Source: Microvirga tunisiensis (lineage in GTDB: Bacteria > Pseudomonadota > Alphaproteobacteria > Rhizobiales > Beijerinckiaceae). From it: a stretch of 64,000 nucleotides of DNA. Both the position numbers and the translations under genes were made by a program. Below are positions 1-64,000 of the stretch, piece by piece (the stretch's first letter is position 1; each line of letters opens with the position of its first letter). Where the stretch lies: the NCBI RefSeq assembly GCF_009296175.1, contig NZ_VOSK01000013.1, positions 1 to 64,000 on the forward strand, read 5' to 3'. Under the pieces are notes generated by a model. That model ran no database searches. It saw nothing but the letters and a program-made list of their open reading frames with translations, and had not been told where the DNA came from.

Positions 1-261
1 CATCCCGTCCCTGCCAACGCGTTCCCCACGTTCCAGACCTTGCCGCGGTGAAAGAAACGCAGCGGATCGGCACGTCCGCGCTACCAAATAGGCCCCGAAA
101 CAAACTCTGGTGAATAGGAACGGCTAGGCGTCGGCGCCGGTCGGGCGGCAGATGCTGCCATTGGATGATTGTCGATCGCAGGGTCATGGCGTGTTGCCAC
201 CCATAAGGCCAAGGCGCGCAGCGCCTGATGGCCCACTCGCGGAGTCAATGGAACCTCACGT
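1..261. other. left-edge DNA without recognised gene
   Basis: I find no convincing reading frame in this stretch. The transposase remnant to its right loses family similarity at about position 280, so this DNA is either unrelated flank or another inserted sequence. A search of it against insertion-sequence ends would tell which. Confidence 0.4.
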
Positions 262-272
262 TCAGAGGTTCC
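250..272. repeat. 8-bp inverted repeat at the broken end of the transposase
   Basis: GGAACCTC, a 7-nt loop, then GAGGTTCC: a perfect hairpin lying exactly where the IS630-type transposase frame loses family similarity. It could be the end of a second element or a small terminator. No target-site duplication was identified. Confidence 0.5.
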
Positions 273-1092
273 ACGTTGGTCCGATCTCCATGGGATTAAG
301 ATCAGGCGAATAAGCCGGTAGAAACAGGAACCAGGCGCCGCGCTGTTTCAGACACCGGGCGGCCTTCTCGCTCTTATGGACGGCCAGATTGTCGAGGATC
401 ACCACGTCACCTTTGTGCAGGGTCGGAGCAAGTTGCGTCTCAATGTAAGCCTCGAACGCCAAGCGGGTGATCGGACCATCAATCACCCACGGGGCGCTCA
501 ACTCGTTGCAACCCAGCCCGGCCACAAGGGTATGGGTTTTCCAGTGTCCGAAGGGAGCGCTTGCACGTAGGCGCTGGCCCTTGCGGGAGCGGCCGCGCAG
601 GCGCGTCATCTTGGTTTGACGTACGTCTCGTCGAGAAACACCAGCCGGTGCGGCTGCTCGCGCATGCGGGCCTGGCGCTGTGTCCGCCAGACGCGGCGCT
701 CATCGCGCACGTCGGCGCGTGCGCACTCCGCGGCCATCTGGGCTTTTTTTATAGGTGAAGCCGTGCCGGCACCGCCGCCGCGAGAGGACGGCGGGAGCGG
801 CAACCACTCCATGCTGCTCCAGCAGCCTTGCGGCCAGTTCGGGCATGGTGATGGCGGGCCTTGCCTCAACAGTCTGGATCAGGAAGCCCTCATACGGCAC
901 TAGCTTGCCGCCTCCGGGCGGACGGCCTTGCCGGGCTGGCGCCGGTGAACTGGTGTCGCGTGTCCGCCGCACCAGCTTGATGGCGAAACTCTCGCTGACG
1001 TCAAAGTGCTCGGCTGCCGCCCGGCAGGAATGCCCCGCCTCGACAAAGTCGGCGACGCGCACCCGAAGATCGAGAGAATAGCAATGACCCAT
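262..1092 (-). pseudogene. IS630-family transposase remnant (two frame breaks, 3' truncated)
   Basis: The three readable segments together resemble an IS630/Tc1-mariner-type DDE transposase. The N-terminal part (1092 down to about 745) carries the helix-turn-helix region and ends in FTYKK at a run of seven A. The sense then continues in another frame (RRVW...[11 protein letters not shown]), holding the catalytic FLDET. A second break near position 610 looks like loss of one A (AAACC where AAAACC would keep V-K-T-K-M-T-R in frame). The last segment (609 to 262) holds the second Asp ([10 protein letters not shown]) and the YSPDLNP(M/I)E motif, then diverges at once into GPTWNL and a stop, losing roughly the last 50 residues of the family. 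The A7 run could be a slippage site, but the second break and the missing tail make a functional enzyme unlikely. Confidence 0.8.
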
Positions 1093-1615
1093 GATCCACC
1101 TCCCGGTCCAGGCAGTGAATCACAGATCGCACCAAGCCAAAACCCAGGAGTCGAATTTCCAGTCCGATGCGCTAGACAAGACTAATCTTGCCGCCGGGCA
1201 AACCCTCTCACGGCTTCTCACTTTGAGGCCGGCCGATGAATTGATTTCTCTCATCGTCGCAGGCCTTGATAAGGCGACTGCGGCTGGCAACAGCGAAGCG
1301 CTCATTGGCTTGGCTCATGCCTATGCGGATGGGATCGGTGTCAATGCGTCCCAAGAGAAGGCAGCAAGCCTGCTGCAGGTCGCGGTTGATTCAGGAATTC
1401 CAGAAGCCAAGTACCGGCTTGGGCTCATGTACAAGTCCGGGATCGGAGTCAGCGCGGATCTCAACAAGGCCGTCGAACTCATCAGCAGCGCTCGAGAGAG
1501 CGGCTTTCCTCTCGCAGCTGTTGCTTTAAGTTCCATGACGGAGCCTGCATTGTCCGGTTCGGTCAATGAAGCTGGGAATGGTCCATCCGCAGCGCCGAAT
1601 GCCGTCGCTCAATGA
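1091..1615 (+). CDS. Sel1-repeat (SLR) protein, possibly N-terminally truncated
   Basis: The 174-residue frame contains about two Sel1-like tetratricopeptide-type repeats between residues 60 and 130 (motifs ALIGLAHAYADGIGV and AKYRLGLMYKSGIGV, the typical A-x-x-x-L-G-x-x-Y-x-x-G-x-G-V pattern). Sel1 repeats form helical scaffolds for protein-protein contacts. No signal peptide is visible, and the first 40 residues look like non-coding flank read through from the edge of the IS630 remnant; the frame starts on top of the transposase start codon. I infer that the element inserted into or near the 5' part of a longer SLR gene. The true start, if the gene is expressed, may be further in. Confidence 0.55.
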   Translation: MIHLPVQAVNHRSHQAKTQESNFQSDALDKTNLAAGQTLSRLLTLRPADELISLIVAGLDKATAAGNSEALIGLAHAYADGIGVNASQEKAASLLQVAVDSGIPEAKYRLGLMYKSGIGVSADLNKAVELISSARESGFPLAAVALSSMTEPALSGSVNEAGNGPSAAPNAVAQ

Positions 1616-2134
1616 CAAACGCATGAACGAGACATGCTGTCAGACTCGAATGCATGCCTTGAATCCAAACATGCTCATCGATCAGTGACAGATGGCGGCA
1701 ATACAAGACGCTCCTTCAATTTTGCAGTGCGGGATTGATTCTATATTACCCAGCTCTGGGCGCGTTGCTATTGCCAACCACGCTTGGCTTTAGAGCCCTT
1801 GCTTAAAGAATGATCGCCAAGATTGACCGCCAAGGCAGAACACGAGTGAGTCATGTGTTCATCCATGAACGAAGCAAGTTGTGGATCGGTTTAGGTTAGT
1901 TCCAATCCAACGTTGGTGGCTATACTTGCTGTGAGAGGTTGGTGAAATATTGTATCAACATGCCGGGAGCCATTGTCCAGATTGCCTGTGCCAATGTACG
2001 CTTAAGATGAACTATCCTTGCTAAGGCATCCTTTTCTACCTCCTAAGCATAATTAGATACCCCTTTATTAAGGATGGATAACAAACCGTTAATTTGTACA
2101 ATTCGAGGTAACCTCTGCGGAAAGGCTTCCTCGC
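1616..2134. other. 519-bp gap, AT-rich leader of a LuxR gene
   Basis: I see no gene here. The DNA is markedly more AT-rich than the window average, especially in the last 100 bases before the LuxR-type gene at 2135, and presumably holds its promoter. No clear sigma-70 or extracytoplasmic sigma motif could be assigned. Confidence 0.4.
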
Positions 2135-2905
2135 ATGTCACACCTTCTGCCAGTCACCACGGTCTTAGGCTGCAAGAATTCGATGCTGCGCGAGGGCTTG
2201 AGGCATATCCTCTCAAGTACCCGGTTCCGATTACATCCGGAAAACCTGACGCGCGGAGATATCACTCTGGACCACGCAGTTCAGGAAAGCCCGCTTCTCT
2301 TCATCCTTGATGCGAATCTTTATCCATCGGGACTAGCTGAGGGGATCTGGCCATTGAAGCAGCAACATACGCAAGCCCGTATTGTCGTGCTGTCTGACAG
2401 CTTCAATCTTGAGGGCATGAAATCCGCCTTTCAATCGGGAGCGGACGGATACTGCCTTGCGACAACAGGATGCGAGGCTCTGATCAAGTATCTTGACCTC
2501 GTCATGCTGGGTGAAGTCGTTTTTCCGTCTGCAGCTTTCCTGGCGGCCATTTCGACCCGCGCGGACGAGTTGGATCTCTCAAAAGAAGCGCCTACCATCA
2601 AGATATCCTCTCTGCAGGTTGCTCCGGCTTCGGAAGGTCATGACTCTCCCATTCGGACCTTGTCGAGCAGAGAGGCGGAGATTCTGCAGTGCTTGATGCA
2701 GGGAGCTCCGAACAAGGTCATCGCGCGCAAACTCGACGTCGCCGAAGCAACCGTGAAAGTTCACATCAAAGCTATTCTGCGCAAGATCCGCGTTGCAAAC
2801 CGAACGCAAGCTGCCATGTGGGCCGTCAATCATCTGGCCTCAAATTCAGCTGATGCATCTTGGATACAGTCGGGCGAGAGATTGGCCGCGCACAGTCTTC
2901 GCTGA
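2135..2905 (+). CDS. LuxR-family regulator with degenerate receiver domain (paralog 1)
   Basis: This is a 256-aa response-regulator-like protein. Residues 1-120 resemble a receiver domain: the pattern REGLRHIL after strand 1, a candidate phospho-acceptor Asp in FILDANLYP, and VVLSDS for the Ser/Thr position. The acidic pair expected at the N-terminus is replaced (VTTVLGCKN), and the conserved Lys is replaced (YCLATTG), so normal phosphotransfer is doubtful. The C-terminus (about 170-235) is a LuxR/GerE helix-turn-helix with LSSREAEILQCLMQG and NKVIARKLDVAEATVKVHIK. GGAAAGG lies about 10 bases before the ATG. A paralog follows at 3480 in the same direction. The targets cannot be read from the sequence. 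Confidence 0.85.
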   Translation: MSHLLPVTTVLGCKNSMLREGLRHILSSTRFRLHPENLTRGDITLDHAVQESPLLFILDANLYPSGLAEGIWPLKQQHTQARIVVLSDSFNLEGMKSAFQSGADGYCLATTGCEALIKYLDLVMLGEVVFPSAAFLAAISTRADELDLSKEAPTIKISSLQVAPASEGHDSPIRTLSSREAEILQCLMQGAPNKVIARKLDVAEATVKVHIKAILRKIRVANRTQAAMWAVNHLASNSADASWIQSGERLAAHSLR

Positions 2906-2948
2906 CGAGGTTTGGTATTACGGAGCGTTCAATGGGGCGGGCTCACCC

Positions 2949-2972
2949 GAGGGGCGTAATCCCGCGCCCCTC
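2949..2972 (+). terminator. hairpin after LuxR paralog 1
   Basis: GAGGGGCG, an 8-nt loop, then CGCCCCTC, about 45 bases after the stop codon. No strong T-run follows, so it is at best a weak or factor-assisted terminator. Confidence 0.4.
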
Positions 2973-3103
2973 TGCGCTTTGTAGTGCGCGACTTCTTGAT
3001 GGCAAACCGAAGCTGCTCCGTCGAAACGGGTAATGGCGGCAAACTCAGGTCGGCCCATACTTTCCTTAGTCGAGCAAGATTCCTCCTCAACAGACTAGGA
3101 ATC

Positions 3104-3292
3104 TCATCCAGTCTTCCGCATCGGCTCAGTCGAGACAGTCAGGTCGTCTACTAACACCGGATGCTCATCTGCTTCTGATTTGCGGTCATCAAAGAAAATA
3201 CCTGTCCCACGGTCTTTCGGCCTGCGTCCCTCGTGATGGATGGTGATCAGGAAATATCCTGAATATTGAGGGTACTGCCTGTCCGGATACAT
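3104..3292 (-). CDS. small hypothetical protein (doubtful)
   Basis: This 62-aa frame has a non-random composition (YSGYFLITIHHEGRRPKD, then an acidic stretch) that reads like a genuine small soluble protein rather than an antisense shadow; there is no annotated gene on the other strand here. Against it, the upstream Shine-Dalgarno is weak (GAGCAAG) and I recognise no family. Homologs in related genomes would confirm it; absence would refute it. Confidence 0.3.
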   Translation of the reverse strand: MYPDRQYPQYSGYFLITIHHEGRRPKDRGTGIFFDDRKSEADEHPVLVDDLTVSTEPMRKTG

Positions 3293-3479
3293 GATTACTT
3301 GCTCGGGATCGTGAGATGACTATGTATTTGATACTTTATATCATGTACATGTCTTTTGATTAAAGATTGTTAAAAGGATTTGAATGGGTAATGATTGTCT
3401 CTAATGAGATTATAAGCTAAACATCTTTGGGGAATTTTGTTATTCGCCTCACCGAATCAAGACCAGAAAGGCATCTGCG

Positions 3480-4301
3480 ATGCGGAACACCTACGATCTT
3501 GATAGCCTCCCTCATCCAGGAGCCTCTTCGGCTAAGGATGTTGCGTATTCAAGATACATGGAGCTGGCCCGTTCGGTTGAGCCATCGTCGGCAGAACATG
3601 CCGCTGCTCGCTCCATCAAGGCGCTCCTCATCGAGCCGAACGCCCTGTTAAGGGAAGGTCTGCGCAGGATTCTCTCCGAGACAGCTTATTCACCCGCGGC
3701 GGCAGCTGCGAGCCTCGATGAGATGGGGTCGGTGCCGAGCTTGGATAGCAGCACTATCGTCCTCATCATCGATGCAAGCCGCGATCACGATGAAACCTGT
3801 CGTCAGGCCCGGATGTTGAAGGAGAGCAACCCGAGTGCCAAAGTGGTCATGCTGATCGAGGAGTACGACCTTAAACAGGTGGTTGCGGCTTTTCAGGCTG
3901 GCGCGGATGCGTACCTCAAAAAGTCGGTCTCGCACGAGGTACTCGTGAAGTCCCTGGATCTCGTGATGCTAGGAGAGGCCATCTTCCCTAGTGCGATCCT
4001 CGACCTGCTGCGGGAGCGGGAAGCCCAGGCCGATCATGCGAATGAAGCGCCAGCTCCGGAAGAGCTTCATGAGATGAGCCCTCCGGCGAAAGGTCTTTCG
4101 GTTCGCGAGACGGTCATTCTACGCTGCCTTATGGATGGCGACTCGAATAAGATCATCGCTCGAAAGTTCGACATCACGGAAGCGACCGTCAAGGTCCATG
4201 TCAAAGCGATCCTGCGCAAGATCCAGGCAAAGAATCGGACCCAGGCTGCAATCTGGGCTGCAAGCCATCTGCCGTCGAACCGCGGCGCGCCTACCAGCTG
4301 A
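3480..4301 (+). CDS. LuxR-family regulator with degenerate receiver domain (paralog 2)
   Basis: This 273-aa paralog of the gene at 2135 has an extra N-terminal tail of about 40 residues. In the receiver-like part (about 42-165) the acidic pair is replaced (ALLIEPN), an Asp remains in LIIDASRDHD, the Ser/Thr position reads VVMLIEE, and the Lys is kept (AYLKKSVS). The C-terminus (about 195-260) is a LuxR/GerE helix-turn-helix (LSVRETVILRCLMDG, NKIIARKFDITEATVKVHVK), nearly matching paralog 1 in the recognition helix, so both may read the same operator. AGAAAGG precedes the ATG. Phosphorylation-independent or partner-controlled DNA binding is an inference from the missing acidic pair. Confidence 0.85.
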   Translation: MRNTYDLDSLPHPGASSAKDVAYSRYMELARSVEPSSAEHAAARSIKALLIEPNALLREGLRRILSETAYSPAAAAASLDEMGSVPSLDSSTIVLIIDASRDHDETCRQARMLKESNPSAKVVMLIEEYDLKQVVAAFQAGADAYLKKSVSHEVLVKSLDLVMLGEAIFPSAILDLLREREAQADHANEAPAPEELHEMSPPAKGLSVRETVILRCLMDGDSNKIIARKFDITEATVKVHVKAILRKIQAKNRTQAAIWAASHLPSNRGAPTS

Positions 4302-4326
4302 GCTTATCGGCTTAAACCGCTTTCAG

Positions 4327-4351
4327 CAGTGGGAGCCGCTGGCTCCCACTG
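4327..4351. terminator. 11-bp hairpin between convergent genes
   Basis: CAGTGGGAGCC, loop GCT, GGCTCCCACTG. It lies between the convergent LuxR paralog 2 and the GMC oxidoreductase gene and could serve both strands. The T-runs on either side are poor. Confidence 0.55.
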
Positions 4352-4355
4352 GTCG

Positions 4356-6026
4356 TTATAGAGCGTGAGTAGGTCCTCCGAATAGGTCAAGCCGAGCGCA
4401 AAGCAGGCATAGAGATGTGGACTGATCCTCCAGGATCATCGCAGCTCCCCTGTCGGCAATCATCAGGGTTGGCGAGTTCGTGTTCCCGCTCGTAATCGTC
4501 GGCATGACGGAAGCGTCGATGACGCGCAGGCTCTCAATCCCACGGACACGCAAGCGCGCGTCGGTGACGGCCATCGGATCGCTGTCAATCCCCATCTTGG
4601 CTGTCCCGACCGGGTGGAAGATCGTGGTGCCGGTATCCCGCGCGCCATTCAGAAGCTCGTCGTCCGTCGTCAGTTCGGCGCCGGGCTTGTACTCCTCGGG
4701 GCGGTACTTCTGAAGGGCCGGCATCGAGACAATGTGCCGGACCAGGCGCAGTGCATCCACGGCCACTCTCTGGTCCTCTGACGTCGACAAATAATTCGGG
4801 CGGATGAAGGGCGCGTCGCCCGATTGGCTGGAGCGGATCCTGACGTTCCCTCGACTGGTCGGCCGCAGGTTGCAGACGCTCACCGTGAAGGCAGGGAAGG
4901 GATGAGGATCGTCCCCGAACTTGTCCAGCGACAGAGGTTGGATGTGAAACTGGAGATTCGGTGTTGCATATTCAGGAGACGAGCGGGTAAACGCTCCCAG
5001 CTGAGACGGCGCCATCGTGAGGGGCCCTTTGCGAAAGAGGGCATACTCAAGCGCCATCTGTCCCTTCTTGAACAGAGACCGATAATCCTCATTGAGCGTT
5101 CGCACTCCGTGCACCTTATAAATCGGGCGGAGCTGCAGATGGTCCTGCAGGTTCTCTCCGACGCCTGGCAGGTGGTGAACCACCTCAATTCCGTGCTGCT
5201 GGAGGAACGTGCCGTCCCCAATTCCTGACAGTTGCAGGAGTTGCGGGGAGGCGATGGCGCCTGCCGAAAGCACGACCTCCTTCCGCGCCAGAATACGCCT
5301 TGAGGTGCCGTTCTGGAGTATTTCGACGCCAACGGCACGCTTGCCCTCGAAAAGGATGCGCGTGGCATGGGCTTTCGTTTCAACCTTCAGATTGGGACGG
5401 GACAGGGCCGGCTTGAGGAAGCCGCGCGCCGCGGACCAGCGCCGCCCACTCTTCTGGTTGACGTGGAAATACGAGATACCTTCGTTGCTGCCCGTATTGA
5501 AATCGCTGACGCGGGGAATGCCGGCCTCGACCGCGGCTTCGATGAAGGTATCCAGGATGTCCCAGCGGGTGCGAGGGGCCTCGACGCGCCATTCGCCGCC
5601 CACGCCATGATGCTCGCCGGCTCCGAGGTAGTGATCTAGGTGCTGGCGGAAGATCGGCTTCACATCGTCCCAACCCCAGCCCGTAAGGCCCATTTGGCGC
5701 CAGTTGTCGTAATCCTCGCGCTGGCCTCGCATGTAGACCATAGCGTTGATCGCCGAGCAGCCGCCCAGGACCTTGCCCCTCGGATAGTTCAGGATCCGGC
5801 CGTTCAGGCCTGCCTCAGCTTCGGTCTTGAACATCCAATCGGCGCGGGGATTGCCGATGGCGAAGAGATAGCCGACCGGGATGTGAAACCAGATCCAGTT
5901 GTCCTTGCCGCCGGCTTCGAGAATGCAGACCGAGTTTCGCGGATCCTTGGACAGGCGGTTTGCCAGAACGCAGCCGGCGGAACCTGCCCCGACAATCACG
6001 TAATCAAATGTATCGCTGCCTGACAT
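4356..6026 (-). CDS. GMC-family FAD oxidoreductase (choline/alcohol dehydrogenase-like)
   Basis: The 556-aa product is a glucose-methanol-choline oxidoreductase. It has the FAD dinucleotide fold at residues 8-17 (VIVGAGSAGC), the first GMC signature region (GKVLGGCSAINAMVYMRG), the second signature (GAIASPQLLQLSGIG) and the active-site region with His in FHPVGTAKMG (about 470) and Asn in SGNTNSPTLMIAD. Such enzymes oxidise alcohols, choline-like or polyether substrates; the substrate is not evident. It is last in the Liv-type ABC operon, so its substrate may be what the transporter imports. A start 20 codons upstream (6086) is possible, but that stretch encodes two strong hairpins (6031-6073), so I prefer the ATG at 6026, just before the FAD fold. 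The last 20 residues extend beyond the usual C-terminus. Confidence 0.88.
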   Translation of the reverse strand: MSGSDTFDYVIVGAGSAGCVLANRLSKDPRNSVCILEAGGKDNWIWFHIPVGYLFAIGNPRADWMFKTEAEAGLNGRILNYPRGKVLGGCSAINAMVYMRGQREDYDNWRQMGLTGWGWDDVKPIFRQHLDHYLGAGEHHGVGGEWRVEAPRTRWDILDTFIEAAVEAGIPRVSDFNTGSNEGISYFHVNQKSGRRWSAARGFLKPALSRPNLKVETKAHATRILFEGKRAVGVEILQNGTSRRILARKEVVLSAGAIASPQLLQLSGIGDGTFLQQHGIEVVHHLPGVGENLQDHLQLRPIYKVHGVRTLNEDYRSLFKKGQMALEYALFRKGPLTMAPSQLGAFTRSSPEYATPNLQFHIQPLSLDKFGDDPHPFPAFTVSVCNLRPTSRGNVRIRSSQSGDAPFIRPNYLSTSEDQRVAVDALRLVRHIVSMPALQKYRPEEYKPGAELTTDDELLNGARDTGTTIFHPVGTAKMGIDSDPMAVTDARLRVRGIESLRVIDASVMPTITSGNTNSPTLMIADRGAAMILEDQSTSLCLLCARLDLFGGPTHAL

Positions 6027-6030
6027 AGTT

Positions 6031-6073
6031 CGGCTCAATGAAATGAGCCGGCGTTCAACGATATGAACGCCGG
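6031..6073. promoter_or_regulatory. two adjacent palindromes between livM-like gene and GMC gene
   Basis: First palindrome: CGGCTCA, 6 nt, TGAGCCG (6031-6050). Second, overlapping it: CCGGCGTTC, 8 nt, GAACGCCGG (6048-6073), a perfect 9-bp inverted repeat. They could be an intra-operon attenuator or RNA-stabilising structure, or an operator for separate control of the GMC gene. Confidence 0.5.
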
Positions 6074-6095
6074 CAGAGTTTCTCATGCTCGTGTG

Positions 6096-7070
6096 TTAGG
6101 AGGCGCCCTTGGTCTTGCGCCTCATCAACTCCAGGATTTCTCCCACGATTCCGCGGCGGAAAAGCAGCACGCAGATCACGAAGATAATGCCGATCAGCAC
6201 CGTCACAGGAAAATCGGACGCAGCCAGATAATTCTGCAAGGCAATCACCAGACCGGCGCCGACGATGGGGCCGATCATCGTGCCGATGCCGCCGAGCAGG
6301 GTCATGAGGATGACCTCACCGGACATCTGCCACTGCACGTCGGTGAGCGTTGCGAACTGGAACACGATGGCTTTCGTTCCACCTGCCAGTCCCGCCAGCG
6401 CGGCCGACATGACGAAGGCGCCGAGTTTGTAGCGATCCACCCGATAGCCGAGTGAGACCGCGCGCCTCTCGTTCTCGCGGATCGCCTTGAGGATGTTGCC
6501 GAACGGCGAGTTCACGATGCGCCAGATGGCGAAGAAGCCGAACAGAAAGATCGCCAGCGTGACGTAGTACATGGTCAGGGGCTGGTTCAGGTCGATGAAG
6601 CCGAACAGATAGCCGCGCGGCACGCCCTGGATACCGTCCTCGCCATGGGTGAATGGCACCTGCAGGCAGATGAAGGCGAACATCTGCGACAGCGCCAGGG
6701 TGATCATGGCAAAATAAATGCCCTGGCGGCGGATGGCCACGAACCCGATGATCAGACCCATGACGGCGGCTCCGGCCACGCCCAGCAGGATGCTGGTCAG
6801 TGGCTCCAGGCCCCACACCTTGGCCGCATGGGCGGTGACATAGGCCGCTCCGCCGAAGAAGGCCGCGTGGCCGAAGGAGAGAAGCCCGACATAGCCGATG
6901 AGCAGGTTGAAAGCGCAGGCAAAGAGCGCGAAGCACAGAACGCTCATCAGCATGACGGGATAGAAGAAGAACGGAGCCGCCAGCAGCGCCGCGATGGCGA
7001 TCAAGCCCAGCACCATGGAGGAGGTGCGCAGCTTGGGCTGTTCCGCAAGATATTGGGTCCCGACAGCCAT
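6096..7070 (-). CDS. livM: Liv-type ABC transporter permease (LivM family)
   Basis: This 324-aa inner-membrane permease has multiple hydrophobic helices and the LivM hallmark LLSFGHAAFFGGAAY near residue 60. A cytoplasmic coupling loop follows around 190-220 (ENERRAVSLGYRVDRYK). With the LivH-like partner it forms the channel of a branched-chain amino acid/amide-type importer. It starts 4 bases after the livH stop, so the two are translationally linked. The ligand of the system could equally be another small organic acid or amide; the permease sequence does not decide. Confidence 0.9.
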   Translation of the reverse strand: MAVGTQYLAEQPKLRTSSMVLGLIAIAALLAAPFFFYPVMLMSVLCFALFACAFNLLIGYVGLLSFGHAAFFGGAAYVTAHAAKVWGLEPLTSILLGVAGAAVMGLIIGFVAIRRQGIYFAMITLALSQMFAFICLQVPFTHGEDGIQGVPRGYLFGFIDLNQPLTMYYVTLAIFLFGFFAIWRIVNSPFGNILKAIRENERRAVSLGYRVDRYKLGAFVMSAALAGLAGGTKAIVFQFATLTDVQWQMSGEVILMTLLGGIGTMIGPIVGAGLVIALQNYLAASDFPVTVLIGIIFVICVLLFRRGIVGEILELMRRKTKGAS

Positions 7071-7074
7071 GATA

Positions 7075-7962
7075 TTACTCCTCCCGCCCGAAGAGACCCG
7101 CTGGCCTGACGAGCAGAACGATGGCCATGATCACAAAGATAACGATACTTGAGGCTTCCGGGTAGAAAACCTTTGTCAGTCCCTCCAGCACACCGAGCAT
7201 GTAGCCCGTGAGGATGGCACCGAGGATCGAGCCCATGCCGCCGACGACGACGACCGCGAAGACGATGATGATAAGGTTCGAGCCCATCAGTGGACTCACC
7301 TGGTAGATCGGAGCCGCCAACACGCCGGCCAACCCGGCGAGGGCCGCGCCCAGGCCGTAGGTGAGGGTCAGGAGCAGCGGCACGTTCACGCCAAAGGCCT
7401 GGACGAGCGTGGCGTTTTCCGTGGCAGCCCGCAGGTAGGCGCCGAGCCGCGTCTTCTCGATGAGAAGCCAAGTACCCAGGCAAATGCAAAGAGAGGCGAC
7501 GACCACCCAGCCACGATAGATCGGCATGAACATGAAGCCCAGATTGAGAGCTCCCGTCAGTTGCGGCGGTGCGGCATAGGGTTGGCCGGCTGCGCCGAAC
7601 CAGTAGCGGAAGGCGCCTTCGAGAATCAGGGCGAGGCCGAAGGTCAGCAGCAACCCGTAGAGCGGATCCACACCGTAGAGACGGCTCAGCATCGTCTTCT
7701 CGATCACGACCGCAATGGCACCGACAATCAAAGGTGCCAGAATGAGCGCCGGCCAATAGCCTATGCCTAAGACGCTCAGCAGCAGGTAGGCGGCAAAGGC
7801 GCCCAGCATGTATTGCGCGCCATGGGCGAAGTTGATGACCCGCAACAGGCCGAAGATCACGGCGAGGCCAAGGCTCAGCATGGCATAGAAGGAGCCATTG
7901 ATCAGGCCGATGAGGATCTGGCCAAAAAGGGCCGGGGTCGGAATGCCAAAAATCGTACTCAT
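7075..7962 (-). CDS. livH: Liv-type ABC transporter permease (LivH family)
   Basis: This 295-aa inner-membrane permease shows the LivH motif RVINFAHGAQYMLGAF (about 40-57), LLTFGLALILEG, and a C-terminal GGMGSILGAILTGYMLG segment. It is about the usual family length. It lies 6 bases after livF and 4 bases before livM, inside a six-gene minus-strand unit (binding protein, livG, livF, livH, livM, GMC oxidoreductase). Confidence 0.9.
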   Translation of the reverse strand: MSTIFGIPTPALFGQILIGLINGSFYAMLSLGLAVIFGLLRVINFAHGAQYMLGAFAAYLLLSVLGIGYWPALILAPLIVGAIAVVIEKTMLSRLYGVDPLYGLLLTFGLALILEGAFRYWFGAAGQPYAAPPQLTGALNLGFMFMPIYRGWVVVASLCICLGTWLLIEKTRLGAYLRAATENATLVQAFGVNVPLLLTLTYGLGAALAGLAGVLAAPIYQVSPLMGSNLIIIVFAVVVVGGMGSILGAILTGYMLGVLEGLTKVFYPEASSIVIFVIMAIVLLVRPAGLFGREE

Positions 7963-7968
7963 GATGCT

Positions 7969-8676
7969 CTACACCCCAAGAACTTCGTGGAGTTCGTCCA
8001 TGCGCGCATCGAGCTCGTGGCCCGGGAACGAGTTCACCATACGCCCATCCTCCATGAGGTAGAAGCGATCGGCCACCTTCTTCGCGAAGCGGAAGTTCTG
8101 TTCCACGAGCAGGATGGTCATGCCGCGCTTCTTCAAGGCGACCAGAACGTCGCCGATGCGCTGGACGATGACAGGAGCCAAGCCCTCCGTCGGCTCGTCG
8201 AGAAGGATGATCCTCGCACCTGTGCGCAGCACGCGGGCGATGGCGAGCATCTGCTGCTCGCCTCCCGAGAGCTTCGTTCCCTGGCTCGAACGGCGTTCAT
8301 GGAGGTTGGGGAAGAGACTATAGATCTCCTCCACGCTCATGCCGCCTTCCGAGACCGTCGGCGGCAGCATCAGGTTCTCGGAGACGTTGAGACTCGCGAA
8401 GATGCCGCGCTCCTCGGGCACATAGCCTATACCGGCCTGCGCGACCTTGTGGAGCGGCAGCCCCAGGAGATCCTTGCCGCGCAGGCGGATGACGCCCTCG
8501 CGACGGCGGAGAATGCCCATGATCGCGCGCAAGGTGGTAGTCTTGCCCGCGCCGTTGCGGCCGAGCAGGGTGACGGTTTCGCCCTCGCGGATGTCGAGAT
8601 CGACCCCGTGGAGAACATGGCTTTCGCCGTACCAGGCGTTGAGCCCACGGACTTCGAGGAGGGGAGCGCTACTCAT
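7969..8676 (-). CDS. livF: Liv-type ABC transporter ATPase (LivF family)
   Basis: This 235-aa cytoplasmic ATPase has a Walker A motif (LLGRNGAGKTTT), the ABC signature LSGGEQQML, Walker B (RIILLDEPTEGLAP) and a switch His replaced by Gln in LLVEQN, as is normal in LivF. The start chosen, MSSAPLLEVRG, overlaps the last 8 bases of livG. An upstream in-frame start at 8730 lies well inside livG and would add 18 atypical residues. Confidence 0.92.
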   Translation of the reverse strand: MSSAPLLEVRGLNAWYGESHVLHGVDLDIREGETVTLLGRNGAGKTTTLRAIMGILRRREGVIRLRGKDLLGLPLHKVAQAGIGYVPEERGIFASLNVSENLMLPPTVSEGGMSVEEIYSLFPNLHERRSSQGTKLSGGEQQMLAIARVLRTGARIILLDEPTEGLAPVIVQRIGDVLVALKKRGMTILLVEQNFRFAKKVADRFYLMEDGRMVNSFPGHELDARMDELHEVLGV

Positions 8677-9427
8677 GCTCGGTTCCCATGTAAGCTTCAC
8701 GCACGCGCGGATCCTGGCTGACCTTGTCATAGGAGCCGTCGGAGAGAATCTCGCCCCGCGCCAGAACGGTAACGCGATCGCAGAGATCGGAAACGACGTT
8801 CAGGTTATGCTCGACCATCAGCACCGTCCGATTGTGGGCGATGCGCCGGATCAGGTCGGAGATGCGGCCGATATCCTCGTGCCCCATGCCGGCCATAGGC
8901 TCGTCGAGAAGCAGCATGGCCGGGTCGAGCGCTAGCGTGGTGGCGATTTCCAGCGCCCGCTTGCGCCCGTATGATAATTCGACGGCCGGCAGATGCGCAT
9001 AGGCTCTGAGTCCCACAGCATCAATGAGTTCCATTGCGCGATCGTCGAGTGTTGAAAGAGCCGAAGCGTGGCGCCAGAACTGCGTTGCGAGGCCGGACGG
9101 ACGCTGCAGCGCCACGCGCACATTGTCGAGCACGGACAAGTGCGGAAAAACCGCCGAAATCTGGAAGGAGCGGACAAGTCCGAGACGCGCGACCTCGGCG
9201 GGCTTCAGGCTGGTGATATCGGAGCCCTTGAAGGTGATCTGCCCGCGGGTCGGCGTGAGAAATTTCGTGAGGAGGTTGAAGACGGTCGTCTTGCCGGCGC
9301 CGTTCGGCCCGATCAGGGCATGGATCGTGCCCTCGTTGACGGACAGCGTCACGTCTTTCACAGCCAGGAAGCCGCGAAACTCCATGGTGAGCCCGGTGGC
9401 GCTCAAGATAGGTTGCGTACTGACCAT
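8669..9427 (-). CDS. livG: Liv-type ABC transporter ATPase (LivG family)
   Basis: This 252-aa ATPase has Walker A (LIGPNGAGKTTVFNLLT), a degenerate signature LSYGRKRALE typical of LivG, Walker B (MLLLDEPMAGMG) and the switch His in MVEHN. The ATG at 9427 is preferred. The longer GTG-initiated frame from 9490 would read through a large hairpin (9461-9498) and adds residues without family character, although neither start has a strong Shine-Dalgarno. Confidence 0.9.
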   Translation of the reverse strand: MVSTQPILSATGLTMEFRGFLAVKDVTLSVNEGTIHALIGPNGAGKTTVFNLLTKFLTPTRGQITFKGSDITSLKPAEVARLGLVRSFQISAVFPHLSVLDNVRVALQRPSGLATQFWRHASALSTLDDRAMELIDAVGLRAYAHLPAVELSYGRKRALEIATTLALDPAMLLLDEPMAGMGHEDIGRISDLIRRIAHNRTVLMVEHNLNVVSDLCDRVTVLARGEILSDGSYDKVSQDPRVREAYMGTEHE

Positions 9428-9460
9428 ATGAACCGGCCGACACTCTCTTGGTAAGGAGGA

Positions 9461-9539
9461 AACGGCTGGTTCGGGCGCAAGGCTCGACACCAGCCGTTGT
9501 CAGATGATGAAGGGGTGGGGCGGCTCATGCCGCCCCACC
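9461..9539. other. two hairpins between binding-protein gene and livG
   Basis: Outer structure: AACGGCTGG (9461-9469) pairs with CCAGCCGTT (9490-9498). Second structure: GGTGGGGCGGC (9514-9524), loop TCAT, GCCGCCCCACC (9529-9539). Read on the minus strand they follow the binding-protein stop directly without a T-run. This is typical of structures that leave excess binding-protein mRNA while damping downstream genes. Confidence 0.55.
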
Positions 9540-9551
9540 GCAGCCTGAGGA

Positions 9552-10760
9552 TTACTGCGTGGCCTGGCAGCCGCTTTCGGCAAACGACAGGTAAGCCTGA
9601 TCGCCGGGAACCTTGGCGAGCTGCTTATACATGTCCCACTCGCTCTTGCTCTCTTCCGGCTTCTTCACCTGGAAGAGATACATGTCGTAGACCATGCGGC
9701 CGTTGGGCAGCACCTTGCCTTTCTTGGCGAAGACGTCCTCGACCGGCATCTCATGCAGGGCCTTGGCGACCGGCTCGGTCGCGTCCGTGCCGGCCTTTTG
9801 GATCGCCTTGAGATACTGCGTCACAGCTGAGTAGGTGCTCATATGGATCATGTTCGGCATACGGCCGGTCTTCTCCTGGAATTTCTTCGCGAAGGCACGG
9901 TTCTCGTCGCTCTGATCCCAGTACCAGCCTTCGGTCAGGGTCAGGCCCTGGGCAGCCTTGAGGCCAAGGCCCTTCACCTCGGCGAGGGTGAAGAGCAGCG
10001 CCGCCAAGCGCGTGCCACCCTGGGTGATGCCGAACTCCGCCGCCTGCTTGATGGCATTTGCAGTATCGAGGCCGGCATTGGCCATGCCGATCACGTTGGC
10101 GCCGGAGCTCTGTGCCTGCAGCAGGAAAGACGAATAGTCGGTCGCGGCCAGCGGATGGCGGACGGCACCGAGAACCTGACCACCTTTCGACTTCACGAAT
10201 TTTGACGTCTGCTCCTCAAGGGAATAGCCGAAGGCGTAATCCGCCGTGAGGAAGAACCACTTGTTGCCGCCGTTTTCCACCAGCGCGCCGCCAGTGCCGA
10301 CCGCGAGTGCATGGGTGTCGTAGGCCCAGTGGAAGCCGTAAGGGGTGCATTGCTTGCCGGTGAGATCGGTCGTCGCCGCACCGGTCGTCATCGTGATTTT
10401 CTTCTTGTCCTTGGACAGGCCCTGGACTGCGAGAGCGACAGAAGAGGTGGTCAGTTCCATGATGGAATCAACCTTCTCCGTATCGTACCACTGCCGGGCG
10501 ATGCTAGCCGCGACGTCAGGCTTGTTCTGATGGTCCGCGCTGACGATCTCGACAGGCACGCCAAGAACTTTGCCGCCGAAATCCTGCACTGCCATGCGGG
10601 CGGCTTCGACAGAGGATTTGCCGCCGAAATCCGCGTAAACGCCGGACTGATCGTTCAGGATGCCGATCTTGACCACACCATCGGAGGCCTGCTGTGCATA
10701 GGCCGATTGCGCCATGACGGTGCAGCTGAGAGCGAACAGTATCTTATTGAGAACTCGCAT
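9552..10760 (-). CDS. periplasmic substrate-binding protein of Liv-type ABC importer
   Basis: This 402-aa periplasmic protein of the type I (LivJ/LivK-like) fold begins with a Sec signal peptide cleaved about after residue 22 (AQSAYA-Q). It opens with VKIGILNDQSGVYADFGG, the usual first strand and ligand loop. The ATG at 10760 has an excellent GGAAGG Shine-Dalgarno, whereas the frame could be extended 14 codons without support. It is the first gene of the importer operon. Subfamily details (LTEGWYWDQSDENRAF) resemble binding proteins annotated for aromatic or other non-leucine ligands, so the ligand is left open. Confidence 0.9.
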   Translation of the reverse strand: MRVLNKILFALSCTVMAQSAYAQQASDGVVKIGILNDQSGVYADFGGKSSVEAARMAVQDFGGKVLGVPVEIVSADHQNKPDVAASIARQWYDTEKVDSIMELTTSSVALAVQGLSKDKKKITMTTGAATTDLTGKQCTPYGFHWAYDTHALAVGTGGALVENGGNKWFFLTADYAFGYSLEEQTSKFVKSKGGQVLGAVRHPLAATDYSSFLLQAQSSGANVIGMANAGLDTANAIKQAAEFGITQGGTRLAALLFTLAEVKGLGLKAAQGLTLTEGWYWDQSDENRAFAKKFQEKTGRMPNMIHMSTYSAVTQYLKAIQKAGTDATEPVAKALHEMPVEDVFAKKGKVLPNGRMVYDMYLFQVKKPEESKSEWDMYKQLAKVPGDQAYLSFAESGCQATQ

Positions 10761-11121
10761 CGATTTCCTTCCCTTCATTCCGAAGCCAGTTGATCCAGCC
10801 ATTGTTCGAGCCGCAGCATGAGGGTACGCCCGGCGATGGTCAGAAAGGTACAGCGACTTATGTCTTGTGCAATGCGAGAAGGGGTCATCCTTAAGTCGCA
10901 GATATCTTTAGGCTTCAAGCTTCTGCCTCATTTTCAGGCATGGAGCATCGCCCGCCTCCGAAACCTTGGCCGCATTGCCGACAACCCTGATCCGCATCTC
11001 CAGTGGTTCACAGAGCTTCGGGCGGCACCTATATCTCGCTCAGCTTTCCCTCCTCCCATTTTCTCGATTGGAGTCCTGAGATGACCGTTCATGCGAAGCC
11101 TGTGGATCGCCGTGTTGTGGG
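10761..11121. other. 361-bp divergent intergenic region
   Basis: This region separates the divergent Liv operon and gabD and must carry both promoters. I could not assign a convincing -35/-10 pair. A plus-strand frame at 10818-11084 has no recognisable protein character. The only translational signal I trust is GGAGT before the ATG at 11081. Confidence 0.4.
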
Positions 11122-11125
11122 GTGA
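11081..11125 (+). other. 14-codon leader frame, probable displaced gabD start
   Basis: The ATG at 11081 has a good Shine-Dalgarno (GGAGT, 7-nt spacing) and reads MTVHAKPVDRRVVG, then a stop that overlaps the GTG from which gabD reads on. Restoring one base before TGAAGG would give VVGLKDPSLL, fusing both frames. It is either the true gabD N-terminus after a 1-nt deletion or a translationally coupled leader. Confidence 0.5.
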
Positions 11126-12567
11126 AGGACCCGTCGCTGCTGGTCGGGCAGGCCTATGTGGCCGGCGAGTGGATCGATGCGCCGGACCGCAAGACCATTC
11201 CCGTCACCGATCCCTTCGACGGCGCGCTCATCCTCGAGGTTCCCGACCTCGGTCCCGACATTGCCCGGCGTGCCATCGATAAGGCCCATGCGGTGCAGAA
11301 GGACTGGGCCAAGCGCACCGCCAAGGAGCGCGCCCAGATTCTGCGTAAATGGTACGACCTGATCATCGCTAATGCCGACGATCTGGCGCTGATCCTCACC
11401 ACCGAGCAGGGCAAGCCGCTGGCTGAGGCCAAGGGCGAGGTGATCTCGAACGCCGCCTATATCGAGTGGTTCGCCGAGGAGGCCAAGCGCATCGACGGTG
11501 ATGTCATTCCCGGCGCCAATCCGAGCCAACGCATCGTCGTGCTCAAGCAGCCGGTAGGAGTCTGCGCCGCCATCACGCCTTGGAACTTCCCTAACGGCAT
11601 GATCACCCGCAAAGTGGGGCCGGCGTTGGCCGCCGGCTGCACCATGGTGCTCAAGCCTGCCGCCCAGACCCCGCTCTCGGCGCTGGCCTTGGCGGTCCTG
11701 GCCGAGCGGGCGGGCGTGCCGAAGGGCGCCTTCTCGGTGATCACCGGCGAGGCCAAGCCGATCGGCGAAGAGTTCTGCCACAACCCTAAGGTGGCCAAGA
11801 TCACGTTTACCGGTTCGACCGGGGTTGGCCGCTGGCTGATGAAAGAGGCCGGCGATAGCATCAAGCGGCTGTCGTTGGAGCTGGGCGGCAATGCTCCTTT
11901 CATCGTGTTCGACGATGCCGATCTCGATGCGGCGGTGGAGGGTGCGATGGCGTCCAAGTTCCGCAATGCCGGTCCGACCTGTGTCTGCGCCAACCGGATC
12001 TACGTGCAGGAGAGCGTGGCGGAGGCATCTGCCGAGAAGCTTGCGGCCAAGACCCGGGGGCTCAAGCTCGGCCGGGGCACGGAGGCGGGCGTGACCATGG
12101 GGCCGCTGATCGACGATCGGGCCGTGGCCAAGATGGAGGAGCACGTGGCGGATGTGCTGGAAAAGGGTGGCAAGCTGCTGGTGGGCGGCAAGCGCTCGGA
12201 TCTGGGCAGCACGTTCTTCGAGCCGACGGTGATGACGGGCGTGACACAGGCGATGAAGGTGACGAAGGAGGAGACGTTCGCGCCACTGGCGCCGATCATC
12301 ACGTTCAAGGACGAGGCGGATGTGATCGCGATGGCCAACGACTCGGAGTTCGGGCTGGCATCGTACTTTTATGCCAAGGACATGGCGCGCGTCTGGCGTG
12401 TGGCGGAGGCGCTGGAGAGCGGCATGGTGGGCGTGAACACGGCAGCGCTTGCCAACGAGATGGCACCGTTCGGCGGCGTGAAGCAGTCAGGCTTGGGGCG
12501 CGAAGGTTCCAAGTACGGCATCGAGGGCTTCCTCGAGCTCAAATACATCTGCCTTGCAGGGATGTAA
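11122..12567 (+). CDS. gabD: NAD(P)-dependent succinate-semialdehyde dehydrogenase
   Basis: This 481-aa aldehyde dehydrogenase matches GabD in length and throughout. It oxidises succinic semialdehyde to succinate at the end of GABA degradation. Motifs seen: ITPWNFPNGMITRK (cofactor binding), FTGSTGVGRWLM, the Glu-bearing LELGGNAPFIVFDDADLD and the catalytic Cys segment FRNAGPTCVCANR. The residue two before the catalytic Cys is Pro (CCG), where GabD normally has Gln (G-Q-T-C); activity could be affected. The GTG at 11122 has a poor Shine-Dalgarno, whereas an ATG 41 bases upstream in another frame has a good one, suggesting a single-base deletion at the 5' end. A strong terminator follows. Confidence 0.9.
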   Translation: MKDPSLLVGQAYVAGEWIDAPDRKTIPVTDPFDGALILEVPDLGPDIARRAIDKAHAVQKDWAKRTAKERAQILRKWYDLIIANADDLALILTTEQGKPLAEAKGEVISNAAYIEWFAEEAKRIDGDVIPGANPSQRIVVLKQPVGVCAAITPWNFPNGMITRKVGPALAAGCTMVLKPAAQTPLSALALAVLAERAGVPKGAFSVITGEAKPIGEEFCHNPKVAKITFTGSTGVGRWLMKEAGDSIKRLSLELGGNAPFIVFDDADLDAAVEGAMASKFRNAGPTCVCANRIYVQESVAEASAEKLAAKTRGLKLGRGTEAGVTMGPLIDDRAVAKMEEHVADVLEKGGKLLVGGKRSDLGSTFFEPTVMTGVTQAMKVTKEETFAPLAPIITFKDEADVIAMANDSEFGLASYFYAKDMARVWRVAEALESGMVGVNTAALANEMAPFGGVKQSGLGREGSKYGIEGFLELKYICLAGM

Positions 12568-12571
12568 GCAT

Positions 12572-12604
12572 GAAGAAGCCCGGCCTTGCCGGGCTTCTTC
12601 TTTT
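12572..12604. terminator. strong intrinsic terminator after gabD
   Basis: GAAGAAGCCCGGC, loop CTT, GCCGGGCTTCTTC, then TTTT: a perfect 13-bp stem 4 bases after the gabD stop. The reverse side also has an A-rich lead, so it may act for the converging HAD gene too. Confidence 0.9.
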
Positions 12605-12636
12605 GATGATGGAAGCTGGCGACGTTTACCAGGTTC

Positions 12637-13437
12637 CTACGCGCTTCTCGCCCTGAGCAGCAGATCCGCCAATTCCACGAAGCCCTCTCCCGAGTGGCCA
12701 TTCGCAAGATAGGCCGGCTTGCTGGTCAGGCGGTGCGCGAAGGTCTGGATATTGGCGACCCCGACGCTCAAGGGAAAGGCTGCGAACATGGGCTCGTCGT
12801 TCGGCGAATCGCCGGCATAGACCACGGCATTTTTCGCCTCTTCCCAATCCATGCCGAACCCATCGGCGAGCAGGGTCTTAGCCATGCTCAGCTTGTTGTA
12901 GTCGCCGAACCAGCCGTTCACATGAATGGAGCTGACCTTGGCCTGTGCACCAGCACGCTCGAAGATGGAAACGATCCGGTCCACCTCCGCTTCCGGCAAG
13001 GCGGGCACGTCCTCGCAGAAGTCGATGGCGAGATCCGCCATGCGATAAGCCTGATCGCTGGCGAGCGCCGCGCCGGGAACGCTTGCGAGCACTTCCGTCT
13101 CGATAACGTCGAGTTTCGCGCGATTCCGCTTCAGTTCCTCCGGGCCTGCCCAGAAGCGCTGCTGCATGGTCTTGCGTTCGCGATCGTAACGGAAATAGAA
13201 GGCGCCGTTTTCTCCCACCACGGCATCCACCGGCCACATGCGGGCGATGTGATCACACCATCCCGCCGGCCTCCCGGTCACGGGGATGACGAGGAAGCCT
13301 GCTCGATGCAGCCGTTCGAGTGCGCCGTAGGCAGCCGCCGTCAGCATTCCTTCCGTGGTAATAGTGTCATCAATGTCGGTCAGCACCACGCGAATGGAAC
13401 GCGCCATTTCCAGCGACATCTGGGATAGGGGCTTCAT
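12637..13437 (-). CDS. HAD-superfamily (IIB/Cof-type) phosphatase
   Basis: This 266-aa cytoplasmic HAD hydrolase has motif I (VLTDIDDTIT, nucleophile and acid/base Asp), motif II (VIPVTGRPAGW), the Lys of motif III (NKLSMAK) and motif IV (GDSPNDEPM). The large central cap is of the type seen in sucrose-6-phosphate and mannosyl-3-phosphoglycerate phosphatases, which suggests a sugar or polyol phosphate substrate, but the family is promiscuous. The start may be the second Met, closer to the core. It is transcribed convergently with gabD and has no obvious operon partner. Confidence 0.8.
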   Translation of the reverse strand: MKPLSQMSLEMARSIRVVLTDIDDTITTEGMLTAAAYGALERLHRAGFLVIPVTGRPAGWCDHIARMWPVDAVVGENGAFYFRYDRERKTMQQRFWAGPEELKRNRAKLDVIETEVLASVPGAALASDQAYRMADLAIDFCEDVPALPEAEVDRIVSIFERAGAQAKVSSIHVNGWFGDYNKLSMAKTLLADGFGMDWEEAKNAVVYAGDSPNDEPMFAAFPLSVGVANIQTFAHRLTSKPAYLANGHSGEGFVELADLLLRARSA

Positions 13438-13657
13438 GCCGTGCTCCTCGAAGAGCGGAGGCAGGGGCGCTGGGTGGAGTGGGACATCGGCAGGGGTATC
13501 CTCAGGTGCATGGGATAGATCGTGAGACGGCTAATTGCCGGTCTTTAAGCATGATCTCAAGGCGTGTTCCAAGGTCTTTGATGAGCTGGCACGTCGTCCT
13601 GTGTGCAATCTGCAGCCAAAGGCTTCACGCGTGGGATTTCTGACGTAAAGTGACGCC

Positions 13658-14914
13658 ATGCCAAACGATGATGCCGAAATCCTCTACGCCCTCTTCGATG
13701 CCGCCCTGAAGGCGGCGCTTCCGGATGGGCAGTTCGATGACCGCTTGCCGCCCAAGCCGAAAGGGCGGACGATTGTTCTCGGCGCCGGCAAAGCCTCGGC
13801 CCGCATGGCGGTGGCTTTCGAGGAGGCGTGGGCCCGCGCGGGAGGAACCTGCGAGGGGCTCGTGGTCACGCGATATGGGCATGCGGTGCCGACGCGAGCC
13901 GTCGAGATCGTCGAGGCCGCGCATCCGGTTCCCGATGAGGCCGGGTTGCAGGCAGCGGGACGGATCCTGACTCTGGCTCAGGAAGCCGGTCCCGACGACC
14001 TCGTCGTCTGTCTGATGTCCGGCGGGGCCTCGGCGCTTCTGTCGCTTCCGGCCGACGGGGTAACGCTGGCAGACAAGCAGAATCTGAACCGCGCCCTGCT
14101 GAAATCCGGCGCTCCGATCGGGGAAATGAACCGGGTGCGCAAGTCACTCTCCGCCATCAAGGGAGGCAGGCTTGCGGCGGCAGTCGGCAAGGCGCAGCTC
14201 GTCACCTATCTGATCTCGGATGTTCCAGGCGACGATCCCGGCAGCATCGGCTCCGGTCCGACGATTCCTGAACGAGTCGATCCGGACGTCGCTCTCGGCA
14301 CCTTGCGCAAGTACGGAATCGAAGTGCCTGAACATGTCCTGCAGACCATCCGGTCCAACGCCGTCACCGGGCCCGTCGCCGGCGGCCTGGTGCACATGCT
14401 GTCGACGCCCAAGATGGCGCTCGATGCTGCTGCTGCCAAAGCCCGTGAACTGGGGCTGACGCCGCTCGTGCTCGGCGACGCGCTTGAGGGAGAGGCGCGG
14501 GAGGTCGGGCGTGTCATGGCCGGCATTGCACGTTCGGCTCTGATGCATGGCGAGCCAGCCAAGGCACCATGCGTTCTGCTGTCCGGCGGTGAGACGACGG
14601 TGACGGTTCGCGGGCAGGGGCGGGGCGGCCGCAATGCCGAGTTCCTGTTGTCTCTGGCTCTCTCCTTGAAAGATCAGGACAGGATCTCGGCCATCGCCTG
14701 CGATACTGACGGCATCGACGGCTCCGAGGACAATGCGGGCGCCTGGTTCGACGGTGGCCTGTTCGAGAGCGCACGCGCGAAAGGGATCGATCTGGCCTCT
14801 CACCTGGACACGAACGATGCCTATACGGCGTTCGCGCAACTCGGCAGGCTCGTCGTGACAGGCCCGACTTTGACGAATGTGAACGACTTCCGTTGCATCC
14901 TCGTTCGTCCATGA
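13658..14914 (+). CDS. glycerate 2-kinase (MOFRL family, TtuD/GckA-like)
   Basis: The 418-aa product has the two-domain architecture of bacterial glycerate 2-kinases: an N-terminal DUF4147 domain beginning with the nucleotide-binding IVLGAGKASARMA and carrying LMSGGASALL, and a C-terminal MOFRL domain (about 300-415) with VLLSGGETTVTV and GRGGRNAEFLLS. It phosphorylates D-glycerate to 2-phosphoglycerate, linking the glyoxylate, tartrate or serine-cycle routes to glycolysis. Older annotations call these proteins hydroxypyruvate reductase (ttuD), which I consider a misnomer. It converges with the histidine kinase gene 18 bases downstream. Confidence 0.88.
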   Translation: MPNDDAEILYALFDAALKAALPDGQFDDRLPPKPKGRTIVLGAGKASARMAVAFEEAWARAGGTCEGLVVTRYGHAVPTRAVEIVEAAHPVPDEAGLQAAGRILTLAQEAGPDDLVVCLMSGGASALLSLPADGVTLADKQNLNRALLKSGAPIGEMNRVRKSLSAIKGGRLAAAVGKAQLVTYLISDVPGDDPGSIGSGPTIPERVDPDVALGTLRKYGIEVPEHVLQTIRSNAVTGPVAGGLVHMLSTPKMALDAAAAKARELGLTPLVLGDALEGEAREVGRVMAGIARSALMHGEPAKAPCVLLSGGETTVTVRGQGRGGRNAEFLLSLALSLKDQDRISAIACDTDGIDGSEDNAGAWFDGGLFESARAKGIDLASHLDTNDAYTAFAQLGRLVVTGPTLTNVNDFRCILVRP

Positions 14915-14932
14915 GCGAAGCGGGATGCCGGC

Positions 14933-15715
14933 TCAGATGGAATAGCTGAGCCCTGTCGTGTTCGTTTCCGGCACGATCATCGTGACCTTGGTTCCGCGGC
15001 CTTCGTGGCTCTCGATTTCCAAGTCTCCGCCGTGAAGCTTGAGGATGTACCAGGCGAGGCTTAGGCCCAACCCCGTGCCGGGCAGCTTCTTCGCATTCTG
15101 GCCGCGGAAAAAGGGTTGCATGATGAAGGGCAGGTCCCGTTCCAGGATGCCGATCCCCTGATCCTTGACGACAATCCGGATCATGCCGGCTCTCCTGCGG
15201 GCTGTGATTTCGATCAGCCGCTCCGGCGGCGAATATTTCATGGCGTTGGACAGGACGATGACGAGTGCCTGCTCCAGCAGGATGGCATCACCGATCACCA
15301 TAGCGGGCAACCCGCGAAGCTGGAGTCGAATCGCGCGGGACGGGTCCTGTCCGCCTTGTTCCCTGCAAACCCGGCGGATGAGTTCGTCGAGGTTGAACTC
15401 GCTTGGGTTGAGGACAATTCCGCCGGCGGTTGCCCGGCTATAAGACAGGATCGTTTCGGTGAGTTCGTCGAGGCGCAGGCTGGCGCGCCAGATCTTCTCC
15501 GCCTTTGCCCGAACATCGTGCGTGCTCAGCTGATCGGCACGCCGGATCAAGCCCTGAGCCAGGGCATTGATCGCCGAAAGAGGCGTTCTCAGCTGATGAG
15601 CCAGGAGAGCGACACGGTCCAATGGATGAGCCGGACTCCTCGATACTGTGCGACTGCTCGCACGGCGAGAGGTCCTGGGAGTTGGCCGGGAAGGACGTCG
15701 GGTGGCTGCGGGCAC
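14933..15715 (-). CDS. soluble sensor histidine kinase without sensor domain
   Basis: The 260-aa protein consists of a basic, Ser/Arg-rich N-terminal 30 residues, a HisKA dimerisation domain with the H-box LLAHQLRTPLSAI (about 37-49) and a HATPase_c domain with N-box NAMKYSP, G1 KDQGIGI and G2 PGTGLGLSLAW. No membrane segment, PAS, GAF or HAMP domain is present, and no response regulator is adjacent, so its input and partner are unknown. The start is a GTG (GTGCCCGCA) without a strong Shine-Dalgarno; the gene could be the 3' part of a longer ancestral kinase. A perfect 12-bp palindrome lies 19 bases upstream. Confidence 0.82.
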   Translation of the reverse strand: MPAATRRPSRPTPRTSRRASSRTVSRSPAHPLDRVALLAHQLRTPLSAINALAQGLIRRADQLSTHDVRAKAEKIWRASLRLDELTETILSYSRATAGGIVLNPSEFNLDELIRRVCREQGGQDPSRAIRLQLRGLPAMVIGDAILLEQALVIVLSNAMKYSPPERLIEITARRRAGMIRIVVKDQGIGILERDLPFIMQPFFRGQNAKKLPGTGLGLSLAWYILKLHGGDLEIESHEGRGTKVTMIVPETNTTGLSYSI

Positions 15716-15733
15716 AGACGCGATACCTATATT

Positions 15734-15745
15734 ACGTTATAACGT
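15734..15745. promoter_or_regulatory. 12-bp perfect palindrome upstream of histidine kinase
   Basis: ACGTTATAACGT in an AT-rich context just upstream of the kinase start. It is a candidate operator, possibly overlapping a -10 element. The regulator is unknown. Confidence 0.4.
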
Positions 15746-16019
15746 TTATATTAGGGCTTGATCCGAATTAGTGCGCCCAAGGCCGTTGTCCATCCCTCAT
15801 TCTCACCTGAAAGGGCAGACTTGTCATTCAATGAAGAAATGCAGTCTGTCTCAGTTCAGAGAATAATCTATGATGAGTCAGAGTCGTTGCTAAGTCTAAT
15901 GATCCGGCTGTACCAGCATGCACGCGAGTTTTGAAAGTAAGAGAAGCAAGAAAATCTCGAAGGTATGATCGGGCCTTTCACGCGCTCGTGGCCGGTATTG
16001 TCGCAGATCGCGATTTATT

Positions 16020-16045
16020 TGAAACCAACCTATCGGGACGGCGTT
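16020..16045 (+). promoter_or_regulatory. EcfG-type general stress promoter for csbD-like gene
   Basis: TGAAACC, 15 nt, CGTT. This approximates the alphaproteobacterial EcfG (PhyR-NepR-controlled) consensus GGAACC-N15/16-CGTT, with exactly the spacing of two other sites in this window. It lies 35 bases before the ATG. Confidence 0.5.
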
Positions 16046-16079
16046 GCCCTGTCAGAATATCTGTTTCAGGAGAATCATC

Positions 16080-16256
16080 ATGGATAACGATCGCGCCGAA
16101 GGCAGCATGAAGAATATTAAGGGCCGCGTGAAGGAAGGTCTCGGCAAGGCCGTGGGCGACTCGAAGATGGAAGCCGAAGGCAAGATGGATAAGACCGAAG
16201 GCAAGATCCAGAACACCATTGGTGGGATCAAGGATTCGCTCCGCAAGAGCACCTGA
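16080..16256 (+). CDS. CsbD-family general stress protein
   Basis: This 58-aa hydrophilic protein is of the CsbD type, recognised by SMKNIKGRVKEGLGKAVGD and the repeated K-M-E/D-x-x-E-G-K pattern (residues 30-45). CsbD proteins are abundant under general stress; their molecular role is unknown. The ATG at 16080 follows CAGGAG and an EcfG-like promoter, and a strong terminator follows, so the gene is probably monocistronic. A 12-codon upstream extension is possible but unlikely. Confidence 0.9.
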   Translation: MDNDRAEGSMKNIKGRVKEGLGKAVGDSKMEAEGKMDKTEGKIQNTIGGIKDSLRKST

Positions 16257-16282
16257 TCTCATTGAACGAAGTCAATAAGACG

Positions 16283-16309
16283 GGCCCGGCTCTTCGGCCG
16301 GGCCTTTTT
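16283..16309 (+). terminator. intrinsic terminator after csbD-like gene
   Basis: GGCCCGGC, loop TCTTCG, GCCGGGCC, then TTTTT. It overlaps the 3' end of the convergent tusA-like gene. Confidence 0.88.
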
Positions 16310-16539
16310 CATGCGGATTTGTCCGCCTTGCGGATCAGGAAGCTGATCCGGGAGGCTTCCTGGTTTTGCTTCTCCAAGACATCGCCGGTTTCGCGGATCA
16401 GATTGGGGACATCGATGCCCGCCAATGGATCCGTGCAGATGACGTACAGCGTTTCGCCGGGCGCCATGGAGAGCAGAGCCTTACGCGTGCGCAGAACCGG
16501 CAGCGGGCACTTCAGACCGGACAGGTCAAGTTCGGTCAT
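16309..16539 (-). CDS. tusA: TusA/SirA-family sulfur carrier
   Basis: This 76-aa protein has the diagnostic N-terminal motif LSGLKCPLPVLRTRKAL; the Cys of C-P-x-P carries a persulfide in this family. TusA proteins hand sulfur to tRNA thiolation, molybdenum cofactor or sulfur-oxidation enzymes. It overlaps mobA by 4 bases (ATGA), and mobA in turn overlaps mrp, so a role in sulfur supply to molybdenum cofactor or Fe-S assembly is a reasonable inference. Confidence 0.88.
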   Translation of the reverse strand: MTELDLSGLKCPLPVLRTRKALLSMAPGETLYVICTDPLAGIDVPNLIRETGDVLEKQNQEASRISFLIRKADKSA

Positions 16540-17177
16540 CGCCTACGCCTCCGCTGCGCCAAAACCTTCGCCTCCGCCCAATCGTCTGGCGTGTTGATGT
16601 TGAAGAACGGATCAACAGGCTCAACGGGCCAGGAGGCCTCGGCATATCCATGGAGCCGCGCCCAGTCACTTACACTGCGCATGCCGTTTTCCAAGAGCGC
16701 CTGACGCAGATCCTGGCGTAGAGAAACAGGCCAGAGGCCGACAGCGAAATGAACCTGCGAGCCTGAAGAGGCGCAGGCGAGAGGCCGTTCGGCTTCATGA
16801 CGCGCCTCATGCAGTTGCGGTACCAGATCCAGGGGGATGAAAGGCGTATCGCCTGGAATGCTGGCGATCCACTCGATGCCGGGGCGATGTGTGGCAGTCC
16901 ATTCGAGAGCTGTCAGGATGCCCGCCAACGGTCCCAGGGAACCTGCAATCGAATCCGGCACGACAGGAAAAGGCATATTCTTGAAGCGCGGAAGTGTGCT
17001 GTTCGCATTGATGATCACGCTTTCGCATTGCGGGGCAAGGCGCCGCGCCACATGCTCGAGAAGCGTAAGCCCCTCGAAGACGAGGAGGGACTTGTTGCCC
17101 CCTCCCATACGGCGGGAAAGGCCTCCCGCCAGAATCACACCGAGGGTGGAGGGCGGCATCGTGCCGGGCCTGTTCAC
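16536..17177 (-). CDS. mobA: molybdenum cofactor guanylyltransferase
   Basis: This 213-aa cytoplasmic nucleotidyltransferase has the signature LAGGLSRRMGGGNKSLL (residues 17-33; the GTP-binding loop), GSLGPLAGILTAL and the metal-binding SIPGDTPFIP. MobA couples GMP to molybdopterin to form the bis-MGD precursor used by enzymes of the DMSO-reductase class. It starts within the last codon of mrp and ends within the first codon of tusA. Confidence 0.93.
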   Translation of the reverse strand: MNRPGTMPPSTLGVILAGGLSRRMGGGNKSLLVFEGLTLLEHVARRLAPQCESVIINANSTLPRFKNMPFPVVPDSIAGSLGPLAGILTALEWTATHRPGIEWIASIPGDTPFIPLDLVPQLHEARHEAERPLACASSGSQVHFAVGLWPVSLRQDLRQALLENGMRSVSDWARLHGYAEASWPVEPVDPFFNINTPDDWAEAKVLAQRRRRR

Positions 17178-18301
17178 TCGATCACGATTCGCGGTGCGGG
17201 TCTCGCTGGCGCACCACCCGCTAGCGAAGTCCAGACCTGCTGTGCCATGTCCTTGTAGATCCTGGCATGTGGACCTTCCGGATCGGCGACGACAACCGGG
17301 CGGCCGGCATCCGATAACTCGCGGATCGTCATGTCGAGCGGAACTTCGCCGAGGAAGGGAACCTCAAGACGCTTAGCCTCTTCACGCGCTCCCCCGTGGC
17401 CGAAGATGTGGGAACTCTGGCCGCAATGAGGGCAGACGAAGGTGGCCATGTTCTCGACGATGCCCAGGATCGGGATCTCCACCCGCTTGAACATGGACAC
17501 GCCGCGCCGCGCATCGATGAGAGCCAGATCTTGCGGCGTCGAAACGATCACGGCGCCAGCGAGCGGCGTGGCCTGCGCCATGGTCAGCTGCGCGTCGCCC
17601 GTGCCAGGGGGCATGTCGACCACGAGCACATCGAGATCACCCCAAGCGACCTCCCGCAGCATCTGAGTGATGGCCGACATCACCATCGGCCCACGCCAGA
17701 TCATGGCGGCTTCCTCCTCGACAAGGAAACCGATGGACATGACCTTGAGGTCGTAAGCCTCCATTGGCTCGAGAACGCGATTTTCGAGTAGGCGCGGCTT
17801 GCCGTGAATGCCGAGAAGCTTCGGCATGGACGGGCCATAGATATCCGCATCGAGCAGGCCGACCTTCAGCCCGAGAGCCTTCAGCCCGAGAGCGAGGTTG
17901 CAGGCGGTCGTCGACTTGCCGACACCACCCTTCCCAGACGCGACGGCGATCACCTGCTGCACGCCGGGAATGCGTTGGTTCCTGGGCTGGGCTGCCGCCC
18001 GTGGTCGCTGAGGCGCGGCCGGGGAGGGGGGCGATGCGCCGGAACCGGCGGGCCGGTCGGCGGTGAGGCTGGCGAAGACGCCCTTCACGGCCGGCAGTCC
18101 CTGCACGGCCGTGACGGCGGCCTGGCGCACCTGTTCCATGCTCGCGGCCTCGGACGGTTCGATGGTGATCGAGAACATGACCCGGCCGGCATCGTCCACC
18201 ACCACGTCCGACAGCCGTCCCGAGGCAACGAGGTCGGTTCCGCTTGCATCGACCGGAACGGTCGACAGAGCCTGCAGCACATGCTCACGGGTAATTGCCA
18301 C
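17174..18301 (-). CDS. mrp: Mrp/ApbC-family P-loop Fe-S cluster carrier
   Basis: This 375-aa protein has an N-terminal DUF59/MIP18-like domain (1-85), a Pro/Ala-rich linker and a Mrp/NBP35 ATPase domain with the deviant Walker A VASGKGGVGKSTTACNLA (about 117-134), LLDADIYGPSMP and VVDMPPGTGDAQLT. The CPHC motif (about residue 292) provides the bridging cluster site of the homodimer. It delivers Fe-S clusters to apoproteins. It heads a three-gene overlapping unit with mobA and tusA. Confidence 0.92.
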   Translation of the reverse strand: MAITREHVLQALSTVPVDASGTDLVASGRLSDVVVDDAGRVMFSITIEPSEAASMEQVRQAAVTAVQGLPAVKGVFASLTADRPAGSGASPPSPAAPQRPRAAAQPRNQRIPGVQQVIAVASGKGGVGKSTTACNLALGLKALGLKVGLLDADIYGPSMPKLLGIHGKPRLLENRVLEPMEAYDLKVMSIGFLVEEEAAMIWRGPMVMSAITQMLREVAWGDLDVLVVDMPPGTGDAQLTMAQATPLAGAVIVSTPQDLALIDARRGVSMFKRVEIPILGIVENMATFVCPHCGQSSHIFGHGGAREEAKRLEVPFLGEVPLDMTIRELSDAGRPVVVADPEGPHARIYKDMAQQVWTSLAGGAPARPAPRIVIE

Positions 18302-18400
18302 GATGAAATCTCCTGAATGGCTCTGAGGGCTTCTGACCCCTCATGTATAGGGCAAGAGCGCGCACGTTAAGACGGTCCGAGACAGCCCAGTTGCAATATC

Positions 18401-18425
18401 CGAACCAAACTGCACCTTGTCCGTT
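18401..18425 (+). promoter_or_regulatory. EcfG-type general stress promoter for PPOX-like gene
   Basis: CGAACC, 15 nt, CGTT: one mismatch to GGAACC and the same spacing as the other two sites in the window. It lies about 97 bases before the ATG at 18522. Confidence 0.5.
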
Positions 18426-18521
18426 GTTCACCCGATCCCTCGGGAGCCGGTTCGACCGGTCGCGTCACAGCCTTCGCTGATCATTCCCGAGAGCGAATTA
18501 CACAAGATCGAGGAGACAACG

Positions 18522-19025
18522 ATGCACCAGCACGGCCATAACGATCCGAATGCCGGGAAGCTTTATGAGCTGATCAAGGACGTGAAGATCGCCATGATGA
18601 CCACCGTCGATACGGACGGGACTCTCCACAGCAGGCCCATGCACAACCAGGAGGCGGATGAGCATGGGGACCTTTGGTTCTTCACCCAGATCCAGTCTCC
18701 CAAGACGACGGAGCTCTCCCGCGACAGCGAGGTCAACTTGGCCTATTCCGATCCGAGCAGCCAGACCTATGTGTCAGTGACGGGCAAAGCCGAGATCGTG
18801 CGCGACAAGGCGAAGATCGAGGAGAAGTGGTCGGAGCCCCTGCGCGCATGGTTCCCGAAAGGCGTGGACGATCCGCAGATTGCCCTGATCCGTGTTCATC
18901 CGGCCAAGGGCGAATACTGGGACAGCCCGTCGTCGACGCTAGTGCATCTCTACGGTTACGCGAAGGCCGCCATCACTGGTCAGCAGCCCAATCCTGGCGA
19001 TCAGGCTAAAGTCAATCTGAGCTGA
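18522..19025 (+). CDS. general stress protein 26-like, pyridoxamine 5'-phosphate oxidase fold
   Basis: This 167-aa protein has the split-barrel flavin-binding fold of the pyridoxamine phosphate oxidase superfamily, general stress protein 26 subgroup: KIAMMTTVDTDGTLHSRPM, DLWFFTQ, VNLAYSDPSSQTYVSVTG and the late EYWDSP motif. Members bind FMN/FAD or act as oxidoreductases of unknown substrate in stress. The ATG at 18522 follows GAGGAG; an earlier in-frame ATG at 18417 would place the start on top of the EcfG-like promoter, so I reject it. A strong terminator follows. Confidence 0.88.
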   Translation: MHQHGHNDPNAGKLYELIKDVKIAMMTTVDTDGTLHSRPMHNQEADEHGDLWFFTQIQSPKTTELSRDSEVNLAYSDPSSQTYVSVTGKAEIVRDKAKIEEKWSEPLRAWFPKGVDDPQIALIRVHPAKGEYWDSPSSTLVHLYGYAKAAITGQQPNPGDQAKVNLS

Positions 19026-19049
19026 TCTTTGCTGCACCGCGAAACATTC

Positions 19050-19071
19050 GGGGCCGCATGCGGCCCCTTTT
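19050..19071. terminator. intrinsic terminator after PPOX-like gene
   Basis: GGGGCCGC, AT, GCGGCCCC, then TTTTCTTT. The perfect short-loop stem lies 24 bases after the stop. Confidence 0.85.
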
Positions 19072-19200
19072 CTTTGTCTTAAATTATCCTACCTCTACGT
19101 TACAAGCTTAGGTATAGTTGCAGAACAACAAGTAAACCGGAAAACAACCGCACGGCGTTCATAAAAACAATCTTTTGGGGGCAGTCTTAGGGAGGAAACA

Positions 19201-20466
19201 ATGAAATCCGTCCTGCTTGCCGCAGTCTCATTTGTTGCTTTCGCGTCCTCGAGTTTCGCTCAGCCTGCAACTCAGAGCCCAACGGGCAACCTGGAAAAGC
19301 TCTCATCGTTCCAGAGCACCGGAACCACTGAGCCGCGGCCGATTCCGCAGGAAGGTCGTCGCGCCGATGCCATCCGGAAGAACCTTGAGAAGATCCAGCT
19401 CCCGGCCGGTTTTAAGATTGATCTCTATGCGATCGTGCCGGATGCGCGCCACATGGCCGTCGGCCCCAATGCCGGCGTGGTCTTTGTCGGCACCCGCAAG
19501 AGCAACGTCTATGCCGTCACGGATCGCGACAAGGATCGGGTTGCGGACGAAGTGAAGCAATTCGCGCCATCGGTCGCGTTCAAGATCCCGAACGGCGTGT
19601 GCTTCTCGCGCGACGGAGTTCTCTACGTGGCGGAGCAGAACCGGGTGCTGCAATTCCCGGCCGCCGAGTTCTTCTATGAAGGGCCGGATGTCGCGGCGTT
19701 CGTCGTAGCCAAGCAGGGCGATCTCATTCCTCCCACGGAGGAGAGCTTCAACCATACCGCCCGCGTGTGCCGGATCGGACCGGACAACAAGCTCTACATC
19801 GCGCTCGGCCAGCCCTTCAACGTGCCTGCGAAAGACAAGTTAGACCTCTACAAGCGTACCGGCATCGGCGGCATCGTCCGCATGGATCAGGATGGCAAGA
19901 ATCGCGAGGTCTATGCTACCGGCATCCGCAACTCGGTCGGCATGGATTTCAATCCGGCCGACAAGTCGCTGTGGTTCACCGACAACCAGGTGGATGGGAT
20001 GGGCGACGACCAGCCGCCCGGAGAAATCAACCGCGTTGCCAATATGGGACAGAATTTCGGCTTTCCCTATTACGGCGGCGGCACCGTCCGCACAGTCGAG
20101 TACAAGGACGATCCGGTTCCGGCAGGTGTGGTCGGTCCGCAGGCTGAAATGGATCCGCACGCGGCCGATCTCGGCATGATGTTCTACACGGGCAGGATGT
20201 TCCCGCAGACCTACCAAGGCGGCATCTTCTCGGCCCAGCACGGTTCGTGGAACCGCACCAAGCCGGTCGGTGCGCGCGTCATGTTCACGCCGATCAAGCA
20301 GGACGGCACAGCGGACAAGTCGCAGATCTTCGCCGAGGGATGGCTGACGGACAACGGTGAATATCTCGGGCGGCCGACGGATGTGGCCATGCTGCCTGAC
20401 GGTTCCCTTCTCGTATCGGACGATACGGCCGGTGCAATCTACCGGATCTCCTACGAAGGCCGGTAA
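19201..20466 (+). CDS. PQQ-dependent sugar dehydrogenase (glucose/sorbosone type)
   Basis: The 421-aa product has a Sec signal peptide (about 1-21, ending SSSFA-Q) and a six-bladed propeller of the soluble aldose sugar dehydrogenase family, shown by LPAGFKIDLYAIVPDARHMAVG, GVCFSRDGVLYVAEQ, RNSVGMDFNPADKSLWFTDN and the late HGSWNRTKPVGARV. Family members oxidise sugars in the periplasm with PQQ and pass electrons to a cytochrome. The next gene encodes exactly such a small cytochrome c. GGGAGG precedes the ATG. No pqq biosynthesis genes are in the window. Confidence 0.85.
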   Translation: MKSVLLAAVSFVAFASSSFAQPATQSPTGNLEKLSSFQSTGTTEPRPIPQEGRRADAIRKNLEKIQLPAGFKIDLYAIVPDARHMAVGPNAGVVFVGTRKSNVYAVTDRDKDRVADEVKQFAPSVAFKIPNGVCFSRDGVLYVAEQNRVLQFPAAEFFYEGPDVAAFVVAKQGDLIPPTEESFNHTARVCRIGPDNKLYIALGQPFNVPAKDKLDLYKRTGIGGIVRMDQDGKNREVYATGIRNSVGMDFNPADKSLWFTDNQVDGMGDDQPPGEINRVANMGQNFGFPYYGGGTVRTVEYKDDPVPAGVVGPQAEMDPHAADLGMMFYTGRMFPQTYQGGIFSAQHGSWNRTKPVGARVMFTPIKQDGTADKSQIFAEGWLTDNGEYLGRPTDVAMLPDGSLLVSDDTAGAIYRISYEGR

Positions 20467-20523
20467 GGCCTGCTTCGATGGGCGTGCCCGGTGGCACGCC
20501 CAACCTCTTCCAGAAGGTCAGTC

Positions 20524-20853
20524 ATGAAGATGATCCGTGCCTTGGCTCTGCCAGGGATTTTCCTGAGCGTTGTCCTTGTCGATCATTCCTACGCGGCGGA
20601 TGCTCGGGCAGGACGCCAGAAAATTACGACTTGCCAAGCCTGCCATGGTCTCGATGGGCTGTCGAAGAATCCGGAGGCACCCAATCTGGCCGGTCAGATT
20701 GAACCCTATCTCGTCAAAAGCCTGACGGAGTATCGCTCAGGCGACCGCAAGCACGAGACCATGAACATAGTTGCGAAGGAATTGTCAGACGAGGATATCG
20801 CCGACGTAGCGGCTTACTACGCTTCGATCCAGGTCGATGTCCTGCCGCCGTGA
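20524..20853 (+). CDS. small periplasmic class I cytochrome c
   Basis: This 109-aa precursor has a signal peptide cleaved near residue 24 (SYA-AD) and one heme c site, CQACH, at about residue 38. The likely axial Met is in HETMNIVAKELSDEDIADVAAYYA, typical of the c553/c4-like fold. It lies 57 bases after the sugar dehydrogenase stop in the same direction and is the probable electron acceptor for it. The ATG at 20524 is chosen because AGAAGG precedes it and the signal peptide begins there. Confidence 0.9.
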   Translation: MKMIRALALPGIFLSVVLVDHSYAADARAGRQKITTCQACHGLDGLSKNPEAPNLAGQIEPYLVKSLTEYRSGDRKHETMNIVAKELSDEDIADVAAYYASIQVDVLPP

Positions 20854-20945
20854 AGTGGCTCCTGAAAGTCTTGTAGCCGGCACTCTTTCATCCCGGACGC
20901 CCCTTCGCTATTGTCTCGCCTCCTTTGAGTGGCATGGAGCAGGGG

Positions 20946-22238
20946 ATGGCGGATATCGCAACCCGGGTCTACAACCATACCTGGAAGATCGATCCGATCG
21001 TCCGGTCCGTTCTGGATACGGATTTCTACAAGCTTCTGATGGCGCAGACGATTTTTCGACGCCACCGCGACGTGCAGGTTACGTTCGGTATCCATAACCG
21101 CACCACCCGCATCCGTCTGGCCGACATCATCGATGCCGGTGAACTGCGCGAGCAGCTTGACCATGTGCGCAGCCTGTCCCTGACGCGGGGCGAGTCCACT
21201 TGGCTGCGCGGCAATACCTTCTATGGCAAGCGGCAGATGTTCTCGCCGGAGTTCATGGACTGGCTGGAGACCTTCCGCTTTCCGGAATACCTGCTCGAGA
21301 AGGAGGATGGTCAATACGTGCTGACCTTCCACGGCCCCTGGATCGAGACCACCATGTGGGAGATCCCGGCGCTGGCCATCCTCAACGAGCTGCGCTCCCG
21401 CGGTGTGCTCAAAGGCATGGCAAAGTTCGAGCTTCAGGTGCTCTATGCCCGCGCCATGACACGGGTCTGGGAGAAGATCCAACGGCTTAAGCAGCTTCCC
21501 GATCTGTCCATCTCCGATTTCGGCACGCGGCGGCGGCACGGCTTCCTCTGGCAGGATTGGTGCGTACAGGCGATGATCGAGGGCTTGGGCCCTTCCTTCC
21601 TCGGCACGTCCAACTGCCTCATCGCCATGCGCCGCGAGGTCGAGGCCGTCGGCACGAATGCCCATGAGCTGCCCATGGTCTATGCCGCCCTAACCGACAG
21701 TGATGAGGAACTGGCCGAAGCGCCGTACCGGGTGCTGGCAGATTGGCAGCAGGATTACGAGGGCAACCTGCGCGTCATCCTGCCCGATACCTACGGCACC
21801 ACGAACTTCCTGCAGAATGCCCCCGAATGGGTCGCGTCATGGACGGGCATTCGCGTGGATTCGAAGGATCCGATCGAGGGTGGCGAGGAGGCCATCGAAT
21901 GGTGGCGCCAGCGCGGACAGAATCCGAGTGAGAAGCTCGCGATCTTCTCCGATGGACTTGATGTGGATGTGATCGAGCGGATCCATCAGCACTTCCGCGG
22001 CCGCATGCGCATCGGCTACGGCTGGGGCACGCTCTTCACCAACGATTTCCGCGGCCTTGCTCCCGATGGCGCGCTCGACCCGATCTCCATCGTCTGCAAG
22101 GTCATCTCGGCCGATGGCCGGCCGACGGTGAAACTCTCCGACAATCCGACGAAAGCCATGGGGCCGAAGTCGGAAATCGAGCGCTACAAGCGCATCTTCC
22201 AAGTGGGGCAGCAAACGGCCCAGCCTGTTCTGGTGTGA
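20946..22238 (+). CDS. pncB: nicotinate phosphoribosyltransferase
   Basis: This 430-aa enzyme converts nicotinate and PRPP to nicotinate mononucleotide in NAD salvage. Recognised by [16 protein letters not shown] near the N-terminus, [26 protein letters not shown], the [17 protein letters not shown] region and [19 protein letters not shown]. The length is normal. I use the ATG at 20946, which has GGAG 6 bases upstream; a TTG seven codons earlier and an intervening ATG are alternatives. The stop overlaps the start of pxpA, so the two genes are translationally coupled. Confidence 0.93.
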
Positions 22239-23014
22239 CGGATATGATCATCGATCTCAATTGCGACATGGGTGAAGGCTACGGCCCCTGGCCGATGGGG
22301 GATGACGAGGCGATGCTCGACATTGTCTCCTCCGCCAACATCGCCTGCGGCTACCATGCGGGCGACCCGTCCATCATGTTCCGCACGGCGGAGACGGCGA
22401 AGCGCAAGGGCGTCGCCATCGGCGCCCATCCGGGCTTCAACGATCTGCACGGCTTCGGCCGCCGGGTGATCCGAGGCGACAGCCCTGCCGAAATCGAGCG
22501 CATGGTGGCCTATCAGATCGGTGCCATGCAGGCGGTCGCGGCGCTTGCCGGACACAAGGTCACCTATGTGAAGGCGCATGGTACGCTCAACAACATGGCG
22601 AACGAGGACATGGATCTCGCCCTTGCCATCGCCCGCGCCATCAAGGGCGTCGATGCAGGCCTCGTCAACGTCTGCATGCCTGGACTGCTGATGGAGAAAG
22701 CATCCGAGACGATCGGCGTGAAGGTCGCGCGTGAGTTCTTTGCCGATCGTACTTACGAGGACGACGGAACGCTGACGAGCCGCAAGAAGCCCGGCTCCGT
22801 CCTGCACGATGCCGATGCGGCCGCCGAGCGTGTGCTGCGTGCCGTGCTGGACAAGGCGGTGACGACGACCTCCGGCAAACGCATTCCCGTTCAGTTCGAC
22901 ACGATCTGCGTTCACGGCGACGAACCGAGCGCGGTCGTCATGGCCCGGACGGTTCGTGCGAAGCTGGAGGCGAACGGCATCGCCATCGCGCCGTTCTCAG
23001 GCGTTCAGCGCTGA
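22235..23014 (+). CDS. pxpA: 5-oxoprolinase subunit A (LamB/YcsF family)
   Basis: This 259-aa protein is a LamB/YcsF-type polysaccharide-deacetylase-like barrel, recognised by [50 protein letters not shown] and [10 protein letters not shown]. In characterised systems PxpA works with PxpB and PxpC in ATP-dependent opening of 5-oxoproline; those two are not adjacent here. It starts at a GTG overlapping the pncB stop (GTGA) or at an ATG three codons later. Confidence 0.9.
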
Positions 23015-23887
23015 TCAGCCCTTGAAAGCCTTCGCGAGGAAAGGCTGCAGGGCTGCCAGCGTTTCCTCCGGCGCCTCTTCGGCGAGATAATGGCCGCAAT
23101 CGATGCCGTGACCTTCCACATGGCCGGCCCAGTCGCGCCATACGGCGAGAACGTCGTACCAGCGCTCCAGCCCGTTCTTCAGGCCCCAGAGGGCCTGCAC
23201 CGGACAGGCGATGCGCCGGCCCGCCCGCTGGTCCTCTTCATCGAGGCGCATGTCGATGGTGGCGCCAGCCCGATAATCCTCGCACATGGCGTGGACCGTT
23301 TCCGGATCGGTGTAGCAGCGACGGTACTCGGCGAGCGCCGCTTCATCGAAGAGCGAGCGCCCGCGGCGAAGGTAGAACGTGTCCGGATCCGACGCGATCA
23401 GGCGCTCGGGGATGGGGTGCGGCTGGGCTAGAAAGAACCAGTGCCAGTAGCCCATGGCGAAGGCCATGTCCGTGCGCTGGAAGTGCTCCGCGGTGGGAAT
23501 GATGTCGAGAACGGAGAGCGAGACGATTCGTTCCGGATGGTCGAGAGCCATGCGATAGGCACAGCGCCCGCCGCGGTCGTGTCCGACGACGGCAAAGCGC
23601 TCGAAGCCGAGGGCCTGCATCATCTCCACCTGATCGCGCGCCATGGCCCGTTTGGAATAGGGCTCGTGATCCGGCGTCGTCGCAGGCTTGGAACTGTCGC
23701 CATAGCCGCGCAGATCGGCACAGACAACCGTGTAGCTCTCGGCAAGCTTCGGAGCCACCTTATGCCACATGACATGGGTCTGCGGATGACCGTGCAGCAG
23801 AAGGACGGGCGGTCCGCTTCCGCCATGGCGGAGGTTGATGACGGCTCCGGAGGTTTCGATTTGGCGGTGTGTGAAAGTCTCGAACAT
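23015..23887 (-). CDS. alpha/beta hydrolase, haloacetate (fluoroacetate) dehalogenase-like
   Basis: This 290-aa cytoplasmic alpha/beta hydrolase has HGHPQTHVMWHKVAP (oxyanion region), a nucleophile Asp in VVGHDRGGRCAYRMA with the following Arg residues that bind carboxylate in fluoroacetate dehalogenases, a His-Trp pair in GYWHWFFLAQP (halide pocket), a Tyr in LERWYDVLAVWR and the catalytic His in CGHYLAEEAPEE. This set matches the haloacetate dehalogenase group. Asp rather than Ser excludes a normal esterase and rests on the family's known mechanism; epoxide hydrolase remains an alternative. The true substrate in the cell is unknown. Confidence 0.8.
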   Translation of the reverse strand: MFETFTHRQIETSGAVINLRHGGSGPPVLLLHGHPQTHVMWHKVAPKLAESYTVVCADLRGYGDSSKPATTPDHEPYSKRAMARDQVEMMQALGFERFAVVGHDRGGRCAYRMALDHPERIVSLSVLDIIPTAEHFQRTDMAFAMGYWHWFFLAQPHPIPERLIASDPDTFYLRRGRSLFDEAALAEYRRCYTDPETVHAMCEDYRAGATIDMRLDEEDQRAGRRIACPVQALWGLKNGLERWYDVLAVWRDWAGHVEGHGIDCGHYLAEEAPEETLAALQPFLAKAFKG

Positions 23888-23994
23888 CCCGCTGTTGTCT
23901 TACAGTTTTCGCCGCGGCGCCAGTTCCGCCGATACTCTCCGTCAACAAAGGCAGAGATGAGACGTATGTTCGGTGCCGGAAATGGTGCGGATCG

Positions 23995-24537
23995 TCACCA
24001 GGAGCGGCGCTCCCCATTGTCGATATGGATGATCCCGCTCCGATAGATCTTGAGACCTCCGACCTGCGGGTGCGCCCGCAAATAGGCCATGACGCCTCTC
24101 GCGCGGGCTCGTACGCGAAAATCGACAGCGCGGCAGGAAAGATGCAGGGAATGGCGGGCTCCGCCGGCGCGCCAGTTGCGTCCGCTGGTGCGGTGGGTGG
24201 ACTCGACGCTGACGGGACCGAACTTCTCCGCAACGGATGCCACCACATCGCGCAGATCACCGGGGGTGCAGTTGGTCGGAGCGCTTGCGCGCAGGGTGAT
24301 CGCCCCCTGAGATACGAGCGACGCGAAGCCGGAGAGAGTCTTTGCATTCGGCAGGCTTCCGGTGACGCCGGGATCGTCGGCGCGGTTGTCGGAGGGCAGG
24401 CTGGCATATTGCGCAGGAGGGATGATCTCGCCGTCCTCATCGCCCGCTTTGAGCGCAGCCGGAGACAGGCCCAATAAAAACGCGCCCGTCATGAGTGTCA
24501 TCCTGGACGCGTGACGAACTCGGTAAACAGTGCTCAT
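23995..24537 (-). CDS. secreted M15-like (DUF882/YcbK-type) peptidoglycan peptidase
   Basis: This 180-aa protein has an N-terminal signal segment (about 1-31, MTLMTGAFLLGLSPAALKAG) and a C-terminal zinc-peptidase domain: SLHLSCRAVDFRV supplies His and Asp ligands (S-x-H-x-x-x-x-A-x-D), and GIIHIDNGERRSW the H-x-D end. Such enzymes trim peptidoglycan peptides or belong to YcbK-like proteins of the periplasm. GGGAGAA precedes the ATG at 24537. The intergenic region upstream has two palindromes. Confidence 0.82.
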   Translation of the reverse strand: MSTVYRVRHASRMTLMTGAFLLGLSPAALKAGDEDGEIIPPAQYASLPSDNRADDPGVTGSLPNAKTLSGFASLVSQGAITLRASAPTNCTPGDLRDVVASVAEKFGPVSVESTHRTSGRNWRAGGARHSLHLSCRAVDFRVRARARGVMAYLRAHPQVGGLKIYRSGIIHIDNGERRSW

Positions 24538-24872
24538 CGGGTTCTCCCGTAGTGAGCCCCTACAAAGTCACTGCCGCCGAAATGGTCCTTCCAGCGGCAT
24601 CCACTTTTTATTGGTCAGTAACTGACGGTTGAGTACGCAACGTTAGGTACCGCTACCTAAGATAAGCTTGGCGCTAGGCAAGAACACCTAAACGGGTCTG
24701 AAGGATCAGAGACCCTGGTTCGTCGGCAAAGCTTTATTTTGCAAGGAATCCTATCAGAGGAAATTTTGGGTGAGTTACGGGATAACAGGGCGGCAATCTT
24801 GCAGAAGTCTGTCGGAATGCACACATCAGTGCCCGTTGTGCCAATCATGGAATTGGCCACTTGGAGACAGGA
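24538..24872. other. 335-bp divergent region with two palindromes
   Basis: It contains GTCAGTaACTGAC (24614-24626) and TTAGGTA, CCGC, TACCTAA (24643-24660), both perfect. A weaker EcfG-like GGAATG...CGTT (24814-24837) precedes the DUF4112 gene with 14-nt spacing. No gene is seen; a minus-strand frame here is the antisense of the next gene. Confidence 0.5.
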
Positions 24873-25310
24873 ATGAACACTGCTCATAGCGCCGTTTTCG
24901 ACGCTATCAAGACCGCCGGCCCGACCCAGGCCGATGCGATCGCACGCGTCACGCTCGTCGCAAAACTGCTGGATAACGCCGTGATGATTCCCGGCTTGAA
25001 CCGGCGCATCGGCTTCGATGCCGTGTTGGGTCTCGTGCCAGGCATCGGCGATATGATTTCGGCTGCTCTCGCCAGCTACATCATCTGGGAGGCGCGTCAG
25101 CTCGGATTGCCGCGCTGGAAGATCGCGCGCATGATCGGCAACGTCGCGGTCGATACGGCCATTGGTGCGATCCCGCTGGCGGGCGACGTGTTCGACGTCT
25201 TCTTCAAGGCCAATCAACGCAATCTTCGGATCATCCACGAGCATCTGGGTACGCCCAAGCGCGGGCCGCGTGAGATCGACGGCACGGCCGTTCGGGTGGA
25301 GGAGCGCTGA
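24873..25310 (+). CDS. DUF4112-domain protein
   Basis: This 145-aa protein is almost entirely a DUF4112 domain, with LLDNAVMIPGLNRRIGFDAVLGLVPGIGD, a hydrophobic stretch (ISAALASYIIW) and IPLAGDVFDVFFKANQRN. The family is small, membrane-associated and of unknown function. The ATG at 24873 sits behind GGAGACAGGA, so four upstream residues in the open frame are not used. The next gene begins at the base after the stop, so the two are a unit. Confidence 0.88.
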   Translation: MNTAHSAVFDAIKTAGPTQADAIARVTLVAKLLDNAVMIPGLNRRIGFDAVLGLVPGIGDMISAALASYIIWEARQLGLPRWKIARMIGNVAVDTAIGAIPLAGDVFDVFFKANQRNLRIIHEHLGTPKRGPREIDGTAVRVEER

Positions 25311-25697
25311 ATGAAACGCCTCCTCTGGATTCTGGCCTGGAGCGCCGTTGCGGTGTGGTCTCTGTTCGCGTGGGGCACCTACGGGCTGCTCGATTTCTTC
25401 GGCGGCTTTGCGGCGCGCAATGCGGATATCGTCACCGGCCACCCCGAGACGGTCGAGTGGCTGTCCTGGGCTTTGATGACGTTGCGCAGCCTGGGGCTTG
25501 GCGCCATCGTCGTGGTCTGGGGTTTAGTCTCGCTGGTGATCCTCGCCGTTCCGGCCCTGCTCGGCCTGTTCCTGAGCGGCTCAAGCCGCGATCAGCGTGT
25601 CGAGGACTGGCGTGGGTCTCGGATCGATCCCCGCGCGCCGGGCCCGTTTCCGCCCTCGTCAGGACAGCATCCGATCCGGCGGATCGAAAGGCGATAA
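25311..25697 (+). CDS. two-TM membrane protein downstream of DUF4112
   Basis: This 128-aa protein has an N-terminal hydrophobic helix (5-30, rich in Trp), a second long hydrophobic segment (about 57-90) and a Pro/Arg-rich cytoplasmic tail. I recognise no named family. It starts immediately after the DUF4112 stop, and a terminator follows, so it is probably a functional partner of the DUF4112 protein in the membrane. Confidence 0.8.
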   Translation: MKRLLWILAWSAVAVWSLFAWGTYGLLDFFGGFAARNADIVTGHPETVEWLSWALMTLRSLGLGAIVVVWGLVSLVILAVPALLGLFLSGSSRDQRVEDWRGSRIDPRAPGPFPPSSGQHPIRRIERR

Positions 25698-25702
25698 AGC
25701 GA

Positions 25703-25731
25703 AAGGGCGAAGCGGATGCCGCTTCGCCCTT
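25703..25731. terminator. 13-bp stem terminator
   Basis: AAGGGCGAAGCGG, loop ATG, CCGCTTCGCCCTT. It lies between convergent genes and probably serves both. The T-run on the plus side is interrupted (CGTGTTT). Confidence 0.75.
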
Positions 25732-25744
25732 CGTGTTTCAGGCC

Positions 25745-26554
25745 TTATCGATGGCTTGAGATGAACTGCTTGAAGCGCTCGGATTTCGGAGCGCCGAACA
25801 CGTCTGCCGGCGTGCCTTCCTCCTCCACCACGCCCTTGTGGAGGAACACGACCCGGTTCGACACGTCGCGGGCAAAGCCCATCTCATGCGTCACCACCAG
25901 CATGGTGCGGCCTTCCTCGGCGAGCGAGCGCATGACGCGCAGGACCTCGCCGACGAGTTCCGGATCAAGCGCGGAGGTCGGCTCGTCGAACAGCATCACC
26001 TTGGGATGCATGGCGAGCGCCCGCGCGATGGCGGCGCGCTGCTGCTGGCCGCCGGAGAGATGGGAGGGATACTGATTGCGCTTGTCGACGATGCCGACCT
26101 TCTTCAGCAGTTCCTCGGCTTCGGCGATGCACTCGGCCTTCGGGCGCTTCTGCACATGCACCGGAGCTTCGATCACGTTCTCCAGGATCGTCATGTGGGA
26201 CCAGAGATTGAAGCTCTGGAACACCATGGCGACGCGCGAGCGGATGCGATCCACTTGGTGCTGATCGGCAGGCTCCATGCCCTTGCGGCCCTTCTTCAGG
26301 CCGATCGTCTCGCCGCCGATGCGGATGTCGCCGGAATCCGGCACCTCCAGCATGTTGATGCAGCGGAGCATGGTCGACTTGCCGGAGCCCGATGCGCCGA
26401 GGATCGAGATGACATCGCCCTCCTTCGCACTGAGCGAGACGCCTTTCAGCACCTCAAGGTTTCCGAAGCTCTTGCGCAGATTGTTGACGGAGACGGCAGA
26501 AGCGGCCTCGGAGGACGCAGATTGGGTCGACAAGGATGCAACTCCGTTAGACAT
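25745..26554 (-). CDS. polar amino-acid ABC transporter ATPase (HisP/AotP-like)
   Basis: This 269-aa ATPase has Walker A ([17 protein letters not shown]), the Q-loop [11 protein letters not shown], signature [14 protein letters not shown], Walker B ([16 protein letters not shown]) and switch His ([10 protein letters not shown]). The insert [16 protein letters not shown] is typical of the HisP/ArtP subgroup. The N-terminal 24 residues form a Ser/Ala-rich extension beyond the usual family start. Its 3' end is followed by a terminator. It forms a complete polar amino acid importer with two permeases and one or both tandem binding proteins. Confidence 0.92.
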
Positions 26555-27272
26555 GAGCGGCCTCCAGACGCGGCTCGATGGCCGGGGGGCGGCGCAGATG
26601 AGGCGAGAGCCACCATTCGATGGCCATGATGATGCGCGTGATGATGAAGTTGAGAATGAGGTAGATCAGTCCCGCAACGATGAAGACCTCGACCGCGCGG
26701 AACGTCTGCGAGATGAGTTTCGCGGCAAGCCCGGTCACCTCCATCATGGTGATGATGGAAGCTAGCGACGTGGCCTTCACCATGAGAATGATCTCGCTGC
26801 CATAAGCGGGGAGGGCCTGACGGAGCGCGATGGGGAAGACGATGCGGCGGAAGAGCAGGAAGCCCGACATGCCACAGGCCCGCGCCGCCTCGACCTGGTT
26901 GTAAGGCACCGATTGCAGGCCGCCACGCATGATCTCGCTGGCATAGGCTGCGGTGTTGAGGGTGAGGGCCAGCACTGCGCACCAGTAAGGCTCGCGGAAG
27001 AACGTCCATAGGCCCCATTCCTGCAGCGTCGGACGGAACTGCCCGAGGCCGTAATAGATCAGGAAGATCTGCACGAGCAGGGGCGTTCCGCGGAACACGA
27101 AGACGTAGGCCTGCGCAGGCCAGTCGAGGGCCTTGACCCTCGACATGCGCATCAGCGCCAGGAGCATCGCGAAAATGGCGCCGAACGCGACGGATGTGAA
27201 GGCCAGGTTCAGCGTCAGCGGCACGCCGCTCATCAGGGTCAGGAAGGTATCCCGCATGAAAGCGAAGTCCAT
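26547..27272 (-). CDS. polar amino-acid ABC transporter permease (HisM/AotM-like)
   Basis: This 241-aa permease begins [20 protein letters not shown] and carries the amino-acid permease loop [20 protein letters not shown] (EAA motif). It has about five membrane segments. Its start shares bases with the HisQ-like stop (TGATG). The open frame reads far upstream of 27272, but that part is only HisQ coding sequence in the wrong frame, so there is no real fusion. Its stop overlaps the ATPase start by 8 bases. Confidence 0.92.
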
Positions 27273-27994
27273 CAGGAAGCCCTCCGCATGCCACGCATCG
27301 AGTGGGACTCCGCGCGCTGGAACAGATAGGTCGAAACCCAGGTGATAAGCAGGTAGAGAACCGCCGCCGTGATGTAGAAGTCGAACGGACGGCGGGTCGA
27401 GCCTGCCGCAATGTGCGACTGGCGCAGCAGCTCGACGAGGCCCGTCACGGAGATCAGGGCCGATTCCTTCAGCACCAGCTGCCATGTGTTGCCGAGACCC
27501 GGGATGGCATAGCGCAGAACCTGAGGCGCGATGATGCGGCGGAACATGAGCCAGCGATGCATGCCGACGGATCGCGCCGCCTCGATCTCGCCCCGGTTCA
27601 CGACCTGATAGGCCCCGCGGAAGACCTCCGCCTGATAGGCGCCCGACACGATGCCGATGGCCAGGGCACCGGTGACGAAGGCCGGCACGCCGATGAAGCC
27701 TTCGGCCCCGAACAGGCTGCCGATGGCGCCGAGCGCCGCGCTGCCGCCGAAATAGAAGAGATAGATCACGAGCAGATCGGGAATGCCGCGCAGGACGGTG
27801 GTGTAGCCGTCCGCCAGGCTTCGGGTGACGAGATTGCCCCCGATCTTCCCCCAGGCCACCAGGGTTCCGACGACGGAGCCGGCGAGGAAACCGCAGAGGG
27901 CAACGGCGATCGTCATCCCCGCCGCGGTGAGAAGAGCCCATCCCCAACCGTTGGGGCCGAACCCGACGAGCTCGAAATAGCTCAGCTGCTGCAC
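27272..27994 (-). CDS. polar amino-acid ABC transporter permease (HisQ/AotQ-like)
   Basis: This 240-aa permease has the HisQ hallmark DGYTTVLRGIPDLLVIYLFY, the AYQAEVFRGAYQVVNRGEIEA block and the EAA loop EAARSVGMHRWLMFRRIIAP. It pairs with the HisM-like permease, whose start overlaps its stop. A hairpin-rich 135-base gap separates it from the upstream binding-protein gene, which probably lets the binding protein be made in excess. Confidence 0.92.
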   Translation of the reverse strand: MQQLSYFELVGFGPNGWGWALLTAAGMTIAVALCGFLAGSVVGTLVAWGKIGGNLVTRSLADGYTTVLRGIPDLLVIYLFYFGGSAALGAIGSLFGAEGFIGVPAFVTGALAIGIVSGAYQAEVFRGAYQVVNRGEIEAARSVGMHRWLMFRRIIAPQVLRYAIPGLGNTWQLVLKESALISVTGLVELLRQSHIAAGSTRRPFDFYITAAVLYLLITWVSTYLFQRAESHSMRGMRRAS

Positions 27995-28056
27995 GCTTCA
28001 ACTTTCCTGAAAATGTCTCCCCTCACGAAAGCAGAGAGTAAGACAGGATCTGTCAA

Positions 28057-28108
28057 ATCCGGCCTTTGACCGGATCATGTCGCGGGTCCGTTTAGCAGGA
28101 CCCGCGAC
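28057..28108. other. hairpins between binding protein 1 and permeases
   Basis: GTCGCGGGTCC (28079-28089), 8-nt loop, GGACCCGCGAC (28098-28108); next to it ATCCGG, 7 nt, CCGGAT (28057-28075). There is no T-run in the operon direction. These fit an RNA-stabilising or partial attenuation structure rather than a full terminator. Confidence 0.6.
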
Positions 28109-28129
28109 TTTGTTTCCAGCACGATCTCG

Positions 28130-28975
28130 TCAGACTTGCGGAGTAGCGTCGATCTTGAACCACTTCTCGGACAGCTTCTTGATCGTGCCGTCCTTGATCG
28201 CAGCCTGGATCGCCTCGTCGAAGGACTTTTTCAACTCGGTGTCCTCCTTGCGCATGCCCACGGCGACACCCCGGCCCAATACGCCGCCGCGCATGCCCGT
28301 GCCGGCAATGACCATATCCTTGAACTCCGGCTTCTCCTGTGTGGCTTTCAAGGCCCCGTGGCCTGCGAAGATCGCGTCGACGCGGCCGGCGGTCAGGTCG
28401 AGGTCGTGCTGCTCCGTCGTCTTGTACTCGCGGATCTCGACCGTATCCTTGAAGTACTGCTCCACGAACTGTGCGTTCACGGTCGAACCCTGCACACCTA
28501 TCGTTTTGCCCTTCAAAAGCGACTTCCAGGCTTCGATTGCCTTCTTCGCACCCTCAGGGTCCTTTTCAAAGCTCACCGTCGTGCCGGTCCCTGCCAGCTT
28601 GGCGAGCGGAGAATCTTTCATCACGCCCCAGCCGTGGGGAGTGGCGGCATAGGGAAGCGAGAAGTTGATCGTCTCCAGGCGCTTGTCGGTGATGTTCATG
28701 CCGGCCATGATGGCGTCGTACTTCTTGGCCTGAAGCGCCGGGATGATGCCGTCCCAATCCTGGGCGACGATCTCGCACTTCACCTTCATGCGCCCGCAGA
28801 GCTCGTTGGCGAGATCGATCTCATAGCCTTCGAGCTTGCCGCCAGCGCCCGTGAAGTTCCACGGAGCGTAAGCGCCTTCCGTGGCGATCTTGACGGTCTT
28901 ATCCTGTGCCGTCGCTCCGCCAACGGCGAGGGCGGAGGCCAACAGGCCGAGACCCAATGTCTTAAAGAGTTTCAT
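28130..28975 (-). CDS. periplasmic polar amino-acid binding protein 1
   Basis: This 281-aa precursor of the type II (HisJ/LAO-like, SBP_bac_3) fold has a signal peptide ending GGATA-Q near residue 23. It then reads KTVKIATEGAYAPWNFTG, the usual ligand strand, and later NITDKRLETINFSLPYA. I choose the second ATG (28975) because GAGGG is then 7 bases upstream; the first (28981) would have no spacing. Its neighbour at 29195 is a close paralog, so the operon has two binding proteins, presumably with different specificity. Confidence 0.92.
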   Translation of the reverse strand: MKLFKTLGLGLLASALAVGGATAQDKTVKIATEGAYAPWNFTGAGGKLEGYEIDLANELCGRMKVKCEIVAQDWDGIIPALQAKKYDAIMAGMNITDKRLETINFSLPYAATPHGWGVMKDSPLAKLAGTGTTVSFEKDPEGAKKAIEAWKSLLKGKTIGVQGSTVNAQFVEQYFKDTVEIREYKTTEQHDLDLTAGRVDAIFAGHGALKATQEKPEFKDMVIAGTGMRGGVLGRGVAVGMRKEDTELKKSFDEAIQAAIKDGTIKKLSEKWFKIDATPQV

Positions 28976-29147
28976 CGTCATCCCTCTGGTCAGCTTCGAC
29001 TGATCCTATTGTCGGATGAGGGTCGTCGAGGACCTCCATCTCGTACTCAGAAGCTAACATTCAAAAGCCAAGCCGGCGCAAGTCCTAAACATGCTGAATA
29101 AAGCGCCCAAGCTGGCGATTTCGGTCGCAATCGGGCCTGATCGATAC

Positions 29148-29173
29148 AAAAAAGGCGCGGCCGAAGCCGCGCC
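29148..29173 (-). terminator. intrinsic terminator after binding protein 2
   Basis: On the minus strand: GGCGCGGC, tetraloop TTCG, GCCGCGCC, TTTTTT. It is textbook quality and suggests that the second binding-protein gene is mostly transcribed on its own. Confidence 0.92.
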
Positions 29174-29194
29174 TCTCATGGATCGAAGCGAAGA

Positions 29195-30040
29195 TCAGCC
29201 CTTGGGGGAGATATCCACCTTGAACCACTTCATGGACAGGGTCTTAACCGTGCCGTCCTTGACCGCCGCATTGATCGCCTCGTTGAAGCTCTTCTTCAAC
29301 TCGTCGTCGCCCTTACGCAGACCGACACCGACGCCGGCACCCAGGAGGCCGCCGGTGATGGACGGACCGACCATGACGTAATCCTTGAATTCCGGCTTAT
29401 CGAGCGTGCCCATAATGGCCGTGGAATCCGCCAGGACGGCGTCGATACGGCCGGCCGCGAGGTCGAGGTCGTGCTGTTCGGTGGTCTTATCCTCGCGGAT
29501 TTCCGCAGTGCCCTTCAGGTACTTGTCCGCGAAGTTGGCGTGGATCGTCGAGCCCTGGACGCCAACGGTCTTGCCCTTGAGGATCTCCTTCGAAGCGTCG
29601 ATGGCCTTCTCGGCGGCAGCCTGCTGGGTGCCGAGGTGATAGGCTTGGCCCGTGCCTGCCATCTTGGCGACGGGCGACGACTTGGCGACCATGTAGCCGT
29701 TGGGGCCGTTCACGTAGGGGCCCGCGAAGTCGATGGTCTTCTTGCGCTCGTCGGTGATGCTCATGCCGGCCATGATGGCGTCGTACTTCTTGGCGGTCAG
29801 CGCCGGGATGATGCCGTCCCAGTCCTGAGCGACGATCTCGCACTTGACGTTCATGCGCTTGCAGAGGTCGTTGGCGAGGTCGATCTCGAAGCCCTCGAGC
29901 TTGCCGCCTGCGCCCGTAAAGTTCCACGGCGCGTAGGCGCCTTCCGTGGCGATTTTCACCGTCTTCTGCTGTGCGGCTGCTCCGCCGACCGCAAGAGCGG
30001 AACCGAGAAGAGCCAAGCCGACGGTCTTAACGAATTTCAT
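29195..30040 (-). CDS. periplasmic polar amino-acid binding protein 2 (paralog)
   Basis: This 281-aa precursor is a paralog of the preceding gene, with the same signal peptide pattern (GGAAA-Q near 23) and the same first strand KTVKIATEGAYAPWNFTG. The two differ most in the second half of lobe 1 (YVNGPNGYMVAKSSPVAK versus YAATPHGWGVMKDSPLAK), so ligand range may differ. AAGGGA stands 6 bases before the ATG. A strong terminator follows its stop, separating it from the rest of the importer operon. The leader upstream has a GC hairpin (30092-30111). Confidence 0.92.
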   Translation of the reverse strand: MKFVKTVGLALLGSALAVGGAAAQQKTVKIATEGAYAPWNFTGAGGKLEGFEIDLANDLCKRMNVKCEIVAQDWDGIIPALTAKKYDAIMAGMSITDERKKTIDFAGPYVNGPNGYMVAKSSPVAKMAGTGQAYHLGTQQAAAEKAIDASKEILKGKTVGVQGSTIHANFADKYLKGTAEIREDKTTEQHDLDLAAGRIDAVLADSTAIMGTLDKPEFKDYVMVGPSITGGLLGAGVGVGLRKGDDELKKSFNEAINAAVKDGTVKTLSMKWFKVDISPKG

Positions 30041-30167
30041 AGTCGTTCCCTTGTTTGTGGGCCCCGGCGCGAAGCCGAGGCCTGACTTGCCCGCGGCCCT
30101 CTCGGGCCGCGCCGTGACGCAGTAACAGCCAAACTTGGCAAAAAGGCAAGAGGTGGTGAATCAGGCT

Positions 30168-30866
30168 TCACACAACCCGAAGCTTGATCTCGCCCAGCCC
30201 CTCGATGGCGCCCACGATGGTCTGACCTTGCGTCACTGCGCCCACTCCGTCCGGGGTGCCGGAGAAGATCACGTCGCCAGGGACGAGTTCGAAATAGGAG
30301 GAGAGATAGGCGATCTGCTCGGCGACGGACCAGATCATGTCGGACAGATCCGCCTTCTGCCTAATCGTGCCGTCCACCGACAGGGAAATGACGCCACCGG
30401 CAGGGTGTCCAACCTGCGAGACGGAATGGATCGGTCCGACCGGGCCCGAATGATTGGCGGCCTTCCCGAGTTCCCAGGGGCGGCGAAGCTGCTTGGCTTC
30501 GTCCTGGAGGTCGCGGCGGGTCATGTCGAGCCCGACCGCATAGCCGAAGACGTGGTCGAGGGCCTGCTCGACAGGAATGTCGCGTCCGCCCTTGGCTAGC
30601 GCCACCACCATCTCGATCTCGAAATGGTAGTTCCCGGTTTTCGGCGGATAGGAATGATCTGCCGTTTCACCGTCCATGACGGGCTGCAGAGCATCCGCCG
30701 GTTTCATGAAGAAGAAGGGCGGCTCGCGGGTCGGATCGCCACCCATCTCCCGCGCATGGGCCGCATAGTTGCGGCCGACGCAATAGACGCGTCGGACCGG
30801 GAACACGTCGGGGCTGCCGACAACGGGGAGGGCAGGAATCGGAGGCACGGGAATGACGTAGGCCAT
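30168..30866 (-). CDS. fumarylacetoacetate hydrolase family protein, fumarylpyruvate hydrolase-like
   Basis: This 232-aa protein of the FAH fold has RVYCVGRNYAAHAREMG, FFFMKPADAL, the metal-site carboxylates in NYHFEIEMVVAL and FGYAVGLDMTRRDLQ, and the C-terminal FSGTPDGVGAV. The opening and length resemble fumarylpyruvate hydrolases (NagK) of gentisate catabolism, which split fumarylpyruvate to fumarate and pyruvate; acylpyruvase is an alternative. No other gentisate genes are near. The ATG at 30866 begins the family-like sequence MAYVIPVPP; an upstream 32-codon extension has no family character. Confidence 0.85.
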   Translation of the reverse strand: MAYVIPVPPIPALPVVGSPDVFPVRRVYCVGRNYAAHAREMGGDPTREPPFFFMKPADALQPVMDGETADHSYPPKTGNYHFEIEMVVALAKGGRDIPVEQALDHVFGYAVGLDMTRRDLQDEAKQLRRPWELGKAANHSGPVGPIHSVSQVGHPAGGVISLSVDGTIRQKADLSDMIWSVAEQIAYLSSYFELVPGDVIFSGTPDGVGAVTQGQTIVGAIEGLGEIKLRVV

Positions 30867-31047
30867 GGAAGCTCGCGGAGTGCAGGGGTGATCGGACAGG
30901 GGCCCTGAGGCAGGACCTGCTGCTTTCCTACACCTTGGAATGTGCGCCACAAGCCGCCGCAAGCAGGATTCAGGTAACCCTTTGGGCGAACATGAAGACG
31001 GCGGGCCCGGTGGACCCGCCGCGAAGAGAATTCAACCAATAGCCCGC

Positions 31048-31869
31048 TTAGCGACGACGAGCCGTACCGCCCGGGAGACGTTGAGCGTCTGCGGCGTGGT
31101 GCTCGAGGTGCGGAACCACGGAGGCCGCAAACTGGCGCAGTGACGGATCGTTGCCGGCCTGAGCATAGCCCGAATGCAGAGCCAGGGCCTCTTGGTGAGC
31201 CATGCGCTGGGCTTGACCATAGAGGCGGTCGAACTGCGGACCCGAGGTTGATGCGAGCTGGTTCAGCATGGCGGTCTTCTCGGGGCTGAGCGGCATACCA
31301 AGGCGGATTGGTGTCACCGAGCCCGTCGATTGCACATCGGCCGTACGGCCTGCCGCTGCACCCGTCGTCGCGCCGACGCCGGCGCCGACAGCCGCACCTA
31401 CAGGACCGCCCACCAAAGCGCCGACGCCAGCACCGGCCAGAGCACCGGTTGCCGTGCCGCCGGCCGTGCCCGGAGTGCCGCTGGCTGCAGCGCCGGCCGT
31501 GGCACCAGCCGTCGCGCCGACGCCAGCGCCTACAGCCGCACCCACCGGGCCGCCGACGAGGGCGCCGATGCCGGCACCGGCGAGCGTGCCGCCCATTGCA
31601 CCGCCGATGAACTCACCGGATGCGTTATAGACCGGCCGACCGCCGTTGAGGGCCTGGCTCGTCATGCCGTGATCTCGGATCATGTTCTCGGCGTAGCGGC
31701 GCACGGTCGGGTTGCGCGAGCGCTCGAGGGCGAGCTGGCTCGAGGCGATCTCAAAGGCATCCGATTGAGCCGCCATCATGCGGTAGGTCTGGCTGTCCAT
31801 GACCTGGGCAGAGGCCGGGACGGCCGAAACGGATGCAAGCAATGCCGAAAGGGCAAGATATTGTTTCAT
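31048..31869 (-). CDS. DUF4142 domain split by a duplicated glycine-zipper insert
   Basis: The 273-aa precursor has a signal peptide (about 1-21, VPASA-Q). Residues 24-75 are the first half of a DUF4142 four-helix (ferritin-like) domain (QSDAFEIASSQLALERSRN, VRRYAENMIRDHGMTSQAL). Residues about 88-175 are a glycine-zipper region with two near-identical copies of GALVGGPVGAAVGAGVGAT. Residues about 190-265 give the second half (PEKTAMLNQLASTSGPQFD, YGQAQRMAHQEALALHSGYA, VVPHLEHH). AGGAGT precedes the ATG at 31869, and a perfect EcfG-type promoter lies 87 bases upstream. DUF4142 proteins are periplasmic and stress-linked; glycine zippers usually insert into membranes. Having one inside the other is unusual. 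Confidence 0.85.
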   Translation of the reverse strand: MKQYLALSALLASVSAVPASAQVMDSQTYRMMAAQSDAFEIASSQLALERSRNPTVRRYAENMIRDHGMTSQALNGGRPVYNASGEFIGGAMGGTLAGAGIGALVGGPVGAAVGAGVGATAGATAGAAASGTPGTAGGTATGALAGAGVGALVGGPVGAAVGAGVGATTGAAAGRTADVQSTGSVTPIRLGMPLSPEKTAMLNQLASTSGPQFDRLYGQAQRMAHQEALALHSGYAQAGNDPSLRQFAASVVPHLEHHAADAQRLPGGTARRR

Positions 31870-31955
31870 GAGGTGACTCCTGTTTCCGGTGTCGCAGAAC
31901 ACCACGCGAAGCCGCTCGGGCTTGCAAAGCTCATGGGTGGCTGCTGCATCCGTTC

Positions 31956-31980
31956 AACGGAATGCGATCTAAGCGGTTCC
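31956..31980 (-). promoter_or_regulatory. perfect EcfG-type general stress promoter
   Basis: Minus strand: GGAACC, 15 nt, CGTT, matching the consensus recognised by EcfG sigma factors in alphaproteobacteria. It drives the DUF4142/glycine-zipper gene. Confidence 0.7.
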
Positions 31981-32151
31981 AGAAAAGGCAAGGATAGAGT
32001 GCCACTAAGGATGAGACCGATGGCCACCAGAAGAAGGGCGGAGCGTCAATTCCAATAAAAACAAGGGTTCAAGGGAAATTACACGCTTCGGACGGCAATC
32101 GAAGCCTTGCAATATTCTCTGCCTGTCGAGAAGCTTGGCAGGAATGCCGGA

Positions 32152-33066
32152 TCAAGACTTGTCTTTTGGCTGGCGGATACGCGCGAGCGAGAGCATGCCC
32201 ATCCCACCGACCGTGCCGTCAGGCCTCAGTCCCCGAAGCTCGGCCGCCAGGAGAAAGCCGGTCTCATCCTGCCCGATCGTGAAGAGATGATAGCCGGCCT
32301 TGTGGGTCAGCGTTCCGCTCCGGGCCGAGGCAGAAGGGGCGCCGATGACCGGAATGGGACCGCGTGGACCGTCGAGATGGGCGAGCGAGCCCACATGGTT
32401 GTGCCCGTGCAACACGAGCTCCGCGCCGACCCGGCACAGCATCTTCTCGAAACGGGAGGCGTCGGTGAGGTTGCGGCCCGCCTCGGCACCGCCGATATGG
32501 GGCGGGTGGTGGATCAGCACGATCCGGAAGCAGCCCGGATCGCGCCCCAGCTCACCGAGAATCTGTTCGACGGCTTTCATCTGTTTTGATCCGACCCGGC
32601 CGCTCGCCACGAAGGGCAGGGTAGGGATGGCCGAGGACAAGCCGATGATGGCAATCGGCCCGTAGCGGCGCAGATAGGGAAAAACCCCTTCGCTGCCGTC
32701 ATCGCCCCGGGTCCAGGGCGAGATCTCGCGCATCAGACCTTCGAGCGAACCGCGGACATAAGCATCGTGATTGCCCGGCACGAAGGTGACGCGTGACGGA
32801 TCGCCCAAGCCTTCGAGAAAGACGCGGGATGTCTTCCATTCATCGGGCAGGCCGATGTTGCAGGTGTCGCCCGTGCAGGTGATGTGGTCCGGGTTCTGCG
32901 CGTGGATATCGGCGACGAGCTCCGCCAGAAGCTCCATGTCGTGAAGATCCTGCCGGCTACTGTGCCAGTTGTACCAGCCGGTCAGGCGCTTGCTCAGGAG
33001 CTGCTTCAGGCGCGGCCGGGGAAGTGGGCCCACATGGGGGTCGGTCAGATGAGCGATGCGGAACAT
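32152..33066 (-). CDS. calcineurin-like metallophosphoesterase
   Basis: This 304-aa protein carries all five metallophosphoesterase motifs: IAHLTDPHVG (D-x-H), TCTGDTCNIG (G-D), VPGNHDAYV (G-N-H-D), VLIHHPPHIGG (H) and LHGHNHVG (G-H-x-H). It resembles the 3',5'-cyclic-nucleotide phosphodiesterase-like and lipid phosphoesterase (Icc/LpxH-like) groups; the substrate is not determinable. The ATG at 33066 is adopted because the fold starts at once. A 15-codon extension towards the mbfA gene is possible. It lies 54 bases after mbfA and may be cotranscribed. Confidence 0.85.
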   Translation of the reverse strand: MFRIAHLTDPHVGPLPRPRLKQLLSKRLTGWYNWHSSRQDLHDMELLAELVADIHAQNPDHITCTGDTCNIGLPDEWKTSRVFLEGLGDPSRVTFVPGNHDAYVRGSLEGLMREISPWTRGDDGSEGVFPYLRRYGPIAIIGLSSAIPTLPFVASGRVGSKQMKAVEQILGELGRDPGCFRIVLIHHPPHIGGAEAGRNLTDASRFEKMLCRVGAELVLHGHNHVGSLAHLDGPRGPIPVIGAPSASARSGTLTHKAGYHLFTIGQDETGFLLAAELRGLRPDGTVGGMGMLSLARIRQPKDKS

Positions 33067-33120
33067 GGCGGCCGGGTTGATGCGAGTGGAAGCGAGAGTT
33101 CGCGCGCGCAACCGCTTGCG

Positions 33121-34092
33121 TCAAGCGCTGCCGATGAAGATACCGGCGAGAAGCACCAGAACGCCCCCGACGATGACCTGATAGGTCGCGCTCCAGAACG
33201 GCGTCTCCATGTATCGCGTTCGGATCCATGAAATCGCGACCAGTTCCACCGCCACCACGAGCGCCGCGACGCTGGTGGCCAGGATGAAGGCATTGGGCCA
33301 GGAATCCGGCACGAGATAGGGCAGGGTATGGCCGATGCCGCCGGCCGCCGTCATGAGGCCGCAGACCAGGCCGCGCAGCCAGGGCGAGCCGCGGCCCGTG
33401 ATCTCGCCGTCGTCCGAGAGGGCTTCGGTCAGGCCCATGCTGATGCCGGCGCCGACGGAGGCTGCAAGCCCGACGAGGAAGGTCTCCCAATTGTTCTGGG
33501 TCGCGAAGGCGGCGGCAAAGAGGGGCGCGAGGGTCGAGACCGAGCCGTCGATGAGCCCGGCCAGTCCCGGCTGCACATATTGCAGCACGAAGAGCCTGCG
33601 GCGGGCATGTTCCTCGGCGGCTTCCGCGTTCTCGGTCAGATGGGCCGCGTGCAACTCGTTGGCCTTGCGTTCATGGCCGCGCTCGACTTCCGCCAGCCTG
33701 GTGAACAATTCGCGCAGGGACACGTCGAGGGTCTGCTGCGCGGCCTTCTCATAGAAATTCGCCGCCTGCAGCTCCATGATCTCCGCCTCGCGACGCATGC
33801 GGTCAAGGTCGAGGTGGGGGCTCCACCAAACAGCGCGGCGCTTCAGGAAGCCGCGCACATCCTCCCGGCGGATGGGGGGTAGATGCTCGCCGAACCGGGA
33901 GCGATAGAAGCCATATAGGGAGTTGCGATGGGCTCGCTCTTCCTCGGCCATGCCGTCGAAGATCTCGGCCGAGGCAGGGAAATCGGGGCGAATGCGATCC
34001 GCGAAATGCTGGTAGATCCGCGAATCTTCCTCTTCGTTGGCAATGGCGAGCGCGATAACCTCGCGCCCGGAAAGTTCGGACAGAGACTTCAT
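33121..34092 (-). CDS. mbfA: membrane-bound ferritin / VIT1-like iron exporter MbfA
   Basis: This 323-aa protein joins an N-terminal erythrin/rubrerythrin-like di-iron domain (about 1-160: IANEEEDSRIYQHFA, MAEEERAHRNSLY, EIMELQAANFYEKAA, EVERGHERKANEL) to a C-terminal CCC1/VIT1-type membrane domain (about 165-323, around five helices; GLIDGSVSTLAPLFAAAF, GAGISMGLTEALSDDG). Characterised MbfA proteins of Agrobacterium and Bradyrhizobium export iron and protect against iron and acid/peroxide stress, and are repressed by Irr under iron limitation. Here a perfect Irr/ICE-type box overlaps the region 12-28 bases before the ATG, next to the AGGAG Shine-Dalgarno. Confidence 0.92.
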   Translation of the reverse strand: MKSLSELSGREVIALAIANEEEDSRIYQHFADRIRPDFPASAEIFDGMAEEERAHRNSLYGFYRSRFGEHLPPIRREDVRGFLKRRAVWWSPHLDLDRMRREAEIMELQAANFYEKAAQQTLDVSLRELFTRLAEVERGHERKANELHAAHLTENAEAAEEHARRRLFVLQYVQPGLAGLIDGSVSTLAPLFAAAFATQNNWETFLVGLAASVGAGISMGLTEALSDDGEITGRGSPWLRGLVCGLMTAAGGIGHTLPYLVPDSWPNAFILATSVAALVVAVELVAISWIRTRYMETPFWSATYQVIVGGVLVLLAGIFIGSA

Positions 34093-34103
34093 GTCTGCTC
34101 CTA

Positions 34104-34120
34104 TTTAGAAGTATTCTAAA
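34104..34120. promoter_or_regulatory. iron control element (Irr box) at mbfA
   Basis: TTTAGAA, GTA, TTCTAAA: a perfect 7-3-7 inverted repeat matching the ICE motif bound by Irr in rhizobia. Its position, just upstream of the ribosome binding site, fits repression. Confidence 0.8.
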
Positions 34121-34177
34121 CAAGGAAGCGGACTGTCGCAAAGCCTCTCTGAGGCAGCAGGACGGCTGGATTGAAGC

Positions 34178-34297
34178 TTAGTACTGCGCGCCCGGGATCA
34201 GGGTCGAGTAGATCGAGCGGTCCTCGAAGTTGAGGGCCGGGGACCAGGAGAAGCGGGCGGAGCGGTTGAGACGGGACAGGATCAGCGCGAGAAACAT
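34178..34297 (-). CDS. 39-aa small protein of unknown function
   Basis: The frame MFLALILSRLNRSARFSWSP continues to ...STLIPGAQY and a stop. It has a hydrophobic start, a basic middle and an aromatic C-terminus. AAGGTG stands at good spacing before the ATG, and there is no overlapping gene on either strand, which argues for a real microprotein. Codon use is like that of neighbouring genes (GC-rich third positions). I know no function. A plausible -10 (TATACG) lies about 40 bases upstream. Confidence 0.55.
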   Translation of the reverse strand: MFLALILSRLNRSARFSWSPALNFEDRSIYSTLIPGAQY

Positions 34298-34378
34298 TGG
34301 AACACCTTTGGTTGGCGCTGTCTTAGACCTTCGTATAATGCAGGTCACGCGCCAAATTGCGGGAACAGCTATGCATTT

Positions 34379-34398
34379 GATGAATGACTACATTCATC
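34379..34398. promoter_or_regulatory. 8-bp inverted repeat upstream of NUDIX gene
   Basis: GATGAATG, ACTA, CATTCATC. The perfect repeat lies 33 bases before the NUDIX start, between it and the divergent small ORF: a candidate operator. Confidence 0.4.
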
Positions 34399-34430
34399 CT
34401 CCGGTAATCTTGTTATGATTGCTTGGTCCG

Positions 34431-34913
34431 ATGTCTGACTCTCAGCCGCCTCGCAGGGCGTCGCGCCTCATTTCCTGGAGCCTTCATACGTACTGGCGCT
34501 TCTCCCGCGGCATGACGCTCGGTGTGCGCGGCGTGGTTCTCGACGACCGGAACCAGATCTTTCTCATCAGGCACACCTACGTTCCCGGCTGGCACCTACC
34601 AGGAGGAGGCGTCGAGACCGGTGAGACGGCCCTCGATGCGCTCGCTCGGGAACTCAGGGAGGAGGCCTGTATCGCCGTGGACGAGACGCCCCGTCTGTTC
34701 GGCGTCTTCTTCAACAACAGGATCTCCCGGCGCGATCACGTGCTGGTCTATGTGGTCCGGCGCTTCACGGTGCTGGAGGTTAAGCGGCCGGACCGGGAGA
34801 TCGCCGAGGCCGGCTTCTTCCCCCTCGACCGGCTGCCCGAAGGGACGACGGTCGCCACTCGCAACCGTTTGGCCGAAATCCTCGAGGGGCAGCCTGCCTC
34901 CGCGAACTGGTGA
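34431..34913 (+). CDS. NUDIX hydrolase
   Basis: This 160-aa protein has the Nudix box starting at GGGVETGETALDALARELRE and ending EEACI (about 59-82), conforming to G-x5-E-x7-REU-x-EE except that the final Gly is Cys. An N-terminal segment (LISWSLHTYWRFSRGMTLGVRG) is hydrophobic and aromatic. This arrangement is common in nucleoside-diphosphate-X hydrolases near membranes. The substrate is unknown. The ATG at 34431 is used; a TTG four codons upstream is less likely. Confidence 0.85.
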   Translation: MSDSQPPRRASRLISWSLHTYWRFSRGMTLGVRGVVLDDRNQIFLIRHTYVPGWHLPGGGVETGETALDALARELREEACIAVDETPRLFGVFFNNRISRRDHVLVYVVRRFTVLEVKRPDREIAEAGFFPLDRLPEGTTVATRNRLAEILEGQPASANW

Positions 34914-35068
34914 GAGAGCATTTGCGCCGCGTTCCCGACGCTGCTATGGCCTAGCAACTTCAGGAAACGCCGAGCCCATGAGCATCACCCGGATTCTGCG
35001 ACGACGACACGGCTGACATCCGTCCAGCCGTTATTTCAGTATTCTCGTCCTTCGTCCCGAGACCGTTC

Positions 35069-35578
35069 ATGACCGAGCTCTCGCTCCTGATCCGCACTGA
35101 ACAACCCATCGATTCCGAGGCCATCGAACGCCTGCACGAGCGCGCCTTCGGGCCGGGACGCTTTGCCCGCACTGCCTCGCGCCTGAGGGAAGGGGCGTCC
35201 CACCTGCTTGATCTGTCGTTCACCGCCTTGGTCGGCACGCTGCTGGTCGGCTCGGTGCGCATGACGCCGGTGATGGCCGGCGGCGTGCCCGCCCTGATGC
35301 TGGGACCACTCACCGTCGAGCCGGCTTTCGAAAGCCGCGGCATCGGCGCGGCCCTGATGCGCCGCGCCCTCGATGCCGCCAAGGCGAAGGGCCACACCCT
35401 GGTTTTGCTTGTAGGCGACGAGCCCTATTACAGCCGCTTCGGATTCAAGCGCATCCCGCCGCAGCAATTGCAGCTTCCCGGGCCGGTCAATCCGATCCGA
35501 TTCCTGGCGTTGGAATTGGTCGATGGCGCGATGGCCGGCGCAAAGGGGTTGGTGAGCCTACTGCCGCAGGATGCCTGA
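35069..35578 (+). CDS. GNAT N-acetyltransferase (YhbS-like)
   Basis: This 169-aa enzyme has the GNAT acetyl-CoA site FESRGIGAALMRRALDAAK (about 91-109), preceded by the strand LMLGPLTVEP and followed by VLLVGDEPYYSRFGFKR, which is characteristic of the YhbS subgroup. The acceptor (amine on a small molecule or protein) is unknown. It converges with the 690-aa membrane protein gene, with stop codons adjacent. Confidence 0.87.
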   Translation: MTELSLLIRTEQPIDSEAIERLHERAFGPGRFARTASRLREGASHLLDLSFTALVGTLLVGSVRMTPVMAGGVPALMLGPLTVEPAFESRGIGAALMRRALDAAKAKGHTLVLLVGDEPYYSRFGFKRIPPQQLQLPGPVNPIRFLALELVDGAMAGAKGLVSLLPQDA

Positions 35579-37651
35579 TCAGGCCCTGCGGCGTCCTTCG
35601 ATCAGCCAGGCGGCCAGGGTCGAGCCGATCAGGAGTACCAGACCGACGAAGCCGAGCGCCATGGGGAAGACGGACACGCCGCGGACGATGGCGCTGTCGC
35701 TGGGCTTGATCCCAATCCAGTCGCCGCCGGAAAAGCGCGTGCCGGAATGCACCGCGAGAACGCGGGGCACCGTAATGCTCTGATCGCCCGCCATGGCCAC
35801 CCGCCGCACCGATCCGCCCGTCGCGTCGGCAATCGAACTCAAAGCTTCCGTGTTGCTGAACACGTCCATCAGCTCGCGGGGATTGGCCGGGCCGATGCTG
35901 ACGAAGGTGATGAGATTGCCTGACCGGACCGTATGCAATCCGAGTTCGCGGCTTGCGACCTGCGCGGTGAATAGGCCGGGGCGCGTCTCGGTCAGTGGGA
36001 CGCTGCTCTCCGCACCGCTCGGCGCGACGAGGGTCGCGGGATCAGCCGTTTCCGCCATGGTCTGCCGCTCGATGCGAATGTCGCGCCCTTGGGCGCTCGC
36101 ACGTAGCGCTTCCTCCTCAAGGGCAGGCTCCTTCATGAGCCAATGGGCGAGGCGACGCAGGAGGTCGAGATGCGGCCCGCCGTCCTGATAGCCGCGGGCC
36201 CAGAGCCAGGCATGATCGGACAGCAGCAGAGCGACCCGGCCCTTGTCCTCCCGGCGCAGGACGAGAAGCGGCAGGTCGTTCGCCCCCGACATGAGAGTAT
36301 CGCCCGATTGCACCTGCGAGCCGATGATGCGCAGCCACTCGCCCCAGGCAGGCGGCGATTGCTCGGAGCCCGGCAGGTCGCGGGTGACAGGATGCCGGTC
36401 GCCGGTATCGGTGATCCGCGCCTTGTAGGGCTGCTCGACGATGCTGCCGTTGGGCTGGCCCGGAATGATCGGGGCGAGCCGCGTCTGGGCGAGGCTGCCG
36501 TAGCTCGCGAATTCGGGACCGGCCGCCACGAGGATTGCGCCGCCCTCGCGCACATAGCGCACGATGTTCTCGAAATAGCTGGAGGGCAGGATGCTCTGGT
36601 TCGCGTAGCGGTCGAAGATGATTAGGTCGAATTCCTTGATCTTCTGCTGGAACAGCTCGCGGGTCGGGAAGGCGATCAGCGAGAGTTCGTTGATCGGCGT
36701 GCCGTCCTGCTTCTCCGGCGGGCGCAGGATGGTGAAGTGGACGAGGTCCACATTGGCATCGGATTTCAGGAGATTGCGCCAGGTGCGCTCGCCCGCATGC
36801 GGCTCACCCGAGACGAGCAGCACGCGCAGCTTCTCGCGGATGCCCTCGATGGGAACGACGGCCCGGTTGTTGGCTTGCGTCAGCTCGTTGGCTAAGCCTT
36901 CCACTTCGAGCTCGACCACATTGGTGCCGCCATGCTCGATGCGCACGTCGAGTGAGAAAGGCGTGTCGGCGCGTACCTGCTGGCGGGTGAGAACCTGCCC
37001 GTCGCGGCGCACGGTCACGAGAGCCGAGCCCGTGCCGCCGCGTTCCATGATCTGCGCGCGGATGGTCTGGTCCTTGCCGACGATGCCGAAGCGGGGAGCC
37101 TCCAAAAGCTTGATCTGCCGGTCGCGCTCGTCGGGACGACCGGTGATGAGCGCGTGAAGCGGCGCCCTGAAGCCGAGCCCCTCCACGGAGGGCGGAATAT
37201 CGTGCACCACGCCGTCGGTGACGAAGACGACGCCGGCGAGTCGGTCCGGCGGCACGTCGGACAATCCGTTGGAGAGGGCGGCGAACAGACGCGTGCCGTC
37301 ATCGCCGTTGCCGTCATCCGCTTCGATGAAACGGGGATCCACGTCGGCCAGCGAACCGAAGCGGCGCTCCAGTTCGGCTCTCACCTGATCGGTCATGGGA
37401 GAGCGGTCGCCCAGCGTCTGCGAGGTCGAGCGGTCGATGACCACCGCCACGATATCTTTCACCTTCTCCCGATCCTCCTGCACCAGCGCCGGGTTGGCGA
37501 GAGCAAGGAGAACGAGCCCGAGGGCAATCGCCCTGAGGATTGCGACGGGGCCGCGGGAGACCAGCGCAAGGATCGCCAGCAGGGTGACGACCGCGCCGAG
37601 GGCCCAGAGGACGTAAGTCGGGATGAGGGGTGAGAAGCCGATCGAAAGCAA
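35579..37651 (-). CDS. large membrane protein with GATase1/VWA-like region (MoxR operon)
   Basis: This 690-aa protein has two N-terminal membrane helices (about 5-60), a periplasmic VWA-like start with VVIDRSTSQ, a central glutamine amidotransferase-like Rossmann region (LRVLLVSGEPHAGERTWRNLL; IIFDRYANQSILP; GAILVAAGPEFASYG) without a visible catalytic Cys, and a C-terminal helix (FPMALGFVGLVLLIGSTLAAW). Such proteins accompany MoxR ATPases and DUF58 proteins. The TTG at 37651 has GGGGGAG 6 bases upstream, so I take it as the start. It is last in a four-gene operon. Confidence 0.78.
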   Translation of the reverse strand: MLSIGFSPLIPTYVLWALGAVVTLLAILALVSRGPVAILRAIALGLVLLALANPALVQEDREKVKDIVAVVIDRSTSQTLGDRSPMTDQVRAELERRFGSLADVDPRFIEADDGNGDDGTRLFAALSNGLSDVPPDRLAGVVFVTDGVVHDIPPSVEGLGFRAPLHALITGRPDERDRQIKLLEAPRFGIVGKDQTIRAQIMERGGTGSALVTVRRDGQVLTRQQVRADTPFSLDVRIEHGGTNVVELEVEGLANELTQANNRAVVPIEGIREKLRVLLVSGEPHAGERTWRNLLKSDANVDLVHFTILRPPEKQDGTPINELSLIAFPTRELFQQKIKEFDLIIFDRYANQSILPSSYFENIVRYVREGGAILVAAGPEFASYGSLAQTRLAPIIPGQPNGSIVEQPYKARITDTGDRHPVTRDLPGSEQSPPAWGEWLRIIGSQVQSGDTLMSGANDLPLLVLRREDKGRVALLLSDHAWLWARGYQDGGPHLDLLRRLAHWLMKEPALEEEALRASAQGRDIRIERQTMAETADPATLVAPSGAESSVPLTETRPGLFTAQVASRELGLHTVRSGNLITFVSIGPANPRELMDVFSNTEALSSIADATGGSVRRVAMAGDQSITVPRVLAVHSGTRFSGGDWIGIKPSDSAIVRGVSVFPMALGFVGLVLLIGSTLAAWLIEGRRRA

Positions 37652-37664
37652 TACAATCTCCCCC

Positions 37665-40469
37665 TTACTGCCCGAGGCGTTCGAGCAGTGCCGGCACGTG
37701 CACCTGGTCGGCCTTGTAGTTGCCAGTCAGCGCATACATGACGATGTTGACGCCACTGCGATACGAGAATTCCCGCTGGCGCTGATCGCTGCCCACGACC
37801 GGATAAAGCGACTCGCCCCGCGCTCCCACGGCCCAGGCGGCCGCGAGATCGTTGGACGTGATGATGATCGGCGAGACTCCGTCGCCCGAGCGGGCGGGAC
37901 GGCTTGCCTCGCCCTCGGCTTGCGGCGGCAGGGCCTCGACCCAGGTCTGTCCCGTGGCGTAGCGGCCGGGGAAGCTGTCGAGGATGTAGAAGGTTTTGGT
38001 GAGCACGTGATCGGCCGGCACGGGCTCGAGTTCGGGAATGTCGAGGCTCGCCAGCATCCGGCGCAGGTATTGCCCCTCGGCGGTGGGCGCTCCGTCCGGA
38101 CGATTGCCGAAGGCATCGCGCGTGTCGAAAATCACCGTTCCGCCGCCCTTCATGAAGGCATCGAGGCGCCGGATCGCAGCCTCGGACGGCATGGGTCGCG
38201 CTGCGACGATGGGCCAATAGATCAGCGGATAGAACGCGACCTCGTCTCGCGAGGGATCGATCCCGATGGGCTCGCCCGGCGAAAGGGCAGTCCGCTGGCT
38301 CAGCACCTGCGTCAGCCCTGTCAGTCCCGCCTTGCTCGTCTCGTCGACCTGTGTGTCTCCCGTGACGACATAGGCGAGCCGCGTCACGAGAGCGGGGTTG
38401 GAGCTCTCCATGGTCATGGACGATCGGCGTTCCTGCGCGCTCGCGTCGGAGAACGGATTGAGGAGAAGGGACGCGCCCAAGACAATGGCGGCCGCAGCGC
38501 CGGCCCGGCGCAAGCGGCCGGTGAGGTTCGACAGATGGCCGCCGAGCCAGAGCGAGGCCAGGGTATCGGCCAGCAGGAGCAACAGGGCCAGCATGAACAG
38601 CGGCATGCGCAGATCGGTTGTCTGTGAACCGGCAAGGGGCGCGATCCGCGCATTGAGAGGAGCGTAATTGAGCAGGGCGAGCCGGTCGCCCGATAGAAGC
38701 GCATTCACTGCAAGGCTCGAATCCACGGGACCGTAGAAACCCGGCGGATGCTCGTCATTCGCACGCTCGGCATAGTTGCGCGCTACGGCACGGGCATTCG
38801 CCGGGGGCGAGGTGAAGATGCCATAGCCGTCAAGGGTCAATCGTGGCGCCACGGTCTCGTTCTCCGCATTGCGCGCTTCCGCATTCACATCGTTCGGCGC
38901 ACCGGCGAGAGCCGTGGTCCGGCGCAGCATGTCGACGAAGAGGCCCGACAGAGGCAGGTTCGACCAGGTGGTGTCGGCCGTGACGTGGAAGAGCACGATC
39001 ATGCCGTCGCCGCGCTTGTCCGCCGTAACGATAGGCGTGCCGTCGGCCAGGGATGCCCAGGTTCTCTCCGGGAGATCGCCGTCCGGCTCCGCGAGGATCT
39101 GACGGCGGATGCCGATTTCCTCCGGCACGGCAAGGCCGAAATAGGGGCTTTCACGGGTGAACGGTGCGAAGGTCTTCGGCGTGTCCCAGGACAATGTGCC
39201 GCCAAGGCTGCGTCCGCCGCGGCGCAGGCGCACCGGCACGAGTTCGTCATTGCCGGCGGCAAGCCTGGAGCCGGCGAAGCGCAGCAGCATGCCGCCCTTC
39301 TCGACAAAGGCCGTCACCTTGCCGAGTGTTTCCCGATCGAGGCCGCCGACATCCGCCAGCACAAGAATGGAAACCTGTTCGTCGATGAGCTGGTTCACCG
39401 CATCGGCGACAGCGCCGCGGCCGTTGCGGATCTCGGAATAGGGCGAGAGCGCTCGCTCGATATAGTAGAGGGGCGAGAGAAGCGGCTGGGCCTGATCGGA
39501 GGTGCCACCGAAGACGAGACCGACGCGGCGGCGCTTGCCGCGTTCGTCGAGAAGATGCACGGCCCCGGCAGAGCCTTCACCGAGGATTTCGATGCGTGCG
39601 ATGGCGTTGCGGATCTCGGTCGGCAGGTCGAAGGCGACATTCGTCTCGGTGGCGTTCTGATCGAAGGAGAAGTGCATGTCGGCGAGCGGCAGGCTCTTCA
39701 GATCGAGTGCACGCACCGTTCCGGCATCGCGTCCGTTCGGCTCGGGCCGCACGAGCCTGACATTGAGCTGGCCGCTGGCGTTTTCGACGCCGGCAATGGC
39801 CAGAACCGGAGCGCGATCCGCTTTCAGAACGGTGATCCGCTGCCCGTTTGCCATTTGCGCCAAACCGTCGATGAAGCCCTGTCCCTCAACGCCCGCAACC
39901 CCATCGCTGATCCAGACAATGTTGGCCTCTGGCGTGGATTCCATGAATCGCCTGACGGAATCGAGATGGACCTGACGGTCCTGCAGATGCGGAAGTGGTT
40001 TCAGAGACCGCAATCGTTCCAGTGCGGCGGCCGGGCTCGCGAGCTCAATGGCGGCCGGGGCTTCCGCCGTGGCCACCAGCGCGACAGTGCGTCCGTCGCG
40101 TCCGGCCGCTTCGATGCGCTCGGCCGCGAGGTTCATGCGATCCCGCCAGTCGTGAGCGGCGGCAAAGCCGTTGTCGAGCATGATCAGAATCGGCGAACGG
40201 TTGTTGTCTTCCGCCAGCGGGTTCCAGATCGGACCGGCAGCCGCGAGGATGAGGAAGGCGGCAAGCAACAGCCGCAGCAGCAGAAGCCACCAGGGCGTGC
40301 GTGCGGGCATTTCCTGTTCAGGCCGCAGATCCGCGAGAATCTTGAGAGGAGGGAAGTCGACCCGCCTCGGCTGCGGCGGCGTGATGCGCAACAGCAGCCA
40401 GATCGCCGGCAGGGCCGCAAGCGCCGTCAGGACGAGCGGAACGGCGAAGGTGAGGGGAAGGCCCAGCAT
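37665..40469 (-). CDS. BatA-N-terminal / DUF4159 membrane protein
   Basis: This 934-aa protein begins with an aerotolerance BatA-type N-terminus (two helices, LTFAVPLVLTALAALPAIWLL and PWWLLLLRLLLAAFLILAAAG), continues with a periplasmic VWA-like portion (ILIMLDNGFAAAHDW) and a central helix (about 635-655). It ends in a DUF4159 domain (about 705-930: RLAYVVTGDTQVDETSKAGL, FYPLIYWPIVAA, GGTVIFDTRDAFGN). The family is of unknown biochemical function, proposed to act in cell-envelope protein complexes with MoxR ATPases. It starts 3 bases after the DUF58 stop. Confidence 0.85.
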   Translation of the reverse strand: MLGLPLTFAVPLVLTALAALPAIWLLLRITPPQPRRVDFPPLKILADLRPEQEMPARTPWWLLLLRLLLAAFLILAAAGPIWNPLAEDNNRSPILIMLDNGFAAAHDWRDRMNLAAERIEAAGRDGRTVALVATAEAPAAIELASPAAALERLRSLKPLPHLQDRQVHLDSVRRFMESTPEANIVWISDGVAGVEGQGFIDGLAQMANGQRITVLKADRAPVLAIAGVENASGQLNVRLVRPEPNGRDAGTVRALDLKSLPLADMHFSFDQNATETNVAFDLPTEIRNAIARIEILGEGSAGAVHLLDERGKRRRVGLVFGGTSDQAQPLLSPLYYIERALSPYSEIRNGRGAVADAVNQLIDEQVSILVLADVGGLDRETLGKVTAFVEKGGMLLRFAGSRLAAGNDELVPVRLRRGGRSLGGTLSWDTPKTFAPFTRESPYFGLAVPEEIGIRRQILAEPDGDLPERTWASLADGTPIVTADKRGDGMIVLFHVTADTTWSNLPLSGLFVDMLRRTTALAGAPNDVNAEARNAENETVAPRLTLDGYGIFTSPPANARAVARNYAERANDEHPPGFYGPVDSSLAVNALLSGDRLALLNYAPLNARIAPLAGSQTTDLRMPLFMLALLLLLADTLASLWLGGHLSNLTGRLRRAGAAAAIVLGASLLLNPFSDASAQERRSSMTMESSNPALVTRLAYVVTGDTQVDETSKAGLTGLTQVLSQRTALSPGEPIGIDPSRDEVAFYPLIYWPIVAARPMPSEAAIRRLDAFMKGGGTVIFDTRDAFGNRPDGAPTAEGQYLRRMLASLDIPELEPVPADHVLTKTFYILDSFPGRYATGQTWVEALPPQAEGEASRPARSGDGVSPIIITSNDLAAAWAVGARGESLYPVVGSDQRQREFSYRSGVNIVMYALTGNYKADQVHVPALLERLGQ

Positions 40470-40472
40470 CGC

Positions 40473-41399
40473 TCAACGCCCTCCCAAACCGGTGCCGCGA
40501 GAGGTCGACACGAGCGTCATGATGCGCAAAGCCGCTTCGCTGGCAGGACGGTCGGTGCGATGAATGGTCAGCGTCCAGCCGCGGCGGCGGGCGAGTTCCT
40601 GAAGCTCTTCCCGGTGCTGCTCGATCCGCAGGCGATAGGCCCGGCCCCAGGAGATCGCATCTCCGATCCGCAGCGAGAGGCCATCTTCCAGATCGTGCAG
40701 AACGGCCTGCCCCTGGAACGGGAAGGTCTCCTCGACGGGATCGACGATCATCACCAGATGCCCGCGCGCCCCGCGCGACGAGATGCCTTCGACCATGGCG
40801 GTAATGTCGCGCACCGGCGACAGGAAATCGCTGATCAGCACGGCTTCGTGCTGCGGCGCGACGGGAGCCTGCGGCGGAAGGTCTTCCTCGAGCGAGGAGC
40901 GGTCCGTCACCAGGGTCTGGGCCATGGTTTCCGCGATGCGCCGGGTGGCGCGCGGCGGCATGAGACCTAGCATGCCGACCCGCTCTCCGGCCTCGACGAA
41001 GCTGTCCGCGAGTGCAAGGCCGAGCACGATGGCGCGTTCGATCTTGGGCGCTTGCGCCAAGTCCGATACGTAGCCCATGGAGGCGGAACGGTCGATCCAG
41101 AACCAGACGGTCTGGGCCGTTTCCCACTCGCGCTCGCGCACATAGAGCCGGTCATCACGGGCCGAGCGGCGCCAGTCGATGCGATGCGCCGCCTCTCCGG
41201 TGACGAAGGGACGGAACTGCCAGAAGGTTTCGCCGGTGCCGGCGCGCCGGCGGCCGTGAATGCCGTGGGCGAGGTTCGCGGCGACGCGCCTCGCCTCGAG
41301 CACGAGGTGCGGCATCCGATCGGCGAGGGAGAGCGCGCTCTCCGTTTCACGGCGGCCCGGCGAGCGGGCGCTTTCGGGGAGGACCCGGACACGGGTCAT
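40473..41399 (-). CDS. DUF58-domain protein (VWA-like)
   Basis: This 308-aa protein contains the DUF58 core: EFRPF-like FWQFRPFVTGEAAHRIDWRR, then YVREREWE and VWFWIDRSASMGY (the metal-binding D-x-S-x-S of von Willebrand factor A folds). DUF58 proteins are the usual partner of MoxR AAA+ ATPases. The ATG at 41399 is preferred; the open frame extends 22 codons back into moxR. It lies 10 bases downstream of the moxR stop. Confidence 0.88.
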   Translation of the reverse strand: MTRVRVLPESARSPGRRETESALSLADRMPHLVLEARRVAANLAHGIHGRRRAGTGETFWQFRPFVTGEAAHRIDWRRSARDDRLYVREREWETAQTVWFWIDRSASMGYVSDLAQAPKIERAIVLGLALADSFVEAGERVGMLGLMPPRATRRIAETMAQTLVTDRSSLEEDLPPQAPVAPQHEAVLISDFLSPVRDITAMVEGISSRGARGHLVMIVDPVEETFPFQGQAVLHDLEDGLSLRIGDAISWGRAYRLRIEQHREELQELARRRGWTLTIHRTDRPASEAALRIMTLVSTSRGTGLGGR

Positions 41400-41409
41400 G
41401 ATGGGGATC

Positions 41410-42426
41410 CTAGCCTGCCAGCCGCGAGGTGAGCCGGCCGATGACGCTTCTGATGGACTCTCCATCCGCCCGGGCTGAGAAGGTCAGCGCCATGCGGTGC
41501 TTCAGCACCGGTTCGGCGAGCGCCACCACGTCGGCGATGGACGGGGCCACACGGCCCTCAATCAGCGCGCGGGCACGCACCGCCAGCATCAAGGCCTGGC
41601 TCGCGCGGGGGCCGGGGCCCCACAGGATCTTGTCGGTCACGCCATCGATCCCGTCTCCCTCCGGGCGGGCCGAGCGCACGAGGTCGAGGATCGCATCAAC
41701 CACGCTCTCGCCGACCGGCAGGCGGCGGACCAGTCGCTGGGCGTTCATGAGCGCCTCGGCATTCATGACCGCCAGGGGTTTATGCTCGTCGGCGCCCGTC
41801 GTTTCGATCAGGATGCGTCGCTCGGCATCACGCGTCGGATAGCCGACGTCGATTTCGAGCAGGAAGCGGTCGAGCTGCGCCTCGGGGAGGGGATAGGTGC
41901 CTTCCTGCTCGATCGGGTTCTGCGTGGCGAGCACATGGAAGGGTTGCGGTAGGTCGTGCCGCTCGCCGCCCACGGAAACGTGATGCTCCTGCATGGCCTG
42001 GAGCAGGGCGGATTGGGTGCGCGGGCTCGCACGGTTGATCTCGTCGGCCATCAGAAGCTGCGCGAAGACCGGACCCTTCACGAAACGGAAGGAGCGGCGC
42101 CGGTCGGCGCCCTCGTCGAGGATTTCCGAGCCTAAGATGTCGGAGGGCATCAGATCCGGCGTGAACTGGATGCGGCGGGCATCGAGCCCGAGCACGATGC
42201 CCAGCGTTTCCACGAGCTTCGTCTTGGCGAGGCCCGGAACACCGACGAGAAGGCCGTGGCCGCCGGCCAGAAGGGTGATGAGGGTCAGGTCGACCACGTC
42301 TTCCTGGCCGAAAATGACCGTGTGAATGGCCTCGCGGGCACGTCCGACAGTCTCAAGGGTCGCCTCCGCGCTGCGGATGATCGCGTCGTCCAATGCGGTA
42401 GGCGCTTGAGCAATGCTGGCCGTCAT
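41410..42426 (-). CDS. MoxR-family AAA+ ATPase
   Basis: This 338-aa AAA+ ATPase has Walker A GHGLLVGVPGLAKTKLVETL (about 54-73), Walker B LLMADEINRASPRTQSALLQ, sensor 1 VLATQNPIEQEGTYPLPEAQ and an arginine-finger/sensor 2 region (RFLLEIDVGYP; WGPGPRASQALML). MoxR ATPases act as chaperones that mature or insert metal centres in client complexes, with a VWA protein as adaptor. It is first of the operon MoxR, DUF58, BatA/DUF4159, GATase-like. GGGAG lies upstream of the ATG. Confidence 0.93.
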   Translation of the reverse strand: MTASIAQAPTALDDAIIRSAEATLETVGRAREAIHTVIFGQEDVVDLTLITLLAGGHGLLVGVPGLAKTKLVETLGIVLGLDARRIQFTPDLMPSDILGSEILDEGADRRRSFRFVKGPVFAQLLMADEINRASPRTQSALLQAMQEHHVSVGGERHDLPQPFHVLATQNPIEQEGTYPLPEAQLDRFLLEIDVGYPTRDAERRILIETTGADEHKPLAVMNAEALMNAQRLVRRLPVGESVVDAILDLVRSARPEGDGIDGVTDKILWGPGPRASQALMLAVRARALIEGRVAPSIADVVALAEPVLKHRMALTFSARADGESIRSVIGRLTSRLAG

Positions 42427-42626
42427 GAGGTCATTCTCCCTCTCACTCGCAATTGCCCCCGGTAGCTAGTCTGCCTTCGATCCGTGTCGAGATGCAAGGG
42501 TCGTTGCGCCGCAGCAAAGGACTGAATGGAGTGGACGAGACCGCCGAGGACTCTATGCTCTAGGAAGTAACAATCGATGGCCGTTCGTCGATCCATAAAG
42601 TTCAGATTCCTGTTCACGCTTGCGTC

Positions 42627-43226
42627 ATGACCAATCCCTCACCCCCCATGCCCGGGAATGCCCTGGCCCGCCTGACAGAGGCGCTCGGCTCCGATGCGAA
42701 GCGGAAAGGACCGCCGCCGGTCGAGCGCTGGAATCCAGCCTATTGCGGCGAAATCGATTTGCGCATCGCTGCCAATGGCACATGGCATTACATGGGCACG
42801 CCCATCAATCGCCCCGCTCTCGTGAAGCTGTTTTCGACCGTTCTGCGCAGGGATCCGGAACGTTACGTGCTCGTCACGCCCGTCGAGCGGGTCGGGATTG
42901 AGGTCGAGGATGTGCCGTTCCTCGCGGTGGAAATGGCTGTGGAAGGCGTTGGTGATAGCCGTCAGATCGCCTTCCGCACCAATGTGGACGATCTCGTGCA
43001 GGTCGGGCCTGAGCACCCCTTGCGCTTCGACCAGGACGCCAATGGCGGGGTAAGGCCTTATGTAAAGGTGCGGGGTGAACTCTGGGCGCGGGTGACGCGA
43101 GCCCTGGCGCTGGATCTGATCGCCTTGGGTGAAGAAAAGGATGTGGATGGAGTTGTCACGTTCGGTGTGGCAGCCAGTGGTATGTTCTTCCACATCGATC
43201 CTGCCAGCGAATTGGGCGCCCCCTGA
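42627..43226 (+). CDS. DUF1285-domain protein
   Basis: This 199-aa protein has the DUF1285 features: NPAYCGEIDLRIAANGTWHY, GTPINRPALVKLFSTVLRRD, YVLVTPVERVGIEVEDVPF and the C-terminal ARVTRALALDLIALGE. The structure of the family is known as a double-barrel of unknown function. It starts a four-gene plus-strand chain, its stop overlapping the NUDIX start by one base. Confidence 0.9.
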   Translation: MTNPSPPMPGNALARLTEALGSDAKRKGPPPVERWNPAYCGEIDLRIAANGTWHYMGTPINRPALVKLFSTVLRRDPERYVLVTPVERVGIEVEDVPFLAVEMAVEGVGDSRQIAFRTNVDDLVQVGPEHPLRFDQDANGGVRPYVKVRGELWARVTRALALDLIALGEEKDVDGVVTFGVAASGMFFHIDPASELGAP

Positions 43227-43864
43227 TGCGGCTTGCCCCCCACGACGCGCCGGATTTCCTGACGCTGGCGGCCGAGCGGCTGCGGCCCGAACCTCCGCAT
43301 CCGGAGGAAGCTCTGGCCAATCCGAGGGGCGATCACAGCCTCGACAACGTGCCCCTGGCCCATCCCCTGACCCCGAAACCGGCCGCGGTCCTCGTTCCCG
43401 TCATCATGCGCGAGGAGCCGATGCTGCTTCTCACCGAGCGCTCCGCGCATCTGCGCCAGCATTCGGGGCAGATCGCCTTTCCGGGCGGGCGGGTCGATCC
43501 GGAGGATGCCACCATCCTGGCGGCGGCCTGCCGCGAGGCGATGGAGGAGATCGGCCTCGACAGCCGCTTCATCAGCCCGCTCGGTTACCTCGACGCCTAC
43601 TTGTCCACCACGAATTATCTCGTCATGCCGGTGGTGGCTCGGGTCTCGCCCTCCTACACCCTCGACCTCAATCTGGACGAGGTGGCCGATACATTCGAGG
43701 TGCCGCTCAGCTTCCTCATGGATCCCGCGCGCCACGAACTCCATTCGCGGGAATGGAAGGGCAGGCTTCGCCGCTACTATGCAATGCCCTACGAGGGACG
43801 CTACATCTGGGGCGTGACGGCGGGCATCATCCGCAATTTGTATGAGAGGCTCTACAGACCATGA
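43226..43864 (+). CDS. nudL: CoA pyrophosphatase-like NUDIX hydrolase (NudL)
   Basis: This 212-aa NUDIX protein has the CoA-type extended motif: LLTERSAHLRQHSGQIAFPG directly before GGRVDPEDATILAAACREAM, then EEIGL. The L-L-T-x-R-S-x-x-L-R-x-H-x-G-Q-I-A-F-P-G-G pattern (UPF0035) marks CoA and acyl-CoA pyrophosphatases. The gene sits between DUF1285 and DUF6111 genes with a 4-base overlap to the latter. Confidence 0.9.
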   Translation: MRLAPHDAPDFLTLAAERLRPEPPHPEEALANPRGDHSLDNVPLAHPLTPKPAAVLVPVIMREEPMLLLTERSAHLRQHSGQIAFPGGRVDPEDATILAAACREAMEEIGLDSRFISPLGYLDAYLSTTNYLVMPVVARVSPSYTLDLNLDEVADTFEVPLSFLMDPARHELHSREWKGRLRRYYAMPYEGRYIWGVTAGIIRNLYERLYRP

Positions 43865-44118
43865 CACGAGCGGTGATTCAGGGACTTGTGCTGTTCCTTC
43901 TGCCGTTCGTCCTCTTCGCAGTTTATCTCGTCAGCCGTCGCCGCAATCCGCTGACTTGGTCGCACTGGAGCGATCAATCGCTCTGGCTTGCGATTGCGGG
44001 CTTGGGTTTCGTCATCGTCTCGCTGGTTGCGACAGGCCTCTTCGCTGAGCGCCAGACGGGCAATTATGTGCCGACCCATGTGGAAAACGGACAGGTCGTC
44101 CCAGGACATTTCGAGTGA
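43861..44118 (+). CDS. DUF6111-family small membrane protein
   Basis: This 85-aa protein has two hydrophobic helices (about 4-25 and 40-62) joined by a short basic loop (SRRRNPLTWSHWSDQS) and a C-terminal YVPTHVENGQVVPGHF tail. The family is restricted to alphaproteobacteria and of unknown function. It overlaps its neighbours on both sides by 4 bases (ATGA and GTGATGA), so expression is tied to tRNA nucleotidyltransferase. Confidence 0.85.
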   Translation: MTRAVIQGLVLFLLPFVLFAVYLVSRRRNPLTWSHWSDQSLWLAIAGLGFVIVSLVATGLFAERQTGNYVPTHVENGQVVPGHFE

Positions 44119-45362
44119 TGGAAACCCTCGACCGTCAGGCCTTGGCAAGCCTTCTTGAGCACCCCGCGCTGCGCCGCCTCCTGGAGGTCTTCAATGACGA
44201 TGTCGAGGAGACGCGCATCGTGGGCGGAGCCGTTCGCAATGCCCTTCTCGGGCGGCCCGTGACCGAAGTGGATTGCACCACCACCATGCTGCCCGAGGCC
44301 ATCGTCGAACGCGCGAAGGCCGCCGGTTTCAAGGCGGTGCCGACCGGGATCGAGCACGGCACGATCACAGTCATCGTCGCCGGCGAGCCTTACGAGATCA
44401 CGACCCTGCGCGAGGATGTGGAAACGGATGGACGGCATGCGGTCGTGCATTTCGGACGCGATTTCGTGCTCGATGCCATGCGCCGCGATTTCACCATCAA
44501 TGCCCTCTCGCTCGGTCTCGACGGACGGCTTTACGACTACACCGACGGCGTGGCGGATCTGGCGGCCCGGCGTGTCCGCTTCATCGGAGACGCCCGCACC
44601 CGCATCCGCGAGGATTACCTGCGGATCATGCGCTTCTTCCGTTTCCACGCGGAATATGCGCAAACCGATCTCGACCCGGAGGGGCTCGCCGCATCGGGAG
44701 CCGAGCGACAGGGACTGGCGATCCTCTCGAAGGAGCGCATCCGGCATGAGCTTCTGAGGCTGCTCGTCGCCCGGCGGGCCGAGGACACGATCCGCATCCT
44801 GGCCGATCACGGCTTCCTCACATGGCTCCTCGGCGGTGCTGCCGAATTCGGGCGCCTCAGTCGGGTGGCGGCTTATGACACGGAGGATCCTGTCCCAGTC
44901 TGGCGCCTGGCGGCGCTCGCTGTCATGGTCGAGGAAGATGCGGAGCGGTTGCGGGAGCTTTTGCGGCTCTCCAACGACGAGCATAAGAAGCTCGTCGCCT
45001 ATGCCGATCTCTTAGGCCGTCTCAAGACCTGGGCCTTGCCCCTGGACGCAGCGGCCGTCCGCCGTCTGGCGGCTGATCATCAGGTCGAGACCCTCGCTGT
45101 CGTCCTGGCGGCCACGACCGGCGAACCCTTTCCCATCGTCCATGCCGATGCCCGTGAGGCTCTCGACCGCTTCCGCAGCGGCACTGAGCCGGTGCCGGTC
45201 TTCCCCTTGCGCGGGGCCGATCTCGTCGAGGGCGGCATCCCGAAAGGGCCGAAGATCGGTGAACTGCTCGCGCGGGCCCGCCAGGCCTGGCTGGCGGAGG
45301 GCTGCCGGACGGACGAGGTCTATGCGCAGGATTTGCTCAGACGGGTGCTGGAGCAGGCTTAG
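44115..45362 (+). CDS. cca: CCA tRNA nucleotidyltransferase / poly(A) polymerase family
   Basis: This 415-aa class II nucleotidyltransferase has the nucleotide-binding RIVGGAVRNALLGRPV, the metal-site motif TEVDCTTTMLPE (E-x-D where many relatives have D-x-D), GIEHGTITVIVAGEPYEITT and RRDFTINALSLGLDGRLYDY, and an RNA-binding head with IREDYLRIMRFFRFHAEYA. It repairs or adds the 3' CCA of tRNAs. Its GTG at 44115 overlaps the preceding stop; an ATG follows one codon later. Confidence 0.92.
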   Translation: MMETLDRQALASLLEHPALRRLLEVFNDDVEETRIVGGAVRNALLGRPVTEVDCTTTMLPEAIVERAKAAGFKAVPTGIEHGTITVIVAGEPYEITTLREDVETDGRHAVVHFGRDFVLDAMRRDFTINALSLGLDGRLYDYTDGVADLAARRVRFIGDARTRIREDYLRIMRFFRFHAEYAQTDLDPEGLAASGAERQGLAILSKERIRHELLRLLVARRAEDTIRILADHGFLTWLLGGAAEFGRLSRVAAYDTEDPVPVWRLAALAVMVEEDAERLRELLRLSNDEHKKLVAYADLLGRLKTWALPLDAAAVRRLAADHQVETLAVVLAATTGEPFPIVHADAREALDRFRSGTEPVPVFPLRGADLVEGGIPKGPKIGELLARARQAWLAEGCRTDEVYAQDLLRRVLEQA

Positions 45363-45399
45363 GGCTTTGGATCAATCCGCCGCCTCACTCCCTCCCAGG

Positions 45400-45488
45400 T
45401 CATGGCCGGGCTTGTCCCGGCCACCCCGATCCTGTGAGACGCTGCGCTTTTCTTGATCGGAATCACCGGCACAAGGCCGGTGATGACG
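45400..45488. repeat. REP-like palindromic repeat, copy 1
   Basis: It begins TCATGGCCGGGCTTGTCCCGGCC and ends ATCACCGGCACAAGGCCGGTGATGACG, two hairpin units facing each other over about 89 bases between the cca and hemF ends. The same two units recur at 46514, 50211 and 56555. Confidence 0.75.
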
Positions 45489-45548
45489 TTGAGACGTCAG
45501 AGACGATCTCGGGCTCCGCTGCGCGGCTCCGGGATGGGTGCCAAGCCC

Positions 45549-46466
45549 TTAAGGCCAGCGCACCGTCGGCGGCATGGAGGAGAGGATCGACGCGATGTTG
45601 CCGCCGGTCTTCAGGCCGAAGATCGTCCCCCGATCGTAGAGCAGGTTGAACTCCACGTAGCGTCCGCGCCGCACCTGCTGCTCGATGCGATCTTCTTCCG
45701 TCCAGGGCTTGGTGGCGTTGCGCCGGACGATCTCCGGATAGACCTTGAGGAAGGCCTCGCCCACATGGCGGGTGAAGGCGAAGTCCTCGTCCGGATTTCC
45801 GGTCCAATGGTAGTCGTAGAAGATGCCGCCGATGCCGCGCGCCTCGTGGCGGTGCTTGAGGAAGAAGTACTCGTCGCACCACTTCTTGTACTTCTCGTAG
45901 GAGCCTTCCGGCGCATGAGCCTGGCAGGCTTCCTCCATGACCTGGTGGAAAGCGATGGTGTCCGGATCACCTTGAGTCCGCCGGCGGTCGAGCACGGGCG
46001 TGAGGTCGGCGCCGCCACCGAACCAGGGCTTCGTGGTCACCACGAAGCGGGTGTTCATGTGCACCGTTGGAACATTCGGGTTCCATGGGTGCGCGATGAG
46101 CGAGATGCCGCCGGCCCAGAAGCGCGGATCCTGATCGGAGCCTGGGATCTGGCCGCGGAATTCCGGCGCGAATTCTCCATGCACCGTGGAGACATGCACG
46201 CCCACCTTCTCGAACACGCGGCCGCCCATCATGGACATGACACCCCCGCCGCCGGGAGCGCCGCCATGGTCCTTGCGCTCCCAGGGCGTGCGCTCGAACC
46301 GGCCGGGCTCGGAAGCCTCCGGGGGGAGGGGAGCCGTCACCTCGTCCTCCAGAGCCTCAAACGCGGCGCAGATCCGGTCGCGCAGCAACGCGAACCAGAT
46401 GGGAGCCTCTGTCTGCAGGCGCTCGACGGCATTCGTATCGGTCATGGCAGTCCTGTCTTTCATCAT
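45549..46466 (-). CDS. hemF: oxygen-dependent coproporphyrinogen III oxidase
   Basis: This 305-aa enzyme decarboxylates two propionates of coproporphyrinogen III to give protoporphyrinogen IX in heme synthesis. It has [78 protein letters not shown] and the typical C-terminal [20 protein letters not shown]. It is full length. Starts at 46466 or 46445 both have adequate Shine-Dalgarno sequences. Confidence 0.94.
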
Positions 46467-46513
46467 GGGCAGCCCTCATCCCCGCTGGCGGGCCGAGGAT
46501 GACATTCTCTCCG

Positions 46514-46542
46514 TCTTGGCCGGGACAAGGCCGGTGATGACG
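46514..46542. repeat. REP-like repeat, partial copy 2
   Basis: CTTGGCCGGGACAAGGCCGG followed by TGATGACG: a single unit of the two-unit repeat, lying between hemF and trmL. Confidence 0.6.
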
Positions 46543-46591
46543 AAGGGAGAAAGTCCGGTAGACTTTCAGGGGTGTGGCTGCTGTGCTGTTC

Positions 46592-47071
46592 TCACGGGCT
46601 TGTTGGATCGGGTTTCGGAAACGCGTTCGTCTGCCGCAGGGCTTCACCGAGGATCATCGCGGCGGTCACGGCGACGTTCAGGGAGCGCATGCCGGGCTGC
46701 ATGGGAATGATGACCCTGGCATCCGCCACCCGGTGGACCTCCTCCGGCACGCCGGCGGATTCGCGGCCGACCAGGATGATGTCATCGGGCCGGTAGGCGA
46801 AATCGGCATACGGGATGGCGCCCTTGGTGGTGGTCAGGATCAGACGGCCCTGGGCCTCCTGCCGCCAAGCCTCGAAGGCGCGCCAGGATATGTGCCGCGT
46901 GATCGTGACATGGTTGAGATAATCCATGCCGGAGCGGCGCAGGTTCCGGTCGGACACGTCGAAGGCCGCAGGTTCGATGATCTCCACCGGCACGCCGAGG
47001 CAGGCGGAAAGGCGCAGCATGGTGCCGGTATTCTGCGGAATGTCCGGCTGATAGATGGCAAGACGGGGCAT
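46592..47071 (-). CDS. trmL: tRNA (cytidine/uridine-34-2'-O)-methyltransferase
   Basis: This 159-aa SPOUT methyltransferase begins MPRLAIYQPDIPQNTGTMLR and has ILVGRESAGVPEEVH and the SAM-binding knot IIPMQPGMRSLNVAVTAAMI. TrmL methylates the wobble ribose of tRNA-Leu isoacceptors. The open frame extends about 105 codons upstream without family character; the ATG at 47071 matches the family start. It is divergent from the cytochrome bc1 operon. Confidence 0.92.
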   Translation of the reverse strand: MPRLAIYQPDIPQNTGTMLRLSACLGVPVEIIEPAAFDVSDRNLRRSGMDYLNHVTITRHISWRAFEAWRQEAQGRLILTTTKGAIPYADFAYRPDDIILVGRESAGVPEEVHRVADARVIIPMQPGMRSLNVAVTAAMILGEALRQTNAFPKPDPTSP

Positions 47072-47349
47072 AGGCCCCTCATCGGGGCAACGGGGCCTGC
47101 CGTCAAGGGAGCGCTCGGGGGCAGATGAGCCGGCGGCATTTTGCGCCACAGGCTGGAACAACTCCAATCCGGCTATGGACAGGCGGGCTTGACCGTGCCA
47201 AAGAGCCACCGCGCGGCGACTCCCAGTCGCATTGCGCGTGCGTCGCCGCGCATGCTTGTTCCATTTTGGACCTCGTGTGCCAAATGCCTGGGTTCCCAAG
47301 GCATTGCCGATGCGCGGTTCTCGTTTTTTGATCAATGCTGGAGAGCCAA

Positions 47350-47898
47350 GTGGCCGAGACCACCACTCATGTCGCTGAGCCGACACGGCGCGATTTCCTC
47401 TACATCGCCACGGGCGCAGCTGCCGTTGTCGGCGGAGCCACCCTGGTATGGCCCTTCGTCCAGTCCCTGGCGCCCGACGCGGCGACGGTGGCGGCCGGCG
47501 CGCCCGTCGAGGTCGACCTGACCCCGATTGCCGAAGGGCAGATCGTCAAGGTTTTCTGGCGCGGCAAGCTGATCTTCATCCGCCACCGTACGGCCGAGGA
47601 GATCAAGGCGGCCGAGGATGTGACCGTCGCCTCTCTGCGCGACCCGCAGGCCGACTCGGCGCGCGTGAAGCCGGGCAAGGCTCAGTGGCTCATCGTTTAC
47701 GGCAACTGCACCCACCTGGGCTGCGTGCCGCTCGGCCAGCAGGGTGAGTATCATGGCTGGTTCTGCCCCTGCCACGGCTCGATCTTCGACACCTCTGGCC
47801 GCGTCCGCGGCGGTCCGGCGCCGATCAACCTGCCGATTCCGCCCTATACCTTCGCGTCCGACACGAAGATCGTGATCGGCCAAGAGGCCACGGCGTAA
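47350..47898 (+). CDS. petA: cytochrome bc1 Rieske iron-sulfur subunit
   Basis: This approximately 182-aa subunit has a twin-arginine-like N-terminus ([23 protein letters not shown], which also forms the membrane anchor) and the two cluster loops CTHLGC and CPCHGS. It carries the 2Fe-2S centre that takes the first electron from ubiquinol. I place the start at the GTG at 47350, because GGAG lies 6 bases before it; the ATG at 47335 has no Shine-Dalgarno, and the GGAG would lie inside the gene. First gene of petA-petB-petC. Confidence 0.93.
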
Positions 47899-47924
47899 CC
47901 CTCCGCGACGATCAGGCGATATCC

Positions 47925-49205
47925 ATGAGCGACCATCCCACAACTTACGTTCCCAAGAGCGCCTTCGGTAAGTGGTTCGAGAGCCGTTTGCCCATCGCAG
48001 GCCTCGTCCACTCGTCCTTCATTGCGTTCCCGGTTCCGCGGAACCTGACCTATTTCTGGACCTTCGGCGCCATCCTGGCGTTCATGCTCGTCGCGCAGAT
48101 CGTGACCGGCGTGTTCCTGGCGATGTACTACACGCCGAATGCCGGCATGGCGTTCCAGTCCGTCGAGCACATCATGCGCGACGTGAACTATGGCTGGCTG
48201 ATCCGCTATCTGCACGCCAATGGGGCGTCGATGTTCTTCGTCGCCGTCTACGTCCACATCTTCCGGAACTTCTACTATGGCTCCTACAAGGCGCCCCGTG
48301 AGGTTCTCTACATCCTCGGCGTGATCATCTTCCTGCTGATGATGGCTACCGCCTTCATGGGCTACGTGCTTCCCTGGGGCCAGATGAGCTTCTGGGGCGC
48401 CACGGTGATCACGAACCTCTTCTCGGCGATCCCGCTCGTCGGCGAGACCATCGTGAGCTACCTCTGGGGCGGCTACTCGGTGGGCAACCCGACCCTGAAC
48501 CGCTTCTTCTCCCTGCACTACCTGCTGCCCTTCATGATCGCGGGCGTCGTGATCCTGCACATCTGGGCGCTGCACGTGCCGGGCCAGAACAACCCGACCG
48601 GCATTCCGATCAAGTCGGGCAAGGACGCGGTTCCGTTCACCCCCTATGCCACGATCAAGGACATCTTCGCTGTTGTGGTGTTCATGATCTTCTTCGCCTA
48701 CTGGGTGTTCTACATGCCGAACTATCTCGGCCATGCGGACAACTACATCCCGGCGAACCCGGCCGTGACGCCTTCGCACATCGTTCCCGAATGGTACTTC
48801 CTGCCGTTCTACGCGATCCTGCGCGCCATCCCCGACAAACTCGGCGGCGTCATCGCCATGGGCTCGGCCATCGTGATCTGGGTGTTCATGCCCTGGCTCG
48901 ACACTTCCAAGGTTCGTTCCACGGCCTATCGTCCGCTCTACAAGCAGTTCTTCTGGATCTTCGTGGTCGTGTGCTTCGTGCTCGGCTGGCTGGGTTCCCG
49001 CCCGGCCGAGGGCTGGTACGTGATCGCCTCCCAGATCTGCACGGCCTACTACTTCGCCCACTTCCTGATCATTCTGCCGGTGCTCGGCTTCGTCGAGCGT
49101 CCGCTGCCGCTGCCGAATTCGATCCTCGAATCCGTCATGGGCGTGCAGAAGGGCGGGGCTGGCATTCCGGCCGGCGCCAATGCCGAGCCGCATTCCAAGG
49201 GCTGA
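47925..49205 (+). CDS. petB: cytochrome b subunit of bc1 complex
   Basis: This 426-aa integral membrane protein has about eight helices. It has heme-ligand His pairs in helices B and D ([40 protein letters not shown]), the [19 protein letters not shown] quinol loop and the [13 protein letters not shown] (PEWY) motif of the Qo site. It is a stand-alone cytochrome b, not fused to cytochrome c1 as in some Bradyrhizobiaceae. Confidence 0.96.
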
Positions 49206-49230
49206 TGCGAGCGTCGAGGAAACATAAACA

Positions 49231-50115
49231 ATGATGAAGCGTACTCTTCTCATCGCAGCCGCCGTTCTCGGCTTCGCCGCCCCGGCCTTCGCTGCCGGCG
49301 AGACCCCGGTCCCGCCGCAGCTCAAGTGGAGCTTCCAGGGTCCGTTCGGCACTTTCGATCGGGCTCAGCTCCAACGTGGCTTCAAGATCTACCGGGAGGT
49401 CTGCTCCTCCTGCCACGGCCTGAGCTATGTGACCTTCCGCAACCTGCACCAGCCCGGCGGCCCGGAATTCTCCGAGGCCCAGGTCCGCGCTCTGGCGGCG
49501 GAATACAAGATCCAGGACGGCCCGAACGAAGCCGGCGACATGTTCGAGCGTCCCGGTCGTGCGGCCGACCATTTCCCGTCTCCGTTCCCGAACGAGAACG
49601 CCGCCGCCTCGGCGAACGGCGGCAAGGCTCCGCCGGACCTGTCCCTGATGGCCAAGGCCCGCACCTACGAGCGCGGCTTCCCCTGGTTCATCACCGACGT
49701 GTTCCGCCAGTACTCGGAGAACGGCGCGGACTACGTGGCGGCGCTGCTCAACGGCTACGAGGAAGCCCCGGCGGGTTTCACGGTGCCGACCGGCGGTCAC
49801 TACAACCACTACTATCCGGGCCACGTGATCGCGATGCCGAAGCCGCTCAGCGACGGCCAGGTCGAGTATCCGAAGAACGAGGCCGGCCAGCCTCAGGTGC
49901 CTGAGACCGTGGAGCAGTATGCCCGCGACGTGACGGCCTTCCTCACCTGGACGGCGGAACCGCACCTCGAGGCTCGCAAGCGCCTCGGCTTCCAGGTCAT
50001 CCTGTTCCTGATCGTCCTGTCCGGCCTGCTCTACTTCACCAAGAAGAAGGTCTGGGCGCGGGTGGGCGGCGAGGTCGAAGGCCACGCCACGCCCCCGATG
50101 ACGCACAACCCATAA
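49231..50115 (+). CDS. petC: cytochrome c1 subunit of bc1 complex
   Basis: This 294-aa precursor has a signal peptide (about 1-20, PAFA-AG), heme c motif CSSCH (about 56-60), the axial Met in HVIAMPKPLSDG, and a C-terminal membrane anchor (LGFQVILFLIVLSGLLYFT) followed by basic residues. It passes electrons from the Rieske protein to soluble or membrane cytochrome c. A strong terminator closes the operon. Confidence 0.95.
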   Translation: MMKRTLLIAAAVLGFAAPAFAAGETPVPPQLKWSFQGPFGTFDRAQLQRGFKIYREVCSSCHGLSYVTFRNLHQPGGPEFSEAQVRALAAEYKIQDGPNEAGDMFERPGRAADHFPSPFPNENAAASANGGKAPPDLSLMAKARTYERGFPWFITDVFRQYSENGADYVAALLNGYEEAPAGFTVPTGGHYNHYYPGHVIAMPKPLSDGQVEYPKNEAGQPQVPETVEQYARDVTAFLTWTAEPHLEARKRLGFQVILFLIVLSGLLYFTKKKVWARVGGEVEGHATPPMTHNP

Positions 50116-50121
50116 GGATCG

Positions 50122-50146
50122 AGGCCCCGGTTTCCGGGGCCTTTTT
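50122..50146 (+). terminator. intrinsic terminator of the bc1 operon
   Basis: AGGCCCCGG, loop TTT, CCGGGGCCT, then TTTTC. It lies 7 bases after the petC stop. Confidence 0.92.
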
Positions 50147-50210
50147 CTTTTCTGGTGCTTCGTGCTGATCCGAAGCGCCGCGACAGCGAAGAGTGGTTGA
50201 GCCTTTAGAT

Positions 50211-50299
50211 GTCATGGCCGGGCTTGTCCCGGCCATCCCGATGTGAGGAGCGACCAGCCTCATTCGATCGAGATCACCGGCACAAGGCCGGAGATGACG
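50211..50299. repeat. REP-like palindromic repeat, copy 3
   Basis: GTCATGGCCGGGCTTGTCCC at the left and ATCACCGGCACAAGGCCGGA at the right, with the same arrangement and almost the same total length as copy 1 at 45400. Confidence 0.75.
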
Positions 50300-50386
50300 G
50301 AAGAGGTGGATTGCATCCAACCTCCATCAGAGAAATCATCCGGCGCCCTAGTGACACGGTGTCGAGCCGGCTTTATCCCGGTATCC

Positions 50387-51001
50387 ATGTTGCAGACGAT
50401 CGCCGACGATATCTGGGGCCTGCCCTGTCTCGCCTATCACGTCCAACCCAGCCTGGAGCCTGAGACTCGGGCCGCCTTCGAGGCGGCGCAGCGGGCCTTC
50501 GTCGAACTCTGGCCGGAACCGCTGCATGTGGGACCCAAGCATGGGCTGCATGTCACCATCTATCCGCTGGTGACGGTGAAGGGAGCCTTCGACAAGGACG
50601 CCTACTGGCAGAGGATCGCCCGGCGAAGCCAGGGCCTCCTGGAGGAGCTCTGCACCGGCCATCGAACCCTGGAACTGCGCTTCTCCCGGCTCAAGGTCAC
50701 CGATACGGCCATCATCGCGACTGCGACCGAGGAAACCGGCCTGATCGAAGCCATCCGGGAGAGGATCGTCCGCGACATCCCCCTGCCGCCGGGCGCGAGC
50801 CCGATCAACTACGATCTGATCCACACGACCCTGGCGCGCTACCGGACGAAAGCCTCCATTCCGGACGACGTCATCGAGCGCATCGAGAGCTTGCCTGTTG
50901 CCATCACGGCGCCCGTCAAGCAGATCAGGCTCGTTCGCGAGACGCTCTTTCCCTGCCTCGTGACGGACGAGATCGCGGCAATCCCCTTGATCGGAAGGTG
51001 A
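50387..51001 (+). CDS. 2H phosphoesterase-like (LigT/2'-5' RNA ligase superfamily) protein
   Basis: The 204-aa protein has two H-x-T motifs of the 2H superfamily: GLHVTIYPLV (about 59) and LIHTTLARYR (about 145), each in a hydrophobic strand context. This superfamily includes RNA ligase/cyclic phosphodiesterases acting on 2',3'- or 1',2'-cyclic phosphates. The ATG at 50387 is used, since the frame upstream only reads the REP repeat. The gene stands between the bc1 operon and mtnP. Its subfamily is not one I can name. Confidence 0.7.
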   Translation: MLQTIADDIWGLPCLAYHVQPSLEPETRAAFEAAQRAFVELWPEPLHVGPKHGLHVTIYPLVTVKGAFDKDAYWQRIARRSQGLLEELCTGHRTLELRFSRLKVTDTAIIATATEETGLIEAIRERIVRDIPLPPGASPINYDLIHTTLARYRTKASIPDDVIERIESLPVAITAPVKQIRLVRETLFPCLVTDEIAAIPLIGR

Positions 51002-51067
51002 TGCTTGGGACGCCGTTCTTCCTCGGCTATGACTGAGCCATAACAGCCCTAGGCAGGCGAGGATCAG

Positions 51068-51952
51068 ATGGCGAAGGCGGTTCTAGGCATTATCGGCGGA
51101 TCGGGGGTCTACGATCTGCCGGGGCTCGAGGATATGCGCGAGGAGCGCATCGGTTCTCCCTGGGGCGAGCCCTCGGATGTGCTGCGCATCGGGCGCATCG
51201 GCGAGACCGAGATCGCCTTCCTGCCCCGCCATGGGCGCGGCCATCGCCTGTCGCCATCCGACATCAACTACCGCGCCAATATCGACGTGATGAAGCGCGC
51301 CGGCGTCACCGACCTGATTTCGGTCTCGGCCTGCGGTTCGTTCAAGGACGAGTATTATCCCGGCTTCTTCGTGCTGGTGGACCAATACGTGGACCGCACG
51401 CACAGGCGCGAAAGCTCGTACTTCGGTCGGGGCTGCGTCGCCCATGTGCCCATGGCGCATCCGGTCGGCCCTCTGCTGCGCCAGCGCATCGCCGATGCGG
51501 CGGTGGCGGAAGCGATTCCGTTCACTCTCGGCGGCGCGCTGGTGTGCATCGAGGGCCCGCAATTCTCGACTTACGCCGAGTCGATGACCTACAAGAAGCT
51601 CGGCTACGACGTGATCGGCATGACGGCGATGCCGGAGGCCAAGCTCGCCCGCGAGGCCGAGATCACCTATGCCACCATCGCCATGGTGACCGACTACGAT
51701 TGCTGGCATCCGGAGCACGACAACGTGGACGTGGCCTCCGTCGTCGCCGTCGCGCACCAGAACGCCACGAAGGTGGCCCGCCTGATTGCCCGCGTGGCCA
51801 AGGACTTTCCGGCCGAGCACGAGCCATGCCCCGCAGGCTCCGACCGGGCGCTCGACGGCGCCATCATGACGGCTCCGTCCGCCCGCGATCCGGAGCTTTT
51901 GAAAAAGTTGGATGCGGTGGCCGGGCGAGTGCTAAACCCCTCGCAAGCGTGA
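51068..51952 (+). CDS. mtnP: S-methyl-5'-thioadenosine phosphorylase
   Basis: This 294-aa enzyme of the PNP/UDP phosphorylase family has LGIIGGSGVYDLPGL, the phosphate-binding FLPRHGRGHRLSPSDINYRA, GALVCIEGPQFSTYAES and the purine/ribose site VIGMTAMPEAKLAREAE. It splits methylthioadenosine to adenine and methylthioribose-1-phosphate. The adenine is the substrate of the next gene, apt, 69 bases downstream. Confidence 0.94.
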   Translation: MAKAVLGIIGGSGVYDLPGLEDMREERIGSPWGEPSDVLRIGRIGETEIAFLPRHGRGHRLSPSDINYRANIDVMKRAGVTDLISVSACGSFKDEYYPGFFVLVDQYVDRTHRRESSYFGRGCVAHVPMAHPVGPLLRQRIADAAVAEAIPFTLGGALVCIEGPQFSTYAESMTYKKLGYDVIGMTAMPEAKLAREAEITYATIAMVTDYDCWHPEHDNVDVASVVAVAHQNATKVARLIARVAKDFPAEHEPCPAGSDRALDGAIMTAPSARDPELLKKLDAVAGRVLNPSQA

Positions 51953-52021
51953 TCGCTCGCCTCTTGCGCTTACAGTGCTTTCAGTTCCATCTCAATTCGA
52001 CACCCAGGCAGGCTTGACCCC

Positions 52022-52567
52022 ATGGACCAGCGTCTCCTCACCGACCTGAAATCCGCGATCCGCTCGATTCCGGATTATCCAAAGCCCGGCGTCATCTTCC
52101 GGGACATCACGACCCTGCTGGGCGACGCGCGGGCCTTCCGGCGCTCGGTGGACGAACTCGTTCATCCCTTCGCGGGAGGGCGTGTCGACAAGGTGGCGGG
52201 CATCGAGGCGCGCGGCTTCATCCTGGGCGGCGCCATCGCGCATCAGCTCTCGTCGGGCTTCGTGCCCATCCGCAAGAAGGGCAAGCTGCCCCATGAGACG
52301 GTGCGGATCGCCTATTCGCTCGAATACGGCGTCGACGAGATGGAGATCCACACCGATGCCATCGGCCAGGACGAGCGGGTGATCCTCGTGGACGACCTCA
52401 TCGCCACCGGCGGGACGGCGGTCGCGGCCAGCCAGCTCCTGCGCCAGATGGGCGCCAACATCATCGCCGCCTGCTTCATCATCGACCTGCCCGATCTCGG
52501 CGGCGCCGCGAAGCTGCGCGACCTCGGTGTCGAGGTACGCAGCCTCGTCAGCTTCGAGGGGCATTGA
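52022..52567 (+). CDS. apt: adenine phosphoribosyltransferase
   Basis: This 181-aa enzyme has [18 protein letters not shown] near the N-terminus, [17 protein letters not shown], and the PRPP-binding [19 protein letters not shown]. It converts adenine and PRPP to AMP. Together with mtnP it recovers adenine from polyamine and autoinducer by-products. Confidence 0.95.
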
Positions 52568-52572
52568 TCTCT

Positions 52573-52620
52573 ATGGCGTCATCCCGGGGCGGCGCAGCCG
52601 AGCCCGGAATCCATAGCCGC
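52573..52620. repeat. short dispersed-type repeat after apt
   Basis: TGGCGTCATCCCGGGGCGGC, GCAGCCGAGCCC and GGAATCCATAGCC: an imperfect inverted repeat of a kind often scattered in alphaproteobacterial genomes. No second copy is in this window. The 120 bases beyond hold no gene. Confidence 0.4.
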
Positions 52621-52740
52621 TGACAATGCAGGATCGAGCGGAGGCGCTGCCGTCGCGCTTTCATCTCGCGCGTCGTCTCCGTGAATTCCTGCCGTCAGGG
52701 GGACGACAGCGGAGGCCGGTGGCAAGCCGTCAGCGACCTC

Positions 52741-53751
52741 TCAAGCCCGCCTTTCCCAGAACACCATCCCGTCGAACGCGAACACCTCTTCCCCATTCTG
52801 GTTCGTGCCCGTGTTGTGATGGAACACCAGGCCCCAGCCAGGGCGGGACGCGGAGGCGCGTTTGGCGGTCACGGACGAGCGGTAGGTGATCGTGTCGCCA
52901 GCATAGACGGGCTTGAGCCATTTCAGGTTGGAGAAGCCGGGGGAGGGGCCGAGCCGCGCGGGCCGCTCGCCGCGGCTGAGCGCATAGGCGCGGATGCGGT
53001 CGCGGTGGCCGATCATCTGCTTCATCCAGACGCTTGCCGTATGCCAGCCCGAGGCGCACAGGGCGCCGAACAGGCTGTTCTTGGCGGCCTCTGCATCCAC
53101 GTGGAAGCGCTGCGGGTCGAATTGCCGGGCAAAGCCGATGATGTCCTCGGGCGTGAAGGTGTAGGAACCCAGTTCCTCGGTCTCGCCGACGACGAGGTCC
53201 TCGAAATAGGGATTGGCCGAGATTCGTGGAATCTCCCGCTCCGGCGCGGAGCCGGGCAGGCCATCTGCTGCAGCCGCGAGGACGTTGCGGCCCTCGCCTT
53301 CGAACGGTTCGGCATCCCTGGTTGCGAACATCACCCAGTTGGTCTGGGTCAAAGCGGTTTCGTCGACCTGGTTCAGCATGTCGAAATGGAACCGCACCAG
53401 ACCGAGCGAGGGCCTGCTCTTGGAGATGCGGCTCTCCAGAACCGTCATGCGCGAGCGCAGGGTGTCGCCGGGCCTGACGGGCTTCACCCATTTCACTTCC
53501 TCGATGCCCGGCGATCCCATGGAGGAGGAATCCAGGATCAGCCCATCGGCGAGGAGGCGCATGTTGAGGCTGCAGCTGTGCCAGCCCGAGGCGATCAACG
53601 TGCCGATGAAGCTGTCCTTGGCGGCAATCTCGTCCACGTGGAAGGGCTGCGGATCGTATTCTCGCGCGAAGGCGAGGATGTCGTCCTTCGACACGGTGAG
53701 AGGGCCGAAAGTCTCGGTCAGGCCCGGAGGAAGATCTTCGAACGTACGCAT
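52741..53751 (-). CDS. tandem MaoC-like (hotdog) dehydratase
   Basis: This 336-aa protein is built of two MaoC/R-hydratase hotdog domains in tandem. Domain 1 has REYDPQPFHVDEIAAKDSFIG and ASGWHSCSLNMRLL; domain 2 has RQFDPQRFHVDAEAAKNSLFG and ASGWHTASVWMKQM. Each has the D-P-Q-x-F/H-x-D hydratase motif, so both sites could be active. Members hydrate enoyl-CoA or act on mesaconyl-/methylmalyl-type thioesters; the acyl group is unknown. The ATG at 53751 is used; a TTG two codons earlier is open. Confidence 0.85.
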   Translation of the reverse strand: MRTFEDLPPGLTETFGPLTVSKDDILAFAREYDPQPFHVDEIAAKDSFIGTLIASGWHSCSLNMRLLADGLILDSSSMGSPGIEEVKWVKPVRPGDTLRSRMTVLESRISKSRPSLGLVRFHFDMLNQVDETALTQTNWVMFATRDAEPFEGEGRNVLAAAADGLPGSAPEREIPRISANPYFEDLVVGETEELGSYTFTPEDIIGFARQFDPQRFHVDAEAAKNSLFGALCASGWHTASVWMKQMIGHRDRIRAYALSRGERPARLGPSPGFSNLKWLKPVYAGDTITYRSSVTAKRASASRPGWGLVFHHNTGTNQNGEEVFAFDGMVFWERRA

Positions 53752-53776
53752 GAGCAATCCCCTGTTGAGCTCGCCC

Positions 53777-53822
53777 TAGAGCATCGGGCCTAAAAGTGGA
53801 ATCCACTTTTTGGATGAGTTCG
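53777..53822. repeat. CCCAAAAGTGG-type repeat, copy A
   Basis: TAGAGCATCGGGCC is followed by AAAAGTGGA, A, TCCACTTTT (53792-53810). It is a 9-1-9 palindrome related to the repeats at 54651 and 63791. Confidence 0.6.
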
Positions 53823-53914
53823 GTGCTCCCGTTCTCTCCGGGTGCATCTTGGTCCTACGTTCGGGCCCTCGTGCAGCCGATGCCGAAAGCAGGCTTTTGG
53901 ATCGTCGACAGGTC

Positions 53915-54583
53915 TCAGGGCGAAAACTGCCCGGCCGCGTTATGCGCGAGCCGGATCGGTTCGGGCAGGCGGTATTTGGGGGAGCAGCGCAGGACGAGTT
54001 CGGCTGCCGTCGGAATATCGGCCAGGTGTCCCGGGGAGATGAACATCGGATTCTTGGCGGTGCGGGTGCGCAACGCGACGCCGATGACCTCCTTGCGGTC
54101 GACCAGGGGAGCGGCTGAGCCCTTCTCCTCGCCCAGATCCTTGTAGCGTCCGCACAGGAGCGTCTTGCCGCAGCCAACAGTGGGGCGCTGAAGCCACAGG
54201 CCCATATGGCTCGCGATGCCGATGCGGCGGGGATGGGCGATGCCCATGCCATCGAAGAGGAAGACGTCCGGCTCGGCTTTCAGTTTCTCGAACGCCTCTT
54301 CGAGAACCGGGCCCTCACGAAAGCTCAGGAGACCCGGAACATAGGGAAAAGGGGTCGGGCGTTGCGCCAGCACGGTCTCCACCGGCAGGAAGCCCGGATA
54401 GGTGACCACGACGATAGCCGCCTGCGACTGCTCGTTCTTCACGCTCACGTCGACGCCAGCCACAAGATGCACCGCATCGAGATCGATGGGGCGGTCGGAC
54501 ACGACCTCTCTTCTCAGCTGCTGCTGAAGGGCAATGGCCTCGGAGGGGGAGAGGTCCCAGGAATGTTGATGGTGAAGCTGCAT
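53915..54583 (-). CDS. nfi: endonuclease V
   Basis: This 222-aa DNA-repair nuclease has the first catalytic Asp in VAGVDVSVKN, the Tyr/Pro/Glu motif FPYVPGLLSFREGP, Asp in FLFDGMGIAHPRRIGIASHM, and HMGLWLQRPTVGCGKTLLCG with VGVALRTRTAKNPMFISPGH. It cleaves one base 3' of deoxyinosine. The ATG at 54583 gives the normal length; a start 10 codons earlier is possible. It is flanked on both sides by copies of the palindromic repeat. Confidence 0.92.
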   Translation of the reverse strand: MQLHHQHSWDLSPSEAIALQQQLRREVVSDRPIDLDAVHLVAGVDVSVKNEQSQAAIVVVTYPGFLPVETVLAQRPTPFPYVPGLLSFREGPVLEEAFEKLKAEPDVFLFDGMGIAHPRRIGIASHMGLWLQRPTVGCGKTLLCGRYKDLGEEKGSAAPLVDRKEVIGVALRTRTAKNPMFISPGHLADIPTAAELVLRCSPKYRLPEPIRLAHNAAGQFSP

Positions 54584-54650
54584 GGTGAAGCATTGACGAC
54601 GACAAGGCTTCAACGCTCAAGGTTCCGGAACGATCCGTTTTGATCTGGAT

Positions 54651-54765
54651 CATGGCGCATCGTGCGGAAAAATGGCCATGGTATTCAGCGCCGGGCGACG
54701 CGCCACTCAAGGATTGAGCGTCGGATGGATCCCAAAAGTGGTGCAAACTTTGGGGCCGATGCCCC
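54651..54765. repeat. GCATCGTGCGG / CCCAAAAGTGG repeat, copy B
   Basis: GCGCATCGTGCGGAAAAATGG (54655-54675), GGATTGAGCGTCGGATGGATC, then CCCAAAAGTGG...ACTTTGGGGCCGATGC. It is the same order of blocks as at 63791-63897, with some changes. Confidence 0.65.
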
Positions 54766-54776
54766 GGCCAGAGAGA

Positions 54777-54802
54777 CAATCTGCCCTTCAATGGGCAGAT
54801 TG
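54777..54802. promoter_or_regulatory. 10-bp inverted repeat upstream of truncated globin
   Basis: CAATCTGCCC, TTCAAT, GGGCAGATTG: perfect, 54 bases before the globin start. It is either an operator or a terminator-like leftover of the repeat. Confidence 0.4.
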
Positions 54803-54855
54803 ACCCGGACAGGGGCGTGCGGTCATGTCCGGACGGATTGAGCAGGAGAAAGGCA

Positions 54856-55281
54856 TTGGCCGATTCAGCCGCCACAGGCCGCAGCATCCCGATCGTCAGC
54901 CCGGCCGAAGGCGTTTCGGACGATCTGATCCGGCAGCTCGTGGAGACCTTCTATGACCGCGTGATCCGCGATCCGGAGCTCGGCCCCATCTTCCATAAGG
55001 CTCTTTCCGGCCGCTGGAGCCAGCATCTGGCGCTGATGGTGGATTTCTGGTCCTCGATCGCGCTGAGAACCGGCCGCTACCAGGGCAAGCCGCAGGCCGC
55101 CCATTTTGGCCTTCCGCTCACGCCGGAGCTGTTCGCCCGCTGGCTATCGCTGTTCGAGAAGACGGCTCAGGACATCTGCAAGCGGGATGTGGCGGATTTC
55201 TTCGTGGACCGAGCGCGGCGCATCGCGGAGAGCCTGCAGATCGGCCTCGGGATCGGACCGAAGGCGCTGCGGCTTCCCTAG
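54856..55281 (+). CDS. group III truncated hemoglobin
   Basis: This 141-aa 2-on-2 globin has LVETFYDRVIRDPELGPIFH (helix B region), RWSQHLALMVDFWSSIALR and the proximal His in GKPQAAHFGLPLTPELFARW. The A-H-x-x-L-P pattern marks group III (P) proteins. They bind oxygen, NO or related ligands, with likely roles in redox or nitrosative stress. The TTG at 54856 is chosen because AGGAGAAAGG stands just before it; a GTG 13 codons earlier lacks that support. Confidence 0.87.
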   Translation: MADSAATGRSIPIVSPAEGVSDDLIRQLVETFYDRVIRDPELGPIFHKALSGRWSQHLALMVDFWSSIALRTGRYQGKPQAAHFGLPLTPELFARWLSLFEKTAQDICKRDVADFFVDRARRIAESLQIGLGIGPKALRLP

Positions 55282-55437
55282 AGCGGATTCCGCTTGGCCA
55301 CTTCGCCGGCAAAGCTCCGAAGCACCGCTCCGTTCGGATTCTGAGCGGGCGATCCACCGCCACAAATGGTACGAAGACCCACAATCTTCATAATTGTCTG
55401 GAAACCTGTGCGGCACATCGGCTCCTGGGAGCCTTCC

Positions 55438-56212
55438 ATGATGGATCGCCGCACTTTCCTTGGATCGCTCGTGGCCATTGCCGCAGCGACACCGCTTCGT
55501 TCGGGCCCGGCACGAGCTGCGGATCCTCTCCCGGCCGCAAGTAGCGTCGTGCTTGTGCACGGGCTGTTCGCCGATGGGTCGTGCTGGTCCGAAGTCATTC
55601 CGCGCCTGCAGGCAGCCGGGCTCGACGTCAGTTCCGTTCAAAACCCACTGACGAGTCTCGACGAGGCCGTTGCGGCGACCCGGCGCGTGCTGGCCCGGTC
55701 AGGAAGGGCCCACCGTACTGGCCGGGCACTCCTTCGCCGGCATGATCGTCACGGAAGCGGGTGTCGACCCGAGGGTCTCTTCGCTCGTCTACGTGGCGGC
55801 ACGGGCGCCCGATGCCGGCGAGGACTACGCGGCCCTCGCCATGCAGTATCCGGCGCCTCCGGCGACGGCAGGAATCGTGTACGACGGCGATGAGGGGATG
55901 CTCAGCGAGGCCGCGTTCCTGCGCGACTTCGCGGGCGATCTGCCGGAGGAACGGGCGAAGGTGCTCTATGCCGTGCAGGAGCCGTTCCACAAGGCGTTGC
56001 TGGCCGGCAGGACGGGGCAGGCGGCCTGGCGGTCGAAGCCGAGCTTTTATGCTGTCTCGACGGATGACCGAACGATCAATCCCGACCTGCAACGCTTCAT
56101 GGCCAAGCGGATGGGGGCGGAAACGATCGAGGTGAAGGCGAGCCATCTCTCGCTCATCTCGCAGCCCGACATCATCGCTTCGCTCATCCTGAAAGCGGCA
56201 GGCCATCGATAG
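55438..56212 (+). pseudogene. secreted alpha/beta hydrolase interrupted by a single-base insertion
   Basis: The two overlapping frames give one alpha/beta hydrolase of about 257 aa. The first part has a twin-arginine-type signal (MMDRRTFLGSLVAIAA), the oxyanion motif VVLVHGLFADGSCW and DEAVAATRRVLAR. The second continues QEGPTVLAGHSFAGMIVTEAG (nucleophile Ser in GHSFAG) and ends with His in IEVKASHLSLISQPD. Removing one T at 55699 (CGGTCAGG to CGGCAGG) joins them perfectly. It is either a recent pseudogene or a sequencing error. The residual signal of the first frame runs on as Arg-rich nonsense. Confidence 0.82.
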
Positions 56213-56293
56213 CACCTGCAGCCTCTTCGAGCCTGAGGAGTGCGCAAACGACCTCACGATCGCTGCTGCGGCCCTTCGGGTCCGCACGAGGCG

Positions 56294-56446
56294 CTAGCGC
56301 TCCCACCACTCGAGCTTGTCGTTGCCGCTCCTGGGCAGCAGGGACGAAATGCCGATCATGAGAAAGCCGCAGGCCACGAGCACGCCGATGAGGAATTCGG
56401 CATTGCCGAGCCCGGGAGAGACGAAGTTGTCAAAAAAAGCCTGCAT
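56294..56446 (-). CDS. 50-aa single-pass membrane protein
   Basis: The product starts MQAFFDNFVSPGLGNAEFLI and has one hydrophobic helix (GVLVACGFLMIGISSLL, about 21-37). It then ends in a charged tail SGNDKLEWWER. AAGGA stands before the ATG. The composition (helix, then basic/aromatic tail) is that of a genuine small inner-membrane protein. I know no family. Its start codon and first Phe codons lie in the 3' arm and T-run of a strong hairpin (56436-56471), so expression may be controlled by RNA structure. Confidence 0.65.
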   Translation of the reverse strand: MQAFFDNFVSPGLGNAEFLIGVLVACGFLMIGISSLLPRSGNDKLEWWER

Positions 56447-56471
56447 GAATCACATCCTTCATGCAGGCTTT
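56432..56471 (-). promoter_or_regulatory. terminator-like hairpin covering the start codon
   Basis: On the minus strand AAAGCCTGCATGAA, loop GGATGTGA, TTCATGCAGGCTTT, continuing as TTTT: a perfect 14-bp stem. The start ATG is in the 3' arm, the purine-rich ribosome site borders the loop, and the T-run encodes Phe-Phe. It could act as terminator, attenuator or translation lock. Confidence 0.7.
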
Positions 56472-56554
56472 GTCGCAGAACGGCCCTGAACGGACGAAAA
56501 AGCCCCTGTTCAGGATTCCGACAGATTGCTGAAGAGCCTCTTTTCCAGCCTCCA

Positions 56555-56645
56555 TGTCATCACCGGCCTTGTGCCGGTGACCTCATTAAGAAGTCCGCGG
56601 CGTTTCTCGGACTGGGATGGCCGGCACAAGACCGGCCATGACCAG
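56555..56645. repeat. REP-like palindromic repeat, copy 4 (inverted order)
   Basis: TGTCATCACCGGCCTTGTGC at the left and GATGGCCGGCACAAGACCGGCC at the right. It is the two-unit repeat of copies 1 and 3 read from the other strand. Confidence 0.75.
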
Positions 56646-56695
56646 GAGTGGATGCGGGAGAAAGCCGTCCTCAAGGATCAGAGGATTCGTTTCTC

Positions 56696-57793
56696 TTAAG
56701 TATTGAAGCGGAAGTGCATCACGTCGCCGTCCTGCACCGTGTATTCCTTGCCTTCCAGCCGCAGCTTGCCCGCATCGCGTGCGCCGGCCTCGCCCTTGAG
56801 CGAGGTGTAGTCCGCATAGGCGATGGTCTCGGCGCGGATGAAGCCCTTCTCGAAATCCGTGTGGATCACGCCGGCGGCCCCGGGCGCCTTGGTGCCCCTG
56901 GTGATCGTCCACGCGCGGGCTTCCTTCGGGCCGACGGTGAAATAGGTGATCAGGCCAAGCAGTTCGTAGCCGGCGCGGATCACCCGGTTGAGGCCGGGTT
57001 CCTCGAGGCCCACGGCGTCGAGATAGTCCTTCTGCTCCTCGGGTGGCAGAACCGCGATTTCGCTCTCGATCTTGGCCGAGACGACGACGGCCTTGGCGTC
57101 TTCTTCCTTGGCGCGCTCGAAAACGCGTGCAGAGAATTCGTTGCCCTTGTCGGCGGAAGCTTCCTCCACGTTGCAGACGTAAAGCACGGGCTTGGAGGAG
57201 AGGAGGCCGAGCATCTGGAACAGGCGCTCTTCCTCGGCCTTGCGCTCCACCAGACGGGCCGGCTTGCCCTCGCGCAGCAGGGGCAGGGTGCGGTTGACGA
57301 GATCGAGGGTTTCCTTCGCTTCCTTGTCGTTGCCCTTGGCCTTCTTCTCGAGCGCGGTGACGCGCTTCTCCAGGCTGTCGAGGTCGGCCAGCATCAGCTC
57401 GGTCTCGATGGTTTCGATGTCGGCGATGGGATCGATCTTGCCTTCGACGTGCGTGATGTCCGTGTCCTCGAAGCAGCGCACCACATGGGCGATGGCATCG
57501 ACTTCGCGGATATTGGCGAGGAACTGGTTGCCGAGACCTTCGCCCCGGGACGCGCCGCGCACGAGGCCCGCGATGTCCACGAAGGTGAGGCGCGTCGGGA
57601 TGATCTGCGCCGAACTGGCGATCCCTGCGAGCTGATCGAGCCGCTCATCCGGCACGGCCACGTCGCCCACATTGGGCTCGATGGTGCAGAACGGATAGTT
57701 GGCGGCCTGCGCGGCCGCCGTCTGAGTCAAAGCATTGAAGAGAGTCGACTTGCCCACATTCGGCAGGCCGACGATGCCCATCTTGAAGCCCAT
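56696..57793 (-). CDS. ychF: redox-regulated ATPase/GTPase YchF (Obg family)
   Basis: This 365-aa P-loop protein of the YchF/OLA1 type has G1 [19 protein letters not shown]3 [20 protein letters not shown] and the altered G4 YVCNVEE that favours ATP. A coiled coil lies around 130-165 and the C-terminal TGS domain has [18 protein letters not shown]. It binds ribosomes and takes part in stress-related translation control. The pth gene lies 4 bases upstream, giving a cotranscribed translation unit. Confidence 0.95.
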
Positions 57794-57797
57794 GGCC

Positions 57798-58421
57798 TCA
57801 CTCCTTGATTGCGCTGGCCTTTTCTCCGGGCCGCTTCACGTCCGTCCAGCCTCTCGCCTCCATGGCGAGGTGGACCTTGTTCTGAAAGCTCCCGTCCTCA
57901 GCCTTGGCGAGAAGGGCAGCGTTGTCTGCGATGATCCGGCACAGGTCGTCGACCCAGGCCCCTTCGCTTTTTCCGAAATCACCCAGCACATGGTTCTGCA
58001 CCAGAGCCTTGTGGCCGGGATGGCCGATGCCGAGGCGTACGCGGCGATACTCGTTGCCGCAATGGGCCGAGATGGAGCGAAGCCCGTTATGGCCGGCATT
58101 GCCGCCGCCGATCTTCACGCGCAGCTTGGCGGGCGAAAGATCGAGCTCGTCGTAGAAGACCGTCACGTCATGCAGCGGAATCTTGAAGAAGTTCTGCGCT
58201 TCTCCCACCGCCTGGCCGGACAGGTTCATATAGGTCTGCGGCTTGATCAGCAGGACCTTCTCGCCCCCGATCAGCGCGTCCGCCGTTTCCGCATGGAAGC
58301 GTTTGCGCCAGGGGCCTGCGTTGTGCACGCGCGCAATCTCGTCCACGGCCATGAAACCGATATTGTGGCGGTTCCTGGCGTAGCGCGATCCGGGATTGCC
58401 GAGGCCGACGAAGAGGCGCAT
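57798..58421 (-). CDS. pth: peptidyl-tRNA hydrolase
   Basis: This 207-aa enzyme has [20 protein letters not shown] with the catalytic His, [36 protein letters not shown] and [12 protein letters not shown]. It frees tRNA from peptidyl-tRNA dropped by stalled ribosomes. It is 4 bases from ychF and 87 bases downstream of rplY, with a terminator-like hairpin in the latter gap. Confidence 0.95.
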
Positions 58422-58439
58422 CGCGTGTCCTGCTCATAA

Positions 58440-58468
58440 GAAACGCTCCGGCCTTGCGGTCGGAGCGT
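58440..58468 (-). terminator. hairpin between rplY and pth
   Basis: Minus strand: ACGCTCCGACC, loop GCAA, GGCCGGAGCGT (one G-U pair), then TTCTTA. It is a likely partial terminator, letting ribosomal protein L25 be made in excess of Pth and YchF. Confidence 0.65.
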
Positions 58469-58507
58469 CGAAGCCGATCGATGGGATTGAACGCCCGTCA
58501 AAGCCGA

Positions 58508-59125
58508 TTAGGCAGCAGCGGTGCCTTCGGCAGCAGCCGGAGCCGCATCCGATTCCGTGAGGCCGGTCGGGGCCACGACGGTCACGAGGGTCATGTTCTC
58601 GGTCGAGGTCGCCTTGGCGCCGTTCGGCAGGGCGATGTCGTTGAGGTGAACCGAGGAGCCGATTTCGAGGTCGGCAATCGAAACCTCGATGAAGTCCGGG
58701 ATCGTGTCGGACGGAACGAGCAGTTCCACCGAGTGCTCGACGATCTGGAGCGCGCCACCGCGCTTCACGCCGGGGCTCTTCTCCTGGCCGACCACGTGAA
58801 CCGGCACCACGACCTTGATCTCCTGACCCTGCGCAAGGCGCAGGAAGTCGACATGGACGGGGAAATCCCGCACCGGGTCGAGCTGGTAGTCGCGCGGAAT
58901 GGCGCGAACCGTGTTGCCGTCCACATCGATCTCGAAGATCGTGGTCAGGAAGTGACCGGCGAAGATCAGCTGCTTGGTCTGGTTGAAGTCGAGGGCGATC
59001 GCCTGGGCCGGCTGGCCGGCTCCGTAGATGACGGCGGGAACTTGGCCTTGGCGACGAACGGCCCGGGCGGCCCCCTTGCCGGCCCGGTCGCGCGCCACGG
59101 CCTTGATTTGCTTTGCTTCGCTCAT
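58508..59125 (-). CDS. rplY: 50S ribosomal protein L25 / general stress protein Ctc
   Basis: This 205-aa protein has the L25 domain (about 1-95: VPAVIYGAGQPAQAIALDF, FLTTIFEIDVDGN, PVHVDFLR) and the C-terminal TL5/Ctc domain (about 100-185: VPVHVVGQEKSPGVKRGGAL, SVHLNDIALPNG). An Ala-rich tail closes it. It binds 5S rRNA. The ATG at 59125 follows AAAGGA; the open frame upstream is not coding. A sigma-70-type promoter lies about 120-150 bases upstream. Confidence 0.95.
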   Translation of the reverse strand: MSEAKQIKAVARDRAGKGAARAVRRQGQVPAVIYGAGQPAQAIALDFNQTKQLIFAGHFLTTIFEIDVDGNTVRAIPRDYQLDPVRDFPVHVDFLRLAQGQEIKVVVPVHVVGQEKSPGVKRGGALQIVEHSVELLVPSDTIPDFIEVSIADLEIGSSVHLNDIALPNGAKATSTENMTLVTVVAPTGLTESDAAPAAAEGTAAA

Positions 59126-59245
59126 GGTCGTGGTCCTTTGAAATGGGTTTAAAAACCGATGGCCGCCCAGGTTTCTTGAAAAACCTACCGGCGGCCATGA
59201 GGTCCGCGCCCGTGCCTCCAAGGGTGTCGAGCGGGCGCGACGCGG

Positions 59246-59274
59246 CTTATAGAGAACAACCACCGAAAATGCAA
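59246..59274 (-). promoter_or_regulatory. probable housekeeping promoter of rplY
   Basis: Minus strand: TTGCAT, 17 nt, TATAAG, near the consensus TTGACA-N17-TATAAT. It gives a leader of about 110 bases. Confidence 0.5.
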
Positions 59275-59312
59275 CAAGTTGGCTGCCGTTCGGGTGGCCT
59301 GCCCGACAACGC

Positions 59313-59852
59313 TCAGCCAAAGGGCCGCGTGGCCGTGACCGTCGATGCGAGCTTCCTGAGGAGGTCGGCCAACCGGACTTGCTCGTCCTCGGTCAGCCCG
59401 TCGAGCATGGCCGCCTCGATCGCCATGTCCTCCCGAAAGGCCTCCCGCGCGCGCGCGATCCCTTCCTCCGTGAGCTCCACCGGCAGGCTGCGCCCGTCAC
59501 CCTCGGCGCTGGCTCGTCGGATCAAGCCGGCCTTGGTGAGACGGTTCAGGCGGTCCGTGAGGCCGCCGGACGAGATCATCAGGGACCGGAATAGCTCCGT
59601 CGGGCGGAGCCGGTAGGGCGGTCCGGATCGAAGCAGCGAGAACAGGACATCAGCCTCGCCGCTGTCCAGTCCATGGGTCTTGAAGATGGCTTCGGTGGGC
59701 GGGCGCGCCGTCAGCGTGATCCAGCGGGCGCGGCCCAGGATCGCCATGCCGCGCGTATCGACCTCCGGGAGCTCTGCCGCCCATTGGGCGCGTCGTTCGT
59801 CGATCCCGTCCTGAGAACAGGCAGGGGAAGCAGGTTCAATTTGTCTTGACAT
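59313..59852 (-). CDS. MarR-family transcriptional regulator
   Basis: This 179-aa winged-helix protein has GLDSGEADVLFSLLRSGPPYRLRPTELF leading to the recognition helix LMISSGGLTDRLNRLTKAGLIRR and the wing SAEGDGRSLPVELTEEG. MarR proteins repress divergent or own genes until a phenolic or other ligand binds. It is divergently transcribed from an EamA-type transporter, and two palindromic operator-like sites fill the intergenic region. Confidence 0.9.
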   Translation of the reverse strand: MSRQIEPASPACSQDGIDERRAQWAAELPEVDTRGMAILGRARWITLTARPPTEAIFKTHGLDSGEADVLFSLLRSGPPYRLRPTELFRSLMISSGGLTDRLNRLTKAGLIRRASAEGDGRSLPVELTEEGIARAREAFREDMAIEAAMLDGLTEDEQVRLADLLRKLASTVTATRPFG

Positions 59853-59888
59853 CGAGATAATTACCCACTTATCTTTGCATCAAGATAA
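59841..59888. promoter_or_regulatory. two MarR operator-like palindromes
   Basis: Site 1 TTGTCTTGA, CA, TCGAGATAA (59841-59860, imperfect). Site 2 TTATCTT, TGCATC, AAGATAA (59869-59888, perfect arms). The start codon of marR lies inside site 1, so autorepression is likely. Confidence 0.65.
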
Positions 59889-59957
59889 ATTCCTGTCGTG
59901 CCGCTTGCAACATATCGTAGGCCAAGTCGCACGAGAGCCCTACCCGGGGGTGCCTCC

Positions 59958-60860
59958 ATGATCGCAGCGCGTCTCTCTGGTGCGTCGGAATCGGCCATCA
60001 GCCTTCTCGGCCTGTGCGGGTTCCTCTTTGCCAGCCGGATCATGATGAACAAGGTGGCGCTGGAGACCGGCATTCAGCCCTTTCAGCTTGGCGTCTTCGC
60101 CAATTTGGGCGCCGGATTGTTCCTGCTGCCTTGGCTCGCCGCCTTCCGGCAGAGGATCCCGACCGCGCCGGAGCATCTGGTGCTGTATGTCGTTCTAGGT
60201 CTCGTCAGCTTCGCGGTGCCGAGCGTGCTGTCCTACTTCGTCATCGAGAGGGTGGGGCCTGCCTACACGTCCATCGTCTATTGCCTGTCGCCGCTGCTCA
60301 CCATGACCTTCGCGGCGGGCCTCGGCATCGAGCGGATGTTCCTGCGCCGCTTCATCGGGATCGTGATCGGCTTCACGGGCATGATCGCCTTGGTTCAGCA
60401 GCAGGTCCTGCAGATCGATATCGGGCAGCCGGTCTGGGTGGCCGTCGGCCTGGCGATCCCGGTCTGCGCGGCGGTGGGCAACATCATTCGGTCGGCTTGG
60501 TGGCCGAAGGGCACGTCGGCGCTCGCTTTCTCCTGCGGGGCATCGCTCAGCTCCAGCGTAATGGTGGCCCTGATGGCGCCCGTCTTCGAAACGCCCCTGA
60601 TCTGGAGATTCGCCGATCCCGCGATCCTCTCATGGCTGATGGGCTTGGGAGCGATGTCAGCCCTGTCGCAGGTGATGAACTTCCGTCTGCAGCAGATCGC
60701 CGGACCGGTGGTCTTCAGCCAGATCGGCTATTGGGGAACGGGCTTCGGTGTGCTGCTCGCCGCCATCCTGTTCGGAGACGTGCTGACGGCTTTGTCCTTC
60801 GCAGGGCTCGCATGCATCATGGCCGGTGGCATCCTGGCCAACCGCCGCGCGGAGATCTGA
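59958..60860 (+). CDS. EamA/DMT-family transporter
   Basis: This approximately 300-aa protein has ten hydrophobic helices in two EamA repeats, for example FLFASRIMMNKVALETGIQP at the start, VGPAYTSIVYCLSPLLTMTF ending repeat 1, and GPVVFSQIGYWGTGFGVLLAAILFGD in repeat 2. DMT transporters move amino acids, amines or drugs. The ATG at 59958 is preferred over an earlier in-frame start (59898) close to the operators. Control by the divergent MarR is likely. Confidence 0.87.
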   Translation: MIAARLSGASESAISLLGLCGFLFASRIMMNKVALETGIQPFQLGVFANLGAGLFLLPWLAAFRQRIPTAPEHLVLYVVLGLVSFAVPSVLSYFVIERVGPAYTSIVYCLSPLLTMTFAAGLGIERMFLRRFIGIVIGFTGMIALVQQQVLQIDIGQPVWVAVGLAIPVCAAVGNIIRSAWWPKGTSALAFSCGASLSSSVMVALMAPVFETPLIWRFADPAILSWLMGLGAMSALSQVMNFRLQQIAGPVVFSQIGYWGTGFGVLLAAILFGDVLTALSFAGLACIMAGGILANRRAEI

Positions 60861-60904
60861 GGGAGTAGGCGGCCGTGACTATCGAGGCCTGGCCGCATCG
60901 GCAA

Positions 60905-61837
60905 TCAGTCGAACAGGCTCGACACCGAGCTTTCCGTTGCCGTGCGGCCGATAGCCTCGCCCATGAGCTGGGCGATGGAGATGACCCGGATGTTGTGGGC
61001 CACCTTCACGGCTTCTGTCGGCATGATCGAATCGGTGATCACGAGTTCCTTCAGCCGGGAGCCCGCGATGCGGGCCACCGCGCCGCCGGAGAGGACGCCG
61101 TGGGTGATGTAGGCGTAGACCTCCTTCGCCCCGTTGGCCAGGAGGGCGTCGGCGGCGTTCACCAGGGTGCCGCCGGAATCGACGATGTCGTCCATGAGGA
61201 TGCAGGAACGGCCGGACACGTCGCCGATGATGTTCATCACCTCGGACTCACCGGGACGCTCGCGGCGCTTGTCGACGATGGCGAGCGGCGCGTCGATGCG
61301 CTTGGCGAGCGCGCGGGCACGCACCACGCCGCCCACGTCAGGCGAGACCACCATGCGGTTGCCGCCGTCGAGATGATCCTTGATGTCGCGCGCCAGGGTG
61401 GGAGCGGCAAAGAGGTTGTCGGTCGGGATGTCGAAGAAGCCCTGGATCTGACCCGCATGGAGGTCCAGCGTCAGCACGCGGTCGACCCCCGCATGAGCGA
61501 TGATGTTGGCGACGAGCTTGGCGGAAATCGGGGTACGGGCGGCAGGTTTCCGGTCCTGGCGGGCATAGCCGAAATAGGGGATCACTGCCGTGATGCGGCG
61601 GGCCGAGGCCCTGCGCAGCGCATCCGTAATGATCAGAAGCTCCATCAGGTGGTCGTTCGTGGGATACGAGGTCGACTGGATGATGAAGGTATCCTCGCCG
61701 CGCACGTTTTCCTGGATCTCGACGAAGACCTCCATGTCCGCAAAGCGCCTGACCTGGGCCTTGGCCAACGGAACGTTGAGATAGGTGGAGATGGCCTCCG
61801 CCAGCGGACGATTGGAATTTCCCGCAACGAGCTTCAT
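60905..61837 (-). CDS. prs: ribose-phosphate pyrophosphokinase
   Basis: This 310-aa enzyme makes PRPP from ribose-5-phosphate and ATP. It has [78 protein letters not shown] and the PRPP loop [22 protein letters not shown] is used by the apt and pncB products in this same window. The ATG at 61837 matches the family start; 17 upstream codons in the open frame do not. Confidence 0.95.
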
Positions 61838-61990
61838 GCAAGCAACTTTGGCTTCGAGTGACCGATAACACCCGCTGCGCAATGCCATAATTCCTGCACG
61901 GCTGGGCGCAAGGCTCTTAGCAGCGATATGAAACCGTCACAATACATGAAGGTCTTCGATACGCTGCAAGTTTGGCCTGTGGCCATGCAA

Positions 61991-62527
61991 TCACTGCATC
62001 GCAACAGGGGGTTCCTCGCCCGAGACCTCCGCTGTCTGAATGGGTGCTTCGGGCGTGGCGGGCGTTTCGGACACGGTTTCGGACTTGGACGCCGTCAGGA
62101 ATTCGGCGATCTCGTCCATGCTGGCCTGAGCCAGCTTGGCGAGTGCCGCCTTGTCGAGACTCGAGATGGAGGAGGCGGGAGCGGGGCTCGATCCCGCTAG
62201 GCGCTTGGCCCGGCGTTTCTGGGAATCGAAGACGTCCCAGACATAGGCCACCTTGGTTTCCCCATCTTCGGTCGAGGTCGACAAATAGCCGCGGACCCGG
62301 TAGCGCGCCTCGGCGCTGGCGCCGACGAGATCGACCTTGCGATCGGTTGCCGCGCTGGTCAGTTCGTCCACCAGGGCCGTGCGGATGGGAGTCGGGGCGC
62401 CGTCGATGCTCTCCAGGGCCACCACCGGAACGCCCTGCGGCGATCCGCTGAACGACCCCTGGCAGGCTCCCAGAGCCGCCGTCACGACCATGGCGGCAAG
62501 CCGTCCCGCATGCTTCATCCCGGCCAT
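61991..62527 (-). CDS. putative lipoprotein of unknown function
   Basis: This 178-aa precursor has a lipobox-like end of the signal peptide (VVTAALGAC, Cys at about 22). A mature domain follows with VPVVALESIDGAPTPIRTAL, LVDELTSAATDRKVDLVG, ARYRVRGYLSTSTEDGETKV and VAYVWDVFDSQKRRAKRL. A low-complexity Thr/Glu/Ala-rich tail ends it. I recognise no named family; similar outer-membrane lipoproteins occur near prs in Rhizobiales. A start three codons later is possible. Confidence 0.7.
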   Translation of the reverse strand: MAGMKHAGRLAAMVVTAALGACQGSFSGSPQGVPVVALESIDGAPTPIRTALVDELTSAATDRKVDLVGASAEARYRVRGYLSTSTEDGETKVAYVWDVFDSQKRRAKRLAGSSPAPASSISSLDKAALAKLAQASMDEIAEFLTASKSETVSETPATPEAPIQTAEVSGEEPPVAMQ

Positions 62528-62589
62528 GAGGGCCCCCGTTCTTGTTCTTCGTAACGAAGTTTTAAGCTTAACGGAGGCTGCCGTCCAGA

Positions 62590-63770
62590 TCACGCGCGCT
62601 TGCGTAATGCGAGGGCCAGGAAATCGAGGCCCAGGGTGATGAGACCGGCAGCCAGACCCCAGAAGGCCGATCCGATGCCGAAGAGGGTGAGTCCGGAAGC
62701 CGTGACGGCAAGGGTTACGATGGCCGGGAAGCACCTGGTGTCGTCGGAGAGGGCGGAGCCCAGGGCACCCATGAAGGCACCCATCAGAGCGAGACCCGCG
62801 ACTGTCTTGATCAATTCCGGCGGGAGCGCGCCGATCAGGCCGATGAGCGCTGCGCTGAAGGCAGCGAAGACCAGGTAGCTCAGGGCATAGCCAGGTAGCT
62901 CAGGGCATAGAACGGACCGACCATCCAGCGCTTCTTCGGGTCAGGATGCGTGTCGGGCCCGGTGCAGATCGCGGCTGAAATCGCCGCGAGGTTGCTCGTA
63001 TGGGCGCCAAAGAAGGCGGTGACGATCGAGGCGAACCCCGTCGCGGCGAGGATCGGGCTGGAAGGTGGCTCGTAGCCGGAGGCCTTGAGCACCGCGAAGC
63101 CCGGCAGGTTTTGGGAGGCCATTGTCACCACGAACAGGGGCAGGCCGAGCCCGATCAGGGCCGTGGGATCCCAGGCGGGAGCGATGAAGGTGAGGGTGGA
63201 CAGGGTGAGATCGGACGTGATCGGCTGAGCCAGGCCGCCACCGAAGGCAATGCCCAGACCGACGAAGAGCACCGCCAGCACGGCGAGGGCAGGATTGAAC
63301 AGACGGACGACGAGGAAGATGCCGACCAGGGGCAAGACGAGGCCGGGCGCTCCTTGAGCGCTTTGAAAGACCCCGACGACGAACTGAAGCAGGACGCCTG
63401 CCAGCATCGCTGCGGCGATGGGGGTGGGAATGCGCTCGATCAGCCGCCCGAACGGCTTGACGAAGCCAGCCAGCATGATGAGGCCGCCGGCCAGAAGAAA
63501 GGCGCCGACCGCAGCATGAATGGAGATGCCGGCGGAGGCCGCAATGAGGGCTGCGCCCGGGGTCGACCATGCGGTGATGATGGGCATGCGATAGCGGATG
63601 CTCAGAAAGCCGCTCGTGGCTGCCATGGCCAGGCACAGGGCTGCCACCCACGACGAGGTCTGTGCCGCATCGGCACCCACCGCCTGGGCGGCCGCGATGA
63701 TGATGGCGATCGTGCTGCCGAAACCCACCAGGGCCGCGACGACGGCTGATGTGACGATCGACAGGCGCAT
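62590..63770 (-). pseudogene. benE: benzoate/H+ symporter BenE, broken by 20-bp tandem duplication
   Basis: The N-terminal 295 residues form a BenE-type transporter (VVAALVGFGSTIAIIIAAAQ, RYRMPIITAWSTPGAALIA, FGAHTSNLAAISAAICTGPD). The frame then meets a stop after FYALSYLAMP. The cause is an exact 20-bp tandem duplication (62871-62910). Removing one copy restores FYALSYLVFAAFSAALIGLI and joins the remaining two to three helices (IKTVAGLALMGAFMGALGSAL, ending at 62590). The truncated protein lacks the last helices and is probably inactive. The ATG at 63770 is used, because the earlier ATG at 63797 falls in a dispersed repeat. Confidence 0.88.
62871..62910. repeat. exact 20-bp tandem duplication inside benE
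   Basis: The unit CCAGGTAGCTCAGGGCATAG occurs twice head to tail (62871-62890 and 62891-62910). Twenty is not a multiple of three, so the duplication shifts the frame. Confidence 0.97.
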
Positions 63771-63790
63771 GACCGGCTCCGCTGACTTCT

Positions 63791-63897
63791 GGCGCATCGT
63801 GCGGAAAACCGGATCTGGTTTTCCGCACGATGCGCCGCTAAAGGGATTGAGTATCGGGTGGACCCCAAAAGTGGTGTCCGCTTTTGGGGCCCGATGC
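63791..63897. repeat. palindromic repeat, copy C, with 20-bp perfect hairpin
   Basis: GGCGCATCGTGCGGAAAACC (63791-63810), loop GGATCT, and its exact complement (63817-63836). A second hairpin follows: CCCCAAAAG, 9 nt, CTTTTGGGG (63863-63889). The same block order occurs at 54651. Confidence 0.85.
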
Positions 63898-63951
63898 TCT
63901 AGTACTACAGCCGGGGCTTGTGCGTTGTCTTAGACACGGAGGTGTCGCGCC

Positions 63952-64000
63952 ATGACAGACGCAAGCGAGGCCCACCGCTGGGCCGATCAGTTGGACGATC
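63952..64000 (+). CDS. start of a partial CDS, possibly IS701-type transposase
   Basis: Only 16 codons are in the window: MTDASEAHRWADQLDD. The opening resembles the N-terminus of IS701/IS4-like transposases (W-A-D-E/Q-L-D), but this is too short to be sure. The preceding palindromic repeat would be a plausible insertion neighbourhood. Confidence 0.35.
   Translation, partial: MTDASEAHRWADQLDD

Follow-up and report, generated by a model that had tools for sequence, protein, structure and literature searches.

Start-codon RNA thermometers hold the AUG inside a stem, and the known RNA thermometers have imperfect stems, unlike near-perfect ones. Where a start codon is enclosed in a near-perfect stem, standard folding energetics lead one to expect a strong drop in initiation. 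In the RNA phages MS2, PRR1 and phage M, translation is gated by the replicase operator, a short hairpin around the initiation codon. This operator is bound by the coat protein, and a purine left unpaired in its stem is important (PMC3561173). The tisB mRNA of Escherichia coli relies on a standby site some 100 nt upstream, together with processing and an antisense RNA (PMC7708055).

Here, we describe a hairpin that contains the start codon of a small membrane protein gene in Microvirga tunisiensis (GCF_009296175.1, contig NZ_VOSK01000013.1), from a genus of soil bacteria. It lies on the minus strand of the window, by which we mean the whole stretch of 64,000 nt that was analysed. As in the MS2-type operator, the hairpin encloses the initiation codon and its pairing is kept: 38 of 47 Microvirga genomes retain, with G-U included, at least eight of the nine AUG-proximal pairs. 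Unlike that operator, the Microvirga stem is long, near perfect in many genomes and chromosomal. The locus shares with tisB and other type I toxin mRNAs a small membrane protein whose ribosome site is sequestered in structure (PMC7708055). It differs from tisB in being a syntenic core gene, and apparently also in its leader, where only about 40 nt separate an upstream dyad from the AUG. These appear to be likenesses in kind, and membership in the phage-operator or type I toxin families cannot be claimed.

Our preferred reading, to which we give a probability of roughly 0.6, is that the hairpin acts in cis as a translational gate on the small membrane protein gene. Folding of the transcribed leader would pair the AUG, the initial codons and in many cases the leading Shine-Dalgarno bases, and would leave the remaining Shine-Dalgarno bases in the loop. 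Initiation on the small membrane protein would therefore be low wherever the stem has formed and stays closed. The hairpin would then repress translation in the cell, and protein synthesis would probably need it to open, under some condition, by cotranscriptional docking of a ribosome on the loop, a helicase or S1, an RNA-binding protein, an sRNA or an RNase. The observed steps of this scheme are the stem, its persistence in most of the genus, pairing that tracks codon 3 and the calculated occlusion of the start. A near-perfect stem over the start codon of a conserved gene, kept by most of a genus, amounts to a natural test of translation from a paired AUG. The locus also draws attention to a core membrane protein, assigned to no Pfam or NCBIfam family, that is encoded beside ychF, a gene tied to translation.

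The small membrane protein gene

The open reading frame (56294-56446, minus strand, stop included) encodes 50 amino acids (MQAFFDNF...LEWWER) and is supported by the list of open reading frames, by relatives and by hydropathy, with a single hydrophobic stretch that reaches a maximum of 2.48. A protein profile search found the gene once in each of 47 of the 48 Microvirga genomes, so the frame that a preliminary description of this DNA had called a small membrane protein is borne out as a real gene. In each of the 47 it lies downstream of ychF in the same orientation, with 76 to 468 bp between it and the end of the ychF match, and in 37 of the 47 the protein ends in WWER. The one genome that lacks the gene (G007) also lacks the hairpin and the dyad in the stretch after ychF, and the stem without the frame, which the preliminary description had regarded as damaging to its proposal, was thus not encountered.

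Single copy, same place and presence in 47 of 48 genomes is the pattern of a core gene, and it bears on whether the locus could resemble a type I toxin, that is, a hydrophobic peptide whose mRNA is closed by its own fold and silenced through processing or an antisense RNA. Like tisB (PMC7708055), the gene combines a small membrane protein with a ribosome site that is sequestered, which speaks for such a locus; the core-gene pattern speaks against it, and we consider it very improbable. A sigma-70 scan of positions 50000-62000 gave a single promoter-like site at 59846 and none near the locus, which is weak evidence as regards an antisense RNA.

The family appears confined to the genus in the genomes sampled. 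All eight loci obtained from named records are from Microvirga, and a family-wide draw of 298 genomes gave 24 matches in Microvirga and one weak match outside it. That match (locus L057, E 8.5e-4, one genome of 298) was not counted as a homolog; it is a 59-aa hydrophobic frame in another genus (positions 188-367 of the locus, minus strand) that weakly resembles the window protein and lies downstream of a peptidase-like frame, which we take to be an M3-type peptidase, with no clear ychF match in that locus. We also inspected 28 ychF loci among the 57 genomes of other genera that have ychF. A mechanical look for hydrophobic frames of 38-90 aa in the 300 bases downstream found nothing related; the one hydrophobic frame seen past ychF (locus L153) is unrelated by eye.

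The known protein families of Pfam and NCBIfam were rejected as an assignment. In Pfam, the sole match of the window protein stays below the cut-off, and NCBIfam gives none; among 18 family members, the lowest E value is 0.0082 with Pfam and 0.029 with NCBIfam. In the open literature, searched by titles and the starts of abstracts and with subscription journals mostly outside its scope, nothing was found on the leader or the protein.

The start-codon hairpin

The hairpin consists of a perfect 14-bp stem (100% complementary) with an 8-nt loop, as the preliminary description had proposed. On the minus strand, the 5' arm (AAAGCCTGCATGAA) occupies 56471-56458, the apical loop 56450-56457 and the 3' arm 56449-56436, and pairing of the 5' arm is also found across relatives. 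The 3' arm does contain the ATG (56446-56444), and it runs on through CAG and GCT into codon 4. A Shine-Dalgarno-like AAGGA (56459-56455, minus strand) spans the top of the stem and the loop and is therefore partly paired. The predicted folding energy of the 91-nt region is -34.7 kcal/mol, against -24.9 +/- 3.1 for 200 shuffled sequences (z = -3.1, with one shuffle in 200 as good), so that the fold goes beyond what shuffles provide.

The stem had also been described as ending in seven T. The run is present (56432-56438, minus strand) and encodes Phe-Phe, with codons 3-5 reading GCT TTT TTT, but three of its T lie within the stem and four follow it. Rfam gives ten hits at E up to 10 between 56200 and 56750, none of which attains its gathering score, and a known Rfam element was rejected for this region. 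A conserved mini-ORF in the leader was likewise rejected by eye, as the frame of the ATG in the 5' arm varies between genomes and several have no such ATG.

Stem and T-run across Microvirga

Since the stem carries a T-run, the hairpin might be an intrinsic terminator that ends transcription of pth-ychF, with the small gene expressed by read-through. In outline it resembles the intrinsic terminators of the genus, with an A-run, a GC-rich stem and a T-run, and a hairpin of similar style (AAAAAGCC...GGCTTTTTT) elsewhere in genome G016 (locus L171) shows that the style exists in Microvirga. Runs of at least six T overlapping or following the stem occur in 16 of the 47 genomes, the window included. 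The locus differs from those terminators in that its T-run is coding and has four T past the stem, and in that the T-run is missing from the majority of relatives whose stem is good; a consensus terminator scan did not call the site.

The distribution of the two features separates them. Beyond the 38 genomes with good stems, six have 6 or 7 of the nine AUG-proximal pairs and three have five or fewer. Relatives that keep the frame without the stem, which had been put forward as evidence against the layout, are therefore found in part, in those three and those six. The weak stems include rows far from the window, namely G010, G002 and G031 (4-5 of 9) and G022 and G005 (6). Pairing of the first two Shine-Dalgarno bases with the dinucleotide that precedes the AUG is possible in 37 and 41 of the 47 genomes. 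These counts rest on the aligned arm, as a free search for the best arm chose other arms in a few rows; for G332, the second ATG, which is the conserved one, was taken as the start for the arm, cost, codon and stem/T-run counts.

All 16 genomes with a run of six or more T fall among the 38 with good stems, leaving 22 of the 38 with a good stem and no such run. On the ychF tree, all 16 sit inside a single well-supported group, which comprises 34 rows; the other 13 rows include seven with a good stem and none with a T-run. The root of this tree was set by choice on G010 and G022, so that the older and the derived state are not readable from it. Because the T-run is missing from 22 of 38 good stems and confined to one group, the terminator is not the conserved thing, and as the stem is kept without the T-run, the element is best read as a start-codon hairpin rather than primarily as a terminator.

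Codon choice in the 3' arm leans the same way. Alanine codon 3 is GCT in 21 of 22 cases, against 124 of 2039 alanine codons in ychF, and phenylalanine codon 4 is TTT in 17 of 20, against 13 of 655 in ychF. Phenylalanine codon 5, in the U-tract outside the stem and beyond most stems, has no clear preference for TTT (13 of 28, with TTC in 15), although its share of TTT exceeds that of the later codons of the small gene (42 of 177). Bacterial genes often begin with AT-rich codons for unrelated reasons, and with that caution the codon bias would favour the stem over the T-run as the conserved feature.

Taken as a general layout, the sharing of start-codon bases between termination and translation, which the preliminary description had seen as the unusual property of this site, is thus not upheld, given the 22 good stems without six T and the unselective codon 5. 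The terminator look is the product of two phenylalanine codons in some species, and we regard an intrinsic terminator as the explanation of the conserved element as quite unlikely. In the 16 genomes with at least six T, the window among them, some termination may nevertheless take place.

Covariation of the stem

Covariation was assessed on 42 of the 47 rows (36 distinct) over a 13-pair helix, and the same rows were used to build a model, R1; since G002, G005, G010, G022 and G031 were omitted for weak stems or an insertion, the covariation figures flatter the stem. Paired cells make up 88.5% of the total, against 81.3% in shuffled and 22-44.4% in slid alignments. The covariation score is 0.215, against 0.122 +/- 0.012 for shuffles (none of 500 as high) and at most 0.117 for slid arms, and cells altered on both sides number 29 against 12.1 (none of 500). 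Two of the five measures do not clearly exceed shuffles: pairs changed on both sides number 4, against 4.1 in shuffles and 5 in one slide, and further pair types number 14, against 12.0 (42 of 500 as high). The complementarity of the arms is owed largely to conserved letters common to the rows.

The informative pairs are columns 6-36 (G-C, U-A and C-G) and 5-37 (A-U, G-C, G-U and U-A), and they track changes of codon 3. Parsimony on the ychF tree, with all 47 rows included, gave six compensatory double changes against 44 pair-breaking ones, and a slide of -2 also gave six. Tests of independent pairs had at most four pairs on well-supported branches and reached no significance, with pair p10 leaning the opposite way. 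With the entire alignment of 151 columns as input, RNAalifold failed to recover the hairpin; in our reading, this is because the alignment splits the 5' arm at the insertion of one row. Taken together, the alignment lends moderate but not conclusive support to covariation, and the tree-aware counts are weak.

Predicted occlusion of the start codon

The calculated cost of freeing the AUG has a median of 9.0 kcal/mol over the 47 leaders and of about 0 over 43 ychF starts (those obtained from the 47 loci); it exceeds 3 kcal/mol in 40 of 47 leaders and in none of the 43 ychF starts. Opening the whole ribosome site (-13 to +12) has a median cost of 18.6 kcal/mol against 12.3 for ychF, so in these calculations the whole-site contrast is smaller than that for the AUG alone. 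Within the window, the small gene stands at 10.7 kcal/mol, and none of 26 other starts, which are the Shine-Dalgarno-supported ones among 58 mechanically picked open reading frames, reaches 8.9, the highest being 5.9.

Temperature had been suggested as one way to switch the hairpin. An RNA thermometer would melt with heat and free the AUG, and the paired AUG, which this hairpin has in common with start-codon thermometers, and a small membrane protein as product are in keeping with one. For the window sequence, the calculated cost falls from 10.7 kcal/mol at 37 C to 8.0 at 60 C and 5.4 at 80 C, so the stem is predicted to remain shut at 60 C and is, by calculation, far too stable. Temperature switching is accordingly not borne out, and we rejected a thermometer as an extremely improbable account of the locus.

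The upstream dyad

About 40 nt upstream of the ATG lies a dyad (56487-56512, minus strand), which in the window reads TGAACA-N14-CGTTCA. The form TGAACG-N14-CGTTCA, with at most one letter changed and a spacing of exactly 14, occurs in 45 of the 47 leaders, with nearly invariant half-sites. A dyad was found in 46 rows, and in 44 of them it ends 37-42 nt short of the AUG; the exceptions are G332, with 31 nt to the first ATG (the conserved ATG is 9 nt further), and G005, with 50 nt. The exact dyad was found at 45 places in the 48 genomes, 39 of them at the small-gene locus and six elsewhere (in G000, G003, G007, G012, G015 and G016), while a reversed control pattern gave four. A regulon defined by the dyad was rejected on these counts. 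Of the six off-locus sites, the one inspected, in G007, is in an open stretch without the gene.

The dyad raises the question of whether the conserved element acts as DNA, with TGAACG-N14-CGTTCA and the second repeat, CCTGCAT-N13/14-ATGCAGG, serving as operator or promoter half-sites and RNA pairing as a by-product. The fixed spacing of the first dyad points that way, as do its weakly covarying inner pairs: taken as an RNA stem, the dyad has nearly invariant core pairs and a score of 0.111, with one slide at 0.115, and a clean RNA stem was rejected for it. The spacing of the second repeat is 13 or 14 in 40 of 47 leaders, and GAAC...CGTT resembles an ECF promoter. Across all leaders, however, the second-repeat spacing ranges from 11 to 15 and the non-core pairs change jointly, which is a better fit to RNA pairing.

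An ECF promoter would have a model in EcfG, for which the consensus is GGAAC-N16-CGTT (PMC7083833). The best NepR locus carries GGAAC-N16-CGTT upstream in 12 of 12 genomes, and four more NepR-like loci (L112-L115) have no site of this type in the stretch scanned. The dyad reads TGAAC-N15-CGTT, not the form at the NepR locus, and an EcfG (general stress response) promoter was rejected. A DNA-level element strikes us as unlikely overall; the dyad itself is perhaps a promoter or operator, or else a second stem of the leader.

A fuller version of the translational gate can be put together from these pieces, and we find it doubtful. A genus-specific core gene would be shut off by the hairpin until a specific trans-acting factor or cotranscriptional loading of ribosomes on the loop opens it, the dyad would be the second half of a two-part leader, and one species group could also terminate at the coding U-tract. 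If so, a single set of bases would serve pairing, termination and coding in that group.

Genome-wide searches and neighbouring sequence

Model R1 was searched against 12 genomes, with 150 candidates scored per genome. The small-gene locus was found in 11, with the opposite strand also matched in several, and five weaker places lay elsewhere. One of these is L171 and another (L172) lies within open reading frames; the three remaining ones are weaker, with E 0.0026 to 0.04. On this search of 12 genomes, with one of the two inspected off-locus places terminator-like and the other within open frames, a regulon of the same hairpin was rejected. At L171, in the middle of the locus, the terminator-like hairpin has near-identical letters (AAAAAGCCTGGATGG...CCATCCAGGCTTTTTT) and comes just after an open reading frame.

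Upstream of the leader, ychF (56696-57793, minus strand; Pfam YchF-GTPase_C and MMR_HSR1) is itself preceded by pth, encoding peptidyl-tRNA hydrolase (57798-58421, minus strand; PF01195), and we infer that the two share one transcript. In E. coli, ychF and pth form one operon and YchF is tied to translation under stress (PMC8779481).

Some features of the surrounding window are recorded here in their own right. On the plus strand, positions 55366-56212 hold an alpha/beta hydrolase gene seemingly spread across two frames, with the Pfam match in the second, which suggests a frameshift in the gene or in the assembly. The window's assembly, G000, spans 8.8 Mb over 1022 contigs. It has a contamination of 8.78% and contains 14 NepR-like matches, and so may represent more than one strain.

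In 12 of the 47 genomes, more than 150 bp separate the ychF match from the ATG, and in all 12 the extra sequence is upstream of the dyad. In the window, a palindromic repeat region (56550-56648) lies between ychF and the leader. The repeat, CCGGCACAAGRCCGG, occurs at 45466, 46520, 50277, 56563 and 56621, one pair of which falls between ychF and the leader; these five matches, with one mismatch allowed, compare with 0.01 expected.
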